DNA from: Methanococcus vannielii SB
Lineage (GTDB): Archaea; AGJL01; Methanococci; Methanococcales; Methanococcaceae
DNA: 64,000 bases
Assembly: GCF_000017165.1 (NCBI RefSeq)
Contig: NC_009634.1
Coordinates: 944,249 to 1,008,248, forward strand
Direction of reading: 5' to 3'
Below, piece after piece: positions 1 to 64,000 of this stretch. Position 1 is the first letter of the stretch, and each line of letters starts with the position of its first letter. A program made the translations under genes and the position numbers. A model generated the notes under the pieces. That model ran no database searches, was not told where the DNA came from, and saw only the letters and a program-made list of their open reading frames with translations.

Positions 1-817
1 TTTCTATTTCAGAAGGCCTATTATACTCAATATCTGTATAGCAGTTGTGAACTACTTTTTCAAGCATTGCCATTGCATCTTTTTCATTTACAAAAGACAT
101 TTCTGTATCAATTGAAATAGCCTCGTTTAAATGTCTTCTCGTGTTGTGCTCTTCTGCCCTAAATATCTGTGCAATTTCAAATACCTTATCAAATCCACCT
201 GCCATCATCATCTGTTTATAAAGTTGTGGACTTTGCCCTAAAAATGCTTCTTTTTCAAAGTATGATATAGGGAATAATTCAGTTCCACCTTCAGTAGCAC
301 TTGCAACAAGTTTTGGCGTGTTTACTTCAATAAAACCTTCTTCTGAAAACGTTTTCCTAATTGATTTCAACATTTCAGACCTTATTTTAAATATTGCCTG
401 AATTTTTGGTCGCCTAATATCTAAAAATCTCCTGTCAAGTCTTGTATCGATTTCTGCAGGTACTTTTTCTGAAGGATCTAATGGAAGAGGTGCGTCTGCT
501 TTATTCAATATTCTAATTTCCATCGGAATTACTTCAAAGCCTTTTGGGGCCTTTTCATTTGCAACTACTTTTCCACGAATTGTAATTACATCTTCTTTTC
601 CCAATTTTTTAGCTAGTTCAAATGTTTCTTCGTCCACCTTTTGTTTTGGAACAACCATCTGAATTAAGCCTTCCCTATCTCTTAAAATAATAAATGCAAG
701 TTTTCCTAAAGCCCTTATTGAATGAACCCACCCCATTAATATTACTTCTTGGCCATCCATTTCTGGAATTACCTGTTCTGAATAGTGGGTTCTCCTCCAG
801 TCTGCAATTATATACAC
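1..817 (-). CDS. aspS: aspartyl-tRNA synthetase, 5' part (3' end outside window)
   Basis: Class II aminoacyl-tRNA synthetase that charges tRNA with aspartate in the cytoplasm. The first 272 residues are present: an N-terminal OB-fold anticodon-binding domain (start [15 protein letters not shown]), a motif 1 region (GFIEVNTP) and the motif 2 signature [15 protein letters not shown] near residues 219-233. The start is GTG at 815-817, preceded by GGTGA. Methanococci are thought to lack AsnRS, so the enzyme is probably non-discriminating and also makes Asp-tRNAAsn for GatCAB; that is inference from the lineage. Motif 3 lies beyond the window. Confidence 0.95.
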
Positions 818-1099
818 TTTTTCACCTTATAGCTAGTATTCTTTAATCCATTACATTCGTAAAACGGTTATCAAAACTAATAGTTTTATGGTATTTATAG
901 TATTATAAAATGCTTTTGAAAATGCTTTTGAAAATTTAATTTTAAAGCCATACTTAAATTAGTTAAATCTTTTTTATTCACTAGTTAACTTCTAATTATG
1001 GATAAATAATCATAAAAAGTTAAACTAAAAATAAAGAACTAGACAACTTTATTTTAAAACTAAATCGCTAATTATATATATTATACTAATTAGTAGATT

Positions 1100-1203
1100 A
1101 AAAGCCGGTATTTTTATTATACTGGCGAACATTGTGGGACACAATCCTCAAAAAGCTGAAAACATTCAAAAATCCATTCGGACAGGAGAAATCCTGTCCA
1201 TAA
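1100..1203 (+). ncRNA. candidate structured small RNA with three hairpins
   Basis: This is a GC-rich island in a very AT-rich gap between mtnA and aspS. It has three successive hairpins: an 8-bp stem 1104-1111/1119-1126 (one G-U pair), a perfect 6-bp stem 1131-1136/1140-1145, and a perfect 8-bp stem 1180-1187/1192-1199 closed by a GAAA tetraloop. A TATA element (1072-1080) lies about 27 bp before the first stem, the normal archaeal distance. The GNRA loop forms only on the plus strand, so that strand is preferred. No open reading frame explains it. Expression and family are unknown. Confidence 0.55.
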
Positions 1204-1251
1204 ATTTATAAATTTATTTATGAATTAGCATATTTACAAAATATTTACTAA

Positions 1252-2223
1252 TTATTTTCCCAAATTTGGATAAATTATCTCTTTTTCAGTAATTATTCCA
1301 GTAATTAATTCTGGAGGCGTACAGTCAAATGCAAAGTTGTATGCAGAAACTCCTTCTGAAACAACTCTTACGCCATCAATATAGGTTACTTCTACATCAT
1401 CTCGTTCTTCAACTACAATATCTACAAGCTTACTTTTAAAGTCAAACGTAGAATAGGGTGCTGCAACATAAAATGGAACATTGTGATATTTTGCAAGTAT
1501 TGCTAGCGAATAAGTTCCAATTTTGTTAAAAACATGATAGTCAGAAAGAATCCGGTCTGCACCAACAATTATTTTATCAATCATACCTTTACTCATCAAA
1601 TATCCTGCAGTATTATCACATATTGCTTTTACAGGGATTTTTTCATAATTTAGTTCAAAACAGGTCAATTTCGCACCCTGTAATCTTGGTCTTGTTTCAT
1701 CAGATATAACATTTATTTTTTTACCGGAATAATGTGCAAATCTAATAATACTTAATGCAGTTCCGTATGCTGATGTTGCTAGTGCTCCCGCATTGCAATG
1801 TGTTAAAATTGTATCGCCGTCTTTAATTAACGTTTCACCGATTTTTCCAATTTTTTTGCATAATTCAACATCTTCGTCATGGATTAGTTTAGCTTCATCT
1901 AAAATCGATTTTCCATTTATTTTTGCATTCATAGCCTTATCAAGGGCCCAAAATAAATTTACCGCAGTTGGCCTTGTTTCTTTCAATTCCATATATGCAT
2001 TTTCAATGTTATTTCCGTTTAATTCCGCTAATGCCAACCCATATGCTGCGGAAACACCAATTGCAGGAGCCCCTCTTACAACCATATCTTTTATTGCATA
2101 ACATACATCAGTATAAGTTTTACATTCAAAATACTCAAGCTTATTTGGAAGTTTTCGCTGATCTACTAGTATAAGTTTTTTTTCTTCATCATTCCAAAAA
2201 ATAGGCCTCAAATCTCTATCCAT
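1252..2223 (-). CDS. mtnA: S-methyl-5-thioribose-1-phosphate isomerase (aldose-phosphate isomerase)
   Basis: Member of the eIF2B alpha/MtnA family that isomerises 5-methylthioribose 1-phosphate to the ribulose form in methylthioadenosine salvage; in methanogens (M. jannaschii MJ0454) it is also linked to 5-deoxyribose 1-phosphate from 5'-deoxyadenosine. Visible signatures are RGAPAIGVSAAYG near residue 50, catalytic Cys143 in THCNAG and Asp223 in GADRI. At 323 residues it is full length. The start at 2223 (MDRDLRP) has GGTGAG four bases upstream; an in-frame ATG at 2244 is less likely. It appears monocistronic. Confidence 0.9.
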   Translation of the reverse strand: MDRDLRPIFWNDEEKKLILVDQRKLPNKLEYFECKTYTDVCYAIKDMVVRGAPAIGVSAAYGLALAELNGNNIENAYMELKETRPTAVNLFWALDKAMNAKINGKSILDEAKLIHDEDVELCKKIGKIGETLIKDGDTILTHCNAGALATSAYGTALSIIRFAHYSGKKINVISDETRPRLQGAKLTCFELNYEKIPVKAICDNTAGYLMSKGMIDKIIVGADRILSDYHVFNKIGTYSLAILAKYHNVPFYVAAPYSTFDFKSKLVDIVVEERDDVEVTYIDGVRVVSEGVSAYNFAFDCTPPELITGIITEKEIIYPNLGK

Positions 2224-2373
2224 ATATCTCACCAACTCCAACATAAATCGAAGGTACTAAAAATAAGTAACTGTAAAAACAGTATTTAATTTATACGGTA
2301 CAATCAAACGATTTGTATTAATATAAATCTGGCCTTTAGTAATTTTCAATTTTATTTTGATTAGGTGTTTAGA

Positions 2374-3582
2374 ATGAAATATGTAAAAGAGCTTATAAGT
2401 TACAATAACGCTAAAAAAATAGTTTTTAATAAACTTGAGGAATTTTTAAGTGATAAGTTTTTAGAAGTTGATATTTTTAAAGCACTTGGAAAAATATGTT
2501 TTGAAGATATTTATTCCCCCTGTAACCTTCCAATGTTTAATAAGTCCGCAATGGATGGTTATGCAGTGATTGCAGAAGATACATTTGGTGCATCCGAAAC
2601 TAATCCAATCATATTAAACTTGGTTAAGGAAGGGCACCTAAATGAAGAAGAAGCATTTAGACTTTCAACTGGAATGAAATTGCCAAAAAATTCAAATGCT
2701 GTTGTAATGAAAGAGTATACCAAAGACCATGAAACATTTGTGGAAGTCATATCTGGTGTTTATCCAAATGAAAACGTTTCAAAAATAGGGGAAGACTTAA
2801 AAAAAGGAGATATTGTTTTAAAAAAAGGGGAAACAATTACGCCTTACCATATTGCACTACTTTCCTCCATTGGAATGAAGAAAATAAAGTGCTACAGCTT
2901 GAATATAGGGATTATTTCAACCGGAGATGAATTACTCGACATTGAAGACTTAATAGACTTAAAACAGCTTGAAGAAAATGAAATGATTGTTAATTCAAAT
3001 GTTCTCATGCTTTCAGATCTTGTAAGGGAGTTAGGATTAACTGTAAAGCCATATAAAAAAGCCCCCGATAATCCTGAATTTATCGAAAAAGCTATTAAAT
3101 TGGCACTTTTAGAAAACGATATTGTAGTTACAACTGGAGGCACTTCTGTTGGAGATAGGGACTACACGATAGAAAAAATAAGTGAAATGGGAAACTTATT
3201 ATTTCACGGAGTACAGTTAAGGCCAGGTAGGCCTGCAGGATTTTTGGAATGCGAATTTAATGGAAAAAAAAGATTAATATTTGTTCTTTCAGGGTATCCT
3301 GTTGCTTCAGGAATTCAATTTGAATTATTTATTAGGAGTTACTTTAAACCTCGTAAATCGATTAATTTACCACTAAATAGGAATATTGCTTCTTCGTTAG
3401 GTAGAACCGATATTTTAAGGGTAAAGATTGTTGAAGAAGATGGTATCTCCAAAATAGAACCTTTAAGAATATCTGGAAGTGGGATTCTTTCATCAATGAC
3501 TCTTGCTAGCGGGTACATTATTATTGAAGAAAACCTTGAAGGTTATGAAAAAGAAGACATTGTGAAAGTTTACTTATTATAA
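2374..3582 (+). CDS. moeA: molybdopterin molybdenumtransferase MoeA
   Basis: MoeA inserts molybdate or tungstate into adenylylated molybdopterin, the last step of cofactor synthesis; in methanogens the product serves formylmethanofuran and formate dehydrogenases. The 402-residue protein shows NKSAMDGYAV near residue 57, STGDEL, TTGGTSVGDRDYT and LRPGRPAGF, and ends with a MoeA C-terminal domain without a periplasmic-binding-like fusion. ATG at 2374 is preceded by AGGTG with a 6-base gap; the GTG at 2365 is part of that ribosome binding site. The WtpA lipoprotein gene at 25.4 kb is its functional partner. Confidence 0.93.
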   Translation: MKYVKELISYNNAKKIVFNKLEEFLSDKFLEVDIFKALGKICFEDIYSPCNLPMFNKSAMDGYAVIAEDTFGASETNPIILNLVKEGHLNEEEAFRLSTGMKLPKNSNAVVMKEYTKDHETFVEVISGVYPNENVSKIGEDLKKGDIVLKKGETITPYHIALLSSIGMKKIKCYSLNIGIISTGDELLDIEDLIDLKQLEENEMIVNSNVLMLSDLVRELGLTVKPYKKAPDNPEFIEKAIKLALLENDIVVTTGGTSVGDRDYTIEKISEMGNLLFHGVQLRPGRPAGFLECEFNGKKRLIFVLSGYPVASGIQFELFIRSYFKPRKSINLPLNRNIASSLGRTDILRVKIVEEDGISKIEPLRISGSGILSSMTLASGYIIIEENLEGYEKEDIVKVYLL

Positions 3583-3595
3583 ATTGGGGTTAAAA

Positions 3596-3898
3596 ATGAG
3601 GGGAAAAATGGAATATGAAATTATATTGCTATTTTTTGTAATCGGACTTTTTTCTGGTTTTTTTAGTATTTCAAATAAAATAATACATATATTTCCAATT
3701 ATAGCAGTCTTTAACATAATACTCTATGAAATATACTTAATATATATTTTAAACGTTAAAGGATCTTCAAATCTACCTATTGAAAATATGCTTGGCTTTA
3801 TTTTAATTGATGCAGTTGCAACTGTTTTAATAACTGCAATTGGATTTTCGATAGGATTATTTTTGAAAATTGCAAAAGGAAAGTCATACGGACGCTGA
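3596..3898 (+). CDS. small membrane protein of unknown function downstream of moeA
   Basis: About 100 residues with three predicted membrane spans (IILLFFVIGLFSGFF, IFPIIAVFNIILYEIYLIYIL and VATVLITAIGFSIGLFL) and a basic C-terminus. It starts 14 bases after the moeA stop, so it is probably cotranscribed with moeA. GGGG precedes ATG 3596 with a 6-base gap; ATG 3608 and TTG 3584 are alternatives. The size and hydrophobicity resemble small Ehb subunits, but it is on the opposite strand and convergent with ehbO. No family recognised. Confidence 0.7.
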   Translation: MRGKMEYEIILLFFVIGLFSGFFSISNKIIHIFPIIAVFNIILYEIYLIYILNVKGSSNLPIENMLGFILIDAVATVLITAIGFSIGLFLKIAKGKSYGR

Positions 3899-3953
3899 TT
3901 GATAAATATAACTTTGGTAGTAACTAAATTGAAAAATATTAAAACGAAAAATA

Positions 3954-4949
3954 TTAAATTCCAATAAGTGCTAAGAGTGCACCAATAATTCCTAAAACTG
4001 TTGCAAATAGTGAAACAGGGTATATTTGTCTAAAGGTGAACACTGGCGTATATGCACTAACTATTGCCGAAATTATGGGGAATATAAGTGCTACTGAAAA
4101 ATTCAAGACTATTGTTATCGGATTTAGTATGTCTGGAGCTATTCCAAGGTATAATGTTGCAAATAAGCTACCGAGTGTTATCATCATTAATTCTTTAACG
4201 CTTAAATAAAGTGCACGATATTTTCCAGAATATTCCATTGTAGGACCTTCTAAAACATCCGCTTTAGTGTGCATTATGGAGAAAGGATAGTCTTTTGTCA
4301 TGATTATATATCCTATTATATACGTTATTGCCCCAAATAATCCCCCTAATGTAAATAAAAAGTTATTTCCAACTAAGTGCGATAAAAATATCGATTTATG
4401 AGGGATAAACGGTAGTATTGTGGCCAAATAAAAGGGAAATGACCCAATAGTTATTAATTTAAATGCCCTCACTGCTGAAAGCTGTTCTAACGTCATTTTT
4501 ATCTGCCCAATAAATGAACTGCCCTTACATTCATCTTCGATTGGCATTCTAATGCCCATTACTGTCGAAGCTAGGGAGCCCATTATAATATAAACCATTT
4601 CTTCAATTTTTAAAAGGCCAATAATTGTAATCTCATTTGGAAGAATATGGAATTTTATAACGGTTGTGAGGGCCAATATTGACCATAAAACTGCAAAACT
4701 CAAAACTGGTAAAAATTTATAGAGTTTTGGTAGTTTTGAAACAGGTTCTTTTGTTTCTTTTGCTAAGTATTTAAATATCGCCCAAAAACCAGGGGATGAA
4801 ATTGAAGGGCCCTTTCTTTGCTGAATCCTTGCCTGAATTTTTCTTTGAATTCCCGGAATCCAAGTTGAAATTGCAAAAGCTATTAATGGAACCCCCATTA
4901 TTGAAAGAATAATTTCAAACGATTCTAATGTTAAAATGCTTTCAAACAT
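3954..4949 (-). CDS. ehbO: energy-converting hydrogenase B subunit O (NuoH/HyfC-like membrane subunit)
   Basis: Integral membrane anchor of the Ehb hydrogenase, related to complex I subunit NuoH, which links the electron-transfer module to the ion-translocating module. It is about 331 residues with some eight hydrophobic spans; the early segment WIPGIQRKIQARIQQRKGPS is the typical NuoH-like amphipathic loop. The start at 4949 has GGAG six bases upstream; an alternative ATG at 4967 overlaps the end of ehbM. It is the last gene of the ehb operon and is convergent with the moeA unit. Confidence 0.85.
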   Translation of the reverse strand: MFESILTLESFEIILSIMGVPLIAFAISTWIPGIQRKIQARIQQRKGPSISSPGFWAIFKYLAKETKEPVSKLPKLYKFLPVLSFAVLWSILALTTVIKFHILPNEITIIGLLKIEEMVYIIMGSLASTVMGIRMPIEDECKGSSFIGQIKMTLEQLSAVRAFKLITIGSFPFYLATILPFIPHKSIFLSHLVGNNFLFTLGGLFGAITYIIGYIIMTKDYPFSIMHTKADVLEGPTMEYSGKYRALYLSVKELMMITLGSLFATLYLGIAPDILNPITIVLNFSVALIFPIISAIVSAYTPVFTFRQIYPVSLFATVLGIIGALLALIGI

Positions 4950-4959
4950 GACTATCTCC

Positions 4960-5403
4960 TCATCCATTTAAGATTTTGGGAAGAGCCTTTACTATCCCAG
5001 TAATCACGTCTTCAGGTCTTGGAGGGCAGCCTGGAACCTTAACGTCTACTGGAATTATTTTTTCAACCGGCCCGTCAACAAAAGTGGATGTTCCAAGATC
5101 TGCACCTATATTATTATAAACTCCACCCATAAGCGCACATGCTCCAACTGACACTACTGCTTTTGGGTTTGGAATTTCTTCGTATATCTTTTTTAAAGAT
5201 TTTGTAACAGATTTTGTAACGCAGCCCGTAACAACTAAAATGTCTGCTTCCCTTGGATTCCATGTTAAAAATACGTTGTACTGTTCCGCATCATAAAATG
5301 GAGATAGTACGCAGTTTACCACTTCAATATCACAGCCGTTACAGCCCCCAGTATAAACAAGCATTATATGAATATTTTTTTTTCTTGAAAGCTCTTTTAA
5401 CAT
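4960..5403 (-). CDS. ehbM: energy-converting hydrogenase B small subunit (NuoB-like)
   Basis: Small [NiFe]-hydrogenase subunit, homologous to NuoB, holding the proximal [4Fe-4S] cluster that takes electrons from the active site. Residues 21-24 give GCNGC followed by Glu27, and further cysteines are Cys61, Cys89 (GACALMGG) and Cys126 (PGCPPRP), as expected for the family. The length of 147 residues is normal. It sits between ehbL and ehbO. The partner large subunit with the Ni-binding cysteines is not encoded in this window. Confidence 0.92.
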
Positions 5404-5415
5404 CTTAAGACACCT

Positions 5416-5928
5416 TTAAATTTTTGTGCTAGCTTTCTTTTCCCGATTTACTATTCCTGACATATTTATTGAAAGAATTTTTGCAATTTTTCTAAGCTGT
5501 TCATCAGGTATTTCAACTGGTTTTTCGAGCAATTTTGTTAAATCTACTTTTATAAATTCTTCTCCAACGTGCCTTGGATGAATTGGGGATACTTCATTAA
5601 ATAATGAAAATACAGGACAAAAATCATGACAGTAAAAGCAGTAAACACATTTTTCATAATCTATTTTTGGAACATATTCTTTTGAATAGTTTTCGGTTAT
5701 TTTAACTGGTTTAACACTTTTCATTGTAATCGCTCCAGTAGGGCATGCATTTTTACAACCGCTACAACCGATACATAAATCGTTGAAAACTGCTTTTGGA
5801 AGTTCAATTCCCCTTAAAATTTCTGCTGTCATTTCTTTTGACGTGTAACTATCCGTTCCAAGAATTATTCTTTCTAAATTCTCGTAGAAACCAGAAATAA
5901 ATACTTTTGCAAGTCCCTTAAATGTCAT
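5416..5928 (-). CDS. ehbL: energy-converting hydrogenase B ferredoxin-like subunit
   Basis: Protein of 170 residues with two [4Fe-4S] motifs, CIGCSGCKNACP near residue 52 and CVYCFYCHDFCP near residue 94. It resembles the NuoI-type subunit that passes electrons between the hydrogenase small subunit and ferredoxin. It lies 12 bp upstream of ehbM and 21 bp downstream of the polyferredoxin gene, within one transcription unit. The N-terminal 45 residues and the C-terminal tail have no cysteines. Confidence 0.87.
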   Translation of the reverse strand: MTFKGLAKVFISGFYENLERIILGTDSYTSKEMTAEILRGIELPKAVFNDLCIGCSGCKNACPTGAITMKSVKPVKITENYSKEYVPKIDYEKCVYCFYCHDFCPVFSLFNEVSPIHPRHVGEEFIKVDLTKLLEKPVEIPDEQLRKIAKILSINMSGIVNREKKASTKI

Positions 5929-5949
5929 GAGTATCCCTTCTGCCTAATT

Positions 5950-7398
5950 TTAGTCTATTTTTTCATTCCATGTTCTATAGATATGTAGTGCATGTGTTGG
6001 ACAAATATTTACACAAGCTGAACAATATTCGCATTTTTTAGTATCCACTTCACCTTTATCTACGGCATCATTTGGGCATATAATATTACAAAGCCCGCAT
6101 TTAACACAGTAGTCAAAATCTGCCCGTATATATGAATTTTCAATATCCACGATTTTTTTGTAGCCTGTTGTATTTTCAATTACATCCCTAGGGCAGTGTA
6201 TTGCACAATTTTCACACATTACACAATTTTCATTAAATATTACTTCTGAATGGACTGGATTTCCATTCATATTTAAACTGTTTATTTTTACAACAATTGC
6301 ATTATTTGGACAGACTTTTGAACACGTACCGCATGCAATACATTCTTTTTTATCAATTTTAGTAAATTTTGAAACTTCTTTAACGACTATTGCATTATTT
6401 GGACAATTATTTATACAAATCTCACATAGAACGCATGCGCCATCAATATGGTCACCTTTATTTATTCTAACTTTTTTGGGGCATTCTTTAACACATAAAT
6501 TACACAGTATGCAGGTGTTTGGATCGTATAAAATTTTTCCGGCATTAAATCGCAAAGCACCAGTTGGACACTTATCTACACATAATCCACAATTTATGCA
6601 ATGTTTTACGGGTTTTATTGCCATTTCTTCCTTTGTTTTTGATATTTTAAAGTTTTCAATTTTTAAAACATCTTTTGGACATTTTAAAATACAATTCCCA
6701 CATAGTACACAGTTTTCATTTACTTTACCAAACTCGATAGCATTTACTGGACATGCATCACTGCATAAATTACACCTAGTGCATGCATCTACCATTTTTC
6801 CCTCAATTATTGTATTTTTGGGGCATAAATATATGCACTTTCCACATTCATTGCATTCATTATGGTTTATATTGATAGATTTTCTAATAGTTCTTTCGGC
6901 AGGATTTTTTATAGTTACATCTGTTTTTGGCACCTTAAACTCATAAGTTTTTCCCATTAGTTTAAAAATTGCAGAATATCGTTCCATGAGCATTTTGTTC
7001 TTGGAATTTTTAAGTTTACTTGGGTCAAAATATATTCTAGCATCATATGGGCATGCAGTTGTACAAAGGCCGCACATTACGCATATTCCATCAGGGTAAC
7101 TTTTTTTATTTTCTGTTTCTTTTATTTCAATTATATTTATTGGACAGACATTTTTACATATTCCGCAACCAGTACATTTTTTCCTGTTAACGTAGTATCC
7201 GCCATATTCATTCTTTTTTATGGCACCTGTTGGACACTCTTTTTCGCAAGTTCCACAGGTAATACATGAAAATGCCTTTCCATCAAGCAATTTTATGGCA
7301 CCTGTTGGACATGCCTCCATGCATTTTGAAATATCCGTATTTGGACATTTTTCGCAATTTTCATAGCTCCTGCAATTTTTAATATTCGTTACAATCAT
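5950..7398 (-). CDS. ehbK: energy-converting hydrogenase B polyferredoxin
   Basis: Very cysteine-rich protein of 482 residues. I count thirteen canonical CxxCxxCxxxCP motifs plus one irregular one at the N-terminus (CEKC followed by a spaced CMEACP), so room for about fourteen [4Fe-4S] clusters, all of single-motif polyferredoxin type. It should act as an electron wire between the Ehb core and soluble ferredoxin or client oxidoreductases. One cysteine-free spacer (about residues 130-175) divides it into four N-terminal and ten C-terminal motifs. It starts one base after the upstream gene stops. Confidence 0.9.
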   Translation of the reverse strand: MIVTNIKNCRSYENCEKCPNTDISKCMEACPTGAIKLLDGKAFSCITCGTCEKECPTGAIKKNEYGGYYVNRKKCTGCGICKNVCPINIIEIKETENKKSYPDGICVMCGLCTTACPYDARIYFDPSKLKNSKNKMLMERYSAIFKLMGKTYEFKVPKTDVTIKNPAERTIRKSININHNECNECGKCIYLCPKNTIIEGKMVDACTRCNLCSDACPVNAIEFGKVNENCVLCGNCILKCPKDVLKIENFKISKTKEEMAIKPVKHCINCGLCVDKCPTGALRFNAGKILYDPNTCILCNLCVKECPKKVRINKGDHIDGACVLCEICINNCPNNAIVVKEVSKFTKIDKKECIACGTCSKVCPNNAIVVKINSLNMNGNPVHSEVIFNENCVMCENCAIHCPRDVIENTTGYKKIVDIENSYIRADFDYCVKCGLCNIICPNDAVDKGEVDTKKCEYCSACVNICPTHALHIYRTWNEKID

Positions 7399-7399
7399 T

Positions 7400-7660
7400 T
7401 TATCGCCTTAATAGACCTTTAAATCCATTCCCAATAAGTATTCCAACAATTCCTGAAAAAAATACGTGTGAAAATGGTATTTTATCGTAATAAGGTGTTG
7501 GCCCTATTAAGTAAGAAATAAATAAAGCTCCAAGTAACCAAAAAAACACGTTGTTTTTATTCTCTATTTTGATTCCAAGTACCAATCCAAGTAATATTCC
7601 AATAACTGCAACAAAATTCAAGTTTAAAGTCATAAATTCGTTTAATATGATATTATACAT
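7400..7660 (-). CDS. energy-converting hydrogenase B small membrane subunit (EhbI or EhbJ)
   Basis: An 86-residue protein with two or three hydrophobic spans (FVAVIGILLGLVLGI, FFWLLGALFISYLIG and VFFSGIVGILIGNGF), in the position of the small membrane subunits EhbI/EhbJ of Methanothermobacter, directly before the polyferredoxin. GGTGAT precedes the ATG. Which letter is right cannot be decided from sequence alone; only one such gene is present here. The role is presumed structural, in the membrane arm. Confidence 0.75.
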   Translation of the reverse strand: MYNIILNEFMTLNLNFVAVIGILLGLVLGIKIENKNNVFFWLLGALFISYLIGPTPYYDKIPFSHVFFSGIVGILIGNGFKGLLRR

Positions 7661-7671
7661 GTTATCACCGA

Positions 7672-8436
7672 CTACTTACCGATAATATAGTCTTTAACTA
7701 CTTTTTCACCGGTTAATAGGAATGTAATTGTTGAAAGGCCCGCTAAAACTTTTAAACCTACTGCAATATTTAAATAAGGAATTATTCCCGTATTTTCAAG
7801 CCCTAAAGGCCCAAAAAACAAAGGATATCCTGAAAAACTGGTTAAGTTTAAAAGATAATATCCTGAAGCCAAAATTCCTAAAAATCCAAGTGACATAAAT
7901 AGTAATGCCCCAAAAGATTCAAGTTTTTCTAAAAAATGGTGTTTAAATTTAATTGGAGATTTGCACCCAAATGCAACGATACTAAGTATATAAGATGCTG
8001 CAATCAATGAACCACCTTGAAATCCTCCGCCTGGAGTTATATGTCCACCAAGAATAATTGAAATTCCAAGAGCCATCAGTATTATGCTAAAAGGCATTGC
8101 AAGTACTTTTACTAATGATGTAAATTCATCTTCAGTATCCGTAGTTTTAACTTGCTCTTTTTCGTAAGTGTCTTTTAAAAATTCAAACCCAAATAACCCC
8201 CTTCCAAAAACCATTCCTGTAACTAAAACTGAAGTTACTAATATCATACATTCTCCAAGAGTGTCAAATGCCCTCCAATCAAAAAGTACTGCTGTAACCA
8301 AGTTTGGAACCACGTAATTTTGAGTGTAGATATAATTTACTCCCCCCACCACGTTTATATTAAGTAGTGAATAAATTATTGCAGATCCAAAAAATACAAA
8401 TGACAATGCTACTGCAATTTCTCGTTTTTGTGTCAT
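7672..8436 (-). CDS. ehbH: energy-converting hydrogenase B subunit H (MrpA C-terminal/MrpB-like)
   Basis: Membrane protein of 254 residues that joins two modules seen separately in Mrp antiporters: an N-terminal MbhE/MrpA-tail-like part with DWRAFDTLGE near residue 53 and a C-terminal MrpB-like part with GHITPGGGFQGG near residue 130. Seven or so spans are visible. It belongs to the Na+ or H+ translocating arm of Ehb. Spacing to its neighbours is about 10 bp on both sides. Confidence 0.85.
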   Translation of the reverse strand: MTQKREIAVALSFVFFGSAIIYSLLNINVVGGVNYIYTQNYVVPNLVTAVLFDWRAFDTLGECMILVTSVLVTGMVFGRGLFGFEFLKDTYEKEQVKTTDTEDEFTSLVKVLAMPFSIILMALGISIILGGHITPGGGFQGGSLIAASYILSIVAFGCKSPIKFKHHFLEKLESFGALLFMSLGFLGILASGYYLLNLTSFSGYPLFFGPLGLENTGIIPYLNIAVGLKVLAGLSTITFLLTGEKVVKDYIIGK

Positions 8437-8445
8437 TTTATCACC

Positions 8446-8754
8446 TTATCGAGCAAAATAAATAACCATTGCCAAAATTCCAGAAAACATCGAAAGCCAA
8501 AACATCTGGTTACCTATATCGTTTGAATTTTCTTTTTGAAACTTAAATATTAAGGGCGCCAATGAATAAGTTAAACCAATTACTAAGAGTCCGATTAATA
8601 CCAGTAATAAATCCCCGTATATTCTTAAAATTAAAAAAATTGACAGTATTAAAAATCCAAATAAAGTAAATTCTGCGGTTAAAACTGCTCCAAGTGAAAT
8701 ACCGTCCCCGTGATTTTGTTTATCCATTTCTTTTTTAAAGTCCTTGTAAGACAT
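8446..8754 (-). CDS. ehbG: energy-converting hydrogenase B subunit G
   Basis: Small membrane protein of 102 residues with a charged N-terminus (MSYKDFKKEMDKQNHGDG) and three hydrophobic spans. Identification rests on its position between the MrpD-like EhbF and the MrpB-like EhbH and on its size. It is presumably a structural element of the membrane arm. GGTGAT precedes the start, and the gap to ehbF is 16 bp. Confidence 0.8.
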   Translation of the reverse strand: MSYKDFKKEMDKQNHGDGISLGAVLTAEFTLFGFLILSIFLILRIYGDLLLVLIGLLVIGLTYSLAPLIFKFQKENSNDIGNQMFWLSMFSGILAMVIYFAR

Positions 8755-8770
8755 TTTATCACCGAATTAA

Positions 8771-10228
8771 TTATAACGTCCACATTCTTCCAAATTCGTT
8801 TGCGAAGGGGTATATTAAATCCGTTGCAAGATTTGGGTATACGCCTAATAAAATACAGAGAACTGTTAAAACCGCAAGTGAAAATATCCCAAATTTCGAA
8901 GGTTTCACTTTTTTATATTCATTTAGCTGATCTTCACTGCAGGGTTTTAGATATATCAAATAAAACGCTTTCATCATGGATACAAAAGTCCCAATACTTA
9001 CCATTATCATTATAATTGCAAGTTCGGGCATATTCACATTCATTGCAGCTTCTGCCAGTAGTAATTTACTCTGAAATCCATTAAATGGCGGAACGCCACT
9101 AATTGCGAGTTTTGCACATAAAACCATCAGTGCAGTTGTGGGAATTACGGGTAAAAGACCACCAAGTGCATTTAAATTTCCAACCTTTTTTCTTTCCACA
9201 AGGTGGGCTCCAATGAAAAGAGCACTCTTATATATAACGTGATTTATTGCGTGAAAAATTCCTGCAACAATTCCTAAAGGTGTTCCAAGTGCAATACCTG
9301 CTGCAACATAACCTCCCTGACTTATTGCGTGGTATGCAAGCAATTTTCTATAATCTGTCTGTAAAAGAGCCATTACTACACCAAATACCATTCCAAGAAT
9401 TGATATTGCAATTAAAGCCCCGTGTGCATTTGTAAAATATGAAAGTCCACCAAATATTTTAAAAATTACAAGCATTAATGCTACAAGAACAAATTTTGAG
9501 TATGTTTGGAGCATTGCGGCTATAAATGGTTTTGCACGTGCATAAATGTCCGCTTTTACAGTGTGAAAAGGAGGAAGGCCACTATCATAACATAAACCTA
9601 TTATGATCATTAAAAGTCCGCCATAAATTGTTGGAGTTACCGGATTATTTATTAAAAAATTGTGCATGTCTGAAATATTTAACGTTCCTGTTGCAGAAAG
9701 TAAAAAAGCTACGCCAAGTAGTAAAATTGAACCTGCAAAATTTCCTAAAAGTAAGTATCTAAATGCTGAACGATAAGCTTTTTCAGTTCCAGAAGCAATA
9801 ACTAATCCCGTTTGGGCAATTGCCGCTATTTCATAGAATACGTATATATTGAATAAATCATCTGCTAAAATAACTGCTGAAACACTTGCTAAACCCATTA
9901 ACATTAATGCAACTGTTAATCCACTCGATTTTTTTTCATCAAGCCCCGTAATCAAAACTAATGAGCCGATTAACATTAAAACGGTGATTATAAGCTGTTT
10001 CATTGGGCTATATATGTAAGAAATACCTGAAGCAAGTCCACTTTCTAAGCCATGGGCTCCAAAATTATAAATTCCATAGTTTCCAATAAATGGAAGTACA
10101 AGTAGTAAAAGGGCCATTAAAAATGCCATAGGTCGAATTAATTTATCCTTCCCATTTAAATAATTGAATATGATGGCCACGAACATTGGAAAAACTACTA
10201 TCAAAGGAAGTAAGTTCATTAAGCTCAC
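8771..10228 (-). CDS. ehbF: energy-converting hydrogenase B subunit F (MrpD/NuoN-like ion-translocating subunit)
   Basis: Proton-conducting membrane protein of the complex I/Mrp antiporter family, 485 residues and about 14 spans. Family residues are seen: the glutamate in YVFYEIAAIAQTG, the GLPPFHTVKADIYARAKP loop with its lysine, and HAINHVIYKSALFIGAHLVE, where a lysine sits in the discontinuous helix. It should couple ion influx to ferredoxin reduction with H2. It lies second in the operon, 17 bp after ehbE. Confidence 0.9.
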   Translation of the reverse strand: MSLMNLLPLIVVFPMFVAIIFNYLNGKDKLIRPMAFLMALLLLVLPFIGNYGIYNFGAHGLESGLASGISYIYSPMKQLIITVLMLIGSLVLITGLDEKKSSGLTVALMLMGLASVSAVILADDLFNIYVFYEIAAIAQTGLVIASGTEKAYRSAFRYLLLGNFAGSILLLGVAFLLSATGTLNISDMHNFLINNPVTPTIYGGLLMIIIGLCYDSGLPPFHTVKADIYARAKPFIAAMLQTYSKFVLVALMLVIFKIFGGLSYFTNAHGALIAISILGMVFGVVMALLQTDYRKLLAYHAISQGGYVAAGIALGTPLGIVAGIFHAINHVIYKSALFIGAHLVERKKVGNLNALGGLLPVIPTTALMVLCAKLAISGVPPFNGFQSKLLLAEAAMNVNMPELAIIMIMVSIGTFVSMMKAFYLIYLKPCSEDQLNEYKKVKPSKFGIFSLAVLTVLCILLGVYPNLATDLIYPFANEFGRMWTL

Positions 10229-10245
10229 CGTTTAAAGTTAAATCG

Positions 10246-10602
10246 TTAATCGTCTTTTAAAAGTTCTGATGACTTTAGTGTTTTGTATTTTTTGTAAAAA
10301 ACTATTGAAAGTCCAAGCATTATTGCAAGCATTGACGCTTCAATAACTATATTGGTTAAAACGAGGGCTTGTGGAAGAGGATAGCTTGCACTCATTGAAA
10401 AGAGTGCCAATTCCATTTCCTGAGCTTTTATAGGCACTATTCCGCCAGTATACCCTATTGCAATTAGCGTTAAATTAACGCCGTTTCCAAGTGCGGAAAG
10501 TGCAATGATTTTTTTTATAACATTATCAACAAAGAAAGTCCCATATAACCCTATAACGATTAAAATTCCTGCAGTTATAAAGGATGCAAGTTGTAAGTCC
10601 AT
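10246..10602 (-). CDS. ehbE: energy-converting hydrogenase B subunit E (MrpC/NuoK-like)
   Basis: First gene of the operon. The 118-residue protein has three spans and the MrpC/NuoK pattern, including LSALGNGVNLTLIAIGY and the conserved segment DPLPQALVLTNIVI in variant form (SASYPLPQALVLTNIVIEASMLA). The glutamates in the second and third spans of NuoK-like proteins are represented by Glu in IVIEAS. The predicted promoter and an inverted repeat lie 60-110 bp upstream. Confidence 0.85.
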   Translation of the reverse strand: MDLQLASFITAGILIVIGLYGTFFVDNVIKKIIALSALGNGVNLTLIAIGYTGGIVPIKAQEMELALFSMSASYPLPQALVLTNIVIEASMLAIMLGLSIVFYKKYKTLKSSELLKDD

Positions 10603-10665
10603 ATTACCACCAATCGGGACTAAAAATTTGGATCAAAGACACTAACTAAGAATTCCTCTTAATCT

Positions 10666-10712
10666 ATCATTAATTATAATGATAAATACCTTTAAAAAAC
10701 TAGATATAAATA
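10666..10712 (-). promoter_or_regulatory. ehb operon promoter with an inverted repeat at the predicted start site
   Basis: On the minus strand a TATA element (TTTATATC, 10703-10712) lies about 25 bp from an 18-bp inverted repeat with arms ATCATT and AATGAT at 10666-10683. The repeat covers the expected transcription start, a classic repressor position. The distance to the ehbE ATG leaves a leader of roughly 80 bases. The sequence is AT-rich, so chance symmetry is possible. Confidence 0.4.
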
Positions 10713-10829
10713 AGTTATGGTACTTGAAAAATCTACTAAAACTCAAAATAATGCCAAATCATTTAAGGATGCCTTTTTTTTATGAAATAATTTAAAAATA
10801 GAAATATGGTAAAAATAAGATAATAACTC

Positions 10830-10961
10830 CTACTTTTTGTGGGCCCATTCTTTTTTCTTTAATTCTTCACTCTTTCTCTGTTTTGATTGTCGTTCCTGAT
10901 TAGCCTGTTTTTGGTAACTTTCTTTTTTCTTTTGTTCAGCCCTTCTTTTTTCGTCTGCCAT
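10830..10961 (-). CDS. 43-residue highly charged protein
   Basis: Short gene encoding 43 residues that are almost all Lys, Arg, Glu and Gln (MADEKRRAEQKKKESYQKQ at the start, EWAHKK at the end). GAGGTGA precedes the ATG with a 7-base gap, as good a ribosome binding site as in large genes here, and the frame has no rare codons. It would form one charged helix with no hydrophobic core. Function unknown; nucleic-acid or ribosome binding is a guess. It sits alone between ehbE and atwA. Confidence 0.6.
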   Translation of the reverse strand: MADEKRRAEQKKKESYQKQANQERQSKQRKSEELKKKEWAHKK

Positions 10962-11186
10962 TATTTTTTCACCTCGTTTATATATTAATAGTATATTGAT
11001 AGGCGTATTTATTCGTTAAATGGCATAAAACCCCCCATTTTTAGATTAAACGTTAAAAAGAGTTTTAAAAAATTATTAGAAAAATAGGGTTAAAGATTTA
11101 GAACATCAGTTTTATATTTTTATACGCCATTATTCTTGGCATATTCAATTTTTTGGCATTACAAAAATCCCTTTTGTGTGATAGAC

Positions 11187-12836
11187 ATGAGCGTTAGAGT
11201 CCAGAATTTAACAAAAAAATACGGTGAAAAGGTAGCTTTAGATAATCTCGATTTTGAAATTAAAAAAGGCGAGATTTTTGGAATTATTGGTCGATCAGGA
11301 GCTGGAAAAACAACGCTAATAAGAATTTTGAGGGGAGTTGAAAATTTTGATAGCGGAAATATCGAAGTTTTAGGAAGAAATGAAGATTTAAGGGAAATTA
11401 CTGCAATTCACATTCAAAGAAATTTCGCATTATGGGCAGAACCTGTAATTTATAACATTATAAGAAAGTTATACGCAATAAGAACTAATTCTGACGAAGG
11501 GCTTCCTACCGAAGATGAAATGGAAGATTATAAAAAAGATGCTGAGGAAATTTTGAAGCTTGTTGGTTTAGAACACAAAAAAAATGCTTATTCAAATATA
11601 CTTAGTGGCGGAGAAAAACAGAGGCTTATTCTTGGAAGACAGATTGCAAAAATATATGAAAAAGGTGGAGATGGCGTACTTTTACTTGATGAACCTGCAA
11701 CGATGGCTTGTCCTGCATCAAAACAGTTACTTTTAGATGTTTTAAAAAATATAAATGAAAAACTTGGTGTAACCATAATAGTAACTTCCCATCTGCCGGA
11801 AATCCATAAATACCTTTGTAATACCTGCATATTACTTGAAAATGGTAAATTAAAAATAAAAGGTAATCCAGAATTGGTTATAAACGAATTTTTAAAAGAA
11901 ATACCTGAAAAATATGCTAAAAAGACTGGCCCACTTGAAGAGGATGTTATCGAAGTTTCCGGCATTTCAAAAAGATACTACGTTGTAAATGGGGGCGAAA
12001 CTCTTAATTTAAAAGATATTTCGTTTAACGTTAAAAAAAAGGAAATTATTTCAATAATAGGGCCCAGTGGAACTGGTAAATCCGTTATATTAAGATTACT
12101 TGCAGGATTAGACGTTCCTGACTCTGGAACCATTAAACTTGAAGGTCTTGATTTAAAAGAATTTGGCTGGAATAGAATGGAGTTAAGGAGAAGAATTGGA
12201 ATTATGCATCAAGAATTTTCATTGGCACACTATCTGACAGTAAAAGAGCTTTTAAATTATAGGGTAGGCATAAAAAGTATGGAAACCTTGGAAAAAGCAA
12301 AAGAAAAAGCCGAAGAAATTGGAATTTCGCCAAAAGTTGTTGATGGACTATACCAACTTTTAGACCTTCCAGAAACTGAAATGAAAAACAAGCTTGAAAA
12401 AATGAATATACCTGAATCAGTTGTTAGAACATTATTTCCTCCAAAAGATATTGAATTTGATTCATTAGACATTTTAGATGCACTTGATTTAAATAGGGAA
12501 GCATTATTAAAAAAACCTACAGAATTAAGTGGCGGGGAAAGAGTAAGAGTCGCTTTAGCACTTCAGCTGGCATTGAAACCAGATATACTGTTATTAGACG
12601 AACCTTTTGGAGATTTAGACCCTATAACTCTAAGAGACGTTTCAAATTACATTAAAAAAATAAATGACATAGCAGAAACTACAATCGTAATGATAAGTCA
12701 CCATATTAATTTAATAAAAGAAATAAGCGACAGGGCAGTATTAATTGATGAGGGAAAACTTTTAATTGTTGGGAATACTAATGACGTCTGTGAAAAGTTC
12801 ATTGAAAGGAGCAATTCAAAATTCATGAGTTCCTAA
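11187..12836 (+). CDS. atwA: methyl-coenzyme M reductase activation component A2 (tandem ABC ATPase)
   Basis: Soluble twin-ABC protein of 549 residues needed with ATP for reductive activation of methyl-coenzyme M reductase. The first Walker A is GRSGAGKTT near residue 35, with signature LSGGEKQRLILGRQ and Walker B LLLDEPATM followed by ACPASKQ, which is characteristic of component A2. The second half has GPSGTGKS, LSGGERVRVALA and LLLDEPFGDLD. There are no membrane spans. Start ATG 11187 is preceded by GTGAT; the frame is open upstream to a TTG at 11136, which lacks a ribosome binding site. Confidence 0.9.
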   Translation: MSVRVQNLTKKYGEKVALDNLDFEIKKGEIFGIIGRSGAGKTTLIRILRGVENFDSGNIEVLGRNEDLREITAIHIQRNFALWAEPVIYNIIRKLYAIRTNSDEGLPTEDEMEDYKKDAEEILKLVGLEHKKNAYSNILSGGEKQRLILGRQIAKIYEKGGDGVLLLDEPATMACPASKQLLLDVLKNINEKLGVTIIVTSHLPEIHKYLCNTCILLENGKLKIKGNPELVINEFLKEIPEKYAKKTGPLEEDVIEVSGISKRYYVVNGGETLNLKDISFNVKKKEIISIIGPSGTGKSVILRLLAGLDVPDSGTIKLEGLDLKEFGWNRMELRRRIGIMHQEFSLAHYLTVKELLNYRVGIKSMETLEKAKEKAEEIGISPKVVDGLYQLLDLPETEMKNKLEKMNIPESVVRTLFPPKDIEFDSLDILDALDLNREALLKKPTELSGGERVRVALALQLALKPDILLLDEPFGDLDPITLRDVSNYIKKINDIAETTIVMISHHINLIKEISDRAVLIDEGKLLIVGNTNDVCEKFIERSNSKFMSS

Positions 12837-12860
12837 ATTTATTTTAAATTATTTTTAAAA

Positions 12861-12956
12861 CTAAAAGTTAAAACTTGGTTTTTGATTCCTATTCAGTATA
12901 CAAGTAAACAATTCCTGTTTTTTTGAAAAAATAGCATATTCTTCACTTTTTGACAT
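12861..12956 (-). pseudogene. short reading frame, probable gene remnant after the DsrE-like pseudogene
   Basis: A 31-residue frame (MSKSEEYAIFSKKQELFTC at the start) with a good GGGTGAT ribosome binding site directly after the dead DsrE-like gene. It was probably the N-terminus of the next gene in a former operon, the rest being lost. It may also be a genuine small protein. I do not recognise a family. Confidence 0.3.
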
Positions 12957-12971
12957 TCTATCACCCAAAAA

Positions 12972-13705
12972 TTACAACCATACTGGCCTTACATTTGGTT
13001 TAAATATATACCTAAAAAAGTAGGGGCTCCTGCAATTCCAATTCCATCCCCTAATTTGTTGTTAAATCCTCAAATTCAGAGCTCATGTCACAAACGTATA
13101 TTTTTACATCATTTAGAACATTTTAAGTTTTTCACCCAATTTTGGAAATGCAAGGCGTTTTACCTTATCACATCCTCCTTTTAATGCAAGGCTTACACCA
13201 TCAAGCATTAAAAATATTGTGGATTTAACTTCATATTTTTAGCAACTTCTGCCATCATAAAAGTAGCGTATGCTTTTTCGACGTTTCCTGTTCCCGTTGT
13301 ATTTATGATAAATACCTCGCCAATAAAAACTGAAACTTTAGATTCTTTTTTTCGTTCTTCTTTCTTAATCAAAATTCAGTAATTTCCATCGTCTGTTTTT
13401 TCAGTTGAGATAACTTCCCAAGTATTCATTCCTCCTAAAAATTCCTCAAACCTTAAAATTAGGCCTGGACAGCTTGCACAACTACATTTTCGATTTATTT
13501 AACGAAATTTCGCCAATGATGACCTTTACCGTATTTCCTTCAATTTCCATTTTGTAGAACATTTTCTTTATGAATTCTTCGATTTCTTTTATTTAGGAAT
13601 AACCGTCAGTTTAACTATTAAACTTCCTTTGTCCGTCTTTTCAATAACTTTTTCAACGAGAATTAATGTACTTCTAAGCAATTTTACAGATATTTCTTTT
13701 ATCAT
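12972..13705 (-). pseudogene. decayed DsrE-family protein gene
   Basis: Reading the minus strand through several frameshifts and stop codons reconstructs one protein. It has an N-terminal region with a cysteine cluster (KCSCASCPG) and a C-terminal DsrE-like domain (NTTGTGNVEKAYATFMMAEVAKN, LMLDGVSLALKGGCDKVKR, VKIYVCDMSSEFEDL, AGAPTFLG, KPNVRPVWL). Frame breaks are near 13582 (stop), 13465, 13370 (stop), 13210, 13110 and 13000. DsrE-type proteins bind or transfer sulfur. The many independent lesions argue for an old pseudogene and not a sequencing error. The thioredoxin gene lies just upstream. Confidence 0.8.
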
Positions 13706-13822
13706 TAATACACTTGAAAATTTAATAATATGTCACTATTATGCACAACTAAATATATTTAAAGGAATAGAATTTTTTTAACTTCTTTAAAAATAAGTTA
13801 AAAGTAGAAAGGATAAGATCAA

Positions 13823-14065
13823 TTATTTCGTAAGTTCAACCCTTAAAGCATCTTTTGAAGGGGCCCCAACAAATTTGATTTCCCCGTTAATTGCAATTGT
13901 GGGTACTGCCATAATTCCAAGTTCTGCTGCTTTTTCAGGATTATCCATAACATTTACTAGAACAATTTCTACACCAGATACTTCTTTTGCAACTTCCTCA
14001 ACAACTCGTTTAGCTGCAGGGCAGTGTGGGCACATTGGAGACGTGAATACTTCAACTTTTACCAT
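13823..14065 (-). CDS. small archaeal thioredoxin/glutaredoxin-like protein
   Basis: An 80-residue thioredoxin-fold protein with the redox motif CPHC (TSPMCPHCPAAKRVVEEVA) and the cis-proline segment IMAVPTIAING. It closely resembles M. jannaschii MJ0307, a thioredoxin that reduces many methanogenesis proteins. The start at 14065 has GGTGA upstream; the longer frame to 14110 lacks one. It reads towards the DsrE-like pseudogene 117 bp downstream, suggesting a former redox/sulfur unit. Confidence 0.9.
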   Translation of the reverse strand: MVKVEVFTSPMCPHCPAAKRVVEEVAKEVSGVEIVLVNVMDNPEKAAELGIMAVPTIAINGEIKFVGAPSKDALRVELTK

Positions 14066-14172
14066 AAATGTCACCTTAAAGGTTTTATCTAAATATATAA
14101 CTATTATCATACCATATTATATATTTGGCGATTTGAATGCATTTTGAAATTTTTAATTGAAGTTTTGAAAAG

Positions 14173-14865
14173 TTAGTTCCACTTTTCTTTAAAGTATTCT
14201 AATGCATTAACTACATTTTCTAAATCACTTAGCGGAAATGAAAATACGAGTTCTTCATCTTTAATATGTGCATAAGCTCTTGAACCATTACATCCAAGTG
14301 TTAAGTTTGCAACGCCCCTAGTTTTAACAGCGGCTACTGCGTCCGCACATAAAGACTGAATTCCCGCAAAATCTGCTTGAAATCTCCCGCCTAAACTGTA
14401 GTTTAACGCTTGTGTAAGCATTAATCCTTTTTTAGGGGTTACTAGTACGATAATTGCATCAGGTTCAAAATCAGTTTCAGTTAAGGGGGCGTAAATTCCT
14501 GCATACATGAGTTCTTTAACTTTCGGGATTGCCTGAACCGTTTTAATTGCAGCTTCTTCGGTTTCAAAATTTCCCAATTTATAATATAAGGCTCCTGTTT
14601 TTAATGCTTCAGGCGGATTTTGTAATATCCCAATTGCATAAGCTCCCCCTTTACAGGCTTGTTTTTCAAGTGTTGCATAAAATTTTTTACCATAAGTTCG
14701 TGCATTTTGAATCATTTCGCAGTGCCTTACTGGATTTTCAACTTCAGTATAGTTGTTTGGAATCTCTTCTTTTGATTTTACAAGTTTTACCGCTGTTGCT
14801 GGCTTTTCGAGCCCCAAAATTTCTTGAAGTTTTAATCCAAGTTCTTTAATTTTTTGAATTTCCAT
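14173..14865 (-). CDS. DUF169 family protein
   Basis: 230 residues matching the DUF169 family found in methanogens and other anaerobes: PATAVKLV near the start, conserved cysteines in RHCEMI, QACKGGAYA, SLCADAVAAV and LGCNGSR, and FSFPLSDLENV near the end. The cysteines suggest a metal or iron-sulfur site; no activity is established as far as I know. GGTGAT lies four bases before ATG 14865. Its promoter carries two matching 19-bp operators, so expression is probably tightly controlled. Confidence 0.85.
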   Translation of the reverse strand: MEIQKIKELGLKLQEILGLEKPATAVKLVKSKEEIPNNYTEVENPVRHCEMIQNARTYGKKFYATLEKQACKGGAYAIGILQNPPEALKTGALYYKLGNFETEEAAIKTVQAIPKVKELMYAGIYAPLTETDFEPDAIIVLVTPKKGLMLTQALNYSLGGRFQADFAGIQSLCADAVAAVKTRGVANLTLGCNGSRAYAHIKDEELVFSFPLSDLENVVNALEYFKEKWN

Positions 14866-14898
14866 CCCTATCACCATAATTTACCTTGATAAGACAAC

Positions 14899-14973
14899 TG
14901 TGTATAATATCTACACAATTATAATTACCTGTATTATATATAAACATTATTATTTGTGTTAAAATATTACACA
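14899..14973 (-). promoter_or_regulatory. DUF169 gene promoter with two 19-bp operators
   Basis: Two imperfect palindromes of identical length, 14899-14917 and 14955-14973, both read TGTGT-N9-ACACA with AT-rich spacers; the second extends to TTGTGT/ACACAA. Between them is a TATA element (about 14931-14945). For minus-strand transcription the first operator covers the expected start site and the second lies behind the TATA/BRE. This is the layout of a dimeric regulator acting as repressor. The regulator is not identified here. Confidence 0.6.
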
Positions 14974-15087
14974 ATCAATTTTTAATATTTTTAATATTTT
15001 TAATATACCAGTTTAACTATAGCTACTATCTATTATAGATTTTAATTATAAAAAAATAAATATTTTTCGAAATAGTCTGGTGATATT

Positions 15088-15951
15088 TTGAAAATAACGT
15101 TAAGAAACCCGATTTGTGATGAATTAGAAAATATTGTAAAAGATTTAAAGGTTATAAAGCATTGTATTGGTTGTGAAGGACTAAATTTAAAAAATGACGA
15201 CCCGCATCACCATCCAACAATCGAAATTACTACTGAATGTAATCACGACTGCATATTTTGCTATTCTAAATTAACAAGTGTAAAAGCTGGACTTTACGGG
15301 GATTTAGAAAAATTTAAAGCAGTAACAATAAGCCAGTATGGTGAACCACTAATATATCCTGAAAAGGTAAAAAATGCAATAAAATTTGTAAAATCAAAAA
15401 ATTTAAGGTGTGATTTACAAACTAACGGGTCTCTTCTAACAGAAAGCCTTTTAAAAGAATTTAAAGAATTAGGTTTAGATATTTTAATGATAAGTCTAAG
15501 TTCAGATAATAAAAAAAGCCATTCAATCCTTTCAAAGGAAGTTAATTTTGACAAAATACTTGAAAATGTAAAAATATCTTCAAACTATTTCCATACAATC
15601 GTTAGAAGCGTTTATATTCCTGGATTTAATGATGATGAACTAGTAAACCTTGGAAGAATATTAAATGAAACTAATGTAAAAGAGATGATGATACACCAGC
15701 TTGTAATACATCCTGAAAATTTAAAAGAATTAGAGACTACTGGAAATTTAAATGAAGTTGGAAAAATAAAAGATTTACTTTTACTTATTCAAAAAATAAA
15801 AAACGTAGCTCCAAACTTAAACGTTACTATAAAAGGATGTTTATTGGTTTATCTAAAAACAATGGATGGATTTATATTAAATTCAATAAATAGCGACTGC
15901 ATATCGGAAGTTCCAACAATTAAAAGAGAATATAATCCCATTTTATTTTAG
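15088..15951 (+). CDS. radical SAM protein
   Basis: A 287-residue radical SAM enzyme with the cluster motif CNHDCIFC at residues 51-58 and further cysteines (Cys26, Cys29) just before it. The barrel continues with ISQYGEPL and LQTNGSLL, typical of the family. The TTG start is chosen because GGTGAT lies directly upstream. Its stop overlaps the ribosome binding site of thiD-thiN, so the two genes are almost surely cotranscribed and translationally coupled. Substrate unknown; a link with thiamine or pyrimidine metabolism is inferred only from position. Confidence 0.85.
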   Translation: MKITLRNPICDELENIVKDLKVIKHCIGCEGLNLKNDDPHHHPTIEITTECNHDCIFCYSKLTSVKAGLYGDLEKFKAVTISQYGEPLIYPEKVKNAIKFVKSKNLRCDLQTNGSLLTESLLKEFKELGLDILMISLSSDNKKSHSILSKEVNFDKILENVKISSNYFHTIVRSVYIPGFNDDELVNLGRILNETNVKEMMIHQLVIHPENLKELETTGNLNEVGKIKDLLLLIQKIKNVAPNLNVTIKGCLLVYLKTMDGFILNSINSDCISEVPTIKREYNPILF

Positions 15952-15960
15952 GTGATATTC

Positions 15961-17268
15961 ATGAATATTCTTTCGGTTGGAGGTTTTGACCCAAGTGGAG
16001 GTGCAGGAATAATTGCTGACGTAAAAACGATAAAAGAATTAAATAAAAACCCGATTTCAATAATTTCTTCAATAATTCCCCAAAATAATAATAAAGTTTA
16101 TTTAAAAAGAGATTTGCCAAAAAAAGAAATAAAATCACAGTTTGAGGCAGTTTTTGAAGATTTTAATATTGAATATGTAAAAACGGGAGTAATGACTCGA
16201 GAATGTATTGATGTTCTTTTAAATTTTTTGAAAGAATATGATTTAAAAATAATTTGTGATCCGGTTTTAAAGTCAACCACCAATTTTGAATTTGTAGATT
16301 CCAAACTATTTAAAAAATACGTAAAATTTTTTGAAAAATGCTACCTAATTACACCAAATGCGGGAGAATTTGAAATTTTAAAAAGATTCCCTGAAAACGG
16401 TTTGAAATTAAATTTAGATAAATTAAATATTCTTATTACTGGACAAACTGACGTTTTAAAAGTAAATAATATTGAAAATAAAAAAGGAGCTAAAGAGACT
16501 AAAATTCCTGGTGAATATGTAAAAAAAGAAGTTCATGGAACAGGATGTGTTTATTCTTCTGCAATAACTTGTTTTTTATCGGAAAGAAACTCTTTTGAAG
16601 AATCCATTAAAAAAGCAAAAGAATTTGTGCTTGGTTCAGTTATATATGCTGAAAAAACCAAATACGGGTACAGTTCAAATCCAGTGTGGATAAATAAGGA
16701 TTCGGTTGAAAAAAGTGTTTTAAATGCAGTAAATCTGATTAAAAAAATGGATTTTTCACTAATTCCTGAAGTTGGTTCAAATATTGCAGAAAGTACGCTT
16801 TTACCAAAGAGTTATCTTGATGTATGTGCAATATCTGGCAAGATTATAAAAAACAGGCTTGGTGGCCACAGTATTGTTGGAAACGTCCATTTTGGAGCAT
16901 CAAAACATCTTTCACGGATAATTCTTTCTGCAAAAGAATTCAATCCTAAAATCAGGGCCTGTATGAATATAAAATACGATAAACCACTTTTAAAATATTT
17001 AAAAGAAAATCATGCATCAGAATTTAAAATTTCTTCTTTTAATAGGAAAGATGAACTAAAAAATATTTCTATGGAATTAGAGATTACAGAAGCATTTCAA
17101 AAATACCTTATGAAAATACCTTATGAAAATCATTTCGATACATCTTTAGATATAATATATGATTTAGGTGAAAATGGTAATGAACCAATGATTAGAATAT
17201 TGGGTCAAAATTCATTAGAAATTGTTGAAAAGCTCTTAAAAATAGAAAAAATAAGTAAAAATCTTTAA
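15961..17268 (+). CDS. thiDN: ThiD-ThiN bifunctional thiamine synthesis protein
   Basis: Fusion of hydroxymethylpyrimidine (phosphate) kinase with archaeal thiamine-phosphate synthase. The ThiD part (to about residue 250) shows GGFDPSGGAGIIADVKT, TGVMTRE, CDPVLKS and the VHGTGCVYSSAI catalytic loop; the ThiN part (about 265-435) shows PEVGSNIAES, RLGGHSIVGNVHFGASKHLSRI and AEKTKYGYS-linked linker residues before it. ThiN replaces bacterial ThiE. The start is ATG 15961 after AGGTGAT. At 435 residues it has the usual length for archaeal ThiDN. Confidence 0.92.
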   Translation: MNILSVGGFDPSGGAGIIADVKTIKELNKNPISIISSIIPQNNNKVYLKRDLPKKEIKSQFEAVFEDFNIEYVKTGVMTRECIDVLLNFLKEYDLKIICDPVLKSTTNFEFVDSKLFKKYVKFFEKCYLITPNAGEFEILKRFPENGLKLNLDKLNILITGQTDVLKVNNIENKKGAKETKIPGEYVKKEVHGTGCVYSSAITCFLSERNSFEESIKKAKEFVLGSVIYAEKTKYGYSSNPVWINKDSVEKSVLNAVNLIKKMDFSLIPEVGSNIAESTLLPKSYLDVCAISGKIIKNRLGGHSIVGNVHFGASKHLSRIILSAKEFNPKIRACMNIKYDKPLLKYLKENHASEFKISSFNRKDELKNISMELEITEAFQKYLMKIPYENHFDTSLDIIYDLGENGNEPMIRILGQNSLEIVEKLLKIEKISKNL

Positions 17269-17397
17269 AATCATAAAATTTAAGTTATAAATCGAAATTT
17301 TAAGGTTTTTCAATTAAAAGGTAAGTTTAAATAATATTAACTCAATTATGGTTTTAGTATTTTTATCGCAATTACTGAAATAAAATGGTGATGTTAT

Positions 17398-18612
17398 TTG
17401 GCAAATATTGTAGTTAAAAAATTAGAACGAACCCCAATTGACGAAACCCCTGTAGAAATCGTAGAAAGAAAGGGAATCGGGCACCCTGACAGTATCTGCG
17501 ATGGCATTGCAGAAAGTGTTAGCGTTGCATTGTGTAAGATGTACAAAGAAAAACTAGGTGTAGTTTTACACCACAATACTGATCAAGTTGAGCTTGTTGG
17601 AGGTTATGCATACCCAAAACTTGGTGGCGGCTGTATGATAAACCCAATTTACGTTTTACTTTCCGGAAGAGCTACTGCGGAAGTATTGGATAAAGAAACT
17701 GGAAAAATTGTTAAATTGCCTGTTAACACTACTGCAGTAAATGCTGCAAGAGAGTATTTAAAAAAAGCTTTAAGAAATATTGACCTTGAAAAAGACGTTG
17801 TTGTAGATTGTAGAATTGGACAAGGCTCAGTTGACTTAGTTGAAGTATTTGATAGAAAAAGAAGTGAAATTCCACACGCAAATGATACTTCATTTGGCGT
17901 AGGTCATGCTCCACTTAGTACTACTGAAAAAATCGTTTTAGAAACTGAAAAGTTATTAAATAGTGCTGAATTGAAAGCAATTGTCCCCGGAGTTGGTGAA
18001 GATATCAAAGTCATGGGACTTAGGGAAGGTAAAAAAATTACATTAACTATTGCAATGGCAGTTGTAGATAAATACGCAGACTCCCTTGAAGAATATGAAA
18101 AAGTAAAAGAAATGGCCCACAAAAAAGTTGTTGAAAATGCTCAAAAATACTTAAACGGTCATGAGTTAGAAGTATTTATAAACACTGCGGATGATGAAGA
18201 GTGTATTTTCCTAACAGTCACTGGAACTTCTGCAGAAATGGGTGACGATGGATCCGTGGGTAGAGGAAACCGAGCTAATGGACTTATTACTCCATTTAGG
18301 CCTATGAGTATGGAAGCTACAAGTGGTAAAAACCCGATAAATCATATTGGAAAAATCTACAATATTTTATCAAATATCATCGCATCAGACGTTGCAGAAC
18401 TTGAAGAAGTAAAAGAATGCCAGATAAGGATTTTAAGCCAAATCGGTAAACCAATTACTGAACCAAAAATCTTAAGTATTGAAGTTATTCCAGAAAACGG
18501 ATTTACATTAGACGACGTTACTAAAAAAGCTACAGAAGTAGCAGAAAAATGGCTTGACAATATTCAAAACGTAACTGAAAAAATTGTCGAAGGAAAAGTA
18601 ACTACCTTTTAA
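17398..18612 (+). CDS. mat: archaeal S-adenosylmethionine synthetase
   Basis: Makes S-adenosylmethionine from methionine and ATP. The 404-residue sequence is the archaea-specific MAT type (start [18 protein letters not shown], then [17 protein letters not shown] and [19 protein letters not shown]), unlike bacterial MetK. The start is TTG with GGTGAT five bases before it. It overlaps the convergent HAD gene by 11 bp at the stops. SAM supply fits the many SAM users here (radical SAM enzyme, BpsA, CbiF). Confidence 0.95.
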
Positions 18613-19432
18613 CATTTTTATTTTTTAATACTTTTTGTTTGTTAAATTTTTTTTCTAAAAAATTTTTTGTAATTGGAATAATTTCTGAAATATTTTCAAT
18701 CTTTACTTTTGCGGTTTCCAGCGCTATTTTAGATACATTTCCATTTTGTAAAGTTACAACGGATAAATCACTCTCAATCATTGCTGGAACGTCGTTTGAA
18801 GCATCCCCCACCATTATAACTTTGTACCCTTCATTTTTCAAGTTTATAACAAAGTCTTTTTTCAAATTATGGTGAGCTTCAGAAACCAAGCAACTGTTTT
18901 CAACCCCAATTGCATTTCCAAGCTTTTCAATAAATAATTTACTGTCCCCTGAAGCGATAAATGTACTTACACCCATTTCTTCAAGTTTTTTTATGGTATC
19001 GTAAGCTTCAGAAAATACATATCCTCCAGTTGCAATAGTATATTCGATATTTCCACGAATAGTGTCTACAATAATTGCAGAACCGTAATCCGTTTCTATT
19101 TCAAATCTTTTTAATACATTTAAGGGGTCTTGAAGTTCTTTTACTTTGGTAGTCACATCATTAAGAACTCCATTCTTATTTATTGGGGGATTACAGTAGG
19201 ATATTCCCCATTTAACACCATTTAAAAAATCGGAAATTAATTTATCTGGATTTTCAGACTGTAAAACTTTTAGCGGATTTTCCTTTAAAATTATGAGGCT
19301 TCTCCCCTTTTTCATGTCTACAATATCAACGGTCTGGCAGTTACATAGAAATTTCTGCGTTTTAACATTTTTTACGATTCTTTTTATACCTAAAAGGGTT
19401 CCAGATGCATCAAACACGACTGCTGTTTTCAT
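18602..19432 (-). CDS. soluble P-type-ATPase-like HAD phosphatase
   Basis: A 276-residue HAD-superfamily protein related to M. jannaschii MJ0968, a stand-alone catalytic domain of P-type ATPases. The phosphorylation motif is FDASGTLLG (Ser in place of the Lys in DKTGT), the second motif is FIASGD and the metal motif is [11 protein letters not shown]. There are no membrane spans, so it is a cytosolic phosphatase; the substrate is unknown. The start is ATG 19432 with GTGAT upstream. Its 3' end overlaps mat. Confidence 0.82.
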
Positions 19433-19542
19433 AAAAATCACATAATTCATAAAATCTAGCATATATTTTATAGAGGATTATTAATATGTAAAAACTATAA
19501 TTTATAATTTAACAATTAATAGTGAAAAATATAGTGAGAAGT

Positions 19543-20097
19543 ATGGAAGAAAATAATTTTAAAATAGTACTTGTCGGGCCTGAAAACTCTGGAAAATCAT
19601 CACTTGTAAACTCAATTTTTGGAAAAAACATTTCAGAAGTTTCGGAAGTAGGCGGGACTACAAAAATGCCTGTTAAAAAGTTTTGGGGAAAAATAAAAAT
19701 AGGTAAACAAAAGATTAACCCTGATTTTGCAAATATTACATTTGTGGACCTTGGGGGACTTTATTTTGGTGAAAAAAAGTCTGTAATAATGGTTGGAAGC
19801 GTGCTTGAAAAAACTTATGAAGAAATTGATACTTCAGACTTAATAATCCATGTAGTGGATGCAAGCACGGAATTATTCAAAAGTTTCGAAAAATTGCACC
19901 ACTTATTGAAATTTAGATATCGAAAACCTATTATAGTAGTAATTAATAAATGTGATTTAATAGATATTACCAAGCGACAAGAATTGCAGAAATACGTGGG
20001 GGAAAGATTAGATAACAAGGTCTTTTTTACCTCCTCGACCACTTATGAAGGCATTAGTGAGCTTGTAGGCACGATTACAGAAATATTAAAAAGGTGA
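19543..20097 (+). CDS. small GTP-binding protein (Era/Rab-like)
   Basis: A 184-residue GTPase domain with G1 GPENSGKSS near residue 14, G3 DLGG, G4 NKCD and a G5-like TSST. The G3 aspartate is followed by LGG where most have xxG with Gln or His, so hydrolysis may be slow or assisted. The stop overlaps the ribosome binding site of sepF, indicating coupled translation. A role with SepF in cell division or membrane organisation is inferred from this. ATG 19543 is preceded by GTGAG; GTG 19522 is an alternative start. Confidence 0.85.
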   Translation: MEENNFKIVLVGPENSGKSSLVNSIFGKNISEVSEVGGTTKMPVKKFWGKIKIGKQKINPDFANITFVDLGGLYFGEKKSVIMVGSVLEKTYEEIDTSDLIIHVVDASTELFKSFEKLHHLLKFRYRKPIIVVINKCDLIDITKRQELQKYVGERLDNKVFFTSSTTYEGISELVGTITEILKR

Positions 20098-20102
20098 TTT
20101 CG

Positions 20103-20486
20103 GTGTTCAAAAAAATAAAAAAAATGATTTCGGGCGGAGATACACTAAAAACAAATAATCCTGTGCCAATTGAGGAATACGTGGACATTCCAGTAAGGGG
20201 ATATGAAGGATCCAATGTAATTAAAATAAAAGTATGTGACTTAGAAGATTTTAAAGATGCAACTGACATAGCTGTTTTAACTGAAGCAGGCTACTTAGTT
20301 ATAGCAAACACGATAAACTTAGAAAGAGACTTAGACGATGATTATGCTAAAGTTCTTGCAAGTTTAAAGGAAAAAGTTGGAAAAGTTGGCGGGAAAATAG
20401 TAAGACTTTGTGAAAGTAAAGTTATGGCTGTTCCATCAAACACGATAATTGAAAAAGTTGTAAGAGACGATGCATCTAAAAAATAA
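20103..20486 (+). CDS. sepF: archaeal SepF, FtsZ membrane anchor
   Basis: Archaeal SepF (DUF552) tethers FtsZ to the membrane at the division site. The 127-residue protein begins with a short amphipathic helix (MFKKIKKMISGG), the membrane-targeting sequence, then a linker and the SepF core (VCDLEDFKDATDIAVLTEAG and RLCESKVMAVPS). The start is GTG 20103 with GGTGA five bases upstream. FtsZ is not in the window. It is coupled to the GTPase upstream and followed by the marker 8 gene 18 bp on. Confidence 0.9.
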   Translation: MFKKIKKMISGGDTLKTNNPVPIEEYVDIPVRGYEGSNVIKIKVCDLEDFKDATDIAVLTEAGYLVIANTINLERDLDDDYAKVLASLKEKVGKVGGKIVRLCESKVMAVPSNTIIEKVVRDDASKK

Positions 20487-20504
20487 TGCAATAGGTGTTA
20501 TTAA

Positions 20505-21359
20505 TTGAATAAAGAAGATATACACGTAATGGAAGCATTAGGTAATGCCACCGTACTTGTAAAAAATGGAAAAATTATAGATATAAGCGACCCTCAAATT
20601 TCGTATTGTCCTCTTTTTGCAAAGCTTCGAGGGATTGAAAAACTAACAAAAGACTCAATTTTTGAAAACATTGAATTTAGGATAAAGAGTTTCGGGTTAT
20701 TTACAAAAGATCGGGTTGTTTTAGATAGTACACAACTTATTGGTTTTGGAACCTCTGAAATTTTTATGACTGCATTAAATAAAGGATTTTTAGATGCAGT
20801 AGTTATCGTATCAGACTGTGCTGGAACGGTTATTACTAATAATCCAGAACTTGTTCAGGGACTTTGTGGGAGAATTTCAGGGATTATCAAAACTACACCA
20901 ATTCCAGAAGTAATTAAAAAAATTGAAAATGCTGGCGGAATCGTACTTTCAAAGGAAGACGCTGAAATTAACCAAATAAAAGGCGTAAAACTTGCAATTA
21001 AACAGGGATTTAAAAAAATAGGCGTTTCTGTTTCAAATTTAAATGATGCTCCCAAAATAAAAGAATTAGAAACCGAATCTATAAATATTATAACTTTTGG
21101 TGTCCATACAACTAAAAACAGTGTTTTAGAGTATGATAACTATCTAAAATATATTGACTTGATTTCAGCATGTGCTTCAAAAAATCTTTTAAAATCAAAG
21201 GAACTTAAAATAAAAGCACAAGCTGGAAGCAGTGTTCCAATATTTGCACTTAGCAGTATTGGAAAAGATTTAATTTTGGAAAAAATGAAGGAAATTGAAA
21301 AATCTATTTTAATAACAATTAATGAAGACTTGCCGTACTTTACAAGAAAACCCGAATAA
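20505..21359 (+). CDS. methanogenesis marker protein 8 (DUF2099)
   Basis: A 284-residue protein of the methanogen-restricted DUF2099/marker 8 family (HVMEALGNATVLVKNGKI, YCPLFAKLRGIEKL, SDCAGTVITNNPELVQGLCGRISGIIKTTPIPEVI). Its presence tracks methanogenesis across genomes but its biochemical role is not established. Cys34, Cys105 and Cys117 could bind a cluster or metal. The start is TTG with AGGTG seven bases upstream. It is the third gene of the GTPase-sepF unit. Confidence 0.85.
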   Translation: MNKEDIHVMEALGNATVLVKNGKIIDISDPQISYCPLFAKLRGIEKLTKDSIFENIEFRIKSFGLFTKDRVVLDSTQLIGFGTSEIFMTALNKGFLDAVVIVSDCAGTVITNNPELVQGLCGRISGIIKTTPIPEVIKKIENAGGIVLSKEDAEINQIKGVKLAIKQGFKKIGVSVSNLNDAPKIKELETESINIITFGVHTTKNSVLEYDNYLKYIDLISACASKNLLKSKELKIKAQAGSSVPIFALSSIGKDLILEKMKEIEKSILITINEDLPYFTRKPE

Positions 21360-21381
21360 TCTATTTTTTTTGGTATAAACT

Positions 21382-22155
21382 ATGTTTGCAATTTTAAAAC
21401 TTGGCGGAAGTATCCTTTGCGATAAAAATGTTCCATATTCAATTAATTGGGAAAATTTACAGAATATTGGAATCGAAATAAAAGAAGCCCTTGAATATTA
21501 CAGAAAAGAAGAAATAAACCTAAAATTAATTATTGTTCACGGAGGAGGCTCTTTTGGCCATCCTGTTGCTAAAAAATATTTAAAAAATGGAAAATTTGTA
21601 GATATGGGCAAAGGATACTGGGAAATTCAAAAAGCAATGAGAAAATTCAACAATATCGTAATTGATGAACTACAAAATTTTGAAATTCCGGTAGTTTCAA
21701 TACAGCCCTCCTCATTTATCACTTTTGACAAAGATTTAAACTTACGTTTTGACACAAATGCTATTGAAAAGATGCTTGAAAAAGATTTAATTCCCGTAAT
21801 TCACGGGGATATTGTAATTGATGAAAGGGAAAATAATTTCAAGATATTTTCTGGAGACCATGCACTCCCCCACCTTTCAAAAAAACTAAATCCTGATCTG
21901 AGTCTTCATGCATCCGACGTTGATGGTGTATGGGATACTAAATTTAAGGTAATTGAAAAAATAGATTCATCAAATATTAATAAAGTGCTAGAATCGTTAA
22001 AACCTTCAAACAAAGAAGATGTAACCGGAGGAATGCACTTAAAAGTAATGGAATGTTATAATTTAGGCGTTAAAACCATAATTTTTAATGGAAGTAAAAA
22101 AAGAAATATATATAATGCCCTTTTAAAAAATGTAAAAGGAACTTCAATAAATTAA
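21382..22155 (+). CDS. ipk: isopentenyl phosphate kinase
   Basis: Phosphorylates isopentenyl phosphate to the diphosphate, the last step of the archaeal mevalonate variant that feeds ether lipids. It is an amino acid kinase fold of 257 residues with Lys6 in LKLGGS, the HGGGSFGH motif with catalytic His60 (as in M. jannaschii MJ0044) and GDHALPHLSKKL. It begins 22 bp after marker 8 and may share its transcript. Aconitase X at 36-37 kb acts earlier in the same route. Confidence 0.93.
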   Translation: MFAILKLGGSILCDKNVPYSINWENLQNIGIEIKEALEYYRKEEINLKLIIVHGGGSFGHPVAKKYLKNGKFVDMGKGYWEIQKAMRKFNNIVIDELQNFEIPVVSIQPSSFITFDKDLNLRFDTNAIEKMLEKDLIPVIHGDIVIDERENNFKIFSGDHALPHLSKKLNPDLSLHASDVDGVWDTKFKVIEKIDSSNINKVLESLKPSNKEDVTGGMHLKVMECYNLGVKTIIFNGSKKRNIYNALLKNVKGTSIN

Positions 22156-22171
22156 TTACATTTAAAATTAA

Positions 22172-22651
22172 TTACCTTTTTTTGATTTTTACAAAGTCCC
22201 CAAGTGTAAAATCAGCATTTTCATCTTTTGATTCGTAATTATAAGTTCCTTCTTCGTAAAGTGATATTTTAAGCTCTCTTTCAAGAATATTAACGTATTT
22301 TTCTTCCGGTTCAATTTCATTTCTTTCGATTTTGTGAAGGAGTGATTCTTTAATGCCGGCTGTTCTTGCAAGGCCTTCTAGCGTCATATTTCTTTTTTCC
22401 CTTGCTTCCCTTATTAATGTGCCGTAGTCCTCGACAATCGTTTTTAAGCTATCAAACATGTCTTTTTTAGGCTTCTTTGAAGTTTTTTCTTTTTTGTCCG
22501 AAGTGACATTGAATACTGCCTTTGGCATTCTAGAATATCCTTTTGGAGTAATTCCAAACTTTGCACAAGTTTCGCAAACATTCATATCTACTCCTTCTAT
22601 CCTTGTTTTAAAGATATCCTTAACCTCTTTCCCGCAGAGTTCACATTGCAT
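22172..22651 (-). CDS. MBF1-type transcription factor (zinc ribbon plus HTH)
   Basis: Archaeal multiprotein bridging factor 1. The N-terminus has a zinc ribbon (Cys3, Cys6, Cys26, Cys29), then a basic linker and a helix-turn-helix of the Cro/C1 type (REAREKRNMTLEGLARTAGIKESLLHKIERNEIEP). The length of 159 residues is usual. It binds TBP or the ribosome in studied systems. AGGTG precedes the ATG. It is convergent with ipk and divergent from pan. Confidence 0.9.
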   Translation of the reverse strand: MQCELCGKEVKDIFKTRIEGVDMNVCETCAKFGITPKGYSRMPKAVFNVTSDKKEKTSKKPKKDMFDSLKTIVEDYGTLIREAREKRNMTLEGLARTAGIKESLLHKIERNEIEPEEKYVNILERELKISLYEEGTYNYESKDENADFTLGDFVKIKKR

Positions 22652-22931
22652 ACATACACCTTAGTATATTAAATTTAAAGATATTTTTAGCCTATTTATC
22701 GAGATTCTGTAGCATTAGATTCGCAAATGCTTCATTAGACAATCTCATTTCAATTATTTAATAGTATCTATTTTATCTCTTAAATACTATATCAATAAAT
22801 TTATATAGTCTGAATAAATTATAAACATATGCGAATACCAATTTACAAAAAGATAATTAAACTAATGACTTATTTTGCGAGAACTCTTATACTCATGTCG
22901 GACTATTTTACACAATTATCGGAGGTAAAGT

Positions 22932-24155
22932 ATGACTTACCCAGACGATTATTCTACTGACGTTCAAAAAAATGAAATGGATTTAAAAGAATTTAAAGAA
23001 AAAGCATACCTTGCAGAGCTTGAAAGTAAAGTTTTAAGGTTAGAATTAAAAAATAAAGACATTACTAGAGAGAATGTTCAAATTAAAAAAGAAAATGAAA
23101 TATTAAAGCGAGAACTTGATAAATTAAGAATTCCGCCATTGATACTTGGAACAGTTCTTGATAGAGTTAATGAAAGAAAAGCAGTTGTAAAAAGTTCTAC
23201 AGGCCCAAATTTCCTTGTAAACCTTTCACAATTTGTTGAGCCAGATGACATAGTTCCGGGTGCACGGGTTTGTTTAAACCAGCAAACTCTCGCAGTTGTT
23301 GAAGTACTTCCAAAAGAAAAAGACTATCGTGCAATGGCAATGGAACTCGAAGAAAAGCCAGATATATTATTTGGAGATATCGGTGGATTGAATAATCAAA
23401 TAAGGGATATTAAAGAAGTAGTTGAGCTTCCACTTAAAAATCCAGAACTTTTTGAAAAAGTAGGAATTGTTCCTCCAAAAGGGGTGCTTCTTTATGGGCC
23501 ACCCGGAACTGGAAAAACACTGCTTGCAAAAGCTGTTGCTCGTGAAACCAATGCTTCATTTGTAAGGGTAGTTGGTTCAGAACTTGTTAAAAAGTTCATT
23601 GGAGAAGGGGCAAAACTTGTAAGGGACGTATTCAAACTTGCAAAAGAAAAGTCACCTTGTATCATCTTTATTGATGAAATCGATGCAGTTGCAAGTAAAA
23701 GAACGGAATCTTTAACAGGCGGAGATAGGGAAGTTCAAAGAACCTTGATGCAGCTTCTTGCTGAAATGGATGGCTTTGATTCAAGAGGCGATGTAAAAAT
23801 AATTGCTGCAACGAATAGGCCTGATATTTTAGACCCTGCAATCCTTAGACCTGGGAGATTTGATAGAATTATAGAAATAGCTGCTCCTGATGAAGATGGA
23901 AGACTTGAAATATTCAAAATACACACCGATAAAATGAACATTAAATCCGTTGACTTAAGAGAAATTGCAAAAATGGCTGAAAATATGGTCGGTGCAGACA
24001 TTAAAGCAGTATGTACTGAAGCAGGTATGTTTGCGATACGGGAAGGAAGGGAATACGTAACAACAAAAGACTTTAAAGAAGCGCTTTTAAAGGTTACAGG
24101 TAAAAAAGAAAAATCCGAAGAAGGAATTGCCCACTTAACCACGATGTATGGTTAA
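22932..24155 (+). CDS. pan: proteasome-activating nucleotidase PAN
   Basis: Hexameric AAA+ ATPase that unfolds substrates for the archaeal 20S proteasome. It has an N-terminal coiled coil (about residues 20-65), an OB domain (65-130), Walker A GPPGTGKT at 189-196, Walker [10 protein letters not shown] and sensor ATNRPD, and ends with the HbYX docking motif (MYG). The 407 residues match the family. GGAGGT is five bases before the ATG; a TATA element near 22800 implies a leader of about 100 bases. Confidence 0.97.
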
Positions 24156-24204
24156 ATAATACTTTTTTAAATCCTATATTTTTTAACGTTTTTAAGTGAT
24201 TTTT

Positions 24205-25404
24205 ATGAGAATCGGAATTATTGGTGCGGGACTTGGCGGGCTTTTGTGTGGGGCAGAACTATCAAAAACACACGATGTTACAATCTATGAACGTCTCCCT
24301 TTTATTGGTGGAAGGTTTACAAATATCCCTTATAAAGGATTTCAGATAACTACTGGAGCCCTACATATGATACCCCATGGAAATGACGGATACCTTGCGC
24401 AAGCTTTAAAAAATATTGGAAGTAACGTAAAAATAGTAAATGCAGAACCGGAAGGTTATTTTAGATTAAATGGAAAAAATCACATCTATAAAGACCTTTT
24501 TAAGACGGTAACTACTAAAGAAAAACTAAACGCATTAAAACTTGCTGCAAATTTAAAATTTGGACGGGTAGATAAAAATATATCGTTTGGCGAGTTCTTA
24601 GAAGGGTGCCCAACTGCACTTTTAGTTGGAAATTCATTTACAGGCTGGGCACTAAGTTTAAATGCATATGAAACGCCGATGTCTGAAATTTTGGAGATAC
24701 AAAAGCTCCATAGTAAATTTGGAGGCCCCGGAATTCCGATTGGGGGATGCAAAGGAGTAATTGATAGTTTAGTTGAAATAATTAATAAAAATAATGGTAA
24801 AATACTGTTAAACCATGAAGTTTCAAAAATAGAAATTGAAGAGAATAAAGGATACATTGATTCTAAAGAGTTTGATATAATTATTAGTAATGCTTCTCCA
24901 ACTGAAACTGAGAAAATGTCAAATATTAATTTCATTCAAAAAAAGCCGGTTCCTTCAAAAGGAATAAAAGTAAATGTAGCAACTAAATCTAATATGGTAA
25001 ATGGCGCAAGCGTAATTTTTACCGCCGATTCAGAACGAATAAATGGATTAAACCAGCCTTCAAATGTAGATAAAAGTCTTGCAAAAGAGGGCCATAACTT
25101 AATAATGCTCCATGCAACACAACTTAAAAGTAACACTAAATCTGAAATAGATATTGTTTTAGAGGATATTGAAAATCTTTTTATTGATAAAGATTACGAA
25201 ATATTATCCATTCAAAGTTACAACAATGGTTGGCCAGTAAACCATGCTTCAAATGGGACTGATTTAAACCCGATAATCAAAGATAATTTTTTCCTAGTTG
25301 GCGATGGGGTAAAAGGGGTTGGTGGAATTGAAGTTGAAGGGGTTGCAATGAGTGCAATAAAAGTTCTTGAACATATAAAAACAGTGAATTTCAAAATAAA
25401 TTAA
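24205..25404 (+). CDS. FAD/NAD(P)-dependent oxidoreductase, phytoene desaturase/amine oxidase type
   Basis: A 399-residue flavoprotein with an N-terminal dinucleotide-binding motif (IGAGLGGLLCGAELSK), the second ribose-binding GGRFTN segment, and a C-terminal FAD motif (LVGDGVKGVGGIEVEGVAMSA). The fold belongs to the carotenoid desaturase/amine oxidase group. Substrate unknown; methanococci are not known to make carotenoids, so a lipid or quinone-like substrate is only possible. GTGAT precedes ATG 24205. It follows pan by about 50 bp. Confidence 0.8.
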   Translation: MRIGIIGAGLGGLLCGAELSKTHDVTIYERLPFIGGRFTNIPYKGFQITTGALHMIPHGNDGYLAQALKNIGSNVKIVNAEPEGYFRLNGKNHIYKDLFKTVTTKEKLNALKLAANLKFGRVDKNISFGEFLEGCPTALLVGNSFTGWALSLNAYETPMSEILEIQKLHSKFGGPGIPIGGCKGVIDSLVEIINKNNGKILLNHEVSKIEIEENKGYIDSKEFDIIISNASPTETEKMSNINFIQKKPVPSKGIKVNVATKSNMVNGASVIFTADSERINGLNQPSNVDKSLAKEGHNLIMLHATQLKSNTKSEIDIVLEDIENLFIDKDYEILSIQSYNNGWPVNHASNGTDLNPIIKDNFFLVGDGVKGVGGIEVEGVAMSAIKVLEHIKTVNFKIN

Positions 25405-25428
25405 AAAATTATTTAAAAGAATTTATAT

Positions 25429-26904
<1,476 letters not shown>

Positions 26905-29900
26905 ATGTACAAAGAAATGGACTCAAAAGAGCTTTTAGAATTATTTAATAAATACGCTAGCTCAAATAATTATAAAGAAAGGGTTGAAGCTTCAAAAATT
27001 GTAAGTTACCTTGGGGAAATCGATATTAAAAATATTCTCCAAAAAATTATTTACTTAAATAATGACCAAAATATTGCTGTTAGTTTAAGCCTATTAAACT
27101 CGCTAAAATTAGTATTTTCAAAATATCCCAATATTACAAAGTATTTATTAGTTTATATATACATAAATGCACAGTTTTCAAATAATATCATAAAAGAAGT
27201 TTCAGAACAGATTATAGAATCCCTTGACCCAAAAATAATCGATAATATTGTTGTTAAAAACACATCTAATCTATATTCAAAAAATGGCCTTGAAGCTATG
27301 CGTTCACTACTTAGTTTAGGATTCATTTCCCTTTCATCGCCAGAATATCTTAAAAATTCCCTTCTTGAACTTTCAATGATTTCTATAAACTCAAAATACA
27401 AGCTTTTAAAAGTAGTCTCACAAGGAATTATAGATGGATTTGAAAATATTGATAGATCAATTTTAAAAGACTTAAAATTCTTACTAGAAGATTTAAATTG
27501 TGAATATACTGTTTTAGACGTAAATTCATTTAATAACCTTGCAGTTTTTAGTTTAAAGAATAAAATAAATAAAGAAGATGCAATCAAACTATTAAATAAT
27601 CTTAAAAGTCCAGATAAAAAAATAAGGTTTATTTCTGCAATTACTCTTAAAGAAAATTCAAAAATATTAGTTGAAATACTAAATAATGATATTGAACTTT
27701 CAAAATATTATTGTTTAGAAATTATTAAAAATATCGAAGAATTGTCTAAAGAAGATATATATGATGCAGTTTTGCTTTCTAGTTATTCAAAAATAATTTC
27801 AATTTTTAACGTGGATACATCTAAAGCTTCAAAAATTATTAAAAATAATATTATAACCTCATTAACGTTTAAAAATTACATTACAAGTTACTATTGCCTT
27901 GAATCACTTTATTTTTTTTCATTAATGGGGAAAAATGAGTTAAATTTAAGAATTAAAGAAGTAATGAATTCAAAAGATGTAAAAGCGTTAATGAAATATA
28001 ATTCTATTTGTTATTATACTACAATTAATGTATTGTGTTCAATAGGTGAATATGATAATTTTAAAGTTGAATTGAATCCTTATTTTAATGAAGAATTAAT
28101 AAAAGACTTTTTAAATCTTGACGAAGGTATAAGATATAGTCAATTTAAGGATTTTGAAAAATACCTTAAATCAAAAGATTGGTTTGAAAGATATAATTAC
28201 GGGATAAAGATTGGAAATTTATTATACGTAATTCCAAAAAATACAAATTTTACTTATAACGTTATTAAAAAATTACTTAATGACAAATCTTATCTTGTTA
28301 GAACAGTTGGAATTTGGGCACTTTTAATAATTCTTGATAGGCGTAGTGATATTTCAAAAAAAATTATTTTAGAAATACTACCAAATTTTGATGACTTCCA
28401 TTTTGAAGTTAGAATTCTTTATTCTATATTTTATAATAAATTAATTAAAAAATATCCTGAAATTTTAGAAAATTACGAATTACAAAATAAATTAAAAAAA
28501 GAACTTATTACTAAGTATATTACAGATAAATTTCAAACAGTTCGAAAAATATCGAAAAATACACTTGAAAAATTCCCTGATTCAAAATATTTACTTGATT
28601 ATGAGAAAAATAGTATTGATGAAAGATACCAAATCTTAAAAAAAGCAGTATCTGAACAGGGGATGACTAAACCTGCAATTTTACGTTTAAAATTAAAATT
28701 AAGGCATTTTATTTCTGAAAATGATGAAGAAAATATTTTAAAGTTACTTGAGTTTTTAAAAAGTAATACTGTAAATGAGGATTACTTTTACATATTTTCA
28801 GACTTAAAAAAAATAGAAAATAAATACCCTCTTGCAAGAGAAATTATTGATTTAATGCGTAATAATTTTGAAAAAGTTCCAGAAATTAGGGAAAAAGCCA
28901 TTTATTCTGATTTAAAAGAATTAATGATTCCAAGGCGTATTTATAGATTAAAAGAAGTTTTAAGTTATATTTCTGAAGGATTTACATTAAATTCTAAAAT
29001 AATGAAGGTAGTAAATGAATTTTTAATATATCCTCAAGCAGATGATAAAATTACGGAGCTTTCAATGGAAATATTAATGCATGTGAAAAATTCCAGTGCA
29101 GTTAGAATTTTAGCTGAGAAAAAAGAACTTATTGAATATCTTAAGAGTAAAAAAGATGAATTACCAAAAAAAATTGACGTTAAAACACAGAACTGGAAAG
29201 AAATATATTCTTCATTAAATTACCTTATAACTCAAGATTACAGAACTGATACTTATGTAAAAGTAAATTTTTCAGATTTTTTACGATTTAACCCCCTTGA
29301 AACTAAAAATTCCCTGATTATTGGAATTTCAATGCTGTATATAATGAACAGTAATTTAAAAGAGGGCGATTTTGAACTTTTAGATGAAATAAATAAAAAT
29401 AAATTTGAAGTTTTAAAAGTTATTTCAGAAATGATTTACTCTGAAAAAGACTATCCATTACTTTCACATGACGCTAAAAGATTTTTAAGAACAATAATGA
29501 ATACTAATCAGTCATGGTTTACTGAAACTATACTTTTAAGTGGTGAAAAAGAATTTTATTTACCATTAATCTCAAAGCTTTTAGATTCAAAGGACATTAG
29601 TATACAAATTCAGGTTCTTGAATTATTAAAGGAAATTATAAAACTTGACTTTGATTGTTCAAGTAATTTAGAAATTCGTGAAAAGGTTTTAGGACTTATA
29701 AAAGATGATGAAAAATGGATAGTATTTAAAAAGGCACTTGAAGTATTATATATTTGTAAACTTGAAGAAAATCCTAAATTACTTGAAGAAGTGGGAACTA
29801 AGCTTATAGATTACTTAAAAACTGCACATGACGATTCAAAACTTTTCTTAATAAAGTTCTTTAAAATAAAAGGTATTGGAAAAATAAGCGATGAACTATT

Positions 29901-29988
29901 TGAAAAGCTTATGATGTATAAAGATAGTTCAAATCCGTATGTTAGTTCCGAATTAAATGAATTATTTGAAAAACGGAAAGGAAAATAA
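26905..29988 (+). CDS. large HEAT/ARM-like helical-repeat protein
   Basis: A 1027-residue protein made of repeated helical pairs without signal peptide or membrane span. HEAT-like units are visible, for example YKERVEASKIVSYLGEI near residue 22, DKKIRFISAITLKEN near 232, KSYLVRTVGIWALL near 460 and IQIQVLELLKEII near 900. No catalytic motif is evident. Such solenoids are scaffolds for protein or nucleic-acid partners; the partner is unknown. GGGG precedes the ATG. A related, shorter solenoid gene lies at 38.3-39.9 kb. Lysine and asparagine richness matches the genome, so there is no sign of recent transfer. Confidence 0.75.
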   Translation: MYKEMDSKELLELFNKYASSNNYKERVEASKIVSYLGEIDIKNILQKIIYLNNDQNIAVSLSLLNSLKLVFSKYPNITKYLLVYIYINAQFSNNIIKEVSEQIIESLDPKIIDNIVVKNTSNLYSKNGLEAMRSLLSLGFISLSSPEYLKNSLLELSMISINSKYKLLKVVSQGIIDGFENIDRSILKDLKFLLEDLNCEYTVLDVNSFNNLAVFSLKNKINKEDAIKLLNNLKSPDKKIRFISAITLKENSKILVEILNNDIELSKYYCLEIIKNIEELSKEDIYDAVLLSSYSKIISIFNVDTSKASKIIKNNIITSLTFKNYITSYYCLESLYFFSLMGKNELNLRIKEVMNSKDVKALMKYNSICYYTTINVLCSIGEYDNFKVELNPYFNEELIKDFLNLDEGIRYSQFKDFEKYLKSKDWFERYNYGIKIGNLLYVIPKNTNFTYNVIKKLLNDKSYLVRTVGIWALLIILDRRSDISKKIILEILPNFDDFHFEVRILYSIFYNKLIKKYPEILENYELQNKLKKELITKYITDKFQTVRKISKNTLEKFPDSKYLLDYEKNSIDERYQILKKAVSEQGMTKPAILRLKLKLRHFISENDEENILKLLEFLKSNTVNEDYFYIFSDLKKIENKYPLAREIIDLMRNNFEKVPEIREKAIYSDLKELMIPRRIYRLKEVLSYISEGFTLNSKIMKVVNEFLIYPQADDKITELSMEILMHVKNSSAVRILAEKKELIEYLKSKKDELPKKIDVKTQNWKEIYSSLNYLITQDYRTDTYVKVNFSDFLRFNPLETKNSLIIGISMLYIMNSNLKEGDFELLDEINKNKFEVLKVISEMIYSEKDYPLLSHDAKRFLRTIMNTNQSWFTETILLSGEKEFYLPLISKLLDSKDISIQIQVLELLKEIIKLDFDCSSNLEIREKVLGLIKDDEKWIVFKKALEVLYICKLEENPKLLEEVGTKLIDYLKTAHDDSKLFLIKFFKIKGIGKISDELFEKLMMYKDSSNPYVSSELNELFEKRKGK

Positions 29989-29999
29989 ATAGAATTATT

Positions 30000-30563
30000 T
30001 TAATTTTTTTCAACGAAATTTTTTAAAAAATATTCATAAAGTATAATACCATCATTTGAAAGTTCAGGGTGAAATGATATTGCCATTATATTTCCTTCCC
30101 GTACTCCAACAATACTTTCACCATCTTTTGAAATAATTTCAACTGTTTTTTCTAAAATTTTATCGACCATTGGTGCCCTTATAAATACTGCATTTAGTTT
30201 TTTACCATCTAAAATTATTTCCTTTTCAAAGCTATCTTTTTGACTACCATATGCATTCCTTTTAATTGTTACGTTTAATATTTTTAAAAGAGGTTGTTCT
30301 TTTCCGGTTCCCTTTGATAAAAGAACCATTCCTGCACAGGTTCCAAGTATTGGAATATCTAAATTTCTAATTTTCTCGATAAATCCATATTTTACCATTA
30401 ATTTTCCAATTGTAGTGCTTTCCCCACCCGGAATAATTAAAGCATCAATTTCATCTAAATCACTTACTGACCGTATTCTCTTTGGAATGCAGTTTATTTT
30501 TTTAACAGCTATTTCATGTTCTTCAATATCTCCTTGAATTCCAAGTATTCCAATAATTTTCAT
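30000..30563 (-). CDS. pdxT: pyridoxal 5'-phosphate synthase glutaminase subunit
   Basis: Class I glutaminase that supplies ammonia to PdxS for vitamin B6 synthesis. In 187 residues it shows the start [25 protein letters not shown], catalytic Cys76 in GTCAGM and the His-Glu pair in SFHPEL. ATG 30563 has GGTGA five bases upstream. The pdxS partner is not in the window. The gene is convergent with the helical-repeat gene (11-bp gap). Confidence 0.95.
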
Positions 30564-30580
30564 GTTTTTCACCGTTTTTT

Positions 30581-30664
30581 AAATATGCTAAATTAAATAT
30601 GCTAAATTAAATATGCTAAATTAAATATGCTAAATTAAATATGCTAAATTAAATATGCTAAAAT
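30581..30664. repeat. 14-bp tandem repeat, six copies, upstream of pdxT
   Basis: Five perfect copies and one near-perfect copy of the 14-mer AAATATGCTAAATT in direct succession. The array begins 17 bp from the pdxT start codon, so it occupies the pdxT leader and promoter zone. Fourteen base pairs is not a helical multiple. The array is a likely site of copy-number slippage. Confidence 0.95.
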
Positions 30665-30825
30665 AATTTTTTTAAATTGATTGTCTTTTTAGAAAAAATA
30701 GTTTTGTTAATTATTTAAAAATTATGTTCAAAAATAATCAATCGAATATATGCCTAATTACTATAACTATTACTAATATATATTTATTGATTTAAATTAA
30801 TAAATTAATATGCCCATAATAAAAA

Positions 30826-30901
30826 TGGGGCCGAGACCGGGAATTGAACCCGGGTCGAAGGATCCACAGTCCTTCAGGATAGCCACTACCCTACCTCGGC
30901 C
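30826..30901 (-). tRNA. tRNA-His (GTG)
   Basis: Complete cloverleaf with anticodon GTG in loop CTGTGGA and T-arm CCGGG/CCCGG. The extra G at -1 (30901) that defines tRNA-His is encoded opposite C73, and the 3' CCA is encoded (30826-30828). It is the last gene of the five-tRNA cluster. Confidence 0.95.
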
Positions 30902-30951
30902 ACAGATGTGAAGGTATTATATTTGTGGGTATCTGCCCCGTTAATATATAA

Positions 30952-31036
30952 TGCAGGGGCAGGGATTTGAACCCTGGAACCACTACTGGACAGGATTCTA
31001 AGTCCTGCATCTTTGACCAGGCTCGACAACCCCTGC
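30952..31036 (-). tRNA. tRNA-Leu (TAG)
   Basis: Class II tRNA with a long variable arm, anticodon TAG in loop CTTAGAA and acceptor GCAGGGG/CCCCTGC with discriminator A. CCA is not encoded. Confidence 0.95.
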
Positions 31037-31050
31037 ACTTAAAAATAAAA

Positions 31051-31125
31051 TGCTCCGGCCGGGATTTGAACCCGAGTCGCTGGCTCGAAAGGCCAGCATG
31101 ATTGGCCGGACTACACCACCGGAGC
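31051..31125 (-). tRNA. tRNA-Glu (TTC)
   Basis: Cloverleaf with anticodon TTC in loop CTTTCGA, stem CTGGC/GCCAG and acceptor GCTCCGG/CCGGAGC, discriminator A. No encoded CCA. Confidence 0.95.
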
Positions 31126-31149
31126 AAGTTTAACTTTTCATTCATTGTA

Positions 31150-31224
31150 TGGGCCCGATGGGATTTGAACCCATGACCACTCGGTTATGAGCCGAGCACT
31201 CTAACCAGCCTGAGCTACGAGCCC
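31150..31224 (-). tRNA. tRNA with anticodon CAT (elongator Met, or Ile2)
   Basis: Anticodon CAT in loop CTCATAA with stem CTCGG/CCGAG. It lacks the three G-C pairs of the initiator anticodon stem, so it is not the initiator. It matches the Met position of the known Asn-Met-Glu-Leu-His cluster of Methanococcus, but its GGGC acceptor would also fit the agmatidine-modified Ile2. No encoded CCA. Confidence 0.88.
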
Positions 31225-31260
31225 ACAACTCGATTAATCTGGTTTAAATGTTTAGAAAAA

Positions 31261-31337
31261 TGGCGCCTCCTGCAGGGCTCGAACCTGCGACCTATGGATT
31301 AACAGTCCATCGCTGCTACCTACTGAGCTAAGGAGGC
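31261..31337 (-). tRNA. tRNA-Asn (GTT)
   Basis: Anticodon GTT in loop CTGTTAA, acceptor GCCTCCT/AGGAGGC, discriminator G and encoded CCA (31261-31263). It is the first gene of the cluster, about 45 bp after the TATA element. Confidence 0.95.
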
Positions 31338-31382
31338 TCGCTGTCTTACTACTTGACCGCACAATAACAATTAACATTCTAC

Positions 31383-31440
31383 TATATAAACCTTTTTACA
31401 AAAAGTATATATACTAAGAAAGATATGCTTAATTGTGGAT
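31383..31440. promoter_or_regulatory. divergent tRNA promoters
   Basis: Two TATA elements lie back to back: TTTATATA on the minus strand (31383-31390) for the Asn-to-His cluster and TATATATAC on the plus strand (31405-31414) for tRNA-Phe. Pyrimidine-purine start-like TTGTG motifs follow each at about 22-28 bp. The two promoters are only about 15 bp apart. Confidence 0.7.
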
Positions 31441-31453
31441 TTAATTAAAGATA

Positions 31454-31527
31454 GCCAAGGTAGTTCAGCCTGGGAGAACGCTGGACTGAAGATCCAGTTG
31501 TCGGGTGTTCGAATCACCCCCTTGGCA
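31454..31527 (+). tRNA. tRNA-Phe (GAA)
   Basis: Anticodon GAA in loop CTGAAGA, stem CTGGA/TCCAG, acceptor GCCAAGG/CCTTGGC and discriminator A. CCA is not encoded. A T-run (31530-31534) follows as a likely terminator. Confidence 0.95.
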
Positions 31528-31707
31528 CGTTTTTCATTTAGGGCAAATTAATTTATAAATTTAAATATATTATTTTATAGGTTACCACTTACTGTAAAAG
31601 TTTTTTACCAATATTTTACTAATATATATCTTACTTTTTTAATAGTATTTTATAGTATTATTAATAATATAACCGCTACGTTAAAATTATCGTCAAAATG
31701 GTGAATT

Positions 31708-32898
31708 ATGAAAGTTATCGGCAGTATGGGTAAACCTACGGAAAAAACAGATATTAGTGCTAAAAAAACTATTTTAAAAAGAATAGCCAGAAATGTAAGT
31801 GTTTCAGAGGGTGAAAGAGCTATTGAAGATATAATTCGATGTATATATCGAAACCAGCCAATTTCAACGAAGAAAATAGGGCAATATGTCAAGTTACCGC
31901 TCCCAATTGTTTCTAAAGTTCGTACCATTCTTGAAAGGGAAGGATTATTGAAAAGGGGTGAAAGGGGAGCCATTTTTTCAAAAGAAGGAATTGATTTTGT
32001 TGAAACGCAGTTGGGATTAAAACTTAAATCAGACCTTAAATGCCCAGTTTGTAGCGGGGGAAACATAGTATTTGATGAAAAATTTGAAAAAATATTAAAA
32101 AGGCATGAAAACTATGCTAAATTAAGGCCCCAAGTAAATACGATGATAGACCAGTCCTTTGCAACACCTGAAACAGCAGTTAAAAGAGCATGTATCATGG
32201 CTGACCGGGGTGATTTAGAAGGAAAAAGGGTTTTATTTATTGGGGACGATGATTTAGCGTCAATTCCAACTGCAATGACTAAACTTTGTAAGGAAGTTGT
32301 TGTTTTAGATATCGATGAAAGGTTACTTAATCTTATTTTAGAAGTTTCAAAAAAAGAAAATTTAAATATTAAAACAATTCACTGGGATTTTAAAAACGAG
32401 CTTCCAAAAGAGCTGCATGAAAAATTTGATACCGTATTTACCGATCCACCCTACACGTTAAACGGTGCAGTGTTATTTATGTCAAGAGGAATTGAGGCAC
32501 TTGGAAATGATGGTGTTTTATACCTTGCATTTTCCCATAAACCCGTTGAAGAATACATTGAACTTCAAAAGTCAATTAACAATATGAACTTTCTAATTTA
32601 TGAATTAATTCCAGGATTTAACTTCTATGAAGGAACCGAAATTATTGGAAACACTACATTTTTAGCACGACTTATCGGGAAAAATTTAAAAAAAATTGAA
32701 GTGGATTTTAAAAAAATATACACTGGAGAATTAAAACCAACTTTAAGATATTATAGGTGTATGAAATGCGAAAAAATCCATGAAGTCGGGGATAAAATTA
32801 AAAGAATCGAGGAGTTAACCTGTGAATGCGGTGGAAAAAAATTTTCGATGGTTAAAAGGTTAAAAGTAAAGGAAAATACTGAATTAAATAATTATTAA
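31708..32898 (+). CDS. bpsA: branched-chain polyamine synthase BpsA (former DUF43)
   Basis: Aminopropyltransferase that adds aminopropyl groups from decarboxylated SAM to spermidine, giving N4-branched polyamines. It has an N-terminal winged helix (TKKIGQYVKLPLPIVSKV), a zinc-ribbon-like CPVC, the GDDDLASI nucleotide motif near residue 175, and FTDPPYT near residue 248. A C-terminal addition (CMKCEKIH to CECGGKKF, from about residue 350) forms a second zinc ribbon. GGTGA precedes the ATG. Branched polyamines are best known in thermophiles, so the role in a mesophile is open. Confidence 0.88.
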   Translation: MKVIGSMGKPTEKTDISAKKTILKRIARNVSVSEGERAIEDIIRCIYRNQPISTKKIGQYVKLPLPIVSKVRTILEREGLLKRGERGAIFSKEGIDFVETQLGLKLKSDLKCPVCSGGNIVFDEKFEKILKRHENYAKLRPQVNTMIDQSFATPETAVKRACIMADRGDLEGKRVLFIGDDDLASIPTAMTKLCKEVVVLDIDERLLNLILEVSKKENLNIKTIHWDFKNELPKELHEKFDTVFTDPPYTLNGAVLFMSRGIEALGNDGVLYLAFSHKPVEEYIELQKSINNMNFLIYELIPGFNFYEGTEIIGNTTFLARLIGKNLKKIEVDFKKIYTGELKPTLRYYRCMKCEKIHEVGDKIKRIEELTCECGGKKFSMVKRLKVKENTELNNY

Positions 32899-33010
32899 CT
32901 TAAAAATATAACAATAAAACATCTATTTTTTTAAATTGAAATAATTTAAAATGAATATATAAAAAATAAAAAAATTAAGAGTAATATAAAAAATAAAGAT
33001 AAAAATTAGA

Positions 33011-33397
33011 TTATTCGGATAATAAAACAGCGTTTACAACGCCATCTTGTCCAGGTCTTGAGGTAACTTTTGCTTTACCCATTTCTGTTTCGATTATTGC
33101 GCCTTTTGTAATTACGTTTCTTCTAATATAGTGTTTGTTTGCCTTGTTGTCGATAACTTTTGTTACTAAAACTTTTTTACAAACTTTGTTTACCTGATCA
33201 AAGACGTTTGCGTAGTTAGTTTTTTCTAACTTAACTTTTAAGTTTGCGCCCCTACATCTTACAATTTTCCTTTTGATTACTGCTGAAATGTGTGTTTCTA
33301 CTGCAGGCCTTCCCATTTCTCTTTTATGCTTTTTAGTGACAAGCCTTAATTTAGCGCCTGTTGATTTTCTTTTACTTGTTCCTTGCCATATTGCCAT
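33011..33397 (-). CDS. rps8e: ribosomal protein S8e
   Basis: Archaeal/eukaryotic small-subunit protein of 128 residues, very basic, with MAIWQGTSKRKSTGAKLRLVTKKHKREMGRP at its start (shown here only to mark the family's typical N-terminus, split as MAIWQGTSKRKS and KKHKREMGRP) and the conserved RNVITKGAIIETEMGKA segment. AGGTG precedes the ATG. It is a single gene unit facing bpsA convergently. Confidence 0.97.
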   Translation of the reverse strand: MAIWQGTSKRKSTGAKLRLVTKKHKREMGRPAVETHISAVIKRKIVRCRGANLKVKLEKTNYANVFDQVNKVCKKVLVTKVIDNKANKHYIRRNVITKGAIIETEMGKAKVTSRPGQDGVVNAVLLSE

Positions 33398-33561
33398 AAT
33401 TACACCTTATTTATTGATTTTTCAAAAAAATAGTGATTTTCCTTTGTATTATACTATGTTTTGAGAGAGTATGCGAGTATAATATGTGATTGACATAATA
33501 GTATAAAAAATTAACTGCTTTTAAAAGTTATAAATTACCAAAATAAACATATAAAATCAGA

Positions 33562-34494
<933 letters not shown>

Positions 34495-34551
34495 TTATAA
34501 ATTAAATATATATAAAATTATTGTAGAAATAAATATATCGAGGTGTAATTA

Positions 34552-34905
34552 ATGGAACTTGTTCAAAATATTGGAATATTTTTAGGTATTTTAGCAATAT
34601 TAAAATTAATAAAACAGGCTAAAAAAAGTTCAATTTCCCCATTCGTAGCTATTTTATGGGCAATTTTTGGGATTACCATACTTTTTATGATAGTGTTTCC
34701 AAAATATTTATCGTATATTGCAAAACCGCTTGGAATTGATAGAGGAATTGATGTATTAGTATACTTTGGAATAATTGCACTGTTTTTTTTACTATATAAA
34801 ACATACGTTAAAACAGAACATCTGGAAAGAGAAATTACAGGAATTATTTCAGAAATTGCAATAAGAGATAGGTTTGAAGGAAAATCTAAAAGAAAGGTTG
34901 AATAA
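34552..34905 (+). CDS. DUF2304 family membrane protein
   Basis: A 117-residue protein with three spans and the family core PLGIDRGIDVLVYFGIIALFFLL followed by a charged helix (KTEHLEREITGIISEIAIRD). DUF2304 proteins often sit beside glycosyltransferases; here there is none, and the function is unknown. GAGGTG precedes the ATG. Confidence 0.8.
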   Translation: MELVQNIGIFLGILAILKLIKQAKKSSISPFVAILWAIFGITILFMIVFPKYLSYIAKPLGIDRGIDVLVYFGIIALFFLLYKTYVKTEHLEREITGIISEIAIRDRFEGKSKRKVE

Positions 34906-34991
34906 CTGAAAATATTGTTATAAAGTACTAAAACTACTATAAATTATTATAAAATATTATAATACCGTAATGGTATTTAAGAGGTGAAAAA

Positions 34992-35192
34992 ATGATAAAT
35001 AACGAATTAATATTAGAAACAGCACCTTATGTTCAGGATTTAGAATATATAAAAGAATTAATTGAAAATTCAAAGGATATAACTGACTTAGTAATTCTTT
35101 TAAATAAATTAATAGCAGATGAAAAAGAAATTTCAAAAAAAACCGATTTAAAAATTTTAATGGAAAAAATAGAAGAATTAAAATTGATTTAA
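34992..35192 (+). CDS. 66-residue acidic helical protein
   Basis: Small soluble protein rich in Leu, Ile, Glu and Lys, probably an alpha-helical bundle (YVQDLEYIKELIENSKDI). GAGGTGA lies five bases before the ATG, a very strong ribosome binding site that supports it as a real gene. It follows the DUF2304 gene by 86 bp. No family recognised. Confidence 0.7.
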   Translation: MINNELILETAPYVQDLEYIKELIENSKDITDLVILLNKLIADEKEISKKTDLKILMEKIEELKLI

Positions 35193-35204
35193 TTTTTAAA
35201 TATC

Positions 35205-35969
35205 TTACTGTTTTACACCCCTATATTCGTGTTCAAAATCTTTGTCATAAAGTTTTGAATATTCGTAAAATTTCGGATTCATTGCATTTCCAACTATGAT
35301 TAGGGCCGTTTTTGTAATTTTTTCTTCCTTAACCTTTTTTGAAATATCAGTTAAAGTTCCAGTTATTTTTTTTTCATCAGGCCATGATGCATGATATACA
35401 ACCGAAACTGCTGTATCTTTATTGTATCCTCCTTCAATTAATTCTTCACATACTTTTTCTATCATTCCTGTTCCAAGATAAATTGCCATTGTAGCGTTGT
35501 GTTTTGAAAGAGCGATTAGACTTTCTTTTTCGGGTTTTTTAGTTCGCCCTTCAGGTCTTGTAATAATTACAGTTTGTGATACATCTGGAAGCGTTAATTC
35601 GGATTTTAATGTTGCAGCGGCTGCAAAAAGAGACGTTACTCCAGGAATTATTTCTACATCTATATCATGCTTTTTTAATTCATCAATTTGTTCTTTTATT
35701 GCACCATATAAAGACGGATCCCCAGTATGAACCCTTACAACTGATAAATTATTGTTAATTCCATCTACAGCAACAGATATTACTTCTTCAAGTGTCATTT
35801 TTGCACTGTTATAGATTTTCGCATTTTTTATATTGTACTCTAAAACTTCAGGATTTACAAGGGAACCTGCATATATTAAAATATCTGCATTTTCAATTGC
35901 TTTTTTGCCCTTTATTGTAAGTAATTCCTTATCTCCAGGGCCCGCTCCAACAATAATCATTTTTTTCAT
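35205..35969 (-). CDS. cbiF: cobalt-precorrin-4 C11-methyltransferase
   Basis: SAM-dependent methylase of the anaerobic cobamide pathway, needed for the corrinoid of methyl-H4MPT:CoM methyltransferase. The 254-residue sequence shows GAGPGDKELLTIKG at the start, the VRVHTGDPSLYGA motif near residue 78, and PGVTSLFAAAA. GGTGA precedes the ATG. Other cobalamin genes are not nearby. Confidence 0.93.
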   Translation of the reverse strand: MKKMIIVGAGPGDKELLTIKGKKAIENADILIYAGSLVNPEVLEYNIKNAKIYNSAKMTLEEVISVAVDGINNNLSVVRVHTGDPSLYGAIKEQIDELKKHDIDVEIIPGVTSLFAAAATLKSELTLPDVSQTVIITRPEGRTKKPEKESLIALSKHNATMAIYLGTGMIEKVCEELIEGGYNKDTAVSVVYHASWPDEKKITGTLTDISKKVKEEKITKTALIIVGNAMNPKFYEYSKLYDKDFEHEYRGVKQ

Positions 35970-36039
35970 AATTTCACCGAGTTATTATTTATTAATTCAT
36001 TTAAAATTCATTTAAATTACTAAAATAAAAATTAATAAA

Positions 36040-37245
36040 TTATTCAGTTGCTTTTTTTAAAATTTCGTAAGTTGTGCCATATATTACATTACTATTACAA
36101 AATCCGGGCAAATAAGTTGCAGCTTTTCCAGAATTTGTTGCAACGTTTTTATATCCCATATCTTCAATCGGGGCTACGACCATACATGTATCAATCACTA
36201 ATTTTCCGCCTGCATCTTCTATTATTTTTGTATAGCCCATCCGGTCTGAAATTGCCTTCATGTGAATTGATGTACATACCCATACATCTATTTTAAATTT
36301 CTTATTTTCTTTTTTTATAAACTCTGAAACTTCCTTTATTTCATCAAGGCTACAGTGTGGGCATCCGATACATACTAAATCGGGTTTTTCAGAAGTTTTA
36401 AAGTAGTCATACTCTTTTTCAAAGTCTTTCTTTTCGATAGTTATTTTTTCCACATCTTCAATTAAAATTCCTAATTTTGCTTCCGGCGTTATATTTTCAA
36501 CGTGATAAAGTGCAACTCCGCCACTTGCCGCAAGTGCTGCTCCGAGTGCTTTTAAATAGTCTGTTTTTATTGAATCGCAGTTTTTAAATTTAAAATAGGG
36601 AATTTTATTTTTAACAATTTTTCCAGTAATTCTTCCAAGTATTCCATAAAATGAAATTGAATCTTCTAATTCTATATCAACTTCAAAAATATGGGTTGGA
36701 ACTCTATTTTCAGTTAAATGGTAGCCATAACATGGTGTTTTTCCAATAATTGCAGCTGCAAGTGCAGAAGGGCCCCCTTCTCGATTTGTTCTTGCACCAA
36801 TTACTGAATTTACGTACGAAACTGCTGAAGATTCCGCCCAAGCAACGTGTGAACCAAAAATGGGCACGTTTCCCGTTAGATATGGGGTGCATGTGCAACT
36901 TATTTCAATTTCCATTTTTTTAAAACAATCTATTATTTCAATTTGTTTTTTTGCAAAATCTTTTGGAAAGTTCAACTCCTTATATCTATTTAAATCCATT
37001 CCCGCAGGATTTAGGGTTGTTGGCACACTTATTTTTATATTGTTATCTGCAAGGTCTTTTAAAAATTCTAAACCTTTTTCACCAATTGTTTTATAGGACA
37101 CCCCTGAAACTTGGGCAGAATAAATATCTACCAATTTTTCCGCACCGTAAATATCGCCTAAAGACACTAATAAATTCATGCAAGTTTCTAAGGATTCCCC
37201 AAACTCGCCGTTATATATTTTTTCCTCTTCTCTTGTAAGATGCAT
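36040..37245 (-). CDS. aconitase X catalytic (large) subunit, probable phosphomevalonate dehydratase
   Basis: DUF521/aconitase X family, 401 residues. In archaea that use isopentenyl phosphate kinase this enzyme dehydrates mevalonate 5-phosphate to trans-anhydromevalonate phosphate together with a small subunit. Cluster-ligand cysteines are plausible in SCTCTPYL, GCPHCS and DTCMVV; GARTNREGGPSALAAAIIGKTP is the family core. The ipk gene in this window supports that role over aconitate or proline chemistry. The small subunit was not found nearby. Confidence 0.85.
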   Translation of the reverse strand: MHLTREEEKIYNGEFGESLETCMNLLVSLGDIYGAEKLVDIYSAQVSGVSYKTIGEKGLEFLKDLADNNIKISVPTTLNPAGMDLNRYKELNFPKDFAKKQIEIIDCFKKMEIEISCTCTPYLTGNVPIFGSHVAWAESSAVSYVNSVIGARTNREGGPSALAAAIIGKTPCYGYHLTENRVPTHIFEVDIELEDSISFYGILGRITGKIVKNKIPYFKFKNCDSIKTDYLKALGAALAASGGVALYHVENITPEAKLGILIEDVEKITIEKKDFEKEYDYFKTSEKPDLVCIGCPHCSLDEIKEVSEFIKKENKKFKIDVWVCTSIHMKAISDRMGYTKIIEDAGGKLVIDTCMVVAPIEDMGYKNVATNSGKAATYLPGFCNSNVIYGTTYEILKKATE

Positions 37246-37344
37246 GATTTTTCACCAAAATTATACCTACTAAAGTATATATCACTAAAATATAAAAGAA
37301 TTACAAAAAATTTAAATTTTACGTAAAATTTTGTCGTGAAAAAA

Positions 37345-38214
37345 ATGGAAATTACTGCAAAACCAATAAGAACAAGGTATATTGATAGGGGCGAGGATTT
37401 TATTTTGGAGTCTATTAGTTCGTTAAAAAAAGAAATTGAAAATGGACTTAAAATAAAAGATGGGGACTTTTTAGTTGTTAGCGAAAAGTTTATTGCAACA
37501 AGTGAGGATAACTTTGTAGATGAAAGTCTTTTTAAACCAAAATTTTTAGCTTATTTTACATATTACCTCTCAAAATACTGCTGGGGGTACATTTTAGGGC
37601 CATTACTTGGAACTAGAAAAGACAGGATTTTAAATTTACGTAAAATACCAAAAAAAGAAACATTAAGACATAAACAAGTTGTAATTGAAAATGTAGGGTT
37701 AATCTACGCATTAAAACCTGCATCAGAAGGAGGAATAGATTTAACTAATGTTCCTGGAACTTATGCTGCATTATTACCAAAAAATCCTGAAAAATCTGCT
37801 GAAAATCTTTATTTAAAAATTAAATCAGAGTTAGGGCTTGATTTAGTCATAATGGTAATAGATACCGATGCAACATACAAGTTTTTTAAGTGGTATGTAA
37901 CAGCTCTTCCAATTGCAATTGATGGAATAATTTCAAAAATTGGGGTTTTTGGGTATATTTTAGGAAAATTTGGAAAGTTATTAAAAAATGGGGGACTTTG
38001 TGGGGCAACGCCTCTTGCAATTACTGGAAACAGTATCTATAAAACATATTCACTTGAAAAATTGCTAGATATTGCAGAAATTTCAGATAACTCACAAGTT
38101 CCATATACAAAGTCAATTCACGACTTAATGAAAAAATACAAAACATTTGAAGTCACTGTTGACGTTTTAAAGGAGATGGAACACAGCCCCTTAGTAGCTA
38201 TAAGTTTTAATTAG
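37345..38214 (+). CDS. CofE-like protein (F420-0:gamma-glutamyl ligase family)
   Basis: A 289-residue protein with the CofE fold signatures: ITAKPIRTRYIDRGED at the start, DGDFLVVSEKFIAT near residue 40, and MVIDTDATYKFF plus GLCGATPLAITGN further on. It has a hydrophobic insertion (FGYILGKFGKLLKNGG) unlike canonical CofE, which is about 250 residues. It is therefore probably a paralogue with a different acceptor; the true cofE is expected elsewhere. Start ATG 37345 follows GTGA. Confidence 0.78.
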   Translation: MEITAKPIRTRYIDRGEDFILESISSLKKEIENGLKIKDGDFLVVSEKFIATSEDNFVDESLFKPKFLAYFTYYLSKYCWGYILGPLLGTRKDRILNLRKIPKKETLRHKQVVIENVGLIYALKPASEGGIDLTNVPGTYAALLPKNPEKSAENLYLKIKSELGLDLVIMVIDTDATYKFFKWYVTALPIAIDGIISKIGVFGYILGKFGKLLKNGGLCGATPLAITGNSIYKTYSLEKLLDIAEISDNSQVPYTKSIHDLMKKYKTFEVTVDVLKEMEHSPLVAISFN

Positions 38215-38251
38215 GGCAAAAATAGCTTAAATAACTTAAAAATTGATAAAT

Positions 38252-39934
38252 TTACCTTTTTTGTTCATTTAGAGTAGATTCTATTAAAGACTGAATCATT
38301 AGGTCGTGTGAGAGTTTATATATTTCGAATTCGTTTTTACTATCAATATCCAAAACTTCTAAAAGTTCCCCTGAAAGTGATGTTTCAACACATTTTTCTT
38401 TTGGTAAGATATAGACTTTTTTTCCATCTTCAAGTTCTACTTCAGTACATTCAGATTTTAAAGCAACAATTACTGGAGGTTCTTCTATTTTTGGGCGTTC
38501 TATTTTAAAGTTTTCATAAACAATATCTGATTTTTCAAACCTTTCTTGAATTAAAAAGCATAATTCTTCAATGTATTCTTTATTAAAGCTTTTTTTCCGA
38601 GCTTTAAGTTCTGATTCGATATCATTAAGTAAACTTAACGGATACTCTAAAATAACACTTCTTAAAAATTCCATGTTATTTTTTACTTTATCGATTGACC
38701 TTAAAATTATTTCAACAACTTTTACATCGATTTTTCCGGCCTTTACCATAGTTAAAGCGGCATCTTTTGACAGGTTCGCATCTGAAAGTTTTAATTTGAT
38801 ATTATTAATATATCTATTTACATATCTTTCATCATACTTTCCAAGGTTTCCAATAATTCTTAAAGCTGTTTTTGAAATTCTTATGTCATTACTATTTACT
38901 AATACGCATATTTTTTTGTAGTGCCTTACTACTGTACGTTTAGAATAAAGCGATAGATTGTAAAGTAACGTAATTGCAGGATAAACTACATCTAAATCAT
39001 CATCTAATAGCGAATTTATATTTAAACCTTCAAACTTTTGAGGTTCTAAAAAACTAAGGCGGTTTAATGCTAAAATTGAGTATATTTTTAACTGTTTATC
39101 GTTTGAATGCACAAGTTCTATTATTTTTGAAATTGAGTCTTTAAACAATTCAGGATAATTTTTAGAAAAATTCCATATTGCACGAATCGAACTTCTTTTA
39201 ACTTCTAAATTATCACTTGAAAGCGAATTTATAAGAATTTTAGCTGTTTTTTTATCGAGGGTAAGTTCATTAAAATTTCCCAAAACATTAATTGCAGTTG
39301 ACTTTAAAACTTCGTCATTTGAATCAATACATGAAAATACATCATTTTGACTGTTTTTAATAATATCTGGATTAATTTCCCCAATACTATTTAAAATACC
39401 CATTAATACTGATTTTGACGTGATATTTTTACTTAAAATTTCTGAAAGGTTTATTTTTTCACTGCATTTTGAATTTAACATTATTTTTGAAATAGCGTAT
39501 GCAGTAGCTATAATTACTTCAACGTTTGTATCATTTAAGCAGCTTTTAAGCTTTTCAAAATGTTCTTTTATAGGATTATAACATATTAGTCCAAAATCTC
39601 CTAAAAATTCAACTGCATTTTTCCTAATTCTCCAGTCAGGATTATCAAGCAGTTTTAAAATTTTTGGAATAAGTGGAAAAATTTCTTTTGGACTTGATTT
39701 TGAAATAACTTTTAAAGATGTAACTGCTGCAAAATTTAATTTAAAATCGCCTTCAAGTGCTTTTTCAAATTTTAAAAGTAAATGTTTTATTTTTTCAGGA
39801 TTTTCAAAGCCGATTTTTCCAAAATTTAAAATGTCTCTAAAGTCTGAAAAATCAACTTCAAAATTTTCACTTTTAAAATTTTCTGCTATCTTTTTTGATT
39901 CTAAAAATTCAACTTGTCTAAATGAACCAATCAT
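38252..39934 (-). CDS. HEAT-repeat protein divergent from the fla operon
   Basis: A 560-residue solenoid with clear HEAT units (for instance DNPDWRIRKNAVEFLGDFG near residue 87, DNLEVKRSSIRAIWNFSKN near 240 and NDIRISKTALRIIGNLGKY near 350). The last 75 residues are different: a short strand-rich piece with a Cys pair (KSECTEVELEDGKKVYILPKEK, quoted here in parts) then two helices. No enzyme motif is seen. It starts about 330 bp from flaB1 on the other strand, so it shares that intergenic region. Start ATG 39934 follows GTGAT. Confidence 0.8.
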   Translation of the reverse strand: MIGSFRQVEFLESKKIAENFKSENFEVDFSDFRDILNFGKIGFENPEKIKHLLLKFEKALEGDFKLNFAAVTSLKVISKSSPKEIFPLIPKILKLLDNPDWRIRKNAVEFLGDFGLICYNPIKEHFEKLKSCLNDTNVEVIIATAYAISKIMLNSKCSEKINLSEILSKNITSKSVLMGILNSIGEINPDIIKNSQNDVFSCIDSNDEVLKSTAINVLGNFNELTLDKKTAKILINSLSSDNLEVKRSSIRAIWNFSKNYPELFKDSISKIIELVHSNDKQLKIYSILALNRLSFLEPQKFEGLNINSLLDDDLDVVYPAITLLYNLSLYSKRTVVRHYKKICVLVNSNDIRISKTALRIIGNLGKYDERYVNRYINNIKLKLSDANLSKDAALTMVKAGKIDVKVVEIILRSIDKVKNNMEFLRSVILEYPLSLLNDIESELKARKKSFNKEYIEELCFLIQERFEKSDIVYENFKIERPKIEEPPVIVALKSECTEVELEDGKKVYILPKEKCVETSLSGELLEVLDIDSKNEFEIYKLSHDLMIQSLIESTLNEQKR

Positions 39935-40059
39935 TTTTATCACGAAAACTTTAGTAATAATTTATTGGTTTTTTTTAGTTATATTTGTTTTTTGCATGTT
40001 ATTATGTAGGTTAAGGTAAAAATTTAAAAATATTTTTAAAATAGGTTTAAAAAATAACA

Positions 40060-40138
40060 TACATAAGTATCTACATAAACACCTACATAAGTAAATACAC
40101 TCCTAAATGCTTAAAGAAGTGCAAAAAAAGTATATAAT
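40060..40138 (+). promoter_or_regulatory. fla operon promoter with four phased EarA-type sites
   Basis: Three perfect TACATA hexamers start at 40060, 40072 and 40084, and a degenerate TACACT starts at 40096: an exact 12-bp period. A TATA element (TATATAAT, 40131-40138) with an A-rich BRE follows. In M. maripaludis the activator EarA is reported to bind TACATA-type repeats in front of the fla promoter, and this layout matches. Transcription should begin near 40158-40162. EarA itself is not encoded here. Confidence 0.75.
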
Positions 40139-40159
40139 AATAAAAAACTACATATTTCT

Positions 40160-40260
40160 TCGGGAGTATCCCCATGAGGTAGCTACCTCAAAGGACGTAA
40201 ACTAAAAATTTTCCTATCGGGAAATTCTAAATAAGAATTTTTGACCTTTGGAGGTTTAAC
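40160..40260 (+). promoter_or_regulatory. structured flaB1 leader with mutually exclusive pairings at the ribosome binding site
   Basis: The leader of about 100 bases contains a perfect 16-bp palindrome (40175-40190), and the sequence ACCTCAAAGG (40185-40194) can pair with CCTTTGGAGGT (40245-40255), which holds the flaB1 ribosome binding site, over 10 bp with one bulged G. The palindrome hairpin would free the site, the long-range pairing would hide it. Two more hairpins, 40207-40214/40219-40226 and 40222-40228/40234-40240, overlap and also exclude each other. Confidence 0.55.
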
Positions 40261-40908
40261 ATGAGTGTAAAAAATTTCATGAATAACAAGAAAGGTGACT
40301 CTGGAATCGGCACCTTGATTGTTTTCATTGCAATGGTATTGGTTGCTGCAGTTGCAGCAAGTGTTTTAATTAACACAAGTGGATTTTTACAGCAAAAAGC
40401 TGCAACAACAGGAAAAGAAAGTACTGAACAGGTTGCAAGTGGATTACAAGTAATGGGCGTAAATGGATACCAGGATGGAACTAATGATGCAAATGTAAGT
40501 AAAATGGCAATTTATGTAACCCCTAATGCAGGAAGTTCAGCAATTGACCTTACAAATTCAAAATTATTTGTAACCTACGATGGCCAGACCCACGTCTTAG
40601 CTTACGATGACGTTACAGACCTTACAACAGGTAATTCAGATATTTTCGATGCAATTAATGTTGGAACCCCTGCTTCTGAATTCCACGTTGCAGTACTCCA
40701 GGATAATGATAATTCAACTGGAAATGGAGTAATTAATAAAGGAGATATTGTAGCAATAGTAATTGAAACTAGCGACATTTTTGGCAATGACGGAATTCCT
40801 GAAAGAAAGAGTGTTTCTGGAAAAGTACAACCGGAATTTGGTGCTCCAGGAGTATTTGAATTCACAACACCTGCAACGTACACTAACAAGGTATTGGAAT
40901 TACAATAA
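40261..40908 (+). CDS. flaB1: archaellin FlaB1 (ArlB1)
   Basis: Major archaellum filament protein. The preprotein leader [12 protein letters not shown] is cut by the FlaK/PibD-type peptidase after Gly12, followed by the conserved hydrophobic helix ([20 protein letters not shown]) that forms the filament core. The outer domain has several N-X-S/T sequons (NVS, NST) for N-glycosylation. GGAGGT lies five bases before the ATG. At 215 residues it is of normal size. The first 65 codons are nearly identical to flaB2. Confidence 0.97.
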
Positions 40909-40955
40909 GTATAATTGGATATTAATAACACTAAACTCAAAAGAGGTAGAATTCT

Positions 40956-41624
40956 ATGAAAATAACAGAATTCTTGAATAACAAAAAAGGTGCATCCGGA
41001 ATCGGTACCTTGATTGTTTTCATTGCAATGGTATTGGTTGCTGCAGTTGCAGCAAGTGTTTTAATTAACACAAGTGGATTTTTACAGCAAAAAGCTGCAA
41101 CTACAGGAAAAGAAAGTACTGAACAAGTTGCAAGTGGATTACAAGTTTTACAAATTATGGGTGTTCACGATTCAAGCAATATTACGAAATTAGCAGTATA
41201 TATCGCCCCTAACGCAGGAAGTTCAGCAGTTGACCTTTCACAGTCAGTTGTTACATTATCAAATGGCGATGTAAAGTCTATCTTTAAATATGATACTACA
41301 GATGCTGCAGCAGATAAAAGTTACGGGGCCGTTAAAACGGGCGGTAGCTTATTTGCAGAGGCTACATTAAATATTTCAAATATGACAAATACTCAATTTG
41401 GAATTATTGTAATTCAAGATGCAGATGGCTCATGTAAGGCTGCAACACCAGTATTAAATAAAGGAGATATTGTAGCAATTGTTTTAAACTTAAATGAAAC
41501 AATGACTGAACCTAGAACTGCAATTACTGGTTCAATCCAACCGGAATTTGGTGCTCCAGGAATCATCTCATTTACAACACCTGCAACATACTTAGATGGA
41601 TCAACAGTTGTCCAACTACAATAA
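40956..41624 (+). CDS. flaB2: archaellin FlaB2 (ArlB2)
   Basis: Second archaellin, 222 residues, with leader [12 protein letters not shown] and the same core helix and [20 protein letters not shown] segment as FlaB1; the C-termini are also shared (QPEFGAPG). Sequons include NIT, NIS and NMT. The middle outer domain differs clearly from FlaB1, the pattern of a recent duplication with divergence at the surface. GAGGT precedes the ATG. Confidence 0.97.
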
Positions 41625-41645
41625 ACTAAATTTTAGTTTATTTTT
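41622..41645 (+). terminator. inverted repeat with T-run after flaB2
   Basis: A perfect 9-bp inverted repeat (TAAACTAAA/TTTAGTTTA, 41622-41640), starting at the flaB2 stop codon, is followed by five T. It may cause partial termination, giving more flaB1-flaB2 message than full-length operon message, as reported for transcripts in M. voltae. Being all A/T except two pairs, the stem is weak. Confidence 0.4.
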
Positions 41646-41664
41646 ATCCTAGTAGGTGAAAATG

Positions 41665-42285
41665 ATGAAAAAATTTTTAATGGATAAAAAGGGTGCTGTT
41701 GGAATTGGTACTCTTATTATCTTTATTGCAATGGTATTGGTTGCAGCAGTTGCAGCAAGTGTAATTATTAACACTGCTGGAAACTTGCAACACAAAGCTT
41801 CTGCTGTTGGACAAGAAAGTACAAAGCAGGTCGCAAGTGGATTACAAGTAATGAGGGTCGTTGGACATGCATCCAATAAAACCCAGCTCGATAAAATTGG
41901 AGCAATTGTAACGCCAAATGTTGGTGGAGAAATAGATTTATCTACTTCAATAGTAACGCTTTCAGACGGTAGTGCTAAACATTCTTTCGTATATGATTCT
42001 ACAAAACATAAGTTAGTAGACAATGGGTCTGATAGTTTATTTAATGAAACATGGGCTACTGGAAATTACTTTGGAGTACTCGTACTACAGGATAGTGATG
42101 GTTCAGCTTCAGTTCCTGACAACCCGACTATAAATTACGGAGATAAAGTTATACTTACCCTTGAAATGGATATAAATGCAACTACAAAAGTTAGTGGTGA
42201 AGTTATCCCAGAATACGGTTCACCAGGAATTATTAACTTTAGAACGCAGTCAGTATTCATTGAAACGATAGTTACACTTCAATAA
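41665..42285 (+). CDS. flaB3: archaellin FlaB3 (ArlB3)
   Basis: Third, more divergent archaellin of about 206 residues with leader [10 protein letters not shown] and core [20 protein letters not shown], then [20 protein letters not shown] as in other FlaB3 proteins. In Methanococcus FlaB3 forms the curved hook-like segment. Sequons NKT and NAT are present. AGGTG precedes two adjacent ATG codons (41662 and 41665); the second has the better spacing. Confidence 0.95.
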
Positions 42286-42297
42286 TTGGTGATTATT

Positions 42298-42861
42298 ATG
42301 CCCAATATCTCTGAAATTATTGAAGAGATCAAAAATAAAATAAAATTGGGCAAGAAGAAGGAAAATTTAGATGTTAAAGAAGCTGAAGATGACTTCAGCT
42401 TCACCCTTGAAGAAGATATAAATGCTGAATCAAACGACGATTTAGTTGCTGCAAACGAAGAACTTCTTGCCAAAATTGGGGAACTTGAATCAAAGTTTCC
42501 AAAAATTGAAATGATGGTCACAAACTTAAGAAAAGAAAATGAAAACTTAAGAAGCGACATTCAAAATATTAATGAAAATTTCCAAGACATGATGGCACTA
42601 TATGAAGTTGTTTCAAATCAAATCAATCCATTTATCGGGATTTCAAAGATTACGGCAACAAGTATGGAAAAAGTAGAAAAAATGGAGACGGAATCCAAAA
42701 ACCTGAAAAAAAGGGTCGAGGAACTTCAAAATGACGTTGTAATATTGGCAAACGTCTACTTAAACCAAAACCATATTGACTTGGATGGAGTTATTAACGA
42801 AGTGCTTGCGGAAGAAGAATTCTCTAAAGCAATTTTAGGAGAGGATTCCGATGATTGGTAA
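42298..42861 (+). CDS. flaC: archaellum protein FlaC (ArlC)
   Basis: A 187-residue cytosolic accessory protein with a long coiled coil (about residues 50-105) and the conserved C-terminal half (YEVVSNQINPFIGISKITATSMEK). FlaC, FlaD and FlaE form the cytosolic platform that links the archaellum motor to chemotaxis through CheF. GGTGAT precedes ATG 42298. Its end overlaps flaD by 11 bp. Confidence 0.93.
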   Translation: MPNISEIIEEIKNKIKLGKKKENLDVKEAEDDFSFTLEEDINAESNDDLVAANEELLAKIGELESKFPKIEMMVTNLRKENENLRSDIQNINENFQDMMALYEVVSNQINPFIGISKITATSMEKVEKMETESKNLKKRVEELQNDVVILANVYLNQNHIDLDGVINEVLAEEEFSKAILGEDSDDW

Positions 42862-43864
42862 TGTTAAAATGGATTATGCATCCGTTTCAGAAGAATATCT
42901 TACCGAGAGTGAAATGGAAGAATATCTAGACGAATTGCGTTCTAAGATTCCTTCGTTTATTATCGAACTCTTGAAAAATAACTTGAAAAACAGAAAATTA
43001 ACAAGACCCCAGCTTGATAAAATCGTTGGAAGAGTTTCTGACCTTTATTTTGGTAAAAAACCTGAAGATAAAAAGGCTGCAGAACTTACAAATAAAATTA
43101 ACGATTTGAGTCAAAAGTTAGATGCATTAATGAAGGTTGCAACAATTTCGTCTGCAACAAGAGTTTCTGATGACATTAAAAAAGAGCTTGACGACCTTGA
43201 AACAGTTGAAGAATTAGAAACTAAAAAAGTCGTTGAAGAATTAGAAATAAATCTAAAAGACAGTCAAAAAACCAGTTCATCTGAAGTCTTAATTGATGAA
43301 ATGGATTCTAATAGCATAAAACTTGAAGAAGAACCTTTAATTGAATATAAAGAAGCACCTTTAAGTGAAGTTAAACCAGAACTTAATAAAAAAGTTGAAA
43401 CTGAGCCAAAAGCTGAAATTAAAGTTGTGCCAAATGTTCCTTTGGAAGTTGAGGAGGGAATTAAAATGAAACCAGAATTAGCACCTGTAGTTGAAAAAGC
43501 ATCAAGACTAGAGGAATTACCTGAAGACACACTTTCAACAATGCTCGTATTTAAATGGTTAGAATTTTTAATGAGTAGAGTTGGAACAAGTAACTTAATT
43601 GATATACTTGACTACTATAACAATTTAGGATGGATATCTGGAAAAGCAATCAGTAAATTAATGAAAGTATCTAAAAACATGAAGTACTTTCATGATGACA
43701 TTGAATGGAAAGCTAACGAAAAAATGGCTCCAGAAGACCACGTTGTATCATTATTATACATTGAAAAATTAGCTGGAAGGCCAATTGCTGTTGAAGAATT
43801 AGAAGGAATGGAAAGAGAAATCAACAGGATTAAAAAATGGGCTGACGAATTACAAAAGATGTAA
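42851..43864 (+). CDS. flaD: archaellum protein FlaD (ArlD)
   Basis: A 337-residue motor-associated protein in three parts: an N-terminal region (MEEYLDELRSKIPSFIIELL), an acidic Glu/Lys-rich linker (about 100-205) and a C-terminal FlaD/E domain (about 220-335) homologous to FlaE (VFKWLEFLMSRVG, NNLGWIS, DHVVSLLYIEKL). An internal ATG at 43466, residue 206, has GGAGG upstream and would yield the C-terminal domain alone. The main start could also be ATG 42869. Confidence 0.93.
   Translation: MIGNVKMDYASVSEEYLTESEMEEYLDELRSKIPSFIIELLKNNLKNRKLTRPQLDKIVGRVSDLYFGKKPEDKKAAELTNKINDLSQKLDALMKVATISSATRVSDDIKKELDDLETVEELETKKVVEELEINLKDSQKTSSSEVLIDEMDSNSIKLEEEPLIEYKEAPLSEVKPELNKKVETEPKAEIKVVPNVPLEVEEGIKMKPELAPVVEKASRLEELPEDTLSTMLVFKWLEFLMSRVGTSNLIDILDYYNNLGWISGKAISKLMKVSKNMKYFHDDIEWKANEKMAPEDHVVSLLYIEKLAGRPIAVEELEGMEREINRIKKWADELQKM
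43466..43864 (+). CDS. internal start in flaD giving a separate C-terminal FlaD product
   Basis: In-frame ATG 43466 follows GAGGAGGG with an 8-base gap, much stronger than chance within a coding region. The product would be 132 residues (about 15 kDa) starting MKPELAPVVEKASRLEELPE, the same size and domain as FlaE. A short FlaD form made from an internal start has been reported in M. voltae, so this is probably real. Confidence 0.6.
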   Translation: MKPELAPVVEKASRLEELPEDTLSTMLVFKWLEFLMSRVGTSNLIDILDYYNNLGWISGKAISKLMKVSKNMKYFHDDIEWKANEKMAPEDHVVSLLYIEKLAGRPIAVEELEGMEREINRIKKWADELQKM

Positions 43865-43900
43865 CTATAAATGAATATAACTAACAAGGAGTGAACAACT

Positions 43901-44308
43901 ATGAACACTGCAACACTGTCATCAATATTACTTGAAACCCAAAAACCTGCTAAGTTAGATGCAATTCCTGATGATGCATTTTCGTTAGTATTTGCATTCA
44001 AATGGTTAGAATACCTTTCTGAAAGAGTGGGTCAATCAAATCTTCCTGACATTTTGGAATTTTACTATAATTTAGGATGGTTATCAGATGATGCAATATC
44101 AGGTCTTTTAAAATTCTCAAAAGGAATAAAAGTAGATGATGATGATATTTCAAGTCCATCTGGAAAACTAACAATTGCTGACCATTTAGTATCATTATTG
44201 TTTATCGAAAGATTAAACGGTAAAAAAATATCAAGTGAAGTTTTAGACAAACTTGAATGGGAAATTAGAAGGATAAAAAGAGGAGCAGAGCAATATTATG
44301 GGATTTAG
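43901..44308 (+). CDS. flaE: archaellum protein FlaE (ArlE)
   Basis: 135 residues consisting only of the FlaD/E domain (AFKWLEYLSERVGQSNLPDILEFYYNLGWLSDDAI in family terms, with DHLVSLLFIERLNG). It is clearly paralogous to the FlaD C-terminus. GGAGTGA precedes the ATG. It overlaps flaF by 11 bp, indicating coupled translation. Confidence 0.93.
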   Translation: MNTATLSSILLETQKPAKLDAIPDDAFSLVFAFKWLEYLSERVGQSNLPDILEFYYNLGWLSDDAISGLLKFSKGIKVDDDDISSPSGKLTIADHLVSLLFIERLNGKKISSEVLDKLEWEIRRIKRGAEQYYGI

Positions 44309-44699
44309 TTCAACTGCGGGACTAACGCTGTTACTGACTACGGTACTTATCTGCTCGATATATTTATACAGTACTGTAGACCTAACGTCCTTAAAAGTAA
44401 ATGGTGCATATATTGAGCACTCTAGTTACTTGAAAAATAAATTAGATGAAAATATAAAAATTAGTGTTAGTAAGTTTGGCGAAAAAACAAACATTACCCT
44501 TTTAAATCAGGGACAACTAACTCATAGCATTAATGACTGGAATGTACTATATAACGGAACTCCCGTAAACTTTGATATAACAGGCGATTATTATCTAGTA
44601 CCCCTGAACAATGTTACTATATCGATAAATGAAACATCGCCTGGAAGAATATCGGTAGTTTCAGAGTACGGTAACCGTTATTACCACAATTTAAATTAA
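44298..44699 (+). CDS. flaF: archaellum protein FlaF (ArlF)
   Basis: 133 residues with one N-terminal membrane span (AGLTLLLTTVLICSIYLYS) and an extracytoplasmic beta domain resembling archaellin. FlaF with FlaG forms the stator that holds the motor in the cell envelope by S-layer binding. Three N-X-S/T sequons (NIT, NVT, NET) lie in the outer domain. Confidence 0.92.
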   Translation: MGFSSTAGLTLLLTTVLICSIYLYSTVDLTSLKVNGAYIEHSSYLKNKLDENIKISVSKFGEKTNITLLNQGQLTHSINDWNVLYNGTPVNFDITGDYYLVPLNNVTISINETSPGRISVVSEYGNRYYHNLN

Positions 44700-44737
44700 A
44701 ATCCTTATTTTTAGGATGTTGCGTTGGTGATTTAGAG

Positions 44738-45190
44738 ATGGCATCCAATGTTTTTTCAGAAATAATTATATTTGTTAGTGTTTTAATAATTACGGCCGCA
44801 GTAGCTGGGCTACTTGCAACAAGTACTCACAAAATTTCCCTAGGAATAAGTAGTAAGGGAGATACTCTTTCAACGCAACTTTCACAGGACTTTGAAATAA
44901 TAAATGATCCTGGAAAAATTCCAAGAGATTCAGTTAAAGGGGAAAGTACAATATATGTTAAAAATACTGGAAAAAACCCGTTTTCAATAAATCCTGATGT
45001 CATATCGGTAATGATTAATGGAGAAATTATGAGCATTTCAAATTCTGCCGTATTTCAAAGTTCTAGAACAGTTCTAAGGCCTTCTGAAGTTGGAGAAATT
45101 AATATTACGTATAATAACAGCGGCTACCATACTATAAGGGTAATTTCAGAACAAGGTGTTTCAAGAACGCTAAAAGGTAAAATCGATTAA
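44738..45190 (+). CDS. flaG: archaellum protein FlaG (ArlG)
   Basis: 150 residues, one N-terminal span (EIIIFVSVLIITAAVAGLLA) and a beta-sandwich outer domain. It forms the stator with FlaF. GGTGAT precedes the ATG. The gap to flaF is 38 bp. Confidence 0.92.
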   Translation: MASNVFSEIIIFVSVLIITAAVAGLLATSTHKISLGISSKGDTLSTQLSQDFEIINDPGKIPRDSVKGESTIYVKNTGKNPFSINPDVISVMINGEIMSISNSAVFQSSRTVLRPSEVGEINITYNNSGYHTIRVISEQGVSRTLKGKID

Positions 45191-45206
45191 ATCGCTGGTG
45201 GTCATT

Positions 45207-45899
45207 TTGAAGCTTGCAAAGATAGAACTAAGTAGAGATGATGTACATAAAAGGCTTGGGGGAGGAATTCCTTTTGGAAGCATCATCTTAATTGAAGGAG
45301 AAGAATCTTCTGGAAAATCAATAATTTGCCAGCGATTAGCTTACGGATTTTTGCAGAATTCATATTCTCTTTCATACGTATCAACGCAACTTACGACCAC
45401 CGAATTTGTAAAGCAGATGATGTCACTAAAATACAATATAAACAAAAAACTTTTAAGCGGAAACCTACTCTATATTCCAGTATATCCATTAATCTCTGAA
45501 AATTCAATAAAAGAAGATTTTATAAAAAAAATAATGATTACTAGAGCATTTTACGAAAAAGATATTGTTTTATTTGATTCTATATCAACACTTGTTTCAA
45601 ATGATGCAAGTGAAGTTCAAATTACTGATTTAATGGCGTTTTTTAAAAGAATTGCTTCAATGAATAAAATTGTAATTTACACTGTAAATCCAAAAGAACT
45701 ACCAGAATCAGTTCTTAGGATACTTAGAACTTCTGCAACAATTGTTATAAAAACTGCGATATTTTCATTTGGTGGAAGCGTTAAAAATTCCGCTAAAATC
45801 GAAAAATATAACTTTGCAAGAGGCTCATTCCAAAAAGTTATGGTATTTAGAGTCGACCCAGGACTTGGAATTGCTGTAGAAATATCCTCGGTAGCATAA
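45207..45899 (+). CDS. flaH: archaellum protein FlaH (ArlH), KaiC-like
   Basis: 230-residue RecA/KaiC-fold nucleotide-binding protein, essential for archaellum assembly and docked on FlaI. Walker A is GEESSGKS near residue 31 and the degenerate Walker B is VLFDSIST. A TTG at 45207 is taken as start because GGTGG lies just upstream; GTG 45198 is an alternative that overlaps that site. Confidence 0.92.
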   Translation: MKLAKIELSRDDVHKRLGGGIPFGSIILIEGEESSGKSIICQRLAYGFLQNSYSLSYVSTQLTTTEFVKQMMSLKYNINKKLLSGNLLYIPVYPLISENSIKEDFIKKIMITRAFYEKDIVLFDSISTLVSNDASEVQITDLMAFFKRIASMNKIVIYTVNPKELPESVLRILRTSATIVIKTAIFSFGGSVKNSAKIEKYNFARGSFQKVMVFRVDPGLGIAVEISSVA

Positions 45900-45911
45900 A
45901 GGTGGTAGTAA

Positions 45912-47552
45912 ATGGCTGATGATTTTAAAATTGCACAACAAACAAACCCCCACTTGAAAAATTACGTTGAAAAATTCAAAAAGGCATATATGAAGATTCC
46001 AGAATTTGTTCCAAGTCTTTCAAGGGATTTTAAAGAAATAAAATATCCGAATATCATTTATCCAATTGGAGACCCGATATTTATCCACCTTTATGGCTCC
46101 CCAACTACAAAAACAAGATATATTGCAATTGAACCAAAATTATCGGGTTCTGAAGAGCGTAATAAATATTTCAAAATTTTAGATAAGATATTAGAGTATG
46201 CACCATATAGTGATATTCCTGAAAACGATGAAGAGTTTGGAAAAGTTATAACAAAATTATTTGATAGCGTAACAAAATTAACTGAAAAAAAGGAAGTAAA
46301 AAAGAACGGAATTATTTCAAAATTAACTGATTCTGGAAAAATAGGTGTCAGTAAACCAGAAAGGGAAAAATACATCTACTTAATAAAACGGGATTTAATA
46401 GGGCTTGGAGCACTTGAACCAATTAAAAGAGACCCATATATTGAGGACATCCACGTAATAGGTTCAAAAAATTGCCAGTTAGTTCATAAAATATATGACA
46501 TGTTACCATCAAACATCGAGTGGGAAGAAGAAGGTGACCTTTCAAACTACTTAAAAAACATGTGTGAACGGATTGGAAGGCCGGTTTCAGATGCAACACC
46601 GATTGTTGATGGTTCGCTACCTGATGGGTCAAGAATAAACATTCTTTATTCTTCAGACGTATCTTTAAAAGGCCCTTCATTTACCATTCGTAAATTTACC
46701 GATGTTCCAATAAGTATTACCCAGATTATCAGCTGGGGTACTATGTCTGCACAAACTGCAGCATATTTATGGCTTTGTTTAGAATATGGAATGAGTATAT
46801 TTATCTGTGGTGAAACTGCATCTGGTAAAACTACCACCTTAAATGCAATTTTACCATTTATAAAGCCTAAATCAAAAATATTTTCATGTGAAGATACTTC
46901 AGAAGTAAAACCTCCAAATCCTGTATGGCAGCAGCTTTTAACCCGAGAAAGGGGCCCTGAAGAAAGTAGGGTAACATTATTTGACCTTTTAAGAGCTGCA
47001 TTAAGATCAAGGCCAAATTACATTATTGTAGGGGAAATTAGATCAGTTGAAGGTGCAGTAGCATTTCAAGCAATGCAGACAGGTCACCCTGTAATTTCAA
47101 CGTTTCACGCTGCAACGGTAAGAAAAATGATTCAAAGATTAACTGGTGACCCAATTAATATTCCACAAACTTTCATGGATAACTTAAATGTATGTCTATT
47201 CCAGCTTGCAGTTTATGCTAGGGGGAAATTTTTAAGGCGTGTTGTAACGGTTGAAGAAATTGAAGGATATTATAAAGAAGTAGATGGCGTAATTACAAGA
47301 GGCGTATTTGAATGGGACCCTCAAAAGGATATTCATAACTTTACAGGCTTAAATAACAGTTACATTCTTGAAGACAAGATTGCAACAGTTGCAGGGTATG
47401 AAGACCCACGGGAAATTTATGATGAACTTGATTTAAGAGTAAGAATTCTTGAAGAAATGATTGCAAGAGGAATATTTGGATATTACGAAGTTTTAGATGT
47501 TATATGGAGTTTTTACGAAAAAGGATTGGAAGGACTCCCATTCCAGGTTTAA
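45912..47552 (+). CDS. flaI: archaellum assembly and rotation ATPase FlaI (ArlI)
   Basis: Type II/IV secretion superfamily ATPase of 546 residues that powers both assembly and rotation. It shows the N-terminal domain motif GLGALEPIKRDPYIEDIHV, Walker A GETASGKTT near residue 300, the Asp box, Walker B YIIVGEIRS and the His box TGHPVISTFHA. AGGTGG precedes the ATG. The gap to flaJ is 9 bp. Confidence 0.97.
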   Translation: MADDFKIAQQTNPHLKNYVEKFKKAYMKIPEFVPSLSRDFKEIKYPNIIYPIGDPIFIHLYGSPTTKTRYIAIEPKLSGSEERNKYFKILDKILEYAPYSDIPENDEEFGKVITKLFDSVTKLTEKKEVKKNGIISKLTDSGKIGVSKPEREKYIYLIKRDLIGLGALEPIKRDPYIEDIHVIGSKNCQLVHKIYDMLPSNIEWEEEGDLSNYLKNMCERIGRPVSDATPIVDGSLPDGSRINILYSSDVSLKGPSFTIRKFTDVPISITQIISWGTMSAQTAAYLWLCLEYGMSIFICGETASGKTTTLNAILPFIKPKSKIFSCEDTSEVKPPNPVWQQLLTRERGPEESRVTLFDLLRAALRSRPNYIIVGEIRSVEGAVAFQAMQTGHPVISTFHAATVRKMIQRLTGDPINIPQTFMDNLNVCLFQLAVYARGKFLRRVVTVEEIEGYYKEVDGVITRGVFEWDPQKDIHNFTGLNNSYILEDKIATVAGYEDPREIYDELDLRVRILEEMIARGIFGYYEVLDVIWSFYEKGLEGLPFQV

Positions 47553-47561
47553 GGTGTTTTT

Positions 47562-49238
47562 ATGTTTTTTGACATACTTCCAAGAGTAGGTTTAAAACCA
47601 AAGGAGTATATTTTAAAATTCATACTTCCTGCATTTATAGTATCGTTGCTTGTAATAGTTCTTGGAATAACTTACTTTACAGGATACACAAGACTTATTG
47701 TGTTACTACTTCCTCTCCTTTTAATGGGTAGTGCAATAGGGTATCCATATATTGAACTTGATTCTCAAAGACAGAAAATTAATGAAAGACTCCACGTATT
47801 TATTACCAAATTTGGAGTTTTATCAATAACCGATTTAGAAAGAAAACATTTAATGCACCTATTATCTACTGAAAAGGAAGAATTAGGCCAACTTGCAAAC
47901 GAATCACATAAAATATACGTGCTACTTAAAAGATGGAACCAGTCATTAGCAGAATCTTGCCGTTTTCTTGCAAATAGATGTCCGAGTAGCCAATTTGGGG
48001 ATTTTTTAGACCGTATGGCGTATTCAATCGATAGCGGTCAGGAATTAAAGGAGTTTTTAAGTGGAGAACAGGATATTATAATGGAAGACTATTCAGAATT
48101 TTACAAACGAGCATTATATTCTCTTGACATGTTTAAAGAGATGTATGTAAGTGCTGTAACGTCCGTATCATTTTTTGTAACTTTTGCAATAATTGCACCA
48201 TTTTTAATGCCTTATGACTTCGTTACAATGGTTACTGTCGCACTTTTAGGTTTCATACTAATTGAAGTACTTTTAGTATATGCAATAAAAAATAAACTCC
48301 CTTATGATAGATTATGGCATACCGGAGAAAAACCAACTAGAATCGACTTAAAACTTAAAAAATGGTTAACAATTTCCGTTTTAGGAACTGTGATACTTAC
48401 TGGATTTTTAATATGGGGAAAATTTATTGGAGGAATCCCACAAATAATGAGTTTACCTTATCAAGTATTATTTGCTCTTGGAGTAACTCCTCTTGCAATT
48501 TCAGGATATATTGCACAGGTTGAAGAAAATATAGTAATTAGAAAAGAACTTAATTTTCCAGACTTTTTAAGGTCTTTAGGGGACTCCGTATGTGCTAAAG
48601 GGGGGGGAATGACTGAATCACTCCAATATCTTTCATCAAATGACTTTGGCCCACTTACAAAAGATTTAGAAGGACTTTATAAACGGGTTTCTATTCGAAT
48701 AGACAGTCAGAAAGCATGGCGTTACTTTGGTTACGATACCTGTAGCTACCTTATACAGCTTTTTTCAGAAATGTTTGAACGCTGTACATATCTTGGAGGT
48801 AATGCGGGAGAAGCATCTAACATAATAGGTAAAAACTTTCGTAAAATTATTAATCTTAGAAGGTCAAAATATCAAAATGTGAACCAGTTTGCAGGCATAA
48901 TGTATGGACTTGCTGGCGGTATGGCACTAACGCTTTATGCATCTTCCGGAGTAGCTTCAATGGTAAATGGACTTTATACAAGTTTAGAAGTTCCTGATAC
49001 CATGTTAGGTATTGTAAATACCATTACTCCAGGAGACTTTACATTAATTTCGTACCTAATATACAGCGTTTTAGTAATTTATTCAGTAGTTTCAGGATAT
49101 TTAATAAAACTAATGGATGGCGGACATTATCAAGTTTCATTACTGCATTTTGTTATAATGCTATGGGTTGCATCAATTGTTGGATATGTTACAGAAATCA
49201 TGACCGAAGGACTACTTGGTTCAAGTTTACCAATCTAA
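47562..49238 (+). CDS. flaJ: archaellum membrane platform protein FlaJ (ArlJ)
   Basis: 558-residue integral membrane platform on which the filament is assembled, equivalent to PilC/TadC. It has about nine spans in three groups and two large cytoplasmic helical domains (residues about 70-190 and 325-440) that contact FlaI. AGGTG precedes the ATG. Last gene of the operon. Confidence 0.95.
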   Translation: MFFDILPRVGLKPKEYILKFILPAFIVSLLVIVLGITYFTGYTRLIVLLLPLLLMGSAIGYPYIELDSQRQKINERLHVFITKFGVLSITDLERKHLMHLLSTEKEELGQLANESHKIYVLLKRWNQSLAESCRFLANRCPSSQFGDFLDRMAYSIDSGQELKEFLSGEQDIIMEDYSEFYKRALYSLDMFKEMYVSAVTSVSFFVTFAIIAPFLMPYDFVTMVTVALLGFILIEVLLVYAIKNKLPYDRLWHTGEKPTRIDLKLKKWLTISVLGTVILTGFLIWGKFIGGIPQIMSLPYQVLFALGVTPLAISGYIAQVEENIVIRKELNFPDFLRSLGDSVCAKGGGMTESLQYLSSNDFGPLTKDLEGLYKRVSIRIDSQKAWRYFGYDTCSYLIQLFSEMFERCTYLGGNAGEASNIIGKNFRKIINLRRSKYQNVNQFAGIMYGLAGGMALTLYASSGVASMVNGLYTSLEVPDTMLGIVNTITPGDFTLISYLIYSVLVIYSVVSGYLIKLMDGGHYQVSLLHFVIMLWVASIVGYVTEIMTEGLLGSSLPI

Positions 49239-49326
49239 TTTAGTATGGTTTAGTATGGATTTGTTAAAATCTTAATCTAAAATACCTTTTAAAAAAAGTA
49301 CTTGATTTAAAGTTATTAATTTAAAG

Positions 49327-50163
49327 TTATTTAAAAATCGAGCCGATAATAAACGCAATCAAAACAAAGTTTGTTATCAATTTTATATTTTTTGAAGTTT
49401 TTCTTGCTTGTTTTTTTGAAGGTGCGTTTAAAAGATTAAAAAACCCAGCTAAAAACATTAAATTACATATTAAAATCATTAAAAGGTAATAAATTCCAAA
49501 AATTCCTGTTAAATAGGGTAAAAAGCTTAAACCTATTGCAATAAGGAGTAACCCTAAAGAAATATAAATTGACTTTTCACCGTATTTTATTGGTAGTGAA
49601 CTTACTTTTTCTTTTAAATCACCTTCTATATCCTCATAGTCTTTTATTATTTCTCTTGCCCACATTGAAAACATGGCACATGAAAATAAATATAAGGATA
49701 CATTAACATTTCCTACCGCAATTCCCCCAAATATAAATACTGAACCTGTAAGATATGCAACAAGCATGTTTCCGATAATTTTATTTTTTTTATAAATTTT
49801 TGCGTATTTTTGTAAAACTACAGCATTTAATACCGCCATTAAAAAACAATATATATTAAAAAGAGATATTATAAGCCCGAATATCATTATCGAATATGAA
49901 AATACTTTTGCATCAGTTAAACTAATCCTTTTTGAAGGTATGGGCCTAAACGGCTTATTTATCCGATCTATTTTTAAATCATATATGTCATTTAAAGAAT
50001 TTCCAAAGCCACATATAAAAAATACGACTAAAAATGCCAAAATCAGTGGAAATAATGCACCAAATGTAAAGTTAGATGCAATTAATCCTGAAATTAACGC
50101 TCCAAAGCCTGCCGTTAAACAATTTTTTAACCGGATAAGTTCAAAGTACGCCTTTAAATCCAT
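49327..50163 (-). CDS. UbiA-family prenyltransferase, probable digeranylgeranylglyceryl phosphate synthase
   Basis: 278-residue membrane enzyme that adds the second geranylgeranyl chain in archaeal lipid synthesis. The first Asp motif is NSLNDIYDLKIDRINKPFRPIPS (in part) and the second is KDYEDIEGD; eight or nine spans are visible. GGTGA is five bases before ATG 50163. The size and motifs fit DGGGP synthase, though other UbiA prenyl acceptors cannot be excluded. Confidence 0.85.
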   Translation of the reverse strand: MDLKAYFELIRLKNCLTAGFGALISGLIASNFTFGALFPLILAFLVVFFICGFGNSLNDIYDLKIDRINKPFRPIPSKRISLTDAKVFSYSIMIFGLIISLFNIYCFLMAVLNAVVLQKYAKIYKKNKIIGNMLVAYLTGSVFIFGGIAVGNVNVSLYLFSCAMFSMWAREIIKDYEDIEGDLKEKVSSLPIKYGEKSIYISLGLLLIAIGLSFLPYLTGIFGIYYLLMILICNLMFLAGFFNLLNAPSKKQARKTSKNIKLITNFVLIAFIIGSIFK

Positions 50164-50231
50164 GTAATTCACCCAAACGATATATAGTTTAAAACTAAGA
50201 TAAAAAGCTGATAGTTAAAATATGTGATAAC

Positions 50232-51053
50232 ATGCTATACTTTGGAACCGCAGGAATACCGATAAATGCAAAAACTACTGAAGATTCATTTAGCTATTTA
50301 AAAAATATCAATCTTGATGCAATGGAACTTGAATTTGTAAGAAGTGTAAATCTAACCGAAAATAAAGCTAATGATTTAAAAAATAAGGCAGGCATAATAT
50401 TAAGTGTTCATGCCCCGTATTATGTAAATTTAAATGCAAAAGAACCTGAAAAAATAGTTTCGAGTATTAAAAGAATCGTTGATTCGTCAAAAATTCTAAA
50501 TATTTTTAATAATAAAAATCCTGAAAATAAAAATGTGGTTTTTCATCCAGGATATTATTTAAAAGAAAATCCAGACAAAGTTTATGAAAAAATAAAATTA
50601 AATATGTTAAAAATTATTGAAATACTGATTGAAAATAAATTTAACGTAAAACTAAGGCCTGAAACTACTGGAAAAACTACGCAGTTTGGAAGTTTAGATG
50701 AATTGATAAAACTTTCAACTGAAATTAACGTACTACCTTGCATTGATTTTTCACACGTTTTTGCAAGAAGTTTTGGAAAAATTAACGATTACAATTCATT
50801 TTACAGCATACTTTTAAAATTAGAAGAAAATTTAGGTAAATTGGGAATTAAAGATATGCATATCCATATTTCGGGAATTGAATTTGGAAACGGCGGTGAA
50901 AAAAATCATTTGCCAATAGAAAGCTCTAATTTTAATTATGTAGATGTTTTAAGAGCGTTAAAGGATTTTGATGCATCTGGAACTGTAATTTGTGAAAGTC
51001 CAAAGCTAGAATACGACTGTCTTATTTTAAAAAAGATTTATGAAGAACTTTAG
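50232..51053 (+). CDS. endonuclease IV-like TIM-barrel protein
   Basis: 273 residues of the AP endonuclease 2/xylose isomerase-like family. Metal ligands in the endonuclease IV order are seen: HAPYYVN, FHPGYY, PETTGK, CIDFSHVFAR, HIHIS and a final glutamate in VICESPKLE. This supports abasic-site repair with a trinuclear zinc site. GTGAT precedes the ATG. It is divergent from the UbiA gene. Confidence 0.83.
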   Translation: MLYFGTAGIPINAKTTEDSFSYLKNINLDAMELEFVRSVNLTENKANDLKNKAGIILSVHAPYYVNLNAKEPEKIVSSIKRIVDSSKILNIFNNKNPENKNVVFHPGYYLKENPDKVYEKIKLNMLKIIEILIENKFNVKLRPETTGKTTQFGSLDELIKLSTEINVLPCIDFSHVFARSFGKINDYNSFYSILLKLEENLGKLGIKDMHIHISGIEFGNGGEKNHLPIESSNFNYVDVLRALKDFDASGTVICESPKLEYDCLILKKIYEEL

Positions 51054-51065
51054 TTTATTCTACGT

Positions 51066-51095
51066 ATTTTATTTTATTTTATTTTATTTTATTTT
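51066..51095. repeat. ATTTT pentanucleotide tract
   Basis: Six tandem ATTTT units between the convergent endonuclease IV-like and UPF0179 genes. It may serve as a bidirectional T-rich termination zone (T-runs for the plus-strand gene). Confidence 0.8.
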
Positions 51096-51107
51096 TTTAT
51101 TAACGCT

Positions 51108-51554
51108 CTATTTATTGGACTCATCCAAAGAAATTATTGAAACTTTTTTAAGGGAGTGTCCTTTTTGGCAGTCTATTTTTTCAGAAAATATTGAAGAAAC
51201 CTTGTATTTCCCAGAAATTCCCTCAGGATGGCACGAAAGGTAATTTTTACAGCACACTTTATCACATAAAACATTGGCGTGTGTCAAAGTTACTCCTTCG
51301 AGTGCTTTTTTAGATTCAATTAGTATTGTAAATTCTGCAGGGGCTACTTCAACCACTTTTACGCCGTTTTCATGAACAGTACAGGGGTGATTTGCCGACC
51401 TAACACTTACAATTTTATACCTTGCCCCAACGTCTAAATTATTGTGGCATATCCTTTTAAATCTGCATGACTCGCATTCATTCAAATGACCAAGATAAAT
51501 AAATTCATTTCCAGTTTTTGCAAGCTCGCTACCAATTAAAGTTATTTTCTTCAT
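51108..51554 (-). CDS. UPF0179 family cysteine-rich protein
   Basis: 148 residues with eight cysteines placed in pairs ([29 protein letters not shown] and DCQKGHS), suggesting one or more metal or iron-sulfur sites. The family is confined to archaea and has no known function. GGTGA precedes ATG 51554. An overlapping plus-strand frame over its 3' end was discarded. Confidence 0.85.
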
Positions 51555-51662
51555 AATTCTCACCAATAATAAGCTCAGATAATTATTATTAAAAATATTA
51601 ATCGAAATTATATTATATAAATAATGTCAAATAATATTAAGTCAAAAAGTTAGGTGTTATAA

Positions 51663-53462
51663 ATGTGCGGAATAATCGGTTATATCGGGAATAAAAAAGC
51701 TTCAAATGTAATTTTAAATGGTTTAAAAAGGTTAGAATATAGGGGATACGATAGCTGCGGTATTGCTTCAATTTTTAACGATATAGAAGTTAGAAAAAAT
51801 GTTGGAAAGGTACTTGAGGTTTCAGAAAAAGAAAATTTCCCTGAAATGAACGGTAATATTGGAATAGGCCATAGTAGATGGGCAACACATGGGAAAATTA
51901 CAAAAGATAATTCTCACCCTCACTTTGACTGTACTAAAGAAATCTGTATTGCACATAATGGAATTATTTCAAATTATAAAGAATTAAAAGAAACATTGAT
52001 ACAAAATGGCCATATTTTTACGTCAGAAACTGATACTGAAGTTATTCCACACATAATAGAAGAAGAATTAAAAAAATTTAACGAATTAAATGAAGAAAAT
52101 TACATTTTAGGAATTCAAAATGCAATTAAGAGATTAAAAGGAACTTACGCTCTATTAATCCTCCATAAAAAATTTCCAGATATGCTTGTTGGAATTAGGA
52201 ATGAAAGTCCGCTTATTTTAGGAATCTCAAAAGAAGAATGTTTTATTGGAAGCGATATTTCTGCATTTTTAGACTATACTAAAACCGCAATTCCGTTAAA
52301 TGACATGGATATTGCAGTATTTAATAAAAAAGGAGGGAAGAATATCGATTTAAAATTATTAAATAACGGAAAAATTGTAAAAAGAGATGTTTTAAAGCTT
52401 GATTGGGATATTGAAAGTGCGGAAAAAGGCGGTTTTGAACACTTCATGTTAAAAGAAATAATGGAAGAACCTGAAATTTTAAAAAATTCAATTGAAATTT
52501 CAAAAGGAGAAATTGAAGAACTTTCAAAGGCAGTTAATAATTGTGACAAAATTTACATCACTGCAATGGGAACGTCACTCCATGCGGGAATGGTCTTTGA
52601 ATACTGGTTTTCAAAACTTGGAAAGTTAGTAATTCCTATTGATTCATCAGAATTTTTAATAAAAGGAATTGTTGATGAAAAAACACTTGTAATTGGAATA
52701 ACACAAAGTGGGGAAACATACGATACTATAAAAGCGTTGAAATATGCGAAAGAAAAAGGTGCAAAAACTGCCACAATTGTAAACGTTCTTGGAAGTACTG
52801 CAACTAGAGAAGCAGACATAACTATAATGATGGGTTCAGGAATAGAAATTGCAGTCTGCGCTACAAAAACATTCATGTCCCAGTTAGTGATATTATACCG
52901 GTTATTTATCGAGTATGGAAAAAACATTGGAATAGACATGTCTAGTTATGAAAAAGAACTTTTAAATATTCCAAAATATATTTCTAAAGTTTTAAATGAA
53001 CGTGAAAATATAAAAGAGCTTTCAAAAAATTTAAACGCTAAAAATTACCTGTTTGTATCAAAAGGAATAAATCTTCCAAATGCCCTTGAAGGTGCTTTAA
53101 AATTTAAAGAAATTACCTATTTACATGCAGAAGGAATGAGCAGTAGTTTTTTAAAACACGGAACGATTTCTTTAATAGATGAGAATATGGATACAGTTGC
53201 ACTACTTCCTCCAACAAATTCAGAACTTTTTAGTTCCGTTACATCAAATATTGAGGAAATAATGGCAAGAAAAGGAAAGGTAATTTCAATATCCCCAATA
53301 AAAAATGACGAATTAACGATAAAAGTTCCAGATGTACTTGAAGAGATAAGTCCTTTTATTTATGCACCTGTTTGTCAGCTTTTAGCATACTATAAAGCTG
53401 TTGAATTAAAAAGAGATGTAGATAAGCCTAGAGGGCTTGCAAAAAGTGTTACAGTTGAGTAA
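51663..53462 (+). CDS. glmS: glutamine:fructose-6-phosphate aminotransferase
   Basis: Makes glucosamine 6-phosphate, precursor of UDP-GlcNAc-type sugars, which Methanococcus needs for the N-glycans on archaellins, pilins and S-layer. Catalytic Cys2 (MCGIIGYIGN), RLEYRGYDSCG and GHSRWATHG form the glutaminase half; two SIS domains follow with AMGTSLHAG, ITQSGETYDT and LAKSVTVE at the end. 599 residues, full length. AGGTG precedes the ATG. The stop overlaps the convergent gene by 14 bp. Confidence 0.97.
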   Translation: MCGIIGYIGNKKASNVILNGLKRLEYRGYDSCGIASIFNDIEVRKNVGKVLEVSEKENFPEMNGNIGIGHSRWATHGKITKDNSHPHFDCTKEICIAHNGIISNYKELKETLIQNGHIFTSETDTEVIPHIIEEELKKFNELNEENYILGIQNAIKRLKGTYALLILHKKFPDMLVGIRNESPLILGISKEECFIGSDISAFLDYTKTAIPLNDMDIAVFNKKGGKNIDLKLLNNGKIVKRDVLKLDWDIESAEKGGFEHFMLKEIMEEPEILKNSIEISKGEIEELSKAVNNCDKIYITAMGTSLHAGMVFEYWFSKLGKLVIPIDSSEFLIKGIVDEKTLVIGITQSGETYDTIKALKYAKEKGAKTATIVNVLGSTATREADITIMMGSGIEIAVCATKTFMSQLVILYRLFIEYGKNIGIDMSSYEKELLNIPKYISKVLNERENIKELSKNLNAKNYLFVSKGINLPNALEGALKFKEITYLHAEGMSSSFLKHGTISLIDENMDTVALLPPTNSELFSSVTSNIEEIMARKGKVISISPIKNDELTIKVPDVLEEISPFIYAPVCQLLAYYKAVELKRDVDKPRGLAKSVTVE

Positions 53463-54735
53463 TTCTTTTTATTTTTTTCTTTCTTTCACCATTATATCCT
53501 AATTCATCTTCAAGTTCTACCATTTTTGGAGGAAGTTCTTTCCATCGCCAAAATCCTCTTAAAACTTCTTCTTTTGGATAATATTTTTTCAGATATTTAA
53601 CCCATCTTTCAAAATGGTCAGGATATAGTTCTTCTACCCTTAAAAATTCGCTGTTTAATGCAGACGGGCATAAATAACACCCTATTCTTTCAAAACCTTT
53701 ATCGTACATCGGATTATATAAAATATCATTTGAATAAATGTATGTCCAAATATCTAAAGAGTTCCAGTCAAGTATTGGAAATACGTTAGTCTGAAAATCG
53801 ATAAATCCACTTTTTCGTTCGTAATCCAAGTTTGCACGTGCAAAACTTTCGTATTTTCTTGAACCATCAATCGTAAGAACTTTTCTATTCCCATACTTTT
53901 TTTTCAAATACCTTTTTAAAGGCATTAATTTACAGGCACTGTTGCACCATCGGTTATCTTTTGTTGGAATTCCCTCTTTTTCAAGATTATCCCAAAAATT
54001 GTCTCCATCAACGGTGTCAATTTCAATATCGTATTTTTTTGAAAAATCCTTAACGTATTGAATTGTTTCAGGATATTCTAATCCAGTATCAATAAATACA
54101 ACGTCCATTTCAGGCATTACTTCTTTTGAAAGTAAAGTACATACTGAACTATCTTTTCCGCCACTAAATGAAACGTTTATTACGTATCCTTTCTTTTTAT
54201 ATTTTTCAATTGTTTCTTCAAGTATGTTTATTGAATTTTCAACCATTTCATTCATTCTTTCCTTATTTTTTTCTAAAAATTCAGGCATTTTTTCAATTTC
54301 AAGTTCCTTTTTCCTTGAAAGGTCTTTTAATTTTATACGGTCGTCTTTTCTAACGCCTACTCCTAAAAAATCACCGATTGTTATGCCCACATATTCAAAA
54401 TCATTTTTTAAGAGCGCATTGTACTCCTCAGGGTTTTCCAATAGTTCTTCTTTTATATATTTTCCTTTAAGTCTTTTTTTCGTGTATTTCAAAGCGATTT
54501 TTGGTTCAGCTATCGTGTAAAAATAAGGAGATGGCACAAATTTCCATTCAAGGTCGTGTAAATCAAATTCAAGTGTTCCAATTTGATCATTTCCAATGTA
54601 TACTCTTTTTCGATAGTCTAATCCAGAAAGTTTTTCTAAAAGAATTACGTCGTCTTTTTGAAAATTTTGGCCAGTTAATTCATTTAAAACTTTTAATTCA
54701 TAATTAGATGCAAATTTCGTGTCTTCATCAAACAT
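53449..54735 (-). CDS. PAPS-reductase-like adenine nucleotide hydrolase-fold protein
   Basis: 428 residues. The C-terminal half is PP-loop (VSFSGGKDSSVC near residue 195, FIDTGLEYPET, RWCNSACKLMPL, DGSRKYES and a final GCYLCP); the N-terminal 150 residues contain a PUA-like region. The paired cysteines could hold a [4Fe-4S] cluster. Assimilatory sulfate reduction is absent in these methanogens, so tRNA or sulfur chemistry is more likely; homologues occur in M. jannaschii. The start has a weak site (AGGTAA). Confidence 0.8.
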   Translation of the reverse strand: MFDEDTKFASNYELKVLNELTGQNFQKDDVILLEKLSGLDYRKRVYIGNDQIGTLEFDLHDLEWKFVPSPYFYTIAEPKIALKYTKKRLKGKYIKEELLENPEEYNALLKNDFEYVGITIGDFLGVGVRKDDRIKLKDLSRKKELEIEKMPEFLEKNKERMNEMVENSINILEETIEKYKKKGYVINVSFSGGKDSSVCTLLSKEVMPEMDVVFIDTGLEYPETIQYVKDFSKKYDIEIDTVDGDNFWDNLEKEGIPTKDNRWCNSACKLMPLKRYLKKKYGNRKVLTIDGSRKYESFARANLDYERKSGFIDFQTNVFPILDWNSLDIWTYIYSNDILYNPMYDKGFERIGCYLCPSALNSEFLRVEELYPDHFERWVKYLKKYYPKEEVLRGFWRWKELPPKMVELEDELGYNGERKKKIKRITQL

Positions 54736-54767
54736 TTTTGGTTACCTGTTCTTTTTTACCATTTAAA

Positions 54768-54910
54768 ATTTATCTAAGATTTATCTAAGATTTATCTAAG
54801 ATTTATCTAAGATTTATCTAAGATTTATCTAAGATTTATCTAAGATTTATCTAAGATTTATCTAAGATTTATCTAAGATTTATCTAAGATTTATCTAAGA
54901 TTTATTTAAT
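54768..54910. repeat. 11-bp tandem repeat, twelve perfect copies
   Basis: Twelve perfect copies of ATTTATCTAAG (54768-54899) and one degenerate copy to 54910. The array begins 33 bp upstream of the PAPS-reductase-like start codon and fills the gap to the RecJ-like gene. The period is about one helical turn, so every unit presents the same face. It is a probable site of slippage that could alter expression. Confidence 0.95.
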
Positions 54911-54947
54911 TTTTAAGTAGGTACTTATCAAATTATAATTTATTTAA

Positions 54948-56351
54948 CTATAGTTTTTCTTCTAAGTATTTAACAAAATCTCTGGTTTTTGGGATATGTG
55001 CACCACATGCAAATTTATGCCCTCCGCCACTTCCACCAACTTTTTTTGATGCATAGCTTATTGCACTTGCTAAATTTATGTCCTCTGCAAAAGATAAAAG
55101 CTTTGGACACCTTGCAGAAACCTTATAGCCATTATTCATTTCAGAAACTGCAAATATTGGTTTTGTCCAGTCTACCTTTTCAATTGAATAACTCATTCCA
55201 GCAACAATTCCAACAATATTTCCTTTTATCGCATTTTTATCAACTTCAAAATACTGGAATTTATCTTTTTGAATTATTTCTACGTCATTTTTCAAAAAAT
55301 CCATTGCACTTGCAAGATTTTTTTTGTGTTTTTTAAGCATTTTTAGCATTTTATCATAATTTTTATCCCTGTCTCCTTTTAAAACTTCTAAGGGTACGCT
55401 ATATTCATCATACCTAGAACAGCCATTTATGCATGTTGAAAACTCTTCAAGGTTTTTTAAACTCGTTTTAAATTCTTCAGATTTAAGTTCGTAGCTTTCT
55501 CCAAATATTACTTTTGGAAGATGTATTCTCCACGTTATTGGGAGATATCTACTGCATTTATGTAAAAATTCGGTTCCAATTATTTTTTTTTCATGAAAAG
55601 TTAGTTCACATAAGTAATTTTTTGGAAGAATATTCGTTCCATGCTTTTTATTTACCATATTTATAAAATTAATTATTCTTGAATCGTTATCTGTTAAATC
55701 TGTTCTAACATCTGTAAAATATTTAATTGAAGTAAATAAAGGCCTTGTGTGTTTTCCATAAAACTGTAAATCTGGTGATATTATAATATCTCCAAATTCT
55801 ACTGCATCTTTTAAAATTACATCCTTATTTAACCCTATAAGGTTACCTTCAAGGTTTTGAACGTCACCAACAGCACCCAAAACTGCATATTTTGCTAAAT
55901 CAGTAAATCTAGGATTACATACTTTTGCAAATAAGTAAGATACGCCTGCGCCACATATTTCTTTCCCCCCATCAATTCCATCATTATGGGGATTTACATT
56001 TATTATATTTTCAGGAATTTTTTCATTTGAAACTATGTGATGGTCTAAAATTATAATGTGAGGATTTTTTTTAATTTCAAATAGTTTTTCTTTTATTAAA
56101 TCAATTTGTCCGCTTCCCAAATCTGCAAAAATTATTAAATCGTGTTCAAATGGGATTTCGTCTATTGTTTCGTAGTCAATTTGCCTTAAAAAAAGAAATT
56201 CTGCACTGATATTCAATCTTTCAAGAACTTTTTCCAAGATAATTCTTGAATTTAGTCCATCAGTATCGATATGGGTACAGACCAATATACTCTTATCACG
56301 ATTTTTTCTAAGCGTTTTGACTGCTTTTTTTAAATTAGACAAATATTCCAT
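54948..56351 (-). CDS. DHH-family phosphoesterase, RecJ-like
   Basis: 467 residues with the DHH motifs [11 protein letters not shown] near residue 28, [20 protein letters not shown] and [12 protein letters not shown], and the DHHA1 motif [16 protein letters not shown] at the end. Archaeal RecJ-like proteins (GAN/RecJ2) act as single-strand nucleases or bind the replisome. GGTG lies six bases before ATG 56351. The metal residues look intact, so nuclease activity is likely. Confidence 0.87.
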
Positions 56352-56444
56352 TAATAACACCGGCTACGTAAATTATAACACTTTATATATTATAAACTTG
56401 ATATATATGAATAATTGACCTTTAAAAACTGTTGAAGGATATTT

Positions 56445-57080
56445 ATGGATTACCAGACGTTGTTTATTGTTTTTATTTCAGGAATAATAGGGTATTTATT
56501 TTTAAGGTATTCAAAATCTATTACGTTATACCATGTTGTACTTATCATAATGAGTATTATAAATTCTTATGTAGTTTTCCAAATAATTTTAAATTCTGGC
56601 CTTTTAATAAATATTATCCCAATTTTAGGATTTTCATTTATAACGATAGTAGTATTTGAAATTTCTAGGGCTTACTTTGATAATTCGCTTCATTTAGGGC
56701 TATCGGGATACAGTGACTTTAAAGAATACGGTCTTGAATACTATTTAGTTATAGTACTGTTTTATTCGGCACTATTGTTTGTATTTTTACTCTATATTGT
56801 TCCTTTAGGAAAATTAAGCATTCTATACCTATCGGCTATAATTTCAATAACTTCATTGCTACTTTTTGGTAGGAGTATTGTTAGATACTGGGCTTTTGAA
56901 CTTTACCTTTTAGTTTATATAGTACTTACAGTGTGGCTTATTCTCTTAGAATTTATAGAAATAAACCACTATCCAGTTATAATTTTACCTTATGTCTTTA
57001 TTTTACTATACTACTTTTCTATGCGGTCACTTATAAAAGAAAAAGCAGATAAAAGAACATTATTTAAAAGACGGCTTTAA
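56445..57080 (+). CDS. multi-span membrane protein of unknown function
   Basis: 211 residues with about seven membrane spans and a basic C-terminus (KEKADKRTLFKRRL), so the C-terminal end is probably cytoplasmic. GAAGGAT precedes the ATG. It is divergent from the RecJ-like gene and convergent with the metallophosphoesterase. No family recognised. Confidence 0.75.
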   Translation: MDYQTLFIVFISGIIGYLFLRYSKSITLYHVVLIIMSIINSYVVFQIILNSGLLINIIPILGFSFITIVVFEISRAYFDNSLHLGLSGYSDFKEYGLEYYLVIVLFYSALLFVFLLYIVPLGKLSILYLSAIISITSLLLFGRSIVRYWAFELYLLVYIVLTVWLILLEFIEINHYPVIILPYVFILLYYFSMRSLIKEKADKRTLFKRRL

Positions 57081-57085
57081 AAAAT

Positions 57086-57766
57086 TTATAAGTCGTATAT
57101 TTCTAGATTTTTAGACTTTGTGTCATATATAAAAAAGCCAATAGATGATGGATTTACTATTAAAGATTTTCCAAGTTTATCTATACACCTACTTTCATGA
57201 ATGTGTCCGCATACGCATAAAACAGGTTTAAATTCTTCAATTATTTTCCTAATGCTTAAACTTCCAACATGACCTTCAAAAGAGCGGTCTGCCATTGTAT
57301 TTTTTGGGGGGGCATGGGTTAGAAGTATAAATTTATTTTTGATGTTTTGTTCAAAGCCTTTTATCGCATTTAAGAATTTTAAATAAATTTCTTCTTCGCT
57401 GTATTCATTTGGACTATTTATTGGAGTTATGTTTGAGCCACCAATTCCAATTAAAAATAAATCGTCAATTTTTAATATTTTTTCGTCAATATTTAAATTA
57501 AACTCGTTCATTTTTTCAATTGTTTCTTTATCATCCCAGTTTCCGGGAATTAAAAAAATTTTCACTGAATTATTTAAATTTTTTAAAAATTCAAGTAATT
57601 TTAAATTTTTTTTAAAAAAATCGTCTTGATTGTTTTCTTGATTGTTTTTAACAAAGCTGTGCTTTGTAAAATCCCCTGAAATTAAAATAGCGTCAGGTTT
57701 ATATCTTAAAAGCTTGTCAAAATTAATTATACGGCCATGTATATCAGTTAATCCAATTATTCTCAT
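57086..57766 (-). CDS. metallophosphoesterase (YfcE/calcineurin-like)
   Basis: 226 residues with the five metal motifs: GLTDIHG, ISGDFTKHS, PGNWDD, LLTHAPP and CGHIHES. Asn in PGNWDD replaces the usual PGNHD histidine with Trp, seen in some small archaeal members. Substrate unknown. GTGAT precedes ATG 57766. Confidence 0.87.
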   Translation of the reverse strand: MRIIGLTDIHGRIINFDKLLRYKPDAILISGDFTKHSFVKNNQENNQDDFFKKNLKLLEFLKNLNNSVKIFLIPGNWDDKETIEKMNEFNLNIDEKILKIDDLFLIGIGGSNITPINSPNEYSEEEIYLKFLNAIKGFEQNIKNKFILLTHAPPKNTMADRSFEGHVGSLSIRKIIEEFKPVLCVCGHIHESRCIDKLGKSLIVNPSSIGFFIYDTKSKNLEIYDL

Positions 57767-57787
57767 TAAAATCACAAAAAAGCTATT

Positions 57788-58012
57788 TTATTTAGTAGCG
57801 TTTGTAAGGGCTTTTGTAGCATCTGCTATTGCATCAGATAATGCTTTTGTAGTTGAATTTGTACTTTCAAGTACTTTTTCACTTGAATCTTTAACACTTC
57901 TTGCATAGTAATATGCTGCAATTGCTGCAACTGCTACTGCTGCTGCAACTAAGATACCGATTTCCATTGAAACCTGACCTTTATTTGAAAAAAGTTTTTC
58001 TAAAAATTTCAT
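57788..58012 (-). CDS. type IV pilin with class III signal peptide (EpdE-like)
   Basis: 74-residue prepilin. The leader MKFLEKLFSNKG is cut by EppA before QVSMEIGIL, which fits the QxSxExxxL motif, and is followed by the hydrophobic helix VAAAVAVAAIAAYYYA. The short exposed tail is rich in Ser, Thr, Asn and Ala with a sequon NST. The size equals EpdE, the major pilin of M. maripaludis. It lies 34 bp after the membrane-protein gene. Confidence 0.9.
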   Translation of the reverse strand: MKFLEKLFSNKGQVSMEIGILVAAAVAVAAIAAYYYARSVKDSSEKVLESTNSTTKALSDAIADATKALTNATK

Positions 58013-58046
58013 TCTTTCACTTCAAAAAATAATTTTGTTATTTTAA

Positions 58047-59828
58047 TTATATCACTTCAACAATATATACATTATTCTTTTGGTATCTTATTTTAAAATA
58101 ATCCTCATTTTTGAAAAAATCGGTACAATATTTCCCTAAAATTTCAGAAACATATACATATCTGATATTATTTTCTTTGCAGGTTTTTGAGTAGTTATCG
58201 TGGTCTTTTTCATCTATAAATTTTGCAATTTCATATAATGTAGTATCCCCTATTGAAAAATTACCACTTGAAAACTTAGTATAATAAAATGCAGGCTGAT
58301 TACTCGTATATATTGGTAAAAATTGGCCTGCATCTTGTCCAAAATTTAAAAATGTTTCATTAAATATTTCATTTTTATTTATCCAATCAAACGCCATTAA
58401 ATCGTCCCCGGAAACTACATATTGTTCTTTTAAATATTCCGGTATTATTTGCGAATTTGCGTATGCTGATGAGAATATTATACAAAGACTAATTAAAATA
58501 AATAATACTTTTGAAAAATTTTTTTTAAGCATATTGAATATAGAATATGCTCCAAAACCGTAAAATATAGGCATTATCGCCTGAATATTATACATCATCC
58601 TGTTTGATGCATACATTGTGTTAAAAAATGGAATATTAAAATGGATAAAATGACTGTTTATTAATATTGCAAGTAGTAATACTGGAAATATAGCCAAATA
58701 ATAAAGTTTGTTTTTTAGTAGACTATATATTCCAATTAAAAATAAATAAGTTAAAAATATGGAAATTAAAAACGTAAGTTCGTTATCAAGAGCTACTGTA
58801 TATACTGGATGCTTTGTAAATAAATAAAATATTCCAAAACCTGCAAAAATGTTATGTATGATTACATTTAATGGTTCAGAAATAATATTTGAGCTTTTGC
58901 TGTATGAAATTATTTCTTTTGAAAGTTTTTTAGAAATCAGTATGAATGAAATTAATGATGAACCAAAAAAATATATTAAATAATTTTTTATCGAAGTATA
59001 ATTTTTAAATATGGTTTCATGTATTAAAATTGAAACAATGAATAAAAATATCATTAAAAATGGTATAGTGTGCGTATAAGCTGTGGCCATAAGTACAAAT
59101 GAAAAAAGGAATAGATAAGTAGTCTCTTTTGAATTAAGATACCGTATTAAAAAAAATACTGAAATTAAAAATAAAGAGTAAGCAAGATAATTTGGATAGA
59201 GTACATAAATAATCCCGTAAAAAACACTTCCAGATATTACAAAAGGTGCTGTAAAGTATCCTAATCCTTTTTTTATGGCCTCACCAATTAAATAAAAACC
59301 TGTTACCATTAAAATAAGCATAAAGTACATTAAAAAATTAAATGCGCTTGGAATGTCGCTTACTTGAGTTAAAAAAAGATACGTAAATGAATGGTATCCT
59401 GATGGGTAATTAATATAATTTAAGTAAGGAATTTCTTTAGTTTCGTAAAATATATTTTTTTCTTCAAAAATAGCTTTTAGTTTATAGCTGTGAAATTGCG
59501 TATCTGTTTTATTTAAAGGATTTTCTGGAAATATCATAAATCCAGTAAAAATTGCAAAAATTGAAATTAAGATTACGAACAGGCCGGAAATTTTATTTAT
59601 TTTTAAATTTTTAACTGAAATTTTTTTAAAATTTAATATATTAAAAAAAATTAAGGGAAGTAAATAATATATTTTAATTAAATTAATGTCAAAAACAGAC
59701 ATTAAATATGATAAAATTACAATATAAGATACAGCTAAAAACGGAGTTGTCAGTAATCTTTCTTCGTTTTTTAGGGGATTTACCAAGTATAAAAGTACCA
59801 GAATTGTTAAAAAATAAAAAATGTCCAA
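58047..59828 (-). CDS. large multi-span membrane protein, glycosyltransferase-like
   Basis: 593 residues with about 12-13 membrane spans and a soluble C-terminal domain (about 480-593), the architecture of GT-C glycosyltransferases. A DTQFHSY segment near residue 108 after the first long loop could be the catalytic acidic motif, and PSGYHSFTYLF follows. It is flanked by two pilin genes, so action on pilins, such as sugar addition, is inferred. No closer family is claimed. Confidence 0.65.
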   Translation of the reverse strand: MDIFYFLTILVLLYLVNPLKNEERLLTTPFLAVSYIVILSYLMSVFDINLIKIYYLLPLIFFNILNFKKISVKNLKINKISGLFVILISIFAIFTGFMIFPENPLNKTDTQFHSYKLKAIFEEKNIFYETKEIPYLNYINYPSGYHSFTYLFLTQVSDIPSAFNFLMYFMLILMVTGFYLIGEAIKKGLGYFTAPFVISGSVFYGIIYVLYPNYLAYSLFLISVFFLIRYLNSKETTYLFLFSFVLMATAYTHTIPFLMIFLFIVSILIHETIFKNYTSIKNYLIYFFGSSLISFILISKKLSKEIISYSKSSNIISEPLNVIIHNIFAGFGIFYLFTKHPVYTVALDNELTFLISIFLTYLFLIGIYSLLKNKLYYLAIFPVLLLAILINSHFIHFNIPFFNTMYASNRMMYNIQAIMPIFYGFGAYSIFNMLKKNFSKVLFILISLCIIFSSAYANSQIIPEYLKEQYVVSGDDLMAFDWINKNEIFNETFLNFGQDAGQFLPIYTSNQPAFYYTKFSSGNFSIGDTTLYEIAKFIDEKDHDNYSKTCKENNIRYVYVSEILGKYCTDFFKNEDYFKIRYQKNNVYIVEVI

Positions 59829-59856
59829 AAAAACACCAAAAGTAAAAAATGAATAT

Positions 59857-60090
59857 TTAAGGTGTAAAGGTAATAATATTAGTTAAATTACCTGTTGCCT
59901 TTCCTGCAATATCCGTTAAAGTACTTGTTGTACTACTAGCTTGTTGACCTGTGTCAACTTGTGATTCCCTAACATTTTTCGCATAAAAGTATGCTGCAAT
60001 TGCTGCAACTGCTACTGCTGCTGCAACTAAGATACCGATTTCCATTGAAACCTGACCTTTATTTGAGGAGAGTTTTTCTAAAAATTTCAT
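59857..60090 (-). CDS. type IV pilin with class III signal peptide, second copy
   Basis: 77-residue prepilin, nearly identical to the other over the first 40 residues (MKFLEKLSSNKG before QVSMEIGIL, then VAAAVAVAAIAAYFYA), but with a different tail (QQASSTTSTLTDIAGKATGN). Sequon NLT is present. GGTGG precedes ATG 60090. The two pilin genes are duplicates that diverged in the exposed part. Confidence 0.9.
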   Translation of the reverse strand: MKFLEKLSSNKGQVSMEIGILVAAAVAVAAIAAYFYAKNVRESQVDTGQQASSTTSTLTDIAGKATGNLTNIITFTP

Positions 60091-60210
60091 TTCAACCACC
60101 TGAACAGTGTTATATAAATTCAAAGAAGTATATTAAATCAAAGATATATATAATTATTCATTTAAAATTTGACAAAATAGGAATTAATAAAATCAATTGT
60201 CTAAAAAAAG

Positions 60211-60375
60211 TGGAAGTACTGGGATTTGAACCCAGGTCCAGGGATTTCTCCTGCATCGGGATTTAGTCCACGCAACAAAATAGTTTTGTGCGCCTTAAAA
60301 AGCATCCCTGCTTTTTAAGAAGTCCATATAGGCACTTGGAGTCCCCGATGATGGGCCAGTCTACACTATACTCCC
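60211..60375 (-). tRNA. tRNA-Trp (CCA) with a 90-base intron
   Basis: Exon 1 is 60375-60336 and exon 2 is 60245-60211; together they form a 75-base tRNA with acceptor GGGAGTA/TACTTCC, T-arm CTGGG/CCCAG and anticodon CCA. The intron (60335-60246) sits after position 37. A bulge-helix-bulge motif is visible: CTCC of the loop pairs with GGAG at the intron end, with 3-base bulges AAG and AAA. Inside the intron is an 11-bp hairpin with a GGGA loop. No encoded CCA; a T-run follows. Confidence 0.9.
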
Positions 60376-60399
60376 GTAACTTACATTATAAGAATAAAA

Positions 60400-60414
60400 A
60401 AGGATATATAAATA
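60400..60414. promoter_or_regulatory. shared TATA element between tRNA-Trp and the 60431 gene
   Basis: GATATATAAA (60403-60412) is close to symmetric. It lies about 25 bp from the ATG of the plus-strand gene at 60431 and about 33 bp from the tRNA-Trp 5' end on the other strand, and no other TATA element is seen for either. One element may serve both directions. Confidence 0.45.
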
Positions 60415-60430
60415 GTTTACGATTTTTTAA

Positions 60431-60652
60431 ATGTTTGGAAAAATGATAGACCTTGCTTTTGAAATAGTTCTTCCGATAGCCTTTGGAATTATAATAGGTT
60501 ATATACTTAAGAATGCATATAGTAACAACTGCTTTGTATTAATTGGATTTTTTATAGGAATAGTTATAGCTGCATTTAGATTCTATAGATTTATGAAGAA
60601 ACACCAAACGCAGTTGAAAAGTAAAAAAGCGAAGAAAAAAGTTTTAATTTAA
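60431..60652 (+). CDS. small two-span membrane protein
   Basis: 73 residues with two hydrophobic spans (IVLPIAFGIIIGYIL and FVLIGFFIGIVIAAF) and a strongly basic tail (KKHQTQLKSKKAKKK), resembling the AtpZ/AtpI type in layout. The ATG lies at the expected transcription start and lacks a ribosome binding site, so translation may be leaderless; ATG 60443 is an alternative. It runs into cbf5 (gap 15 bp). Confidence 0.7.
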   Translation: MFGKMIDLAFEIVLPIAFGIIIGYILKNAYSNNCFVLIGFFIGIVIAAFRFYRFMKKHQTQLKSKKAKKKVLI

Positions 60653-60667
60653 ATTAGGGTGATGATT

Positions 60668-61741
60668 TTGGAATTAATCGTAAAAGAAGAGTCAAAGACA
60701 AATTATGAACATGGTTGTGAGCCATATAAACGAGATATTAAAACGCTTTTAAATACTGGCGTTGTTGTAATTGATAAACCATCTGGCCCAACGTCTCATG
60801 AAGTTTCTGCATGGGTTAGAAACATGTTAAAATTAGAAAAAGCAGGCCACGGCGGAACTCTTGACCCAAAAGTTACAGGGGCACTCCCAATTGCTTTAGG
60901 GGGTGCAACAAAGTGCGTATCAATTTGGCATATTCCCCCAAAAGAATACGTCTGTTTAATGCAGTTACACGACGATGCTAAATTGGAAGATATAAAAAGA
61001 GTTTTTAATGAATTTACTGGAAGAATTCACCAAAGGCCTCCTTTAAAAGCTGCTGTAAAGAGAAATTTAAGAATTAGAAAAATTTATGAAATTGAAATTT
61101 TAGAGCACTTTGAAAGAAAAGTACTTTTTAAAACAAGATGCCAATCTGGAACATACATTAGAACACTTGTAAGTGATGTAGGAGAAGCTTTAGGGACTTC
61201 TGCACACATGCAGGAACTTAGAAGAACCATAAGTGGCCCTTTTAATGAAAATGAAGCAGTTTATTTACAGGATTTACTTGATGCATATATATTTTGGAAA
61301 GAAGATGGAAATGAGGAAGAGTTAAGAAAACTTGTAAAACCGCTTGAATACGGATTACAGTATTTAAAAAAGGTCGTTATAAAAGATAGTGCGGTTGATG
61401 CAGTTTGCCATGGTGCTCAACTTTACGCATCAGGAATATCAAAAATTGAAAAGGGAATTGGAACTGACGAATTAGTTTTAATTGAAACATTAAAAGGCGA
61501 AGCTGTTGCTGTTGGAAAACCCTTAATGAATACAAAAGACATGTTAAAAGCAGAAGAAGATGTTGTTGTAGATATTGAAAGAGTAATAATGGAAACTGGA
61601 ATTTATCCAAGAATGTGGAAAAAAAGAAATAAGCAAGGTAAACCTACCCCTAAAAAAATTGATGCTGTAAAAAAAGATGTGAATAAAGGATTAAATAAAG
61701 ATGAGAAGAAAGATATAAAAAAGAATCAACTAAAGATATAA
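60668..61741 (+). CDS. cbf5: rRNA/tRNA pseudouridine synthase Cbf5 (archaeal TruB)
   Basis: Catalytic subunit of H/ACA ribonucleoprotein and tRNA Psi55 synthase. 357 residues: catalytic Asp in GGTLDPKVTGALP near residue 80, RPPLKAAVKR, SGTYIRTLVSDVGEALG, then a PUA domain (about 240-315) and a Lys/Asn-rich tail. The TTG at 60668 is chosen because GGTGAT is four bases upstream; ATG 60662 overlaps that site. Confidence 0.95.
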   Translation: MELIVKEESKTNYEHGCEPYKRDIKTLLNTGVVVIDKPSGPTSHEVSAWVRNMLKLEKAGHGGTLDPKVTGALPIALGGATKCVSIWHIPPKEYVCLMQLHDDAKLEDIKRVFNEFTGRIHQRPPLKAAVKRNLRIRKIYEIEILEHFERKVLFKTRCQSGTYIRTLVSDVGEALGTSAHMQELRRTISGPFNENEAVYLQDLLDAYIFWKEDGNEEELRKLVKPLEYGLQYLKKVVIKDSAVDAVCHGAQLYASGISKIEKGIGTDELVLIETLKGEAVAVGKPLMNTKDMLKAEEDVVVDIERVIMETGIYPRMWKKRNKQGKPTPKKIDAVKKDVNKGLNKDEKKDIKKNQLKI

Positions 61742-61778
61742 AAAAGATATTAATAAGAATAAAAAATAGGTGTTTATC

Positions 61779-61985
61779 GTGGAAATTGTAATCGATGAAA
61801 ACTACTGTAAAGGCTGCGATATATGTATCGATGTCTGCCCAAAGTCAGTCTATAAAAAATCCGAACAGTTAAATAAAAAAGGAATTTACCCTCCAAGGCC
61901 AGTAAATAATAATGAATGCGTATACTGTAACCTCTGCGTTTTACAGTGTCCCGATCAAGCAATATTTATTGAAGCTAAAGAATAA
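61779..61985 (+). CDS. 2[4Fe-4S] ferredoxin, KorD/PorD-like
   Basis: 68 residues with CKGCDICIDVCP and CVYCNLCVLQCP. The internal KKGIYPPRPVN segment is typical of delta subunits of 2-oxoacid:ferredoxin oxidoreductases, especially 2-oxoglutarate (KorD). The other subunits are not here; kor genes are known to be scattered in Methanococcus. GTG 61779 is preceded by AGGTG. Confidence 0.8.
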   Translation: MEIVIDENYCKGCDICIDVCPKSVYKKSEQLNKKGIYPPRPVNNNECVYCNLCVLQCPDQAIFIEAKE

Positions 61986-62010
61986 TCAAGACACTTTTTT
62001 CGTGAAAAAA

Positions 62011-62691
62011 ATGCATGGAATTGCAACAAAACTTTCAAAAATAAATTATGACTATGAAAAATTGCTTGAAATAAATAATTCAGTTTCTAAATCTTTTGAA
62101 TACCATGTAATTGATGCAGAAACTAGTTTAATAGATGAAGAAAACCTTGAAAGTTTAAAAAAAGCTGTTTTAACAATTCAAAGTAAAAGAAAAGATGCTT
62201 TTGAAATTTTAGAAAAATATTCCTCTTATAACTTTGATTTGTGTATTGTTTTAGGAAATAATGCTTATTTATCTAAAAAAGAAGCGTTATTTAAAAAAGA
62301 AAGGATTTTAGAAGTAATTGATAAAGCTCTTAACTATAAGAATAATATATGGGTTGGAACTGAAGGCGTTGAAAAAATTGTAAAAGATACGGTTGAAGAA
62401 AATAATTTAATCTCTTATTACGTAAATGGATGCGAAAATCCAGATATTTTATCTAAAAAAGCTGTTTATTTACCATATTCTATAAAAATAACTGAAAATA
62501 TACTTTTTTCAATGGAAGACTACCTTAAAAGGCGAAAAAACTATATTGGAAATTGGAAAGACTTTTTAATTTCGCTAAAAGATGTAAATGTAAATTTAAA
62601 AGAACTTTATAGATTTAAAGACCACATATTAATAGGTTATCCAATAATACAAGATTTTGAAAACATTTTAAGTTTTAAGAATAAAATTTAA
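62011..62691 (+). CDS. conserved hypothetical protein after the ferredoxin gene
   Basis: 226 residues, soluble, Lys/Asn/Glu rich, start MHGIATKLSKINYDYEK. There is a possible alpha/beta core (FDLCIVLGNNAYLSKKEAL, NIWVGTEGVEKIVKD) but no motif I can name. ATG 62011 follows GTGA with a 5-base gap; the frame is open further upstream into the ferredoxin gene, but those codons belong to another frame's gene. It starts 25 bp after the ferredoxin stop. Confidence 0.7.
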   Translation: MHGIATKLSKINYDYEKLLEINNSVSKSFEYHVIDAETSLIDEENLESLKKAVLTIQSKRKDAFEILEKYSSYNFDLCIVLGNNAYLSKKEALFKKERILEVIDKALNYKNNIWVGTEGVEKIVKDTVEENNLISYYVNGCENPDILSKKAVYLPYSIKITENILFSMEDYLKRRKNYIGNWKDFLISLKDVNVNLKELYRFKDHILIGYPIIQDFENILSFKNKI

Positions 62692-62708
62692 AATTTAGAT
62701 TTACTTAA

Positions 62709-63275
62709 TTATTCTTTTTTTAATGAATTCATAAATCTGTGCTTTATTTCAGTTGGAACAAGTGTTATATTTGGAACGTTTTCATTGTGTGCCCTTGCTT
62801 TTACTAAAATTACATTTGTGCCACGTTCGTTTAAAACTTTTTTTAAAGCGTTCCTTAGCTCAATTTCATTTATAACTAATATCGAATCAATTGCGCATGC
62901 TTTTGAAACTTGGTATAAATCAGTGCATGAACTGTGTGTTTTTTGGTTTCCAGTTGAACCGTATGCACAATTATCTACAATAAATAGTAAAAAGTTTTTT
63001 TCTGTCGTTTTTCCAATTGTTGCAAGAGAACCCATGTTCATCAAAACTGAACCATCACCATCAATTGCAATTACCTTTTTTTCTATTGAAAGTGAAATTC
63101 CATGTCCGATAGATGATGACAAACCCATCGATCCTAACATGTAGAAGTTTTTTTCCCTATCCTTTATTTTAAAGAGTTCTTTACTTGGAATTCCGATGTT
63201 ACAAACGACTATTTCATCGGTTACATATTCCATTAAAATTTTAATTGCGTCATATCTTGTAAGTTCAAATTCCAT
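62709..63275 (-). CDS. comE: sulfopyruvate decarboxylase beta subunit
   Basis: With ComD converts sulfopyruvate to sulfoacetaldehyde in coenzyme M synthesis. The 188 residues equal M. jannaschii MJ0256 in length and contain the thiamine diphosphate motif from GDGSVLMN to DNCAYGSTGNQ. ComD is not adjacent in the window. The start lies one base after the stop of the HisA-like gene, with GGGG upstream, so the pair is translationally coupled. Confidence 0.92.
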   Translation of the reverse strand: MEFELTRYDAIKILMEYVTDEIVVCNIGIPSKELFKIKDREKNFYMLGSMGLSSSIGHGISLSIEKKVIAIDGDGSVLMNMGSLATIGKTTEKNFLLFIVDNCAYGSTGNQKTHSSCTDLYQVSKACAIDSILVINEIELRNALKKVLNERGTNVILVKARAHNENVPNITLVPTEIKHRFMNSLKKE

Positions 63276-63276
63276 A

Positions 63277-63945
63277 CTATTCCCCATATTTTTGAATGAT
63301 TTTTTTTAAATCAAGCGTTCCATTGTGAATTGTGGTTCCAATTAAAACTCCAAAAACTCCAATATCATTTAATATTTTTAAATCGTGTTCAGATTTTATT
63401 CCTCCGCCAACATAAATTGGATTTTTAGTTTTTTTAACTATATTTTTAATTAGTTCAATATTTACCCCATTTTGAGTTCCAACTGCTGAAATATCTAAAA
63501 TAATAAGTGGTGTTTCAATATTTATCCTACTTAATAGTTCATCTAAATCGTGATTTAAAAGTATGCCATCTTTAAAATCAAGGCTTAAAATTATATCTTT
63601 TTCATTTAATAATTCATAATCTTTTAGCGTTTCTGTACCCAAAATTATTTTTTCAAAATTTCCCTTAACATTTTTAAAATCATTATAATCTTTAATTCCA
63701 ACATCTACAATTTTAAAGATATTTAACTCATTAATAGTTTCAAAATTATTTCCAAAGTTCATTATTGAATCTAAATCCGCAATATAAACTTTTTTTGCCC
63801 CGTTTTCTTTGTAAATTGAAACTACATCTTTTGGAATTGAAGAACCTAATATAATTGAATTTATTGGAAAATAATTATTTCTATCTCCGCTCTTTCCAGA
63901 AACCGCTAAACCATTTTTTAAATCAATAACCGGAATAATTTCCAT
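63277..63945 (-). CDS. HisA/HisF-like TIM-barrel protein
   Basis: 222 residues with a HisA-type start (MEIIPVIDLKNGLAV), phosphate-binding segments YVGGGIKSEHDL and VLIGTTIHNG, and DISAVGTQNG. It lacks the duplicated catalytic Asp pattern in full and is shorter than HisA (about 240), so it is a methanogen HisA-like paralogue, not the histidine enzyme. A role linked to coenzyme synthesis is inferred from coupling with comE. GTGAT precedes ATG 63945. Confidence 0.78.
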   Translation of the reverse strand: MEIIPVIDLKNGLAVSGKSGDRNNYFPINSIILGSSIPKDVVSIYKENGAKKVYIADLDSIMNFGNNFETINELNIFKIVDVGIKDYNDFKNVKGNFEKIILGTETLKDYELLNEKDIILSLDFKDGILLNHDLDELLSRINIETPLIILDISAVGTQNGVNIELIKNIVKKTKNPIYVGGGIKSEHDLKILNDIGVFGVLIGTTIHNGTLDLKKIIQKYGE

Positions 63946-64000
63946 TTTAATCACTCGAAATAGCTGTTTAATGTAAAATCATGTAAGAAGTAATAATTTA

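Follow-up and report, generated by a model that had tools for sequence, protein, structure and literature searches.

Structured leader of the archaellin gene flaB1 in Methanococcus vannielii: competing helices, conservation and a proposed translational switch

In Escherichia coli, the ompA mRNA carries a stabilising stem-loop at its 5′ terminus. The leader of the archaellum (fla) operon of Methanococcus vannielii may loosely be likened to it, in that both mRNAs encode an abundant surface protein and have a hairpin at the very 5′ terminus, although the archaeal decay enzymes differ from those acting on ompA in E. coli. A second group of related systems comprises the riboswitches and leader switches that sequester the Shine-Dalgarno (SD) sequence through anti-SD and anti-anti-SD pairing. 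The fla leader resembles them in having one arm with two possible partners, an SD-like arm upstream and the SD itself, but it has no ligand pocket or Rfam family, and its SD is predicted to be equally accessible in both states in M. vannielii. It also resembles RNA thermometers, as its SD region lies within secondary structure; however, the masking helix (M, below) is predicted to rise rather than melt on warming, with SD accessibility remaining flat. Within the genus, TRAM0076 targets structured 5′UTRs of M. maripaludis (PMC6705878), which likewise contain leader hairpins, but these are mostly 20-60 nt long, compared with about 101 nt for fla, and no mention of the fla leader was found in the text examined.

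Control of the archaellum in Methanococcus has been described as transcriptional, via EarA, and no discussion of archaellin leader structure was found in the literature searched. The amount of flagellin protein changes when nitrogen or phosphate is limiting (PMC2723118). A structured leader that is conserved would bring in a further, post-transcriptional level of control, open to testing in the genetically tractable M. maripaludis. Here, we examined a 64-kb stretch of the M. vannielii genome (the window; genome G000, 1,720,048 bp) that includes the fla operon. The original prediction for this stretch was that the flaB1 leader can form two mutually exclusive structures, one exposing and one hiding the SD, and thereby acts as a translational RNA switch.

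Promoter and elements of the leader

The features of the locus are collected in Table 1. The promoter region is similar to that of M. maripaludis, in which four EarA sites lie immediately 5′ of the BRE and a BRE of seven A residues stands beside the TATA box (PMC5512572). The transcription start was carried over from that species by homology. The primers used in PMC5512572, which bound the region between -348 and +162 counted from the mapped start, were located in genome G004 (two and one mismatches), the closest to M. maripaludis judged by primer match. Their spacing there is exactly 510 bp, and therefore the leader length is unchanged. Primer positions together with the covariance-model match put +1 of G004 at the T of TCGGGAATATCCCC. 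Because the promoter-to-element spacing in the window is identical to that in G004, the start in M. vannielii would lie at about 40160, upstream of 40185 as the original prediction requires, and all parts of the proposed structures would therefore be inside a leader of about 101 nt.

All helices named in that prediction were recovered. The 16-nt palindrome TGAGGTAGCTACCTCA is present at 40175-40190 and can form a hairpin (P1); the window has four perfect palindromes of at least 16 nt, the other three being AT-rich 18-mers. The masking helix (M) joins 40185-40194 to 40245-40255 by ten Watson-Crick pairs with G40250 bulged, and P1 and M are mutually exclusive because 40185-40190 are common to both. 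The two hairpins proposed between them, H2 and H3, exist and overlap each other. When the window was searched with the Rfam 15 covariance models, six tRNAs were matched and no riboswitch or leader family scored above its gathering score.

Table 1 Features of the flaB1 promoter, leader and gene (positions within the window)
Feature	Position	Strand	Basis
Four TACATA-like boxes in 12-bp steps (40060, 40072, 40084, 40096), probable EarA activator sites	40060..40101	+	Sequence; assignment probable
Seven-A BRE adjoining TATA box	40123..40139	+	Sequence; likened to the description in PMC5512572
Transcription start	40160 (about)	+	Homology to mapped M. maripaludis start
5′-terminal hairpin GGGA-GUA-UCCC(C), best-conserved element	40162..40173	+	7/7 Methanococcus species, fixed TATA distance
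P1, palindrome hairpin (40175-40180/40185-40190)	40175..40190	+	Shuffle p 0.0055; also present in G003 and G004
Shared arm/anti-SD box ACCTCAAAGG, 5′ strand of M	40185..40194	+	Duplex of -12.5 kcal/mol with SD box
H2 hairpin (40207-40214/40219-40226), one U·G	40207..40226	+	Similar hairpin in G003
H3 hairpin (40222-40228/40234-40240), overlaps H2	40222..40240	+	Similar hairpin in G003
R, local SD-covering hairpin (GACCU/AGGUU; 40243-40247/40252-40256)	40243..40256	+	Minimum-free-energy fold and P1-constrained fold
SD box CCTTTGGAGGT, 3′ strand of M, bulged G40250; SD GGAGGT at 40250-40255	40245..40255	+	Sequence
flaB1, archaellin	40261..40908	+	ORF; Pfam PF01917 (Arch_flagellin), E 1.9e-48

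A HEAT-repeat protein gene (Adaptin_N/HEAT; 38252-39943, reverse strand) is divergent from the fla promoter region, and an inverted TATGTAGG/GCATGT box at 39990-40015 faces it. Since apparently the same gene adjoins fla at other Methanococcus loci (L032, L033, L037, L039 and L040), its regulation may be shared with that of the archaellum.

Predicted folding and accessibility of the SD

The two competing helices were compared by nearest-neighbour predictions, in which energy gaps of around 1 kcal/mol fall inside the margin of error. Folded from the mapped start, M was less stable than P1 by 0.9 kcal/mol in the window species, and by 6.3 and 2.5 kcal/mol in G003 and G004, two congeners that have a leader of the same type. 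P1 had a probability of 0.97 at every nascent length tested in the window species (32-90 nt).

The part of the original prediction that assigned opposite effects to the two states, with P1 exposing and M hiding the SD, fared less well. The predicted unpaired probability of the window SD was 0.24 with P1 forced and 0.19 with M forced; the SD is about equally paired in both states, as hairpin R occupies it when P1 is formed. Thus, the expose/hide logic was not borne out by folding in the window species. Nor does P1 bring any predicted gain in accessibility there, the unconstrained fold giving the same value as the P1-forced one. In the two relatives, the SD was unpaired at 0.38-0.41 (P1) versus 0.17-0.20 (M), and M is the state disfavoured there by 2.5-6.3 kcal/mol. 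In silico mutants that broke M and left P1 intact kept the SD closed (0.17 unpaired). Temperature shifted the balance between P1 and M but not SD accessibility, which stayed level between 20 and 50 °C (0.19-0.26 unpaired); on the basis of this flat predicted profile, an RNA thermometer was rejected.

Conservation, chance controls and the role of the leader

Among seven sampled Methanococcus genomes (G000-G006), a leader of the window type was found in G000, G003 and G004. The leaders of the others are shorter (50 nt in G001 and 73-75 nt in G002, G005 and G006), and none of them has P1 or M. Absence of both complementarities from close relatives would speak against the original prediction, and on this point the genus is divided: four of the six congeners lack both helices, while two have the same leader. 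A covariance model of the leader, run against 22 genomes of the family, gave confident matches only to the fla leaders of the three genomes; two further matches were weak (E 0.14 and 0.54), and no copy was found outside the fla leader.

P1 is kept in the three leaders with arms GAGGU/ACCUC, GAGAU/AUCUC and GAGGU/AUCUC, its fourth pair being G-C, A-U or G·U and the sole covarying one. The hairpin was locally stronger than dinucleotide shuffles in each (p = 0.0055, 0.013 and 0.004 in G000, G003 and G004), and its covariation score, computed from three sequences only, was matched by 337 of 500 shuffles. M could also be drawn in all three leaders, with 26 of 27 cells paired; its changes are one-sided only, and no compensatory double change was seen. 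RNAalifold picked M over P1 as the consensus of the unguided alignment (p 0.02-0.03), in which MAFFT misaligns the 5′ arm of P1. In G003, a helix M of 12 pairs was discarded as too strict; reduced to its core, M still carries a cost of about 6 kcal/mol. When SD duplexes were scanned, the best partner of the SD was the homologous box in each of the three species, whereas by fixed 15-nt segments another segment of the G004 leader paired with the SD better than that box. The homologous box was marginally better than shuffled boxes (p = 0.06 in G003 and 0.07 in G004). The leader is best read as a real structured element, specific to this lineage, whose ground state is P1.

We also measured how much of this arrangement is expected by chance. 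Given its composition, the leader as a whole folds with ordinary stability (z = -0.17). Ten Watson-Crick pairs to the SD box were reached with p = 0.02 in shuffles, and shuffling this leader gave p = 0.31 for the duplex energy of M. The genomic background consisted of the leaders of 137 genes from the window and fifteen 20-kb stretches; their composition differs, and about 2% of them had a duplex as strong as M. A single segment able to pair with both the upstream arm and the SD by Watson-Crick pairs only had p = 0.048 in the window and was absent in G003 and G004. With G·U pairs allowed, such segments were common in shuffled leaders (p = 0.38, 0.51 and 0.85 for G000, G003 and G004), and background leaders reached similar switch scores.

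One reading of these controls is that the SD complementarity is incidental: SD-like and anti-SD-like words would recur in a leader rich in purines and pyrimidines, and the hairpins would serve mRNA stability or nothing. The unremarkable fold energy, the duplex energy relative to shuffles and the G·U-inclusive scores of background leaders all agree with it. However, P1 is locally strong in three species, few sampled leaders match the duplex strength, and the homologous box provides the best SD duplex in each of the three, with the G004 exception given above. We consider this reading rather unlikely, albeit one that carries real weight.

A regulated translational switch, as originally proposed, would have a signal (a protein, a metabolite, a chaperone such as TRAM0076, or temperature) transfer the shared arm out of P1 and onto the SD, which would stop archaellin synthesis. 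Several components of this proposal stand: the helices fall inside the transcribed leader, two relatives retain P1 with one covarying pair seen in three states, and in all three species the shared arm has complementarity to either partner. The consensus status of M with nearly all of its cells paired, the difference of about 1 kcal/mol between P1 and M in the window species, and the unfolding of 5′UTR structures by TRAM0076 in M. maripaludis (PMC6705878) are also consistent with it. What did not stand is the difference in SD exposure in the window species. Folding predicts similar coverage of the SD in the two shapes, so it lends the on/off proposal little support; moreover, accessibility is flat with temperature, M lacks double changes and is highly unfavourable in G003, overlaps of this kind are common in shuffles, and the helices are absent from most congeners. 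This analysis yielded no evidence of a ligand, protein or condition that throws the switch. Regulated switching by the leader is possible, but we regard the switch as originally proposed as distinctly unlikely, and the version in which some protein or metabolite exchanges P1 for M and controls how the archaellum operon is translated, in addition to its activation by EarA, as very unlikely.

The explanation we prefer, tentatively and at slightly less than an even chance, is a constitutive structured leader composed of a 5′ hairpin followed by P1 as the ground state, with M as a minor competing fold. The fla operon would be transcribed from an EarA-type promoter, starting near 40160 by homology, into the structured leader of about 101 nt. 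As the RNA emerges, P1 would fold first, downstream of the conserved 5′-terminal hairpin, and would sequester the CUC-AAAGG box that might otherwise pair with the SD. The most likely role of the leader, we infer, is to fix the stability and translation of archaellin mRNA at a constitutive level. Shielding of the 5′ end might come from the 5′ hairpins, and P1 would keep the anti-SD box away, M being a minor competitor rather than a regulated off state.

The 5′-terminal hairpin and other archaellin leaders

The GGGA-N3-UCCC(C) stem, which was absent from the original prediction, is invariant in all seven Methanococcus leaders. Four other genomic occurrences of GGGA-N3-UCCC were checked: two species carry one each within the same 196-aa ORF, and the remaining two lie in contexts other than archaellin leaders; a scan for a degenerate TATA-plus-element pattern returned mostly noise. 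No described role for this hairpin was found in the literature searched, and since it is also universal in the genus, it appears to be a better first target than the switch.

Either this element or the palindrome could instead be a DNA operator just 3′ of the start, comparable to the NrpR operators in the nif and glnA promoters. Such operators have been noted directly after the start (PMC5512572), and the GGGA-N3-TCCC half-sites are invariant in 7/7 species at a fixed position. For the 5′ element, an RNA hairpin and a DNA element are inseparable because the stem shows no variation. At P1, however, the palindrome is not conserved as DNA (GAGGTAGCTACCTC, GAGATAcatTATCTC and GAGGTAAAAATCTC): its half-sites diverge, and the G004 version (GAGGTAAAAATCTC) pairs at one position via G·U, in RNA only. 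A DNA operator at P1 is therefore unlikely, and the operator explanation as a whole seems the least probable of those weighed here.

Outside the seven genomes, G008 has a similar GGGGATATCC at the same conserved spacing. Its first-archaellin leader (L125), in which GGGGATATCC lies, is longer and could form a CCUAUG/CAUGGG hairpin over the SD.

Masking of the SD was rejected as a general trait of archaellin leaders, as the GGUGA SD of Methanocaldococcus is predicted to be largely open (0.42-0.87 unpaired) in seven of nine leaders; the exceptions are L013 and L014 (0.11-0.15 unpaired). A second family of the order, probably Methanocaldococcus, has its own conserved archaellin leader of about 100 nt (L002, L006, L007, L010 and L011). 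These leaders contain repeated G-tracts, such as GGGGGAATTGTGTGGGGGAGG, that might form quadruplexes, and their GGUGA SD is mostly unpaired. In voltae-like species (L034, L035 and L036, second archaellin promoter), the SD lies in a perfect hairpin, AUACCU-CGG-AGGUAU, in which UACCUC can alternatively pair with GGGGUA beside the 5′ hairpin (p 0.03-0.04). This arrangement is separate from that of the window species and may have arisen independently.
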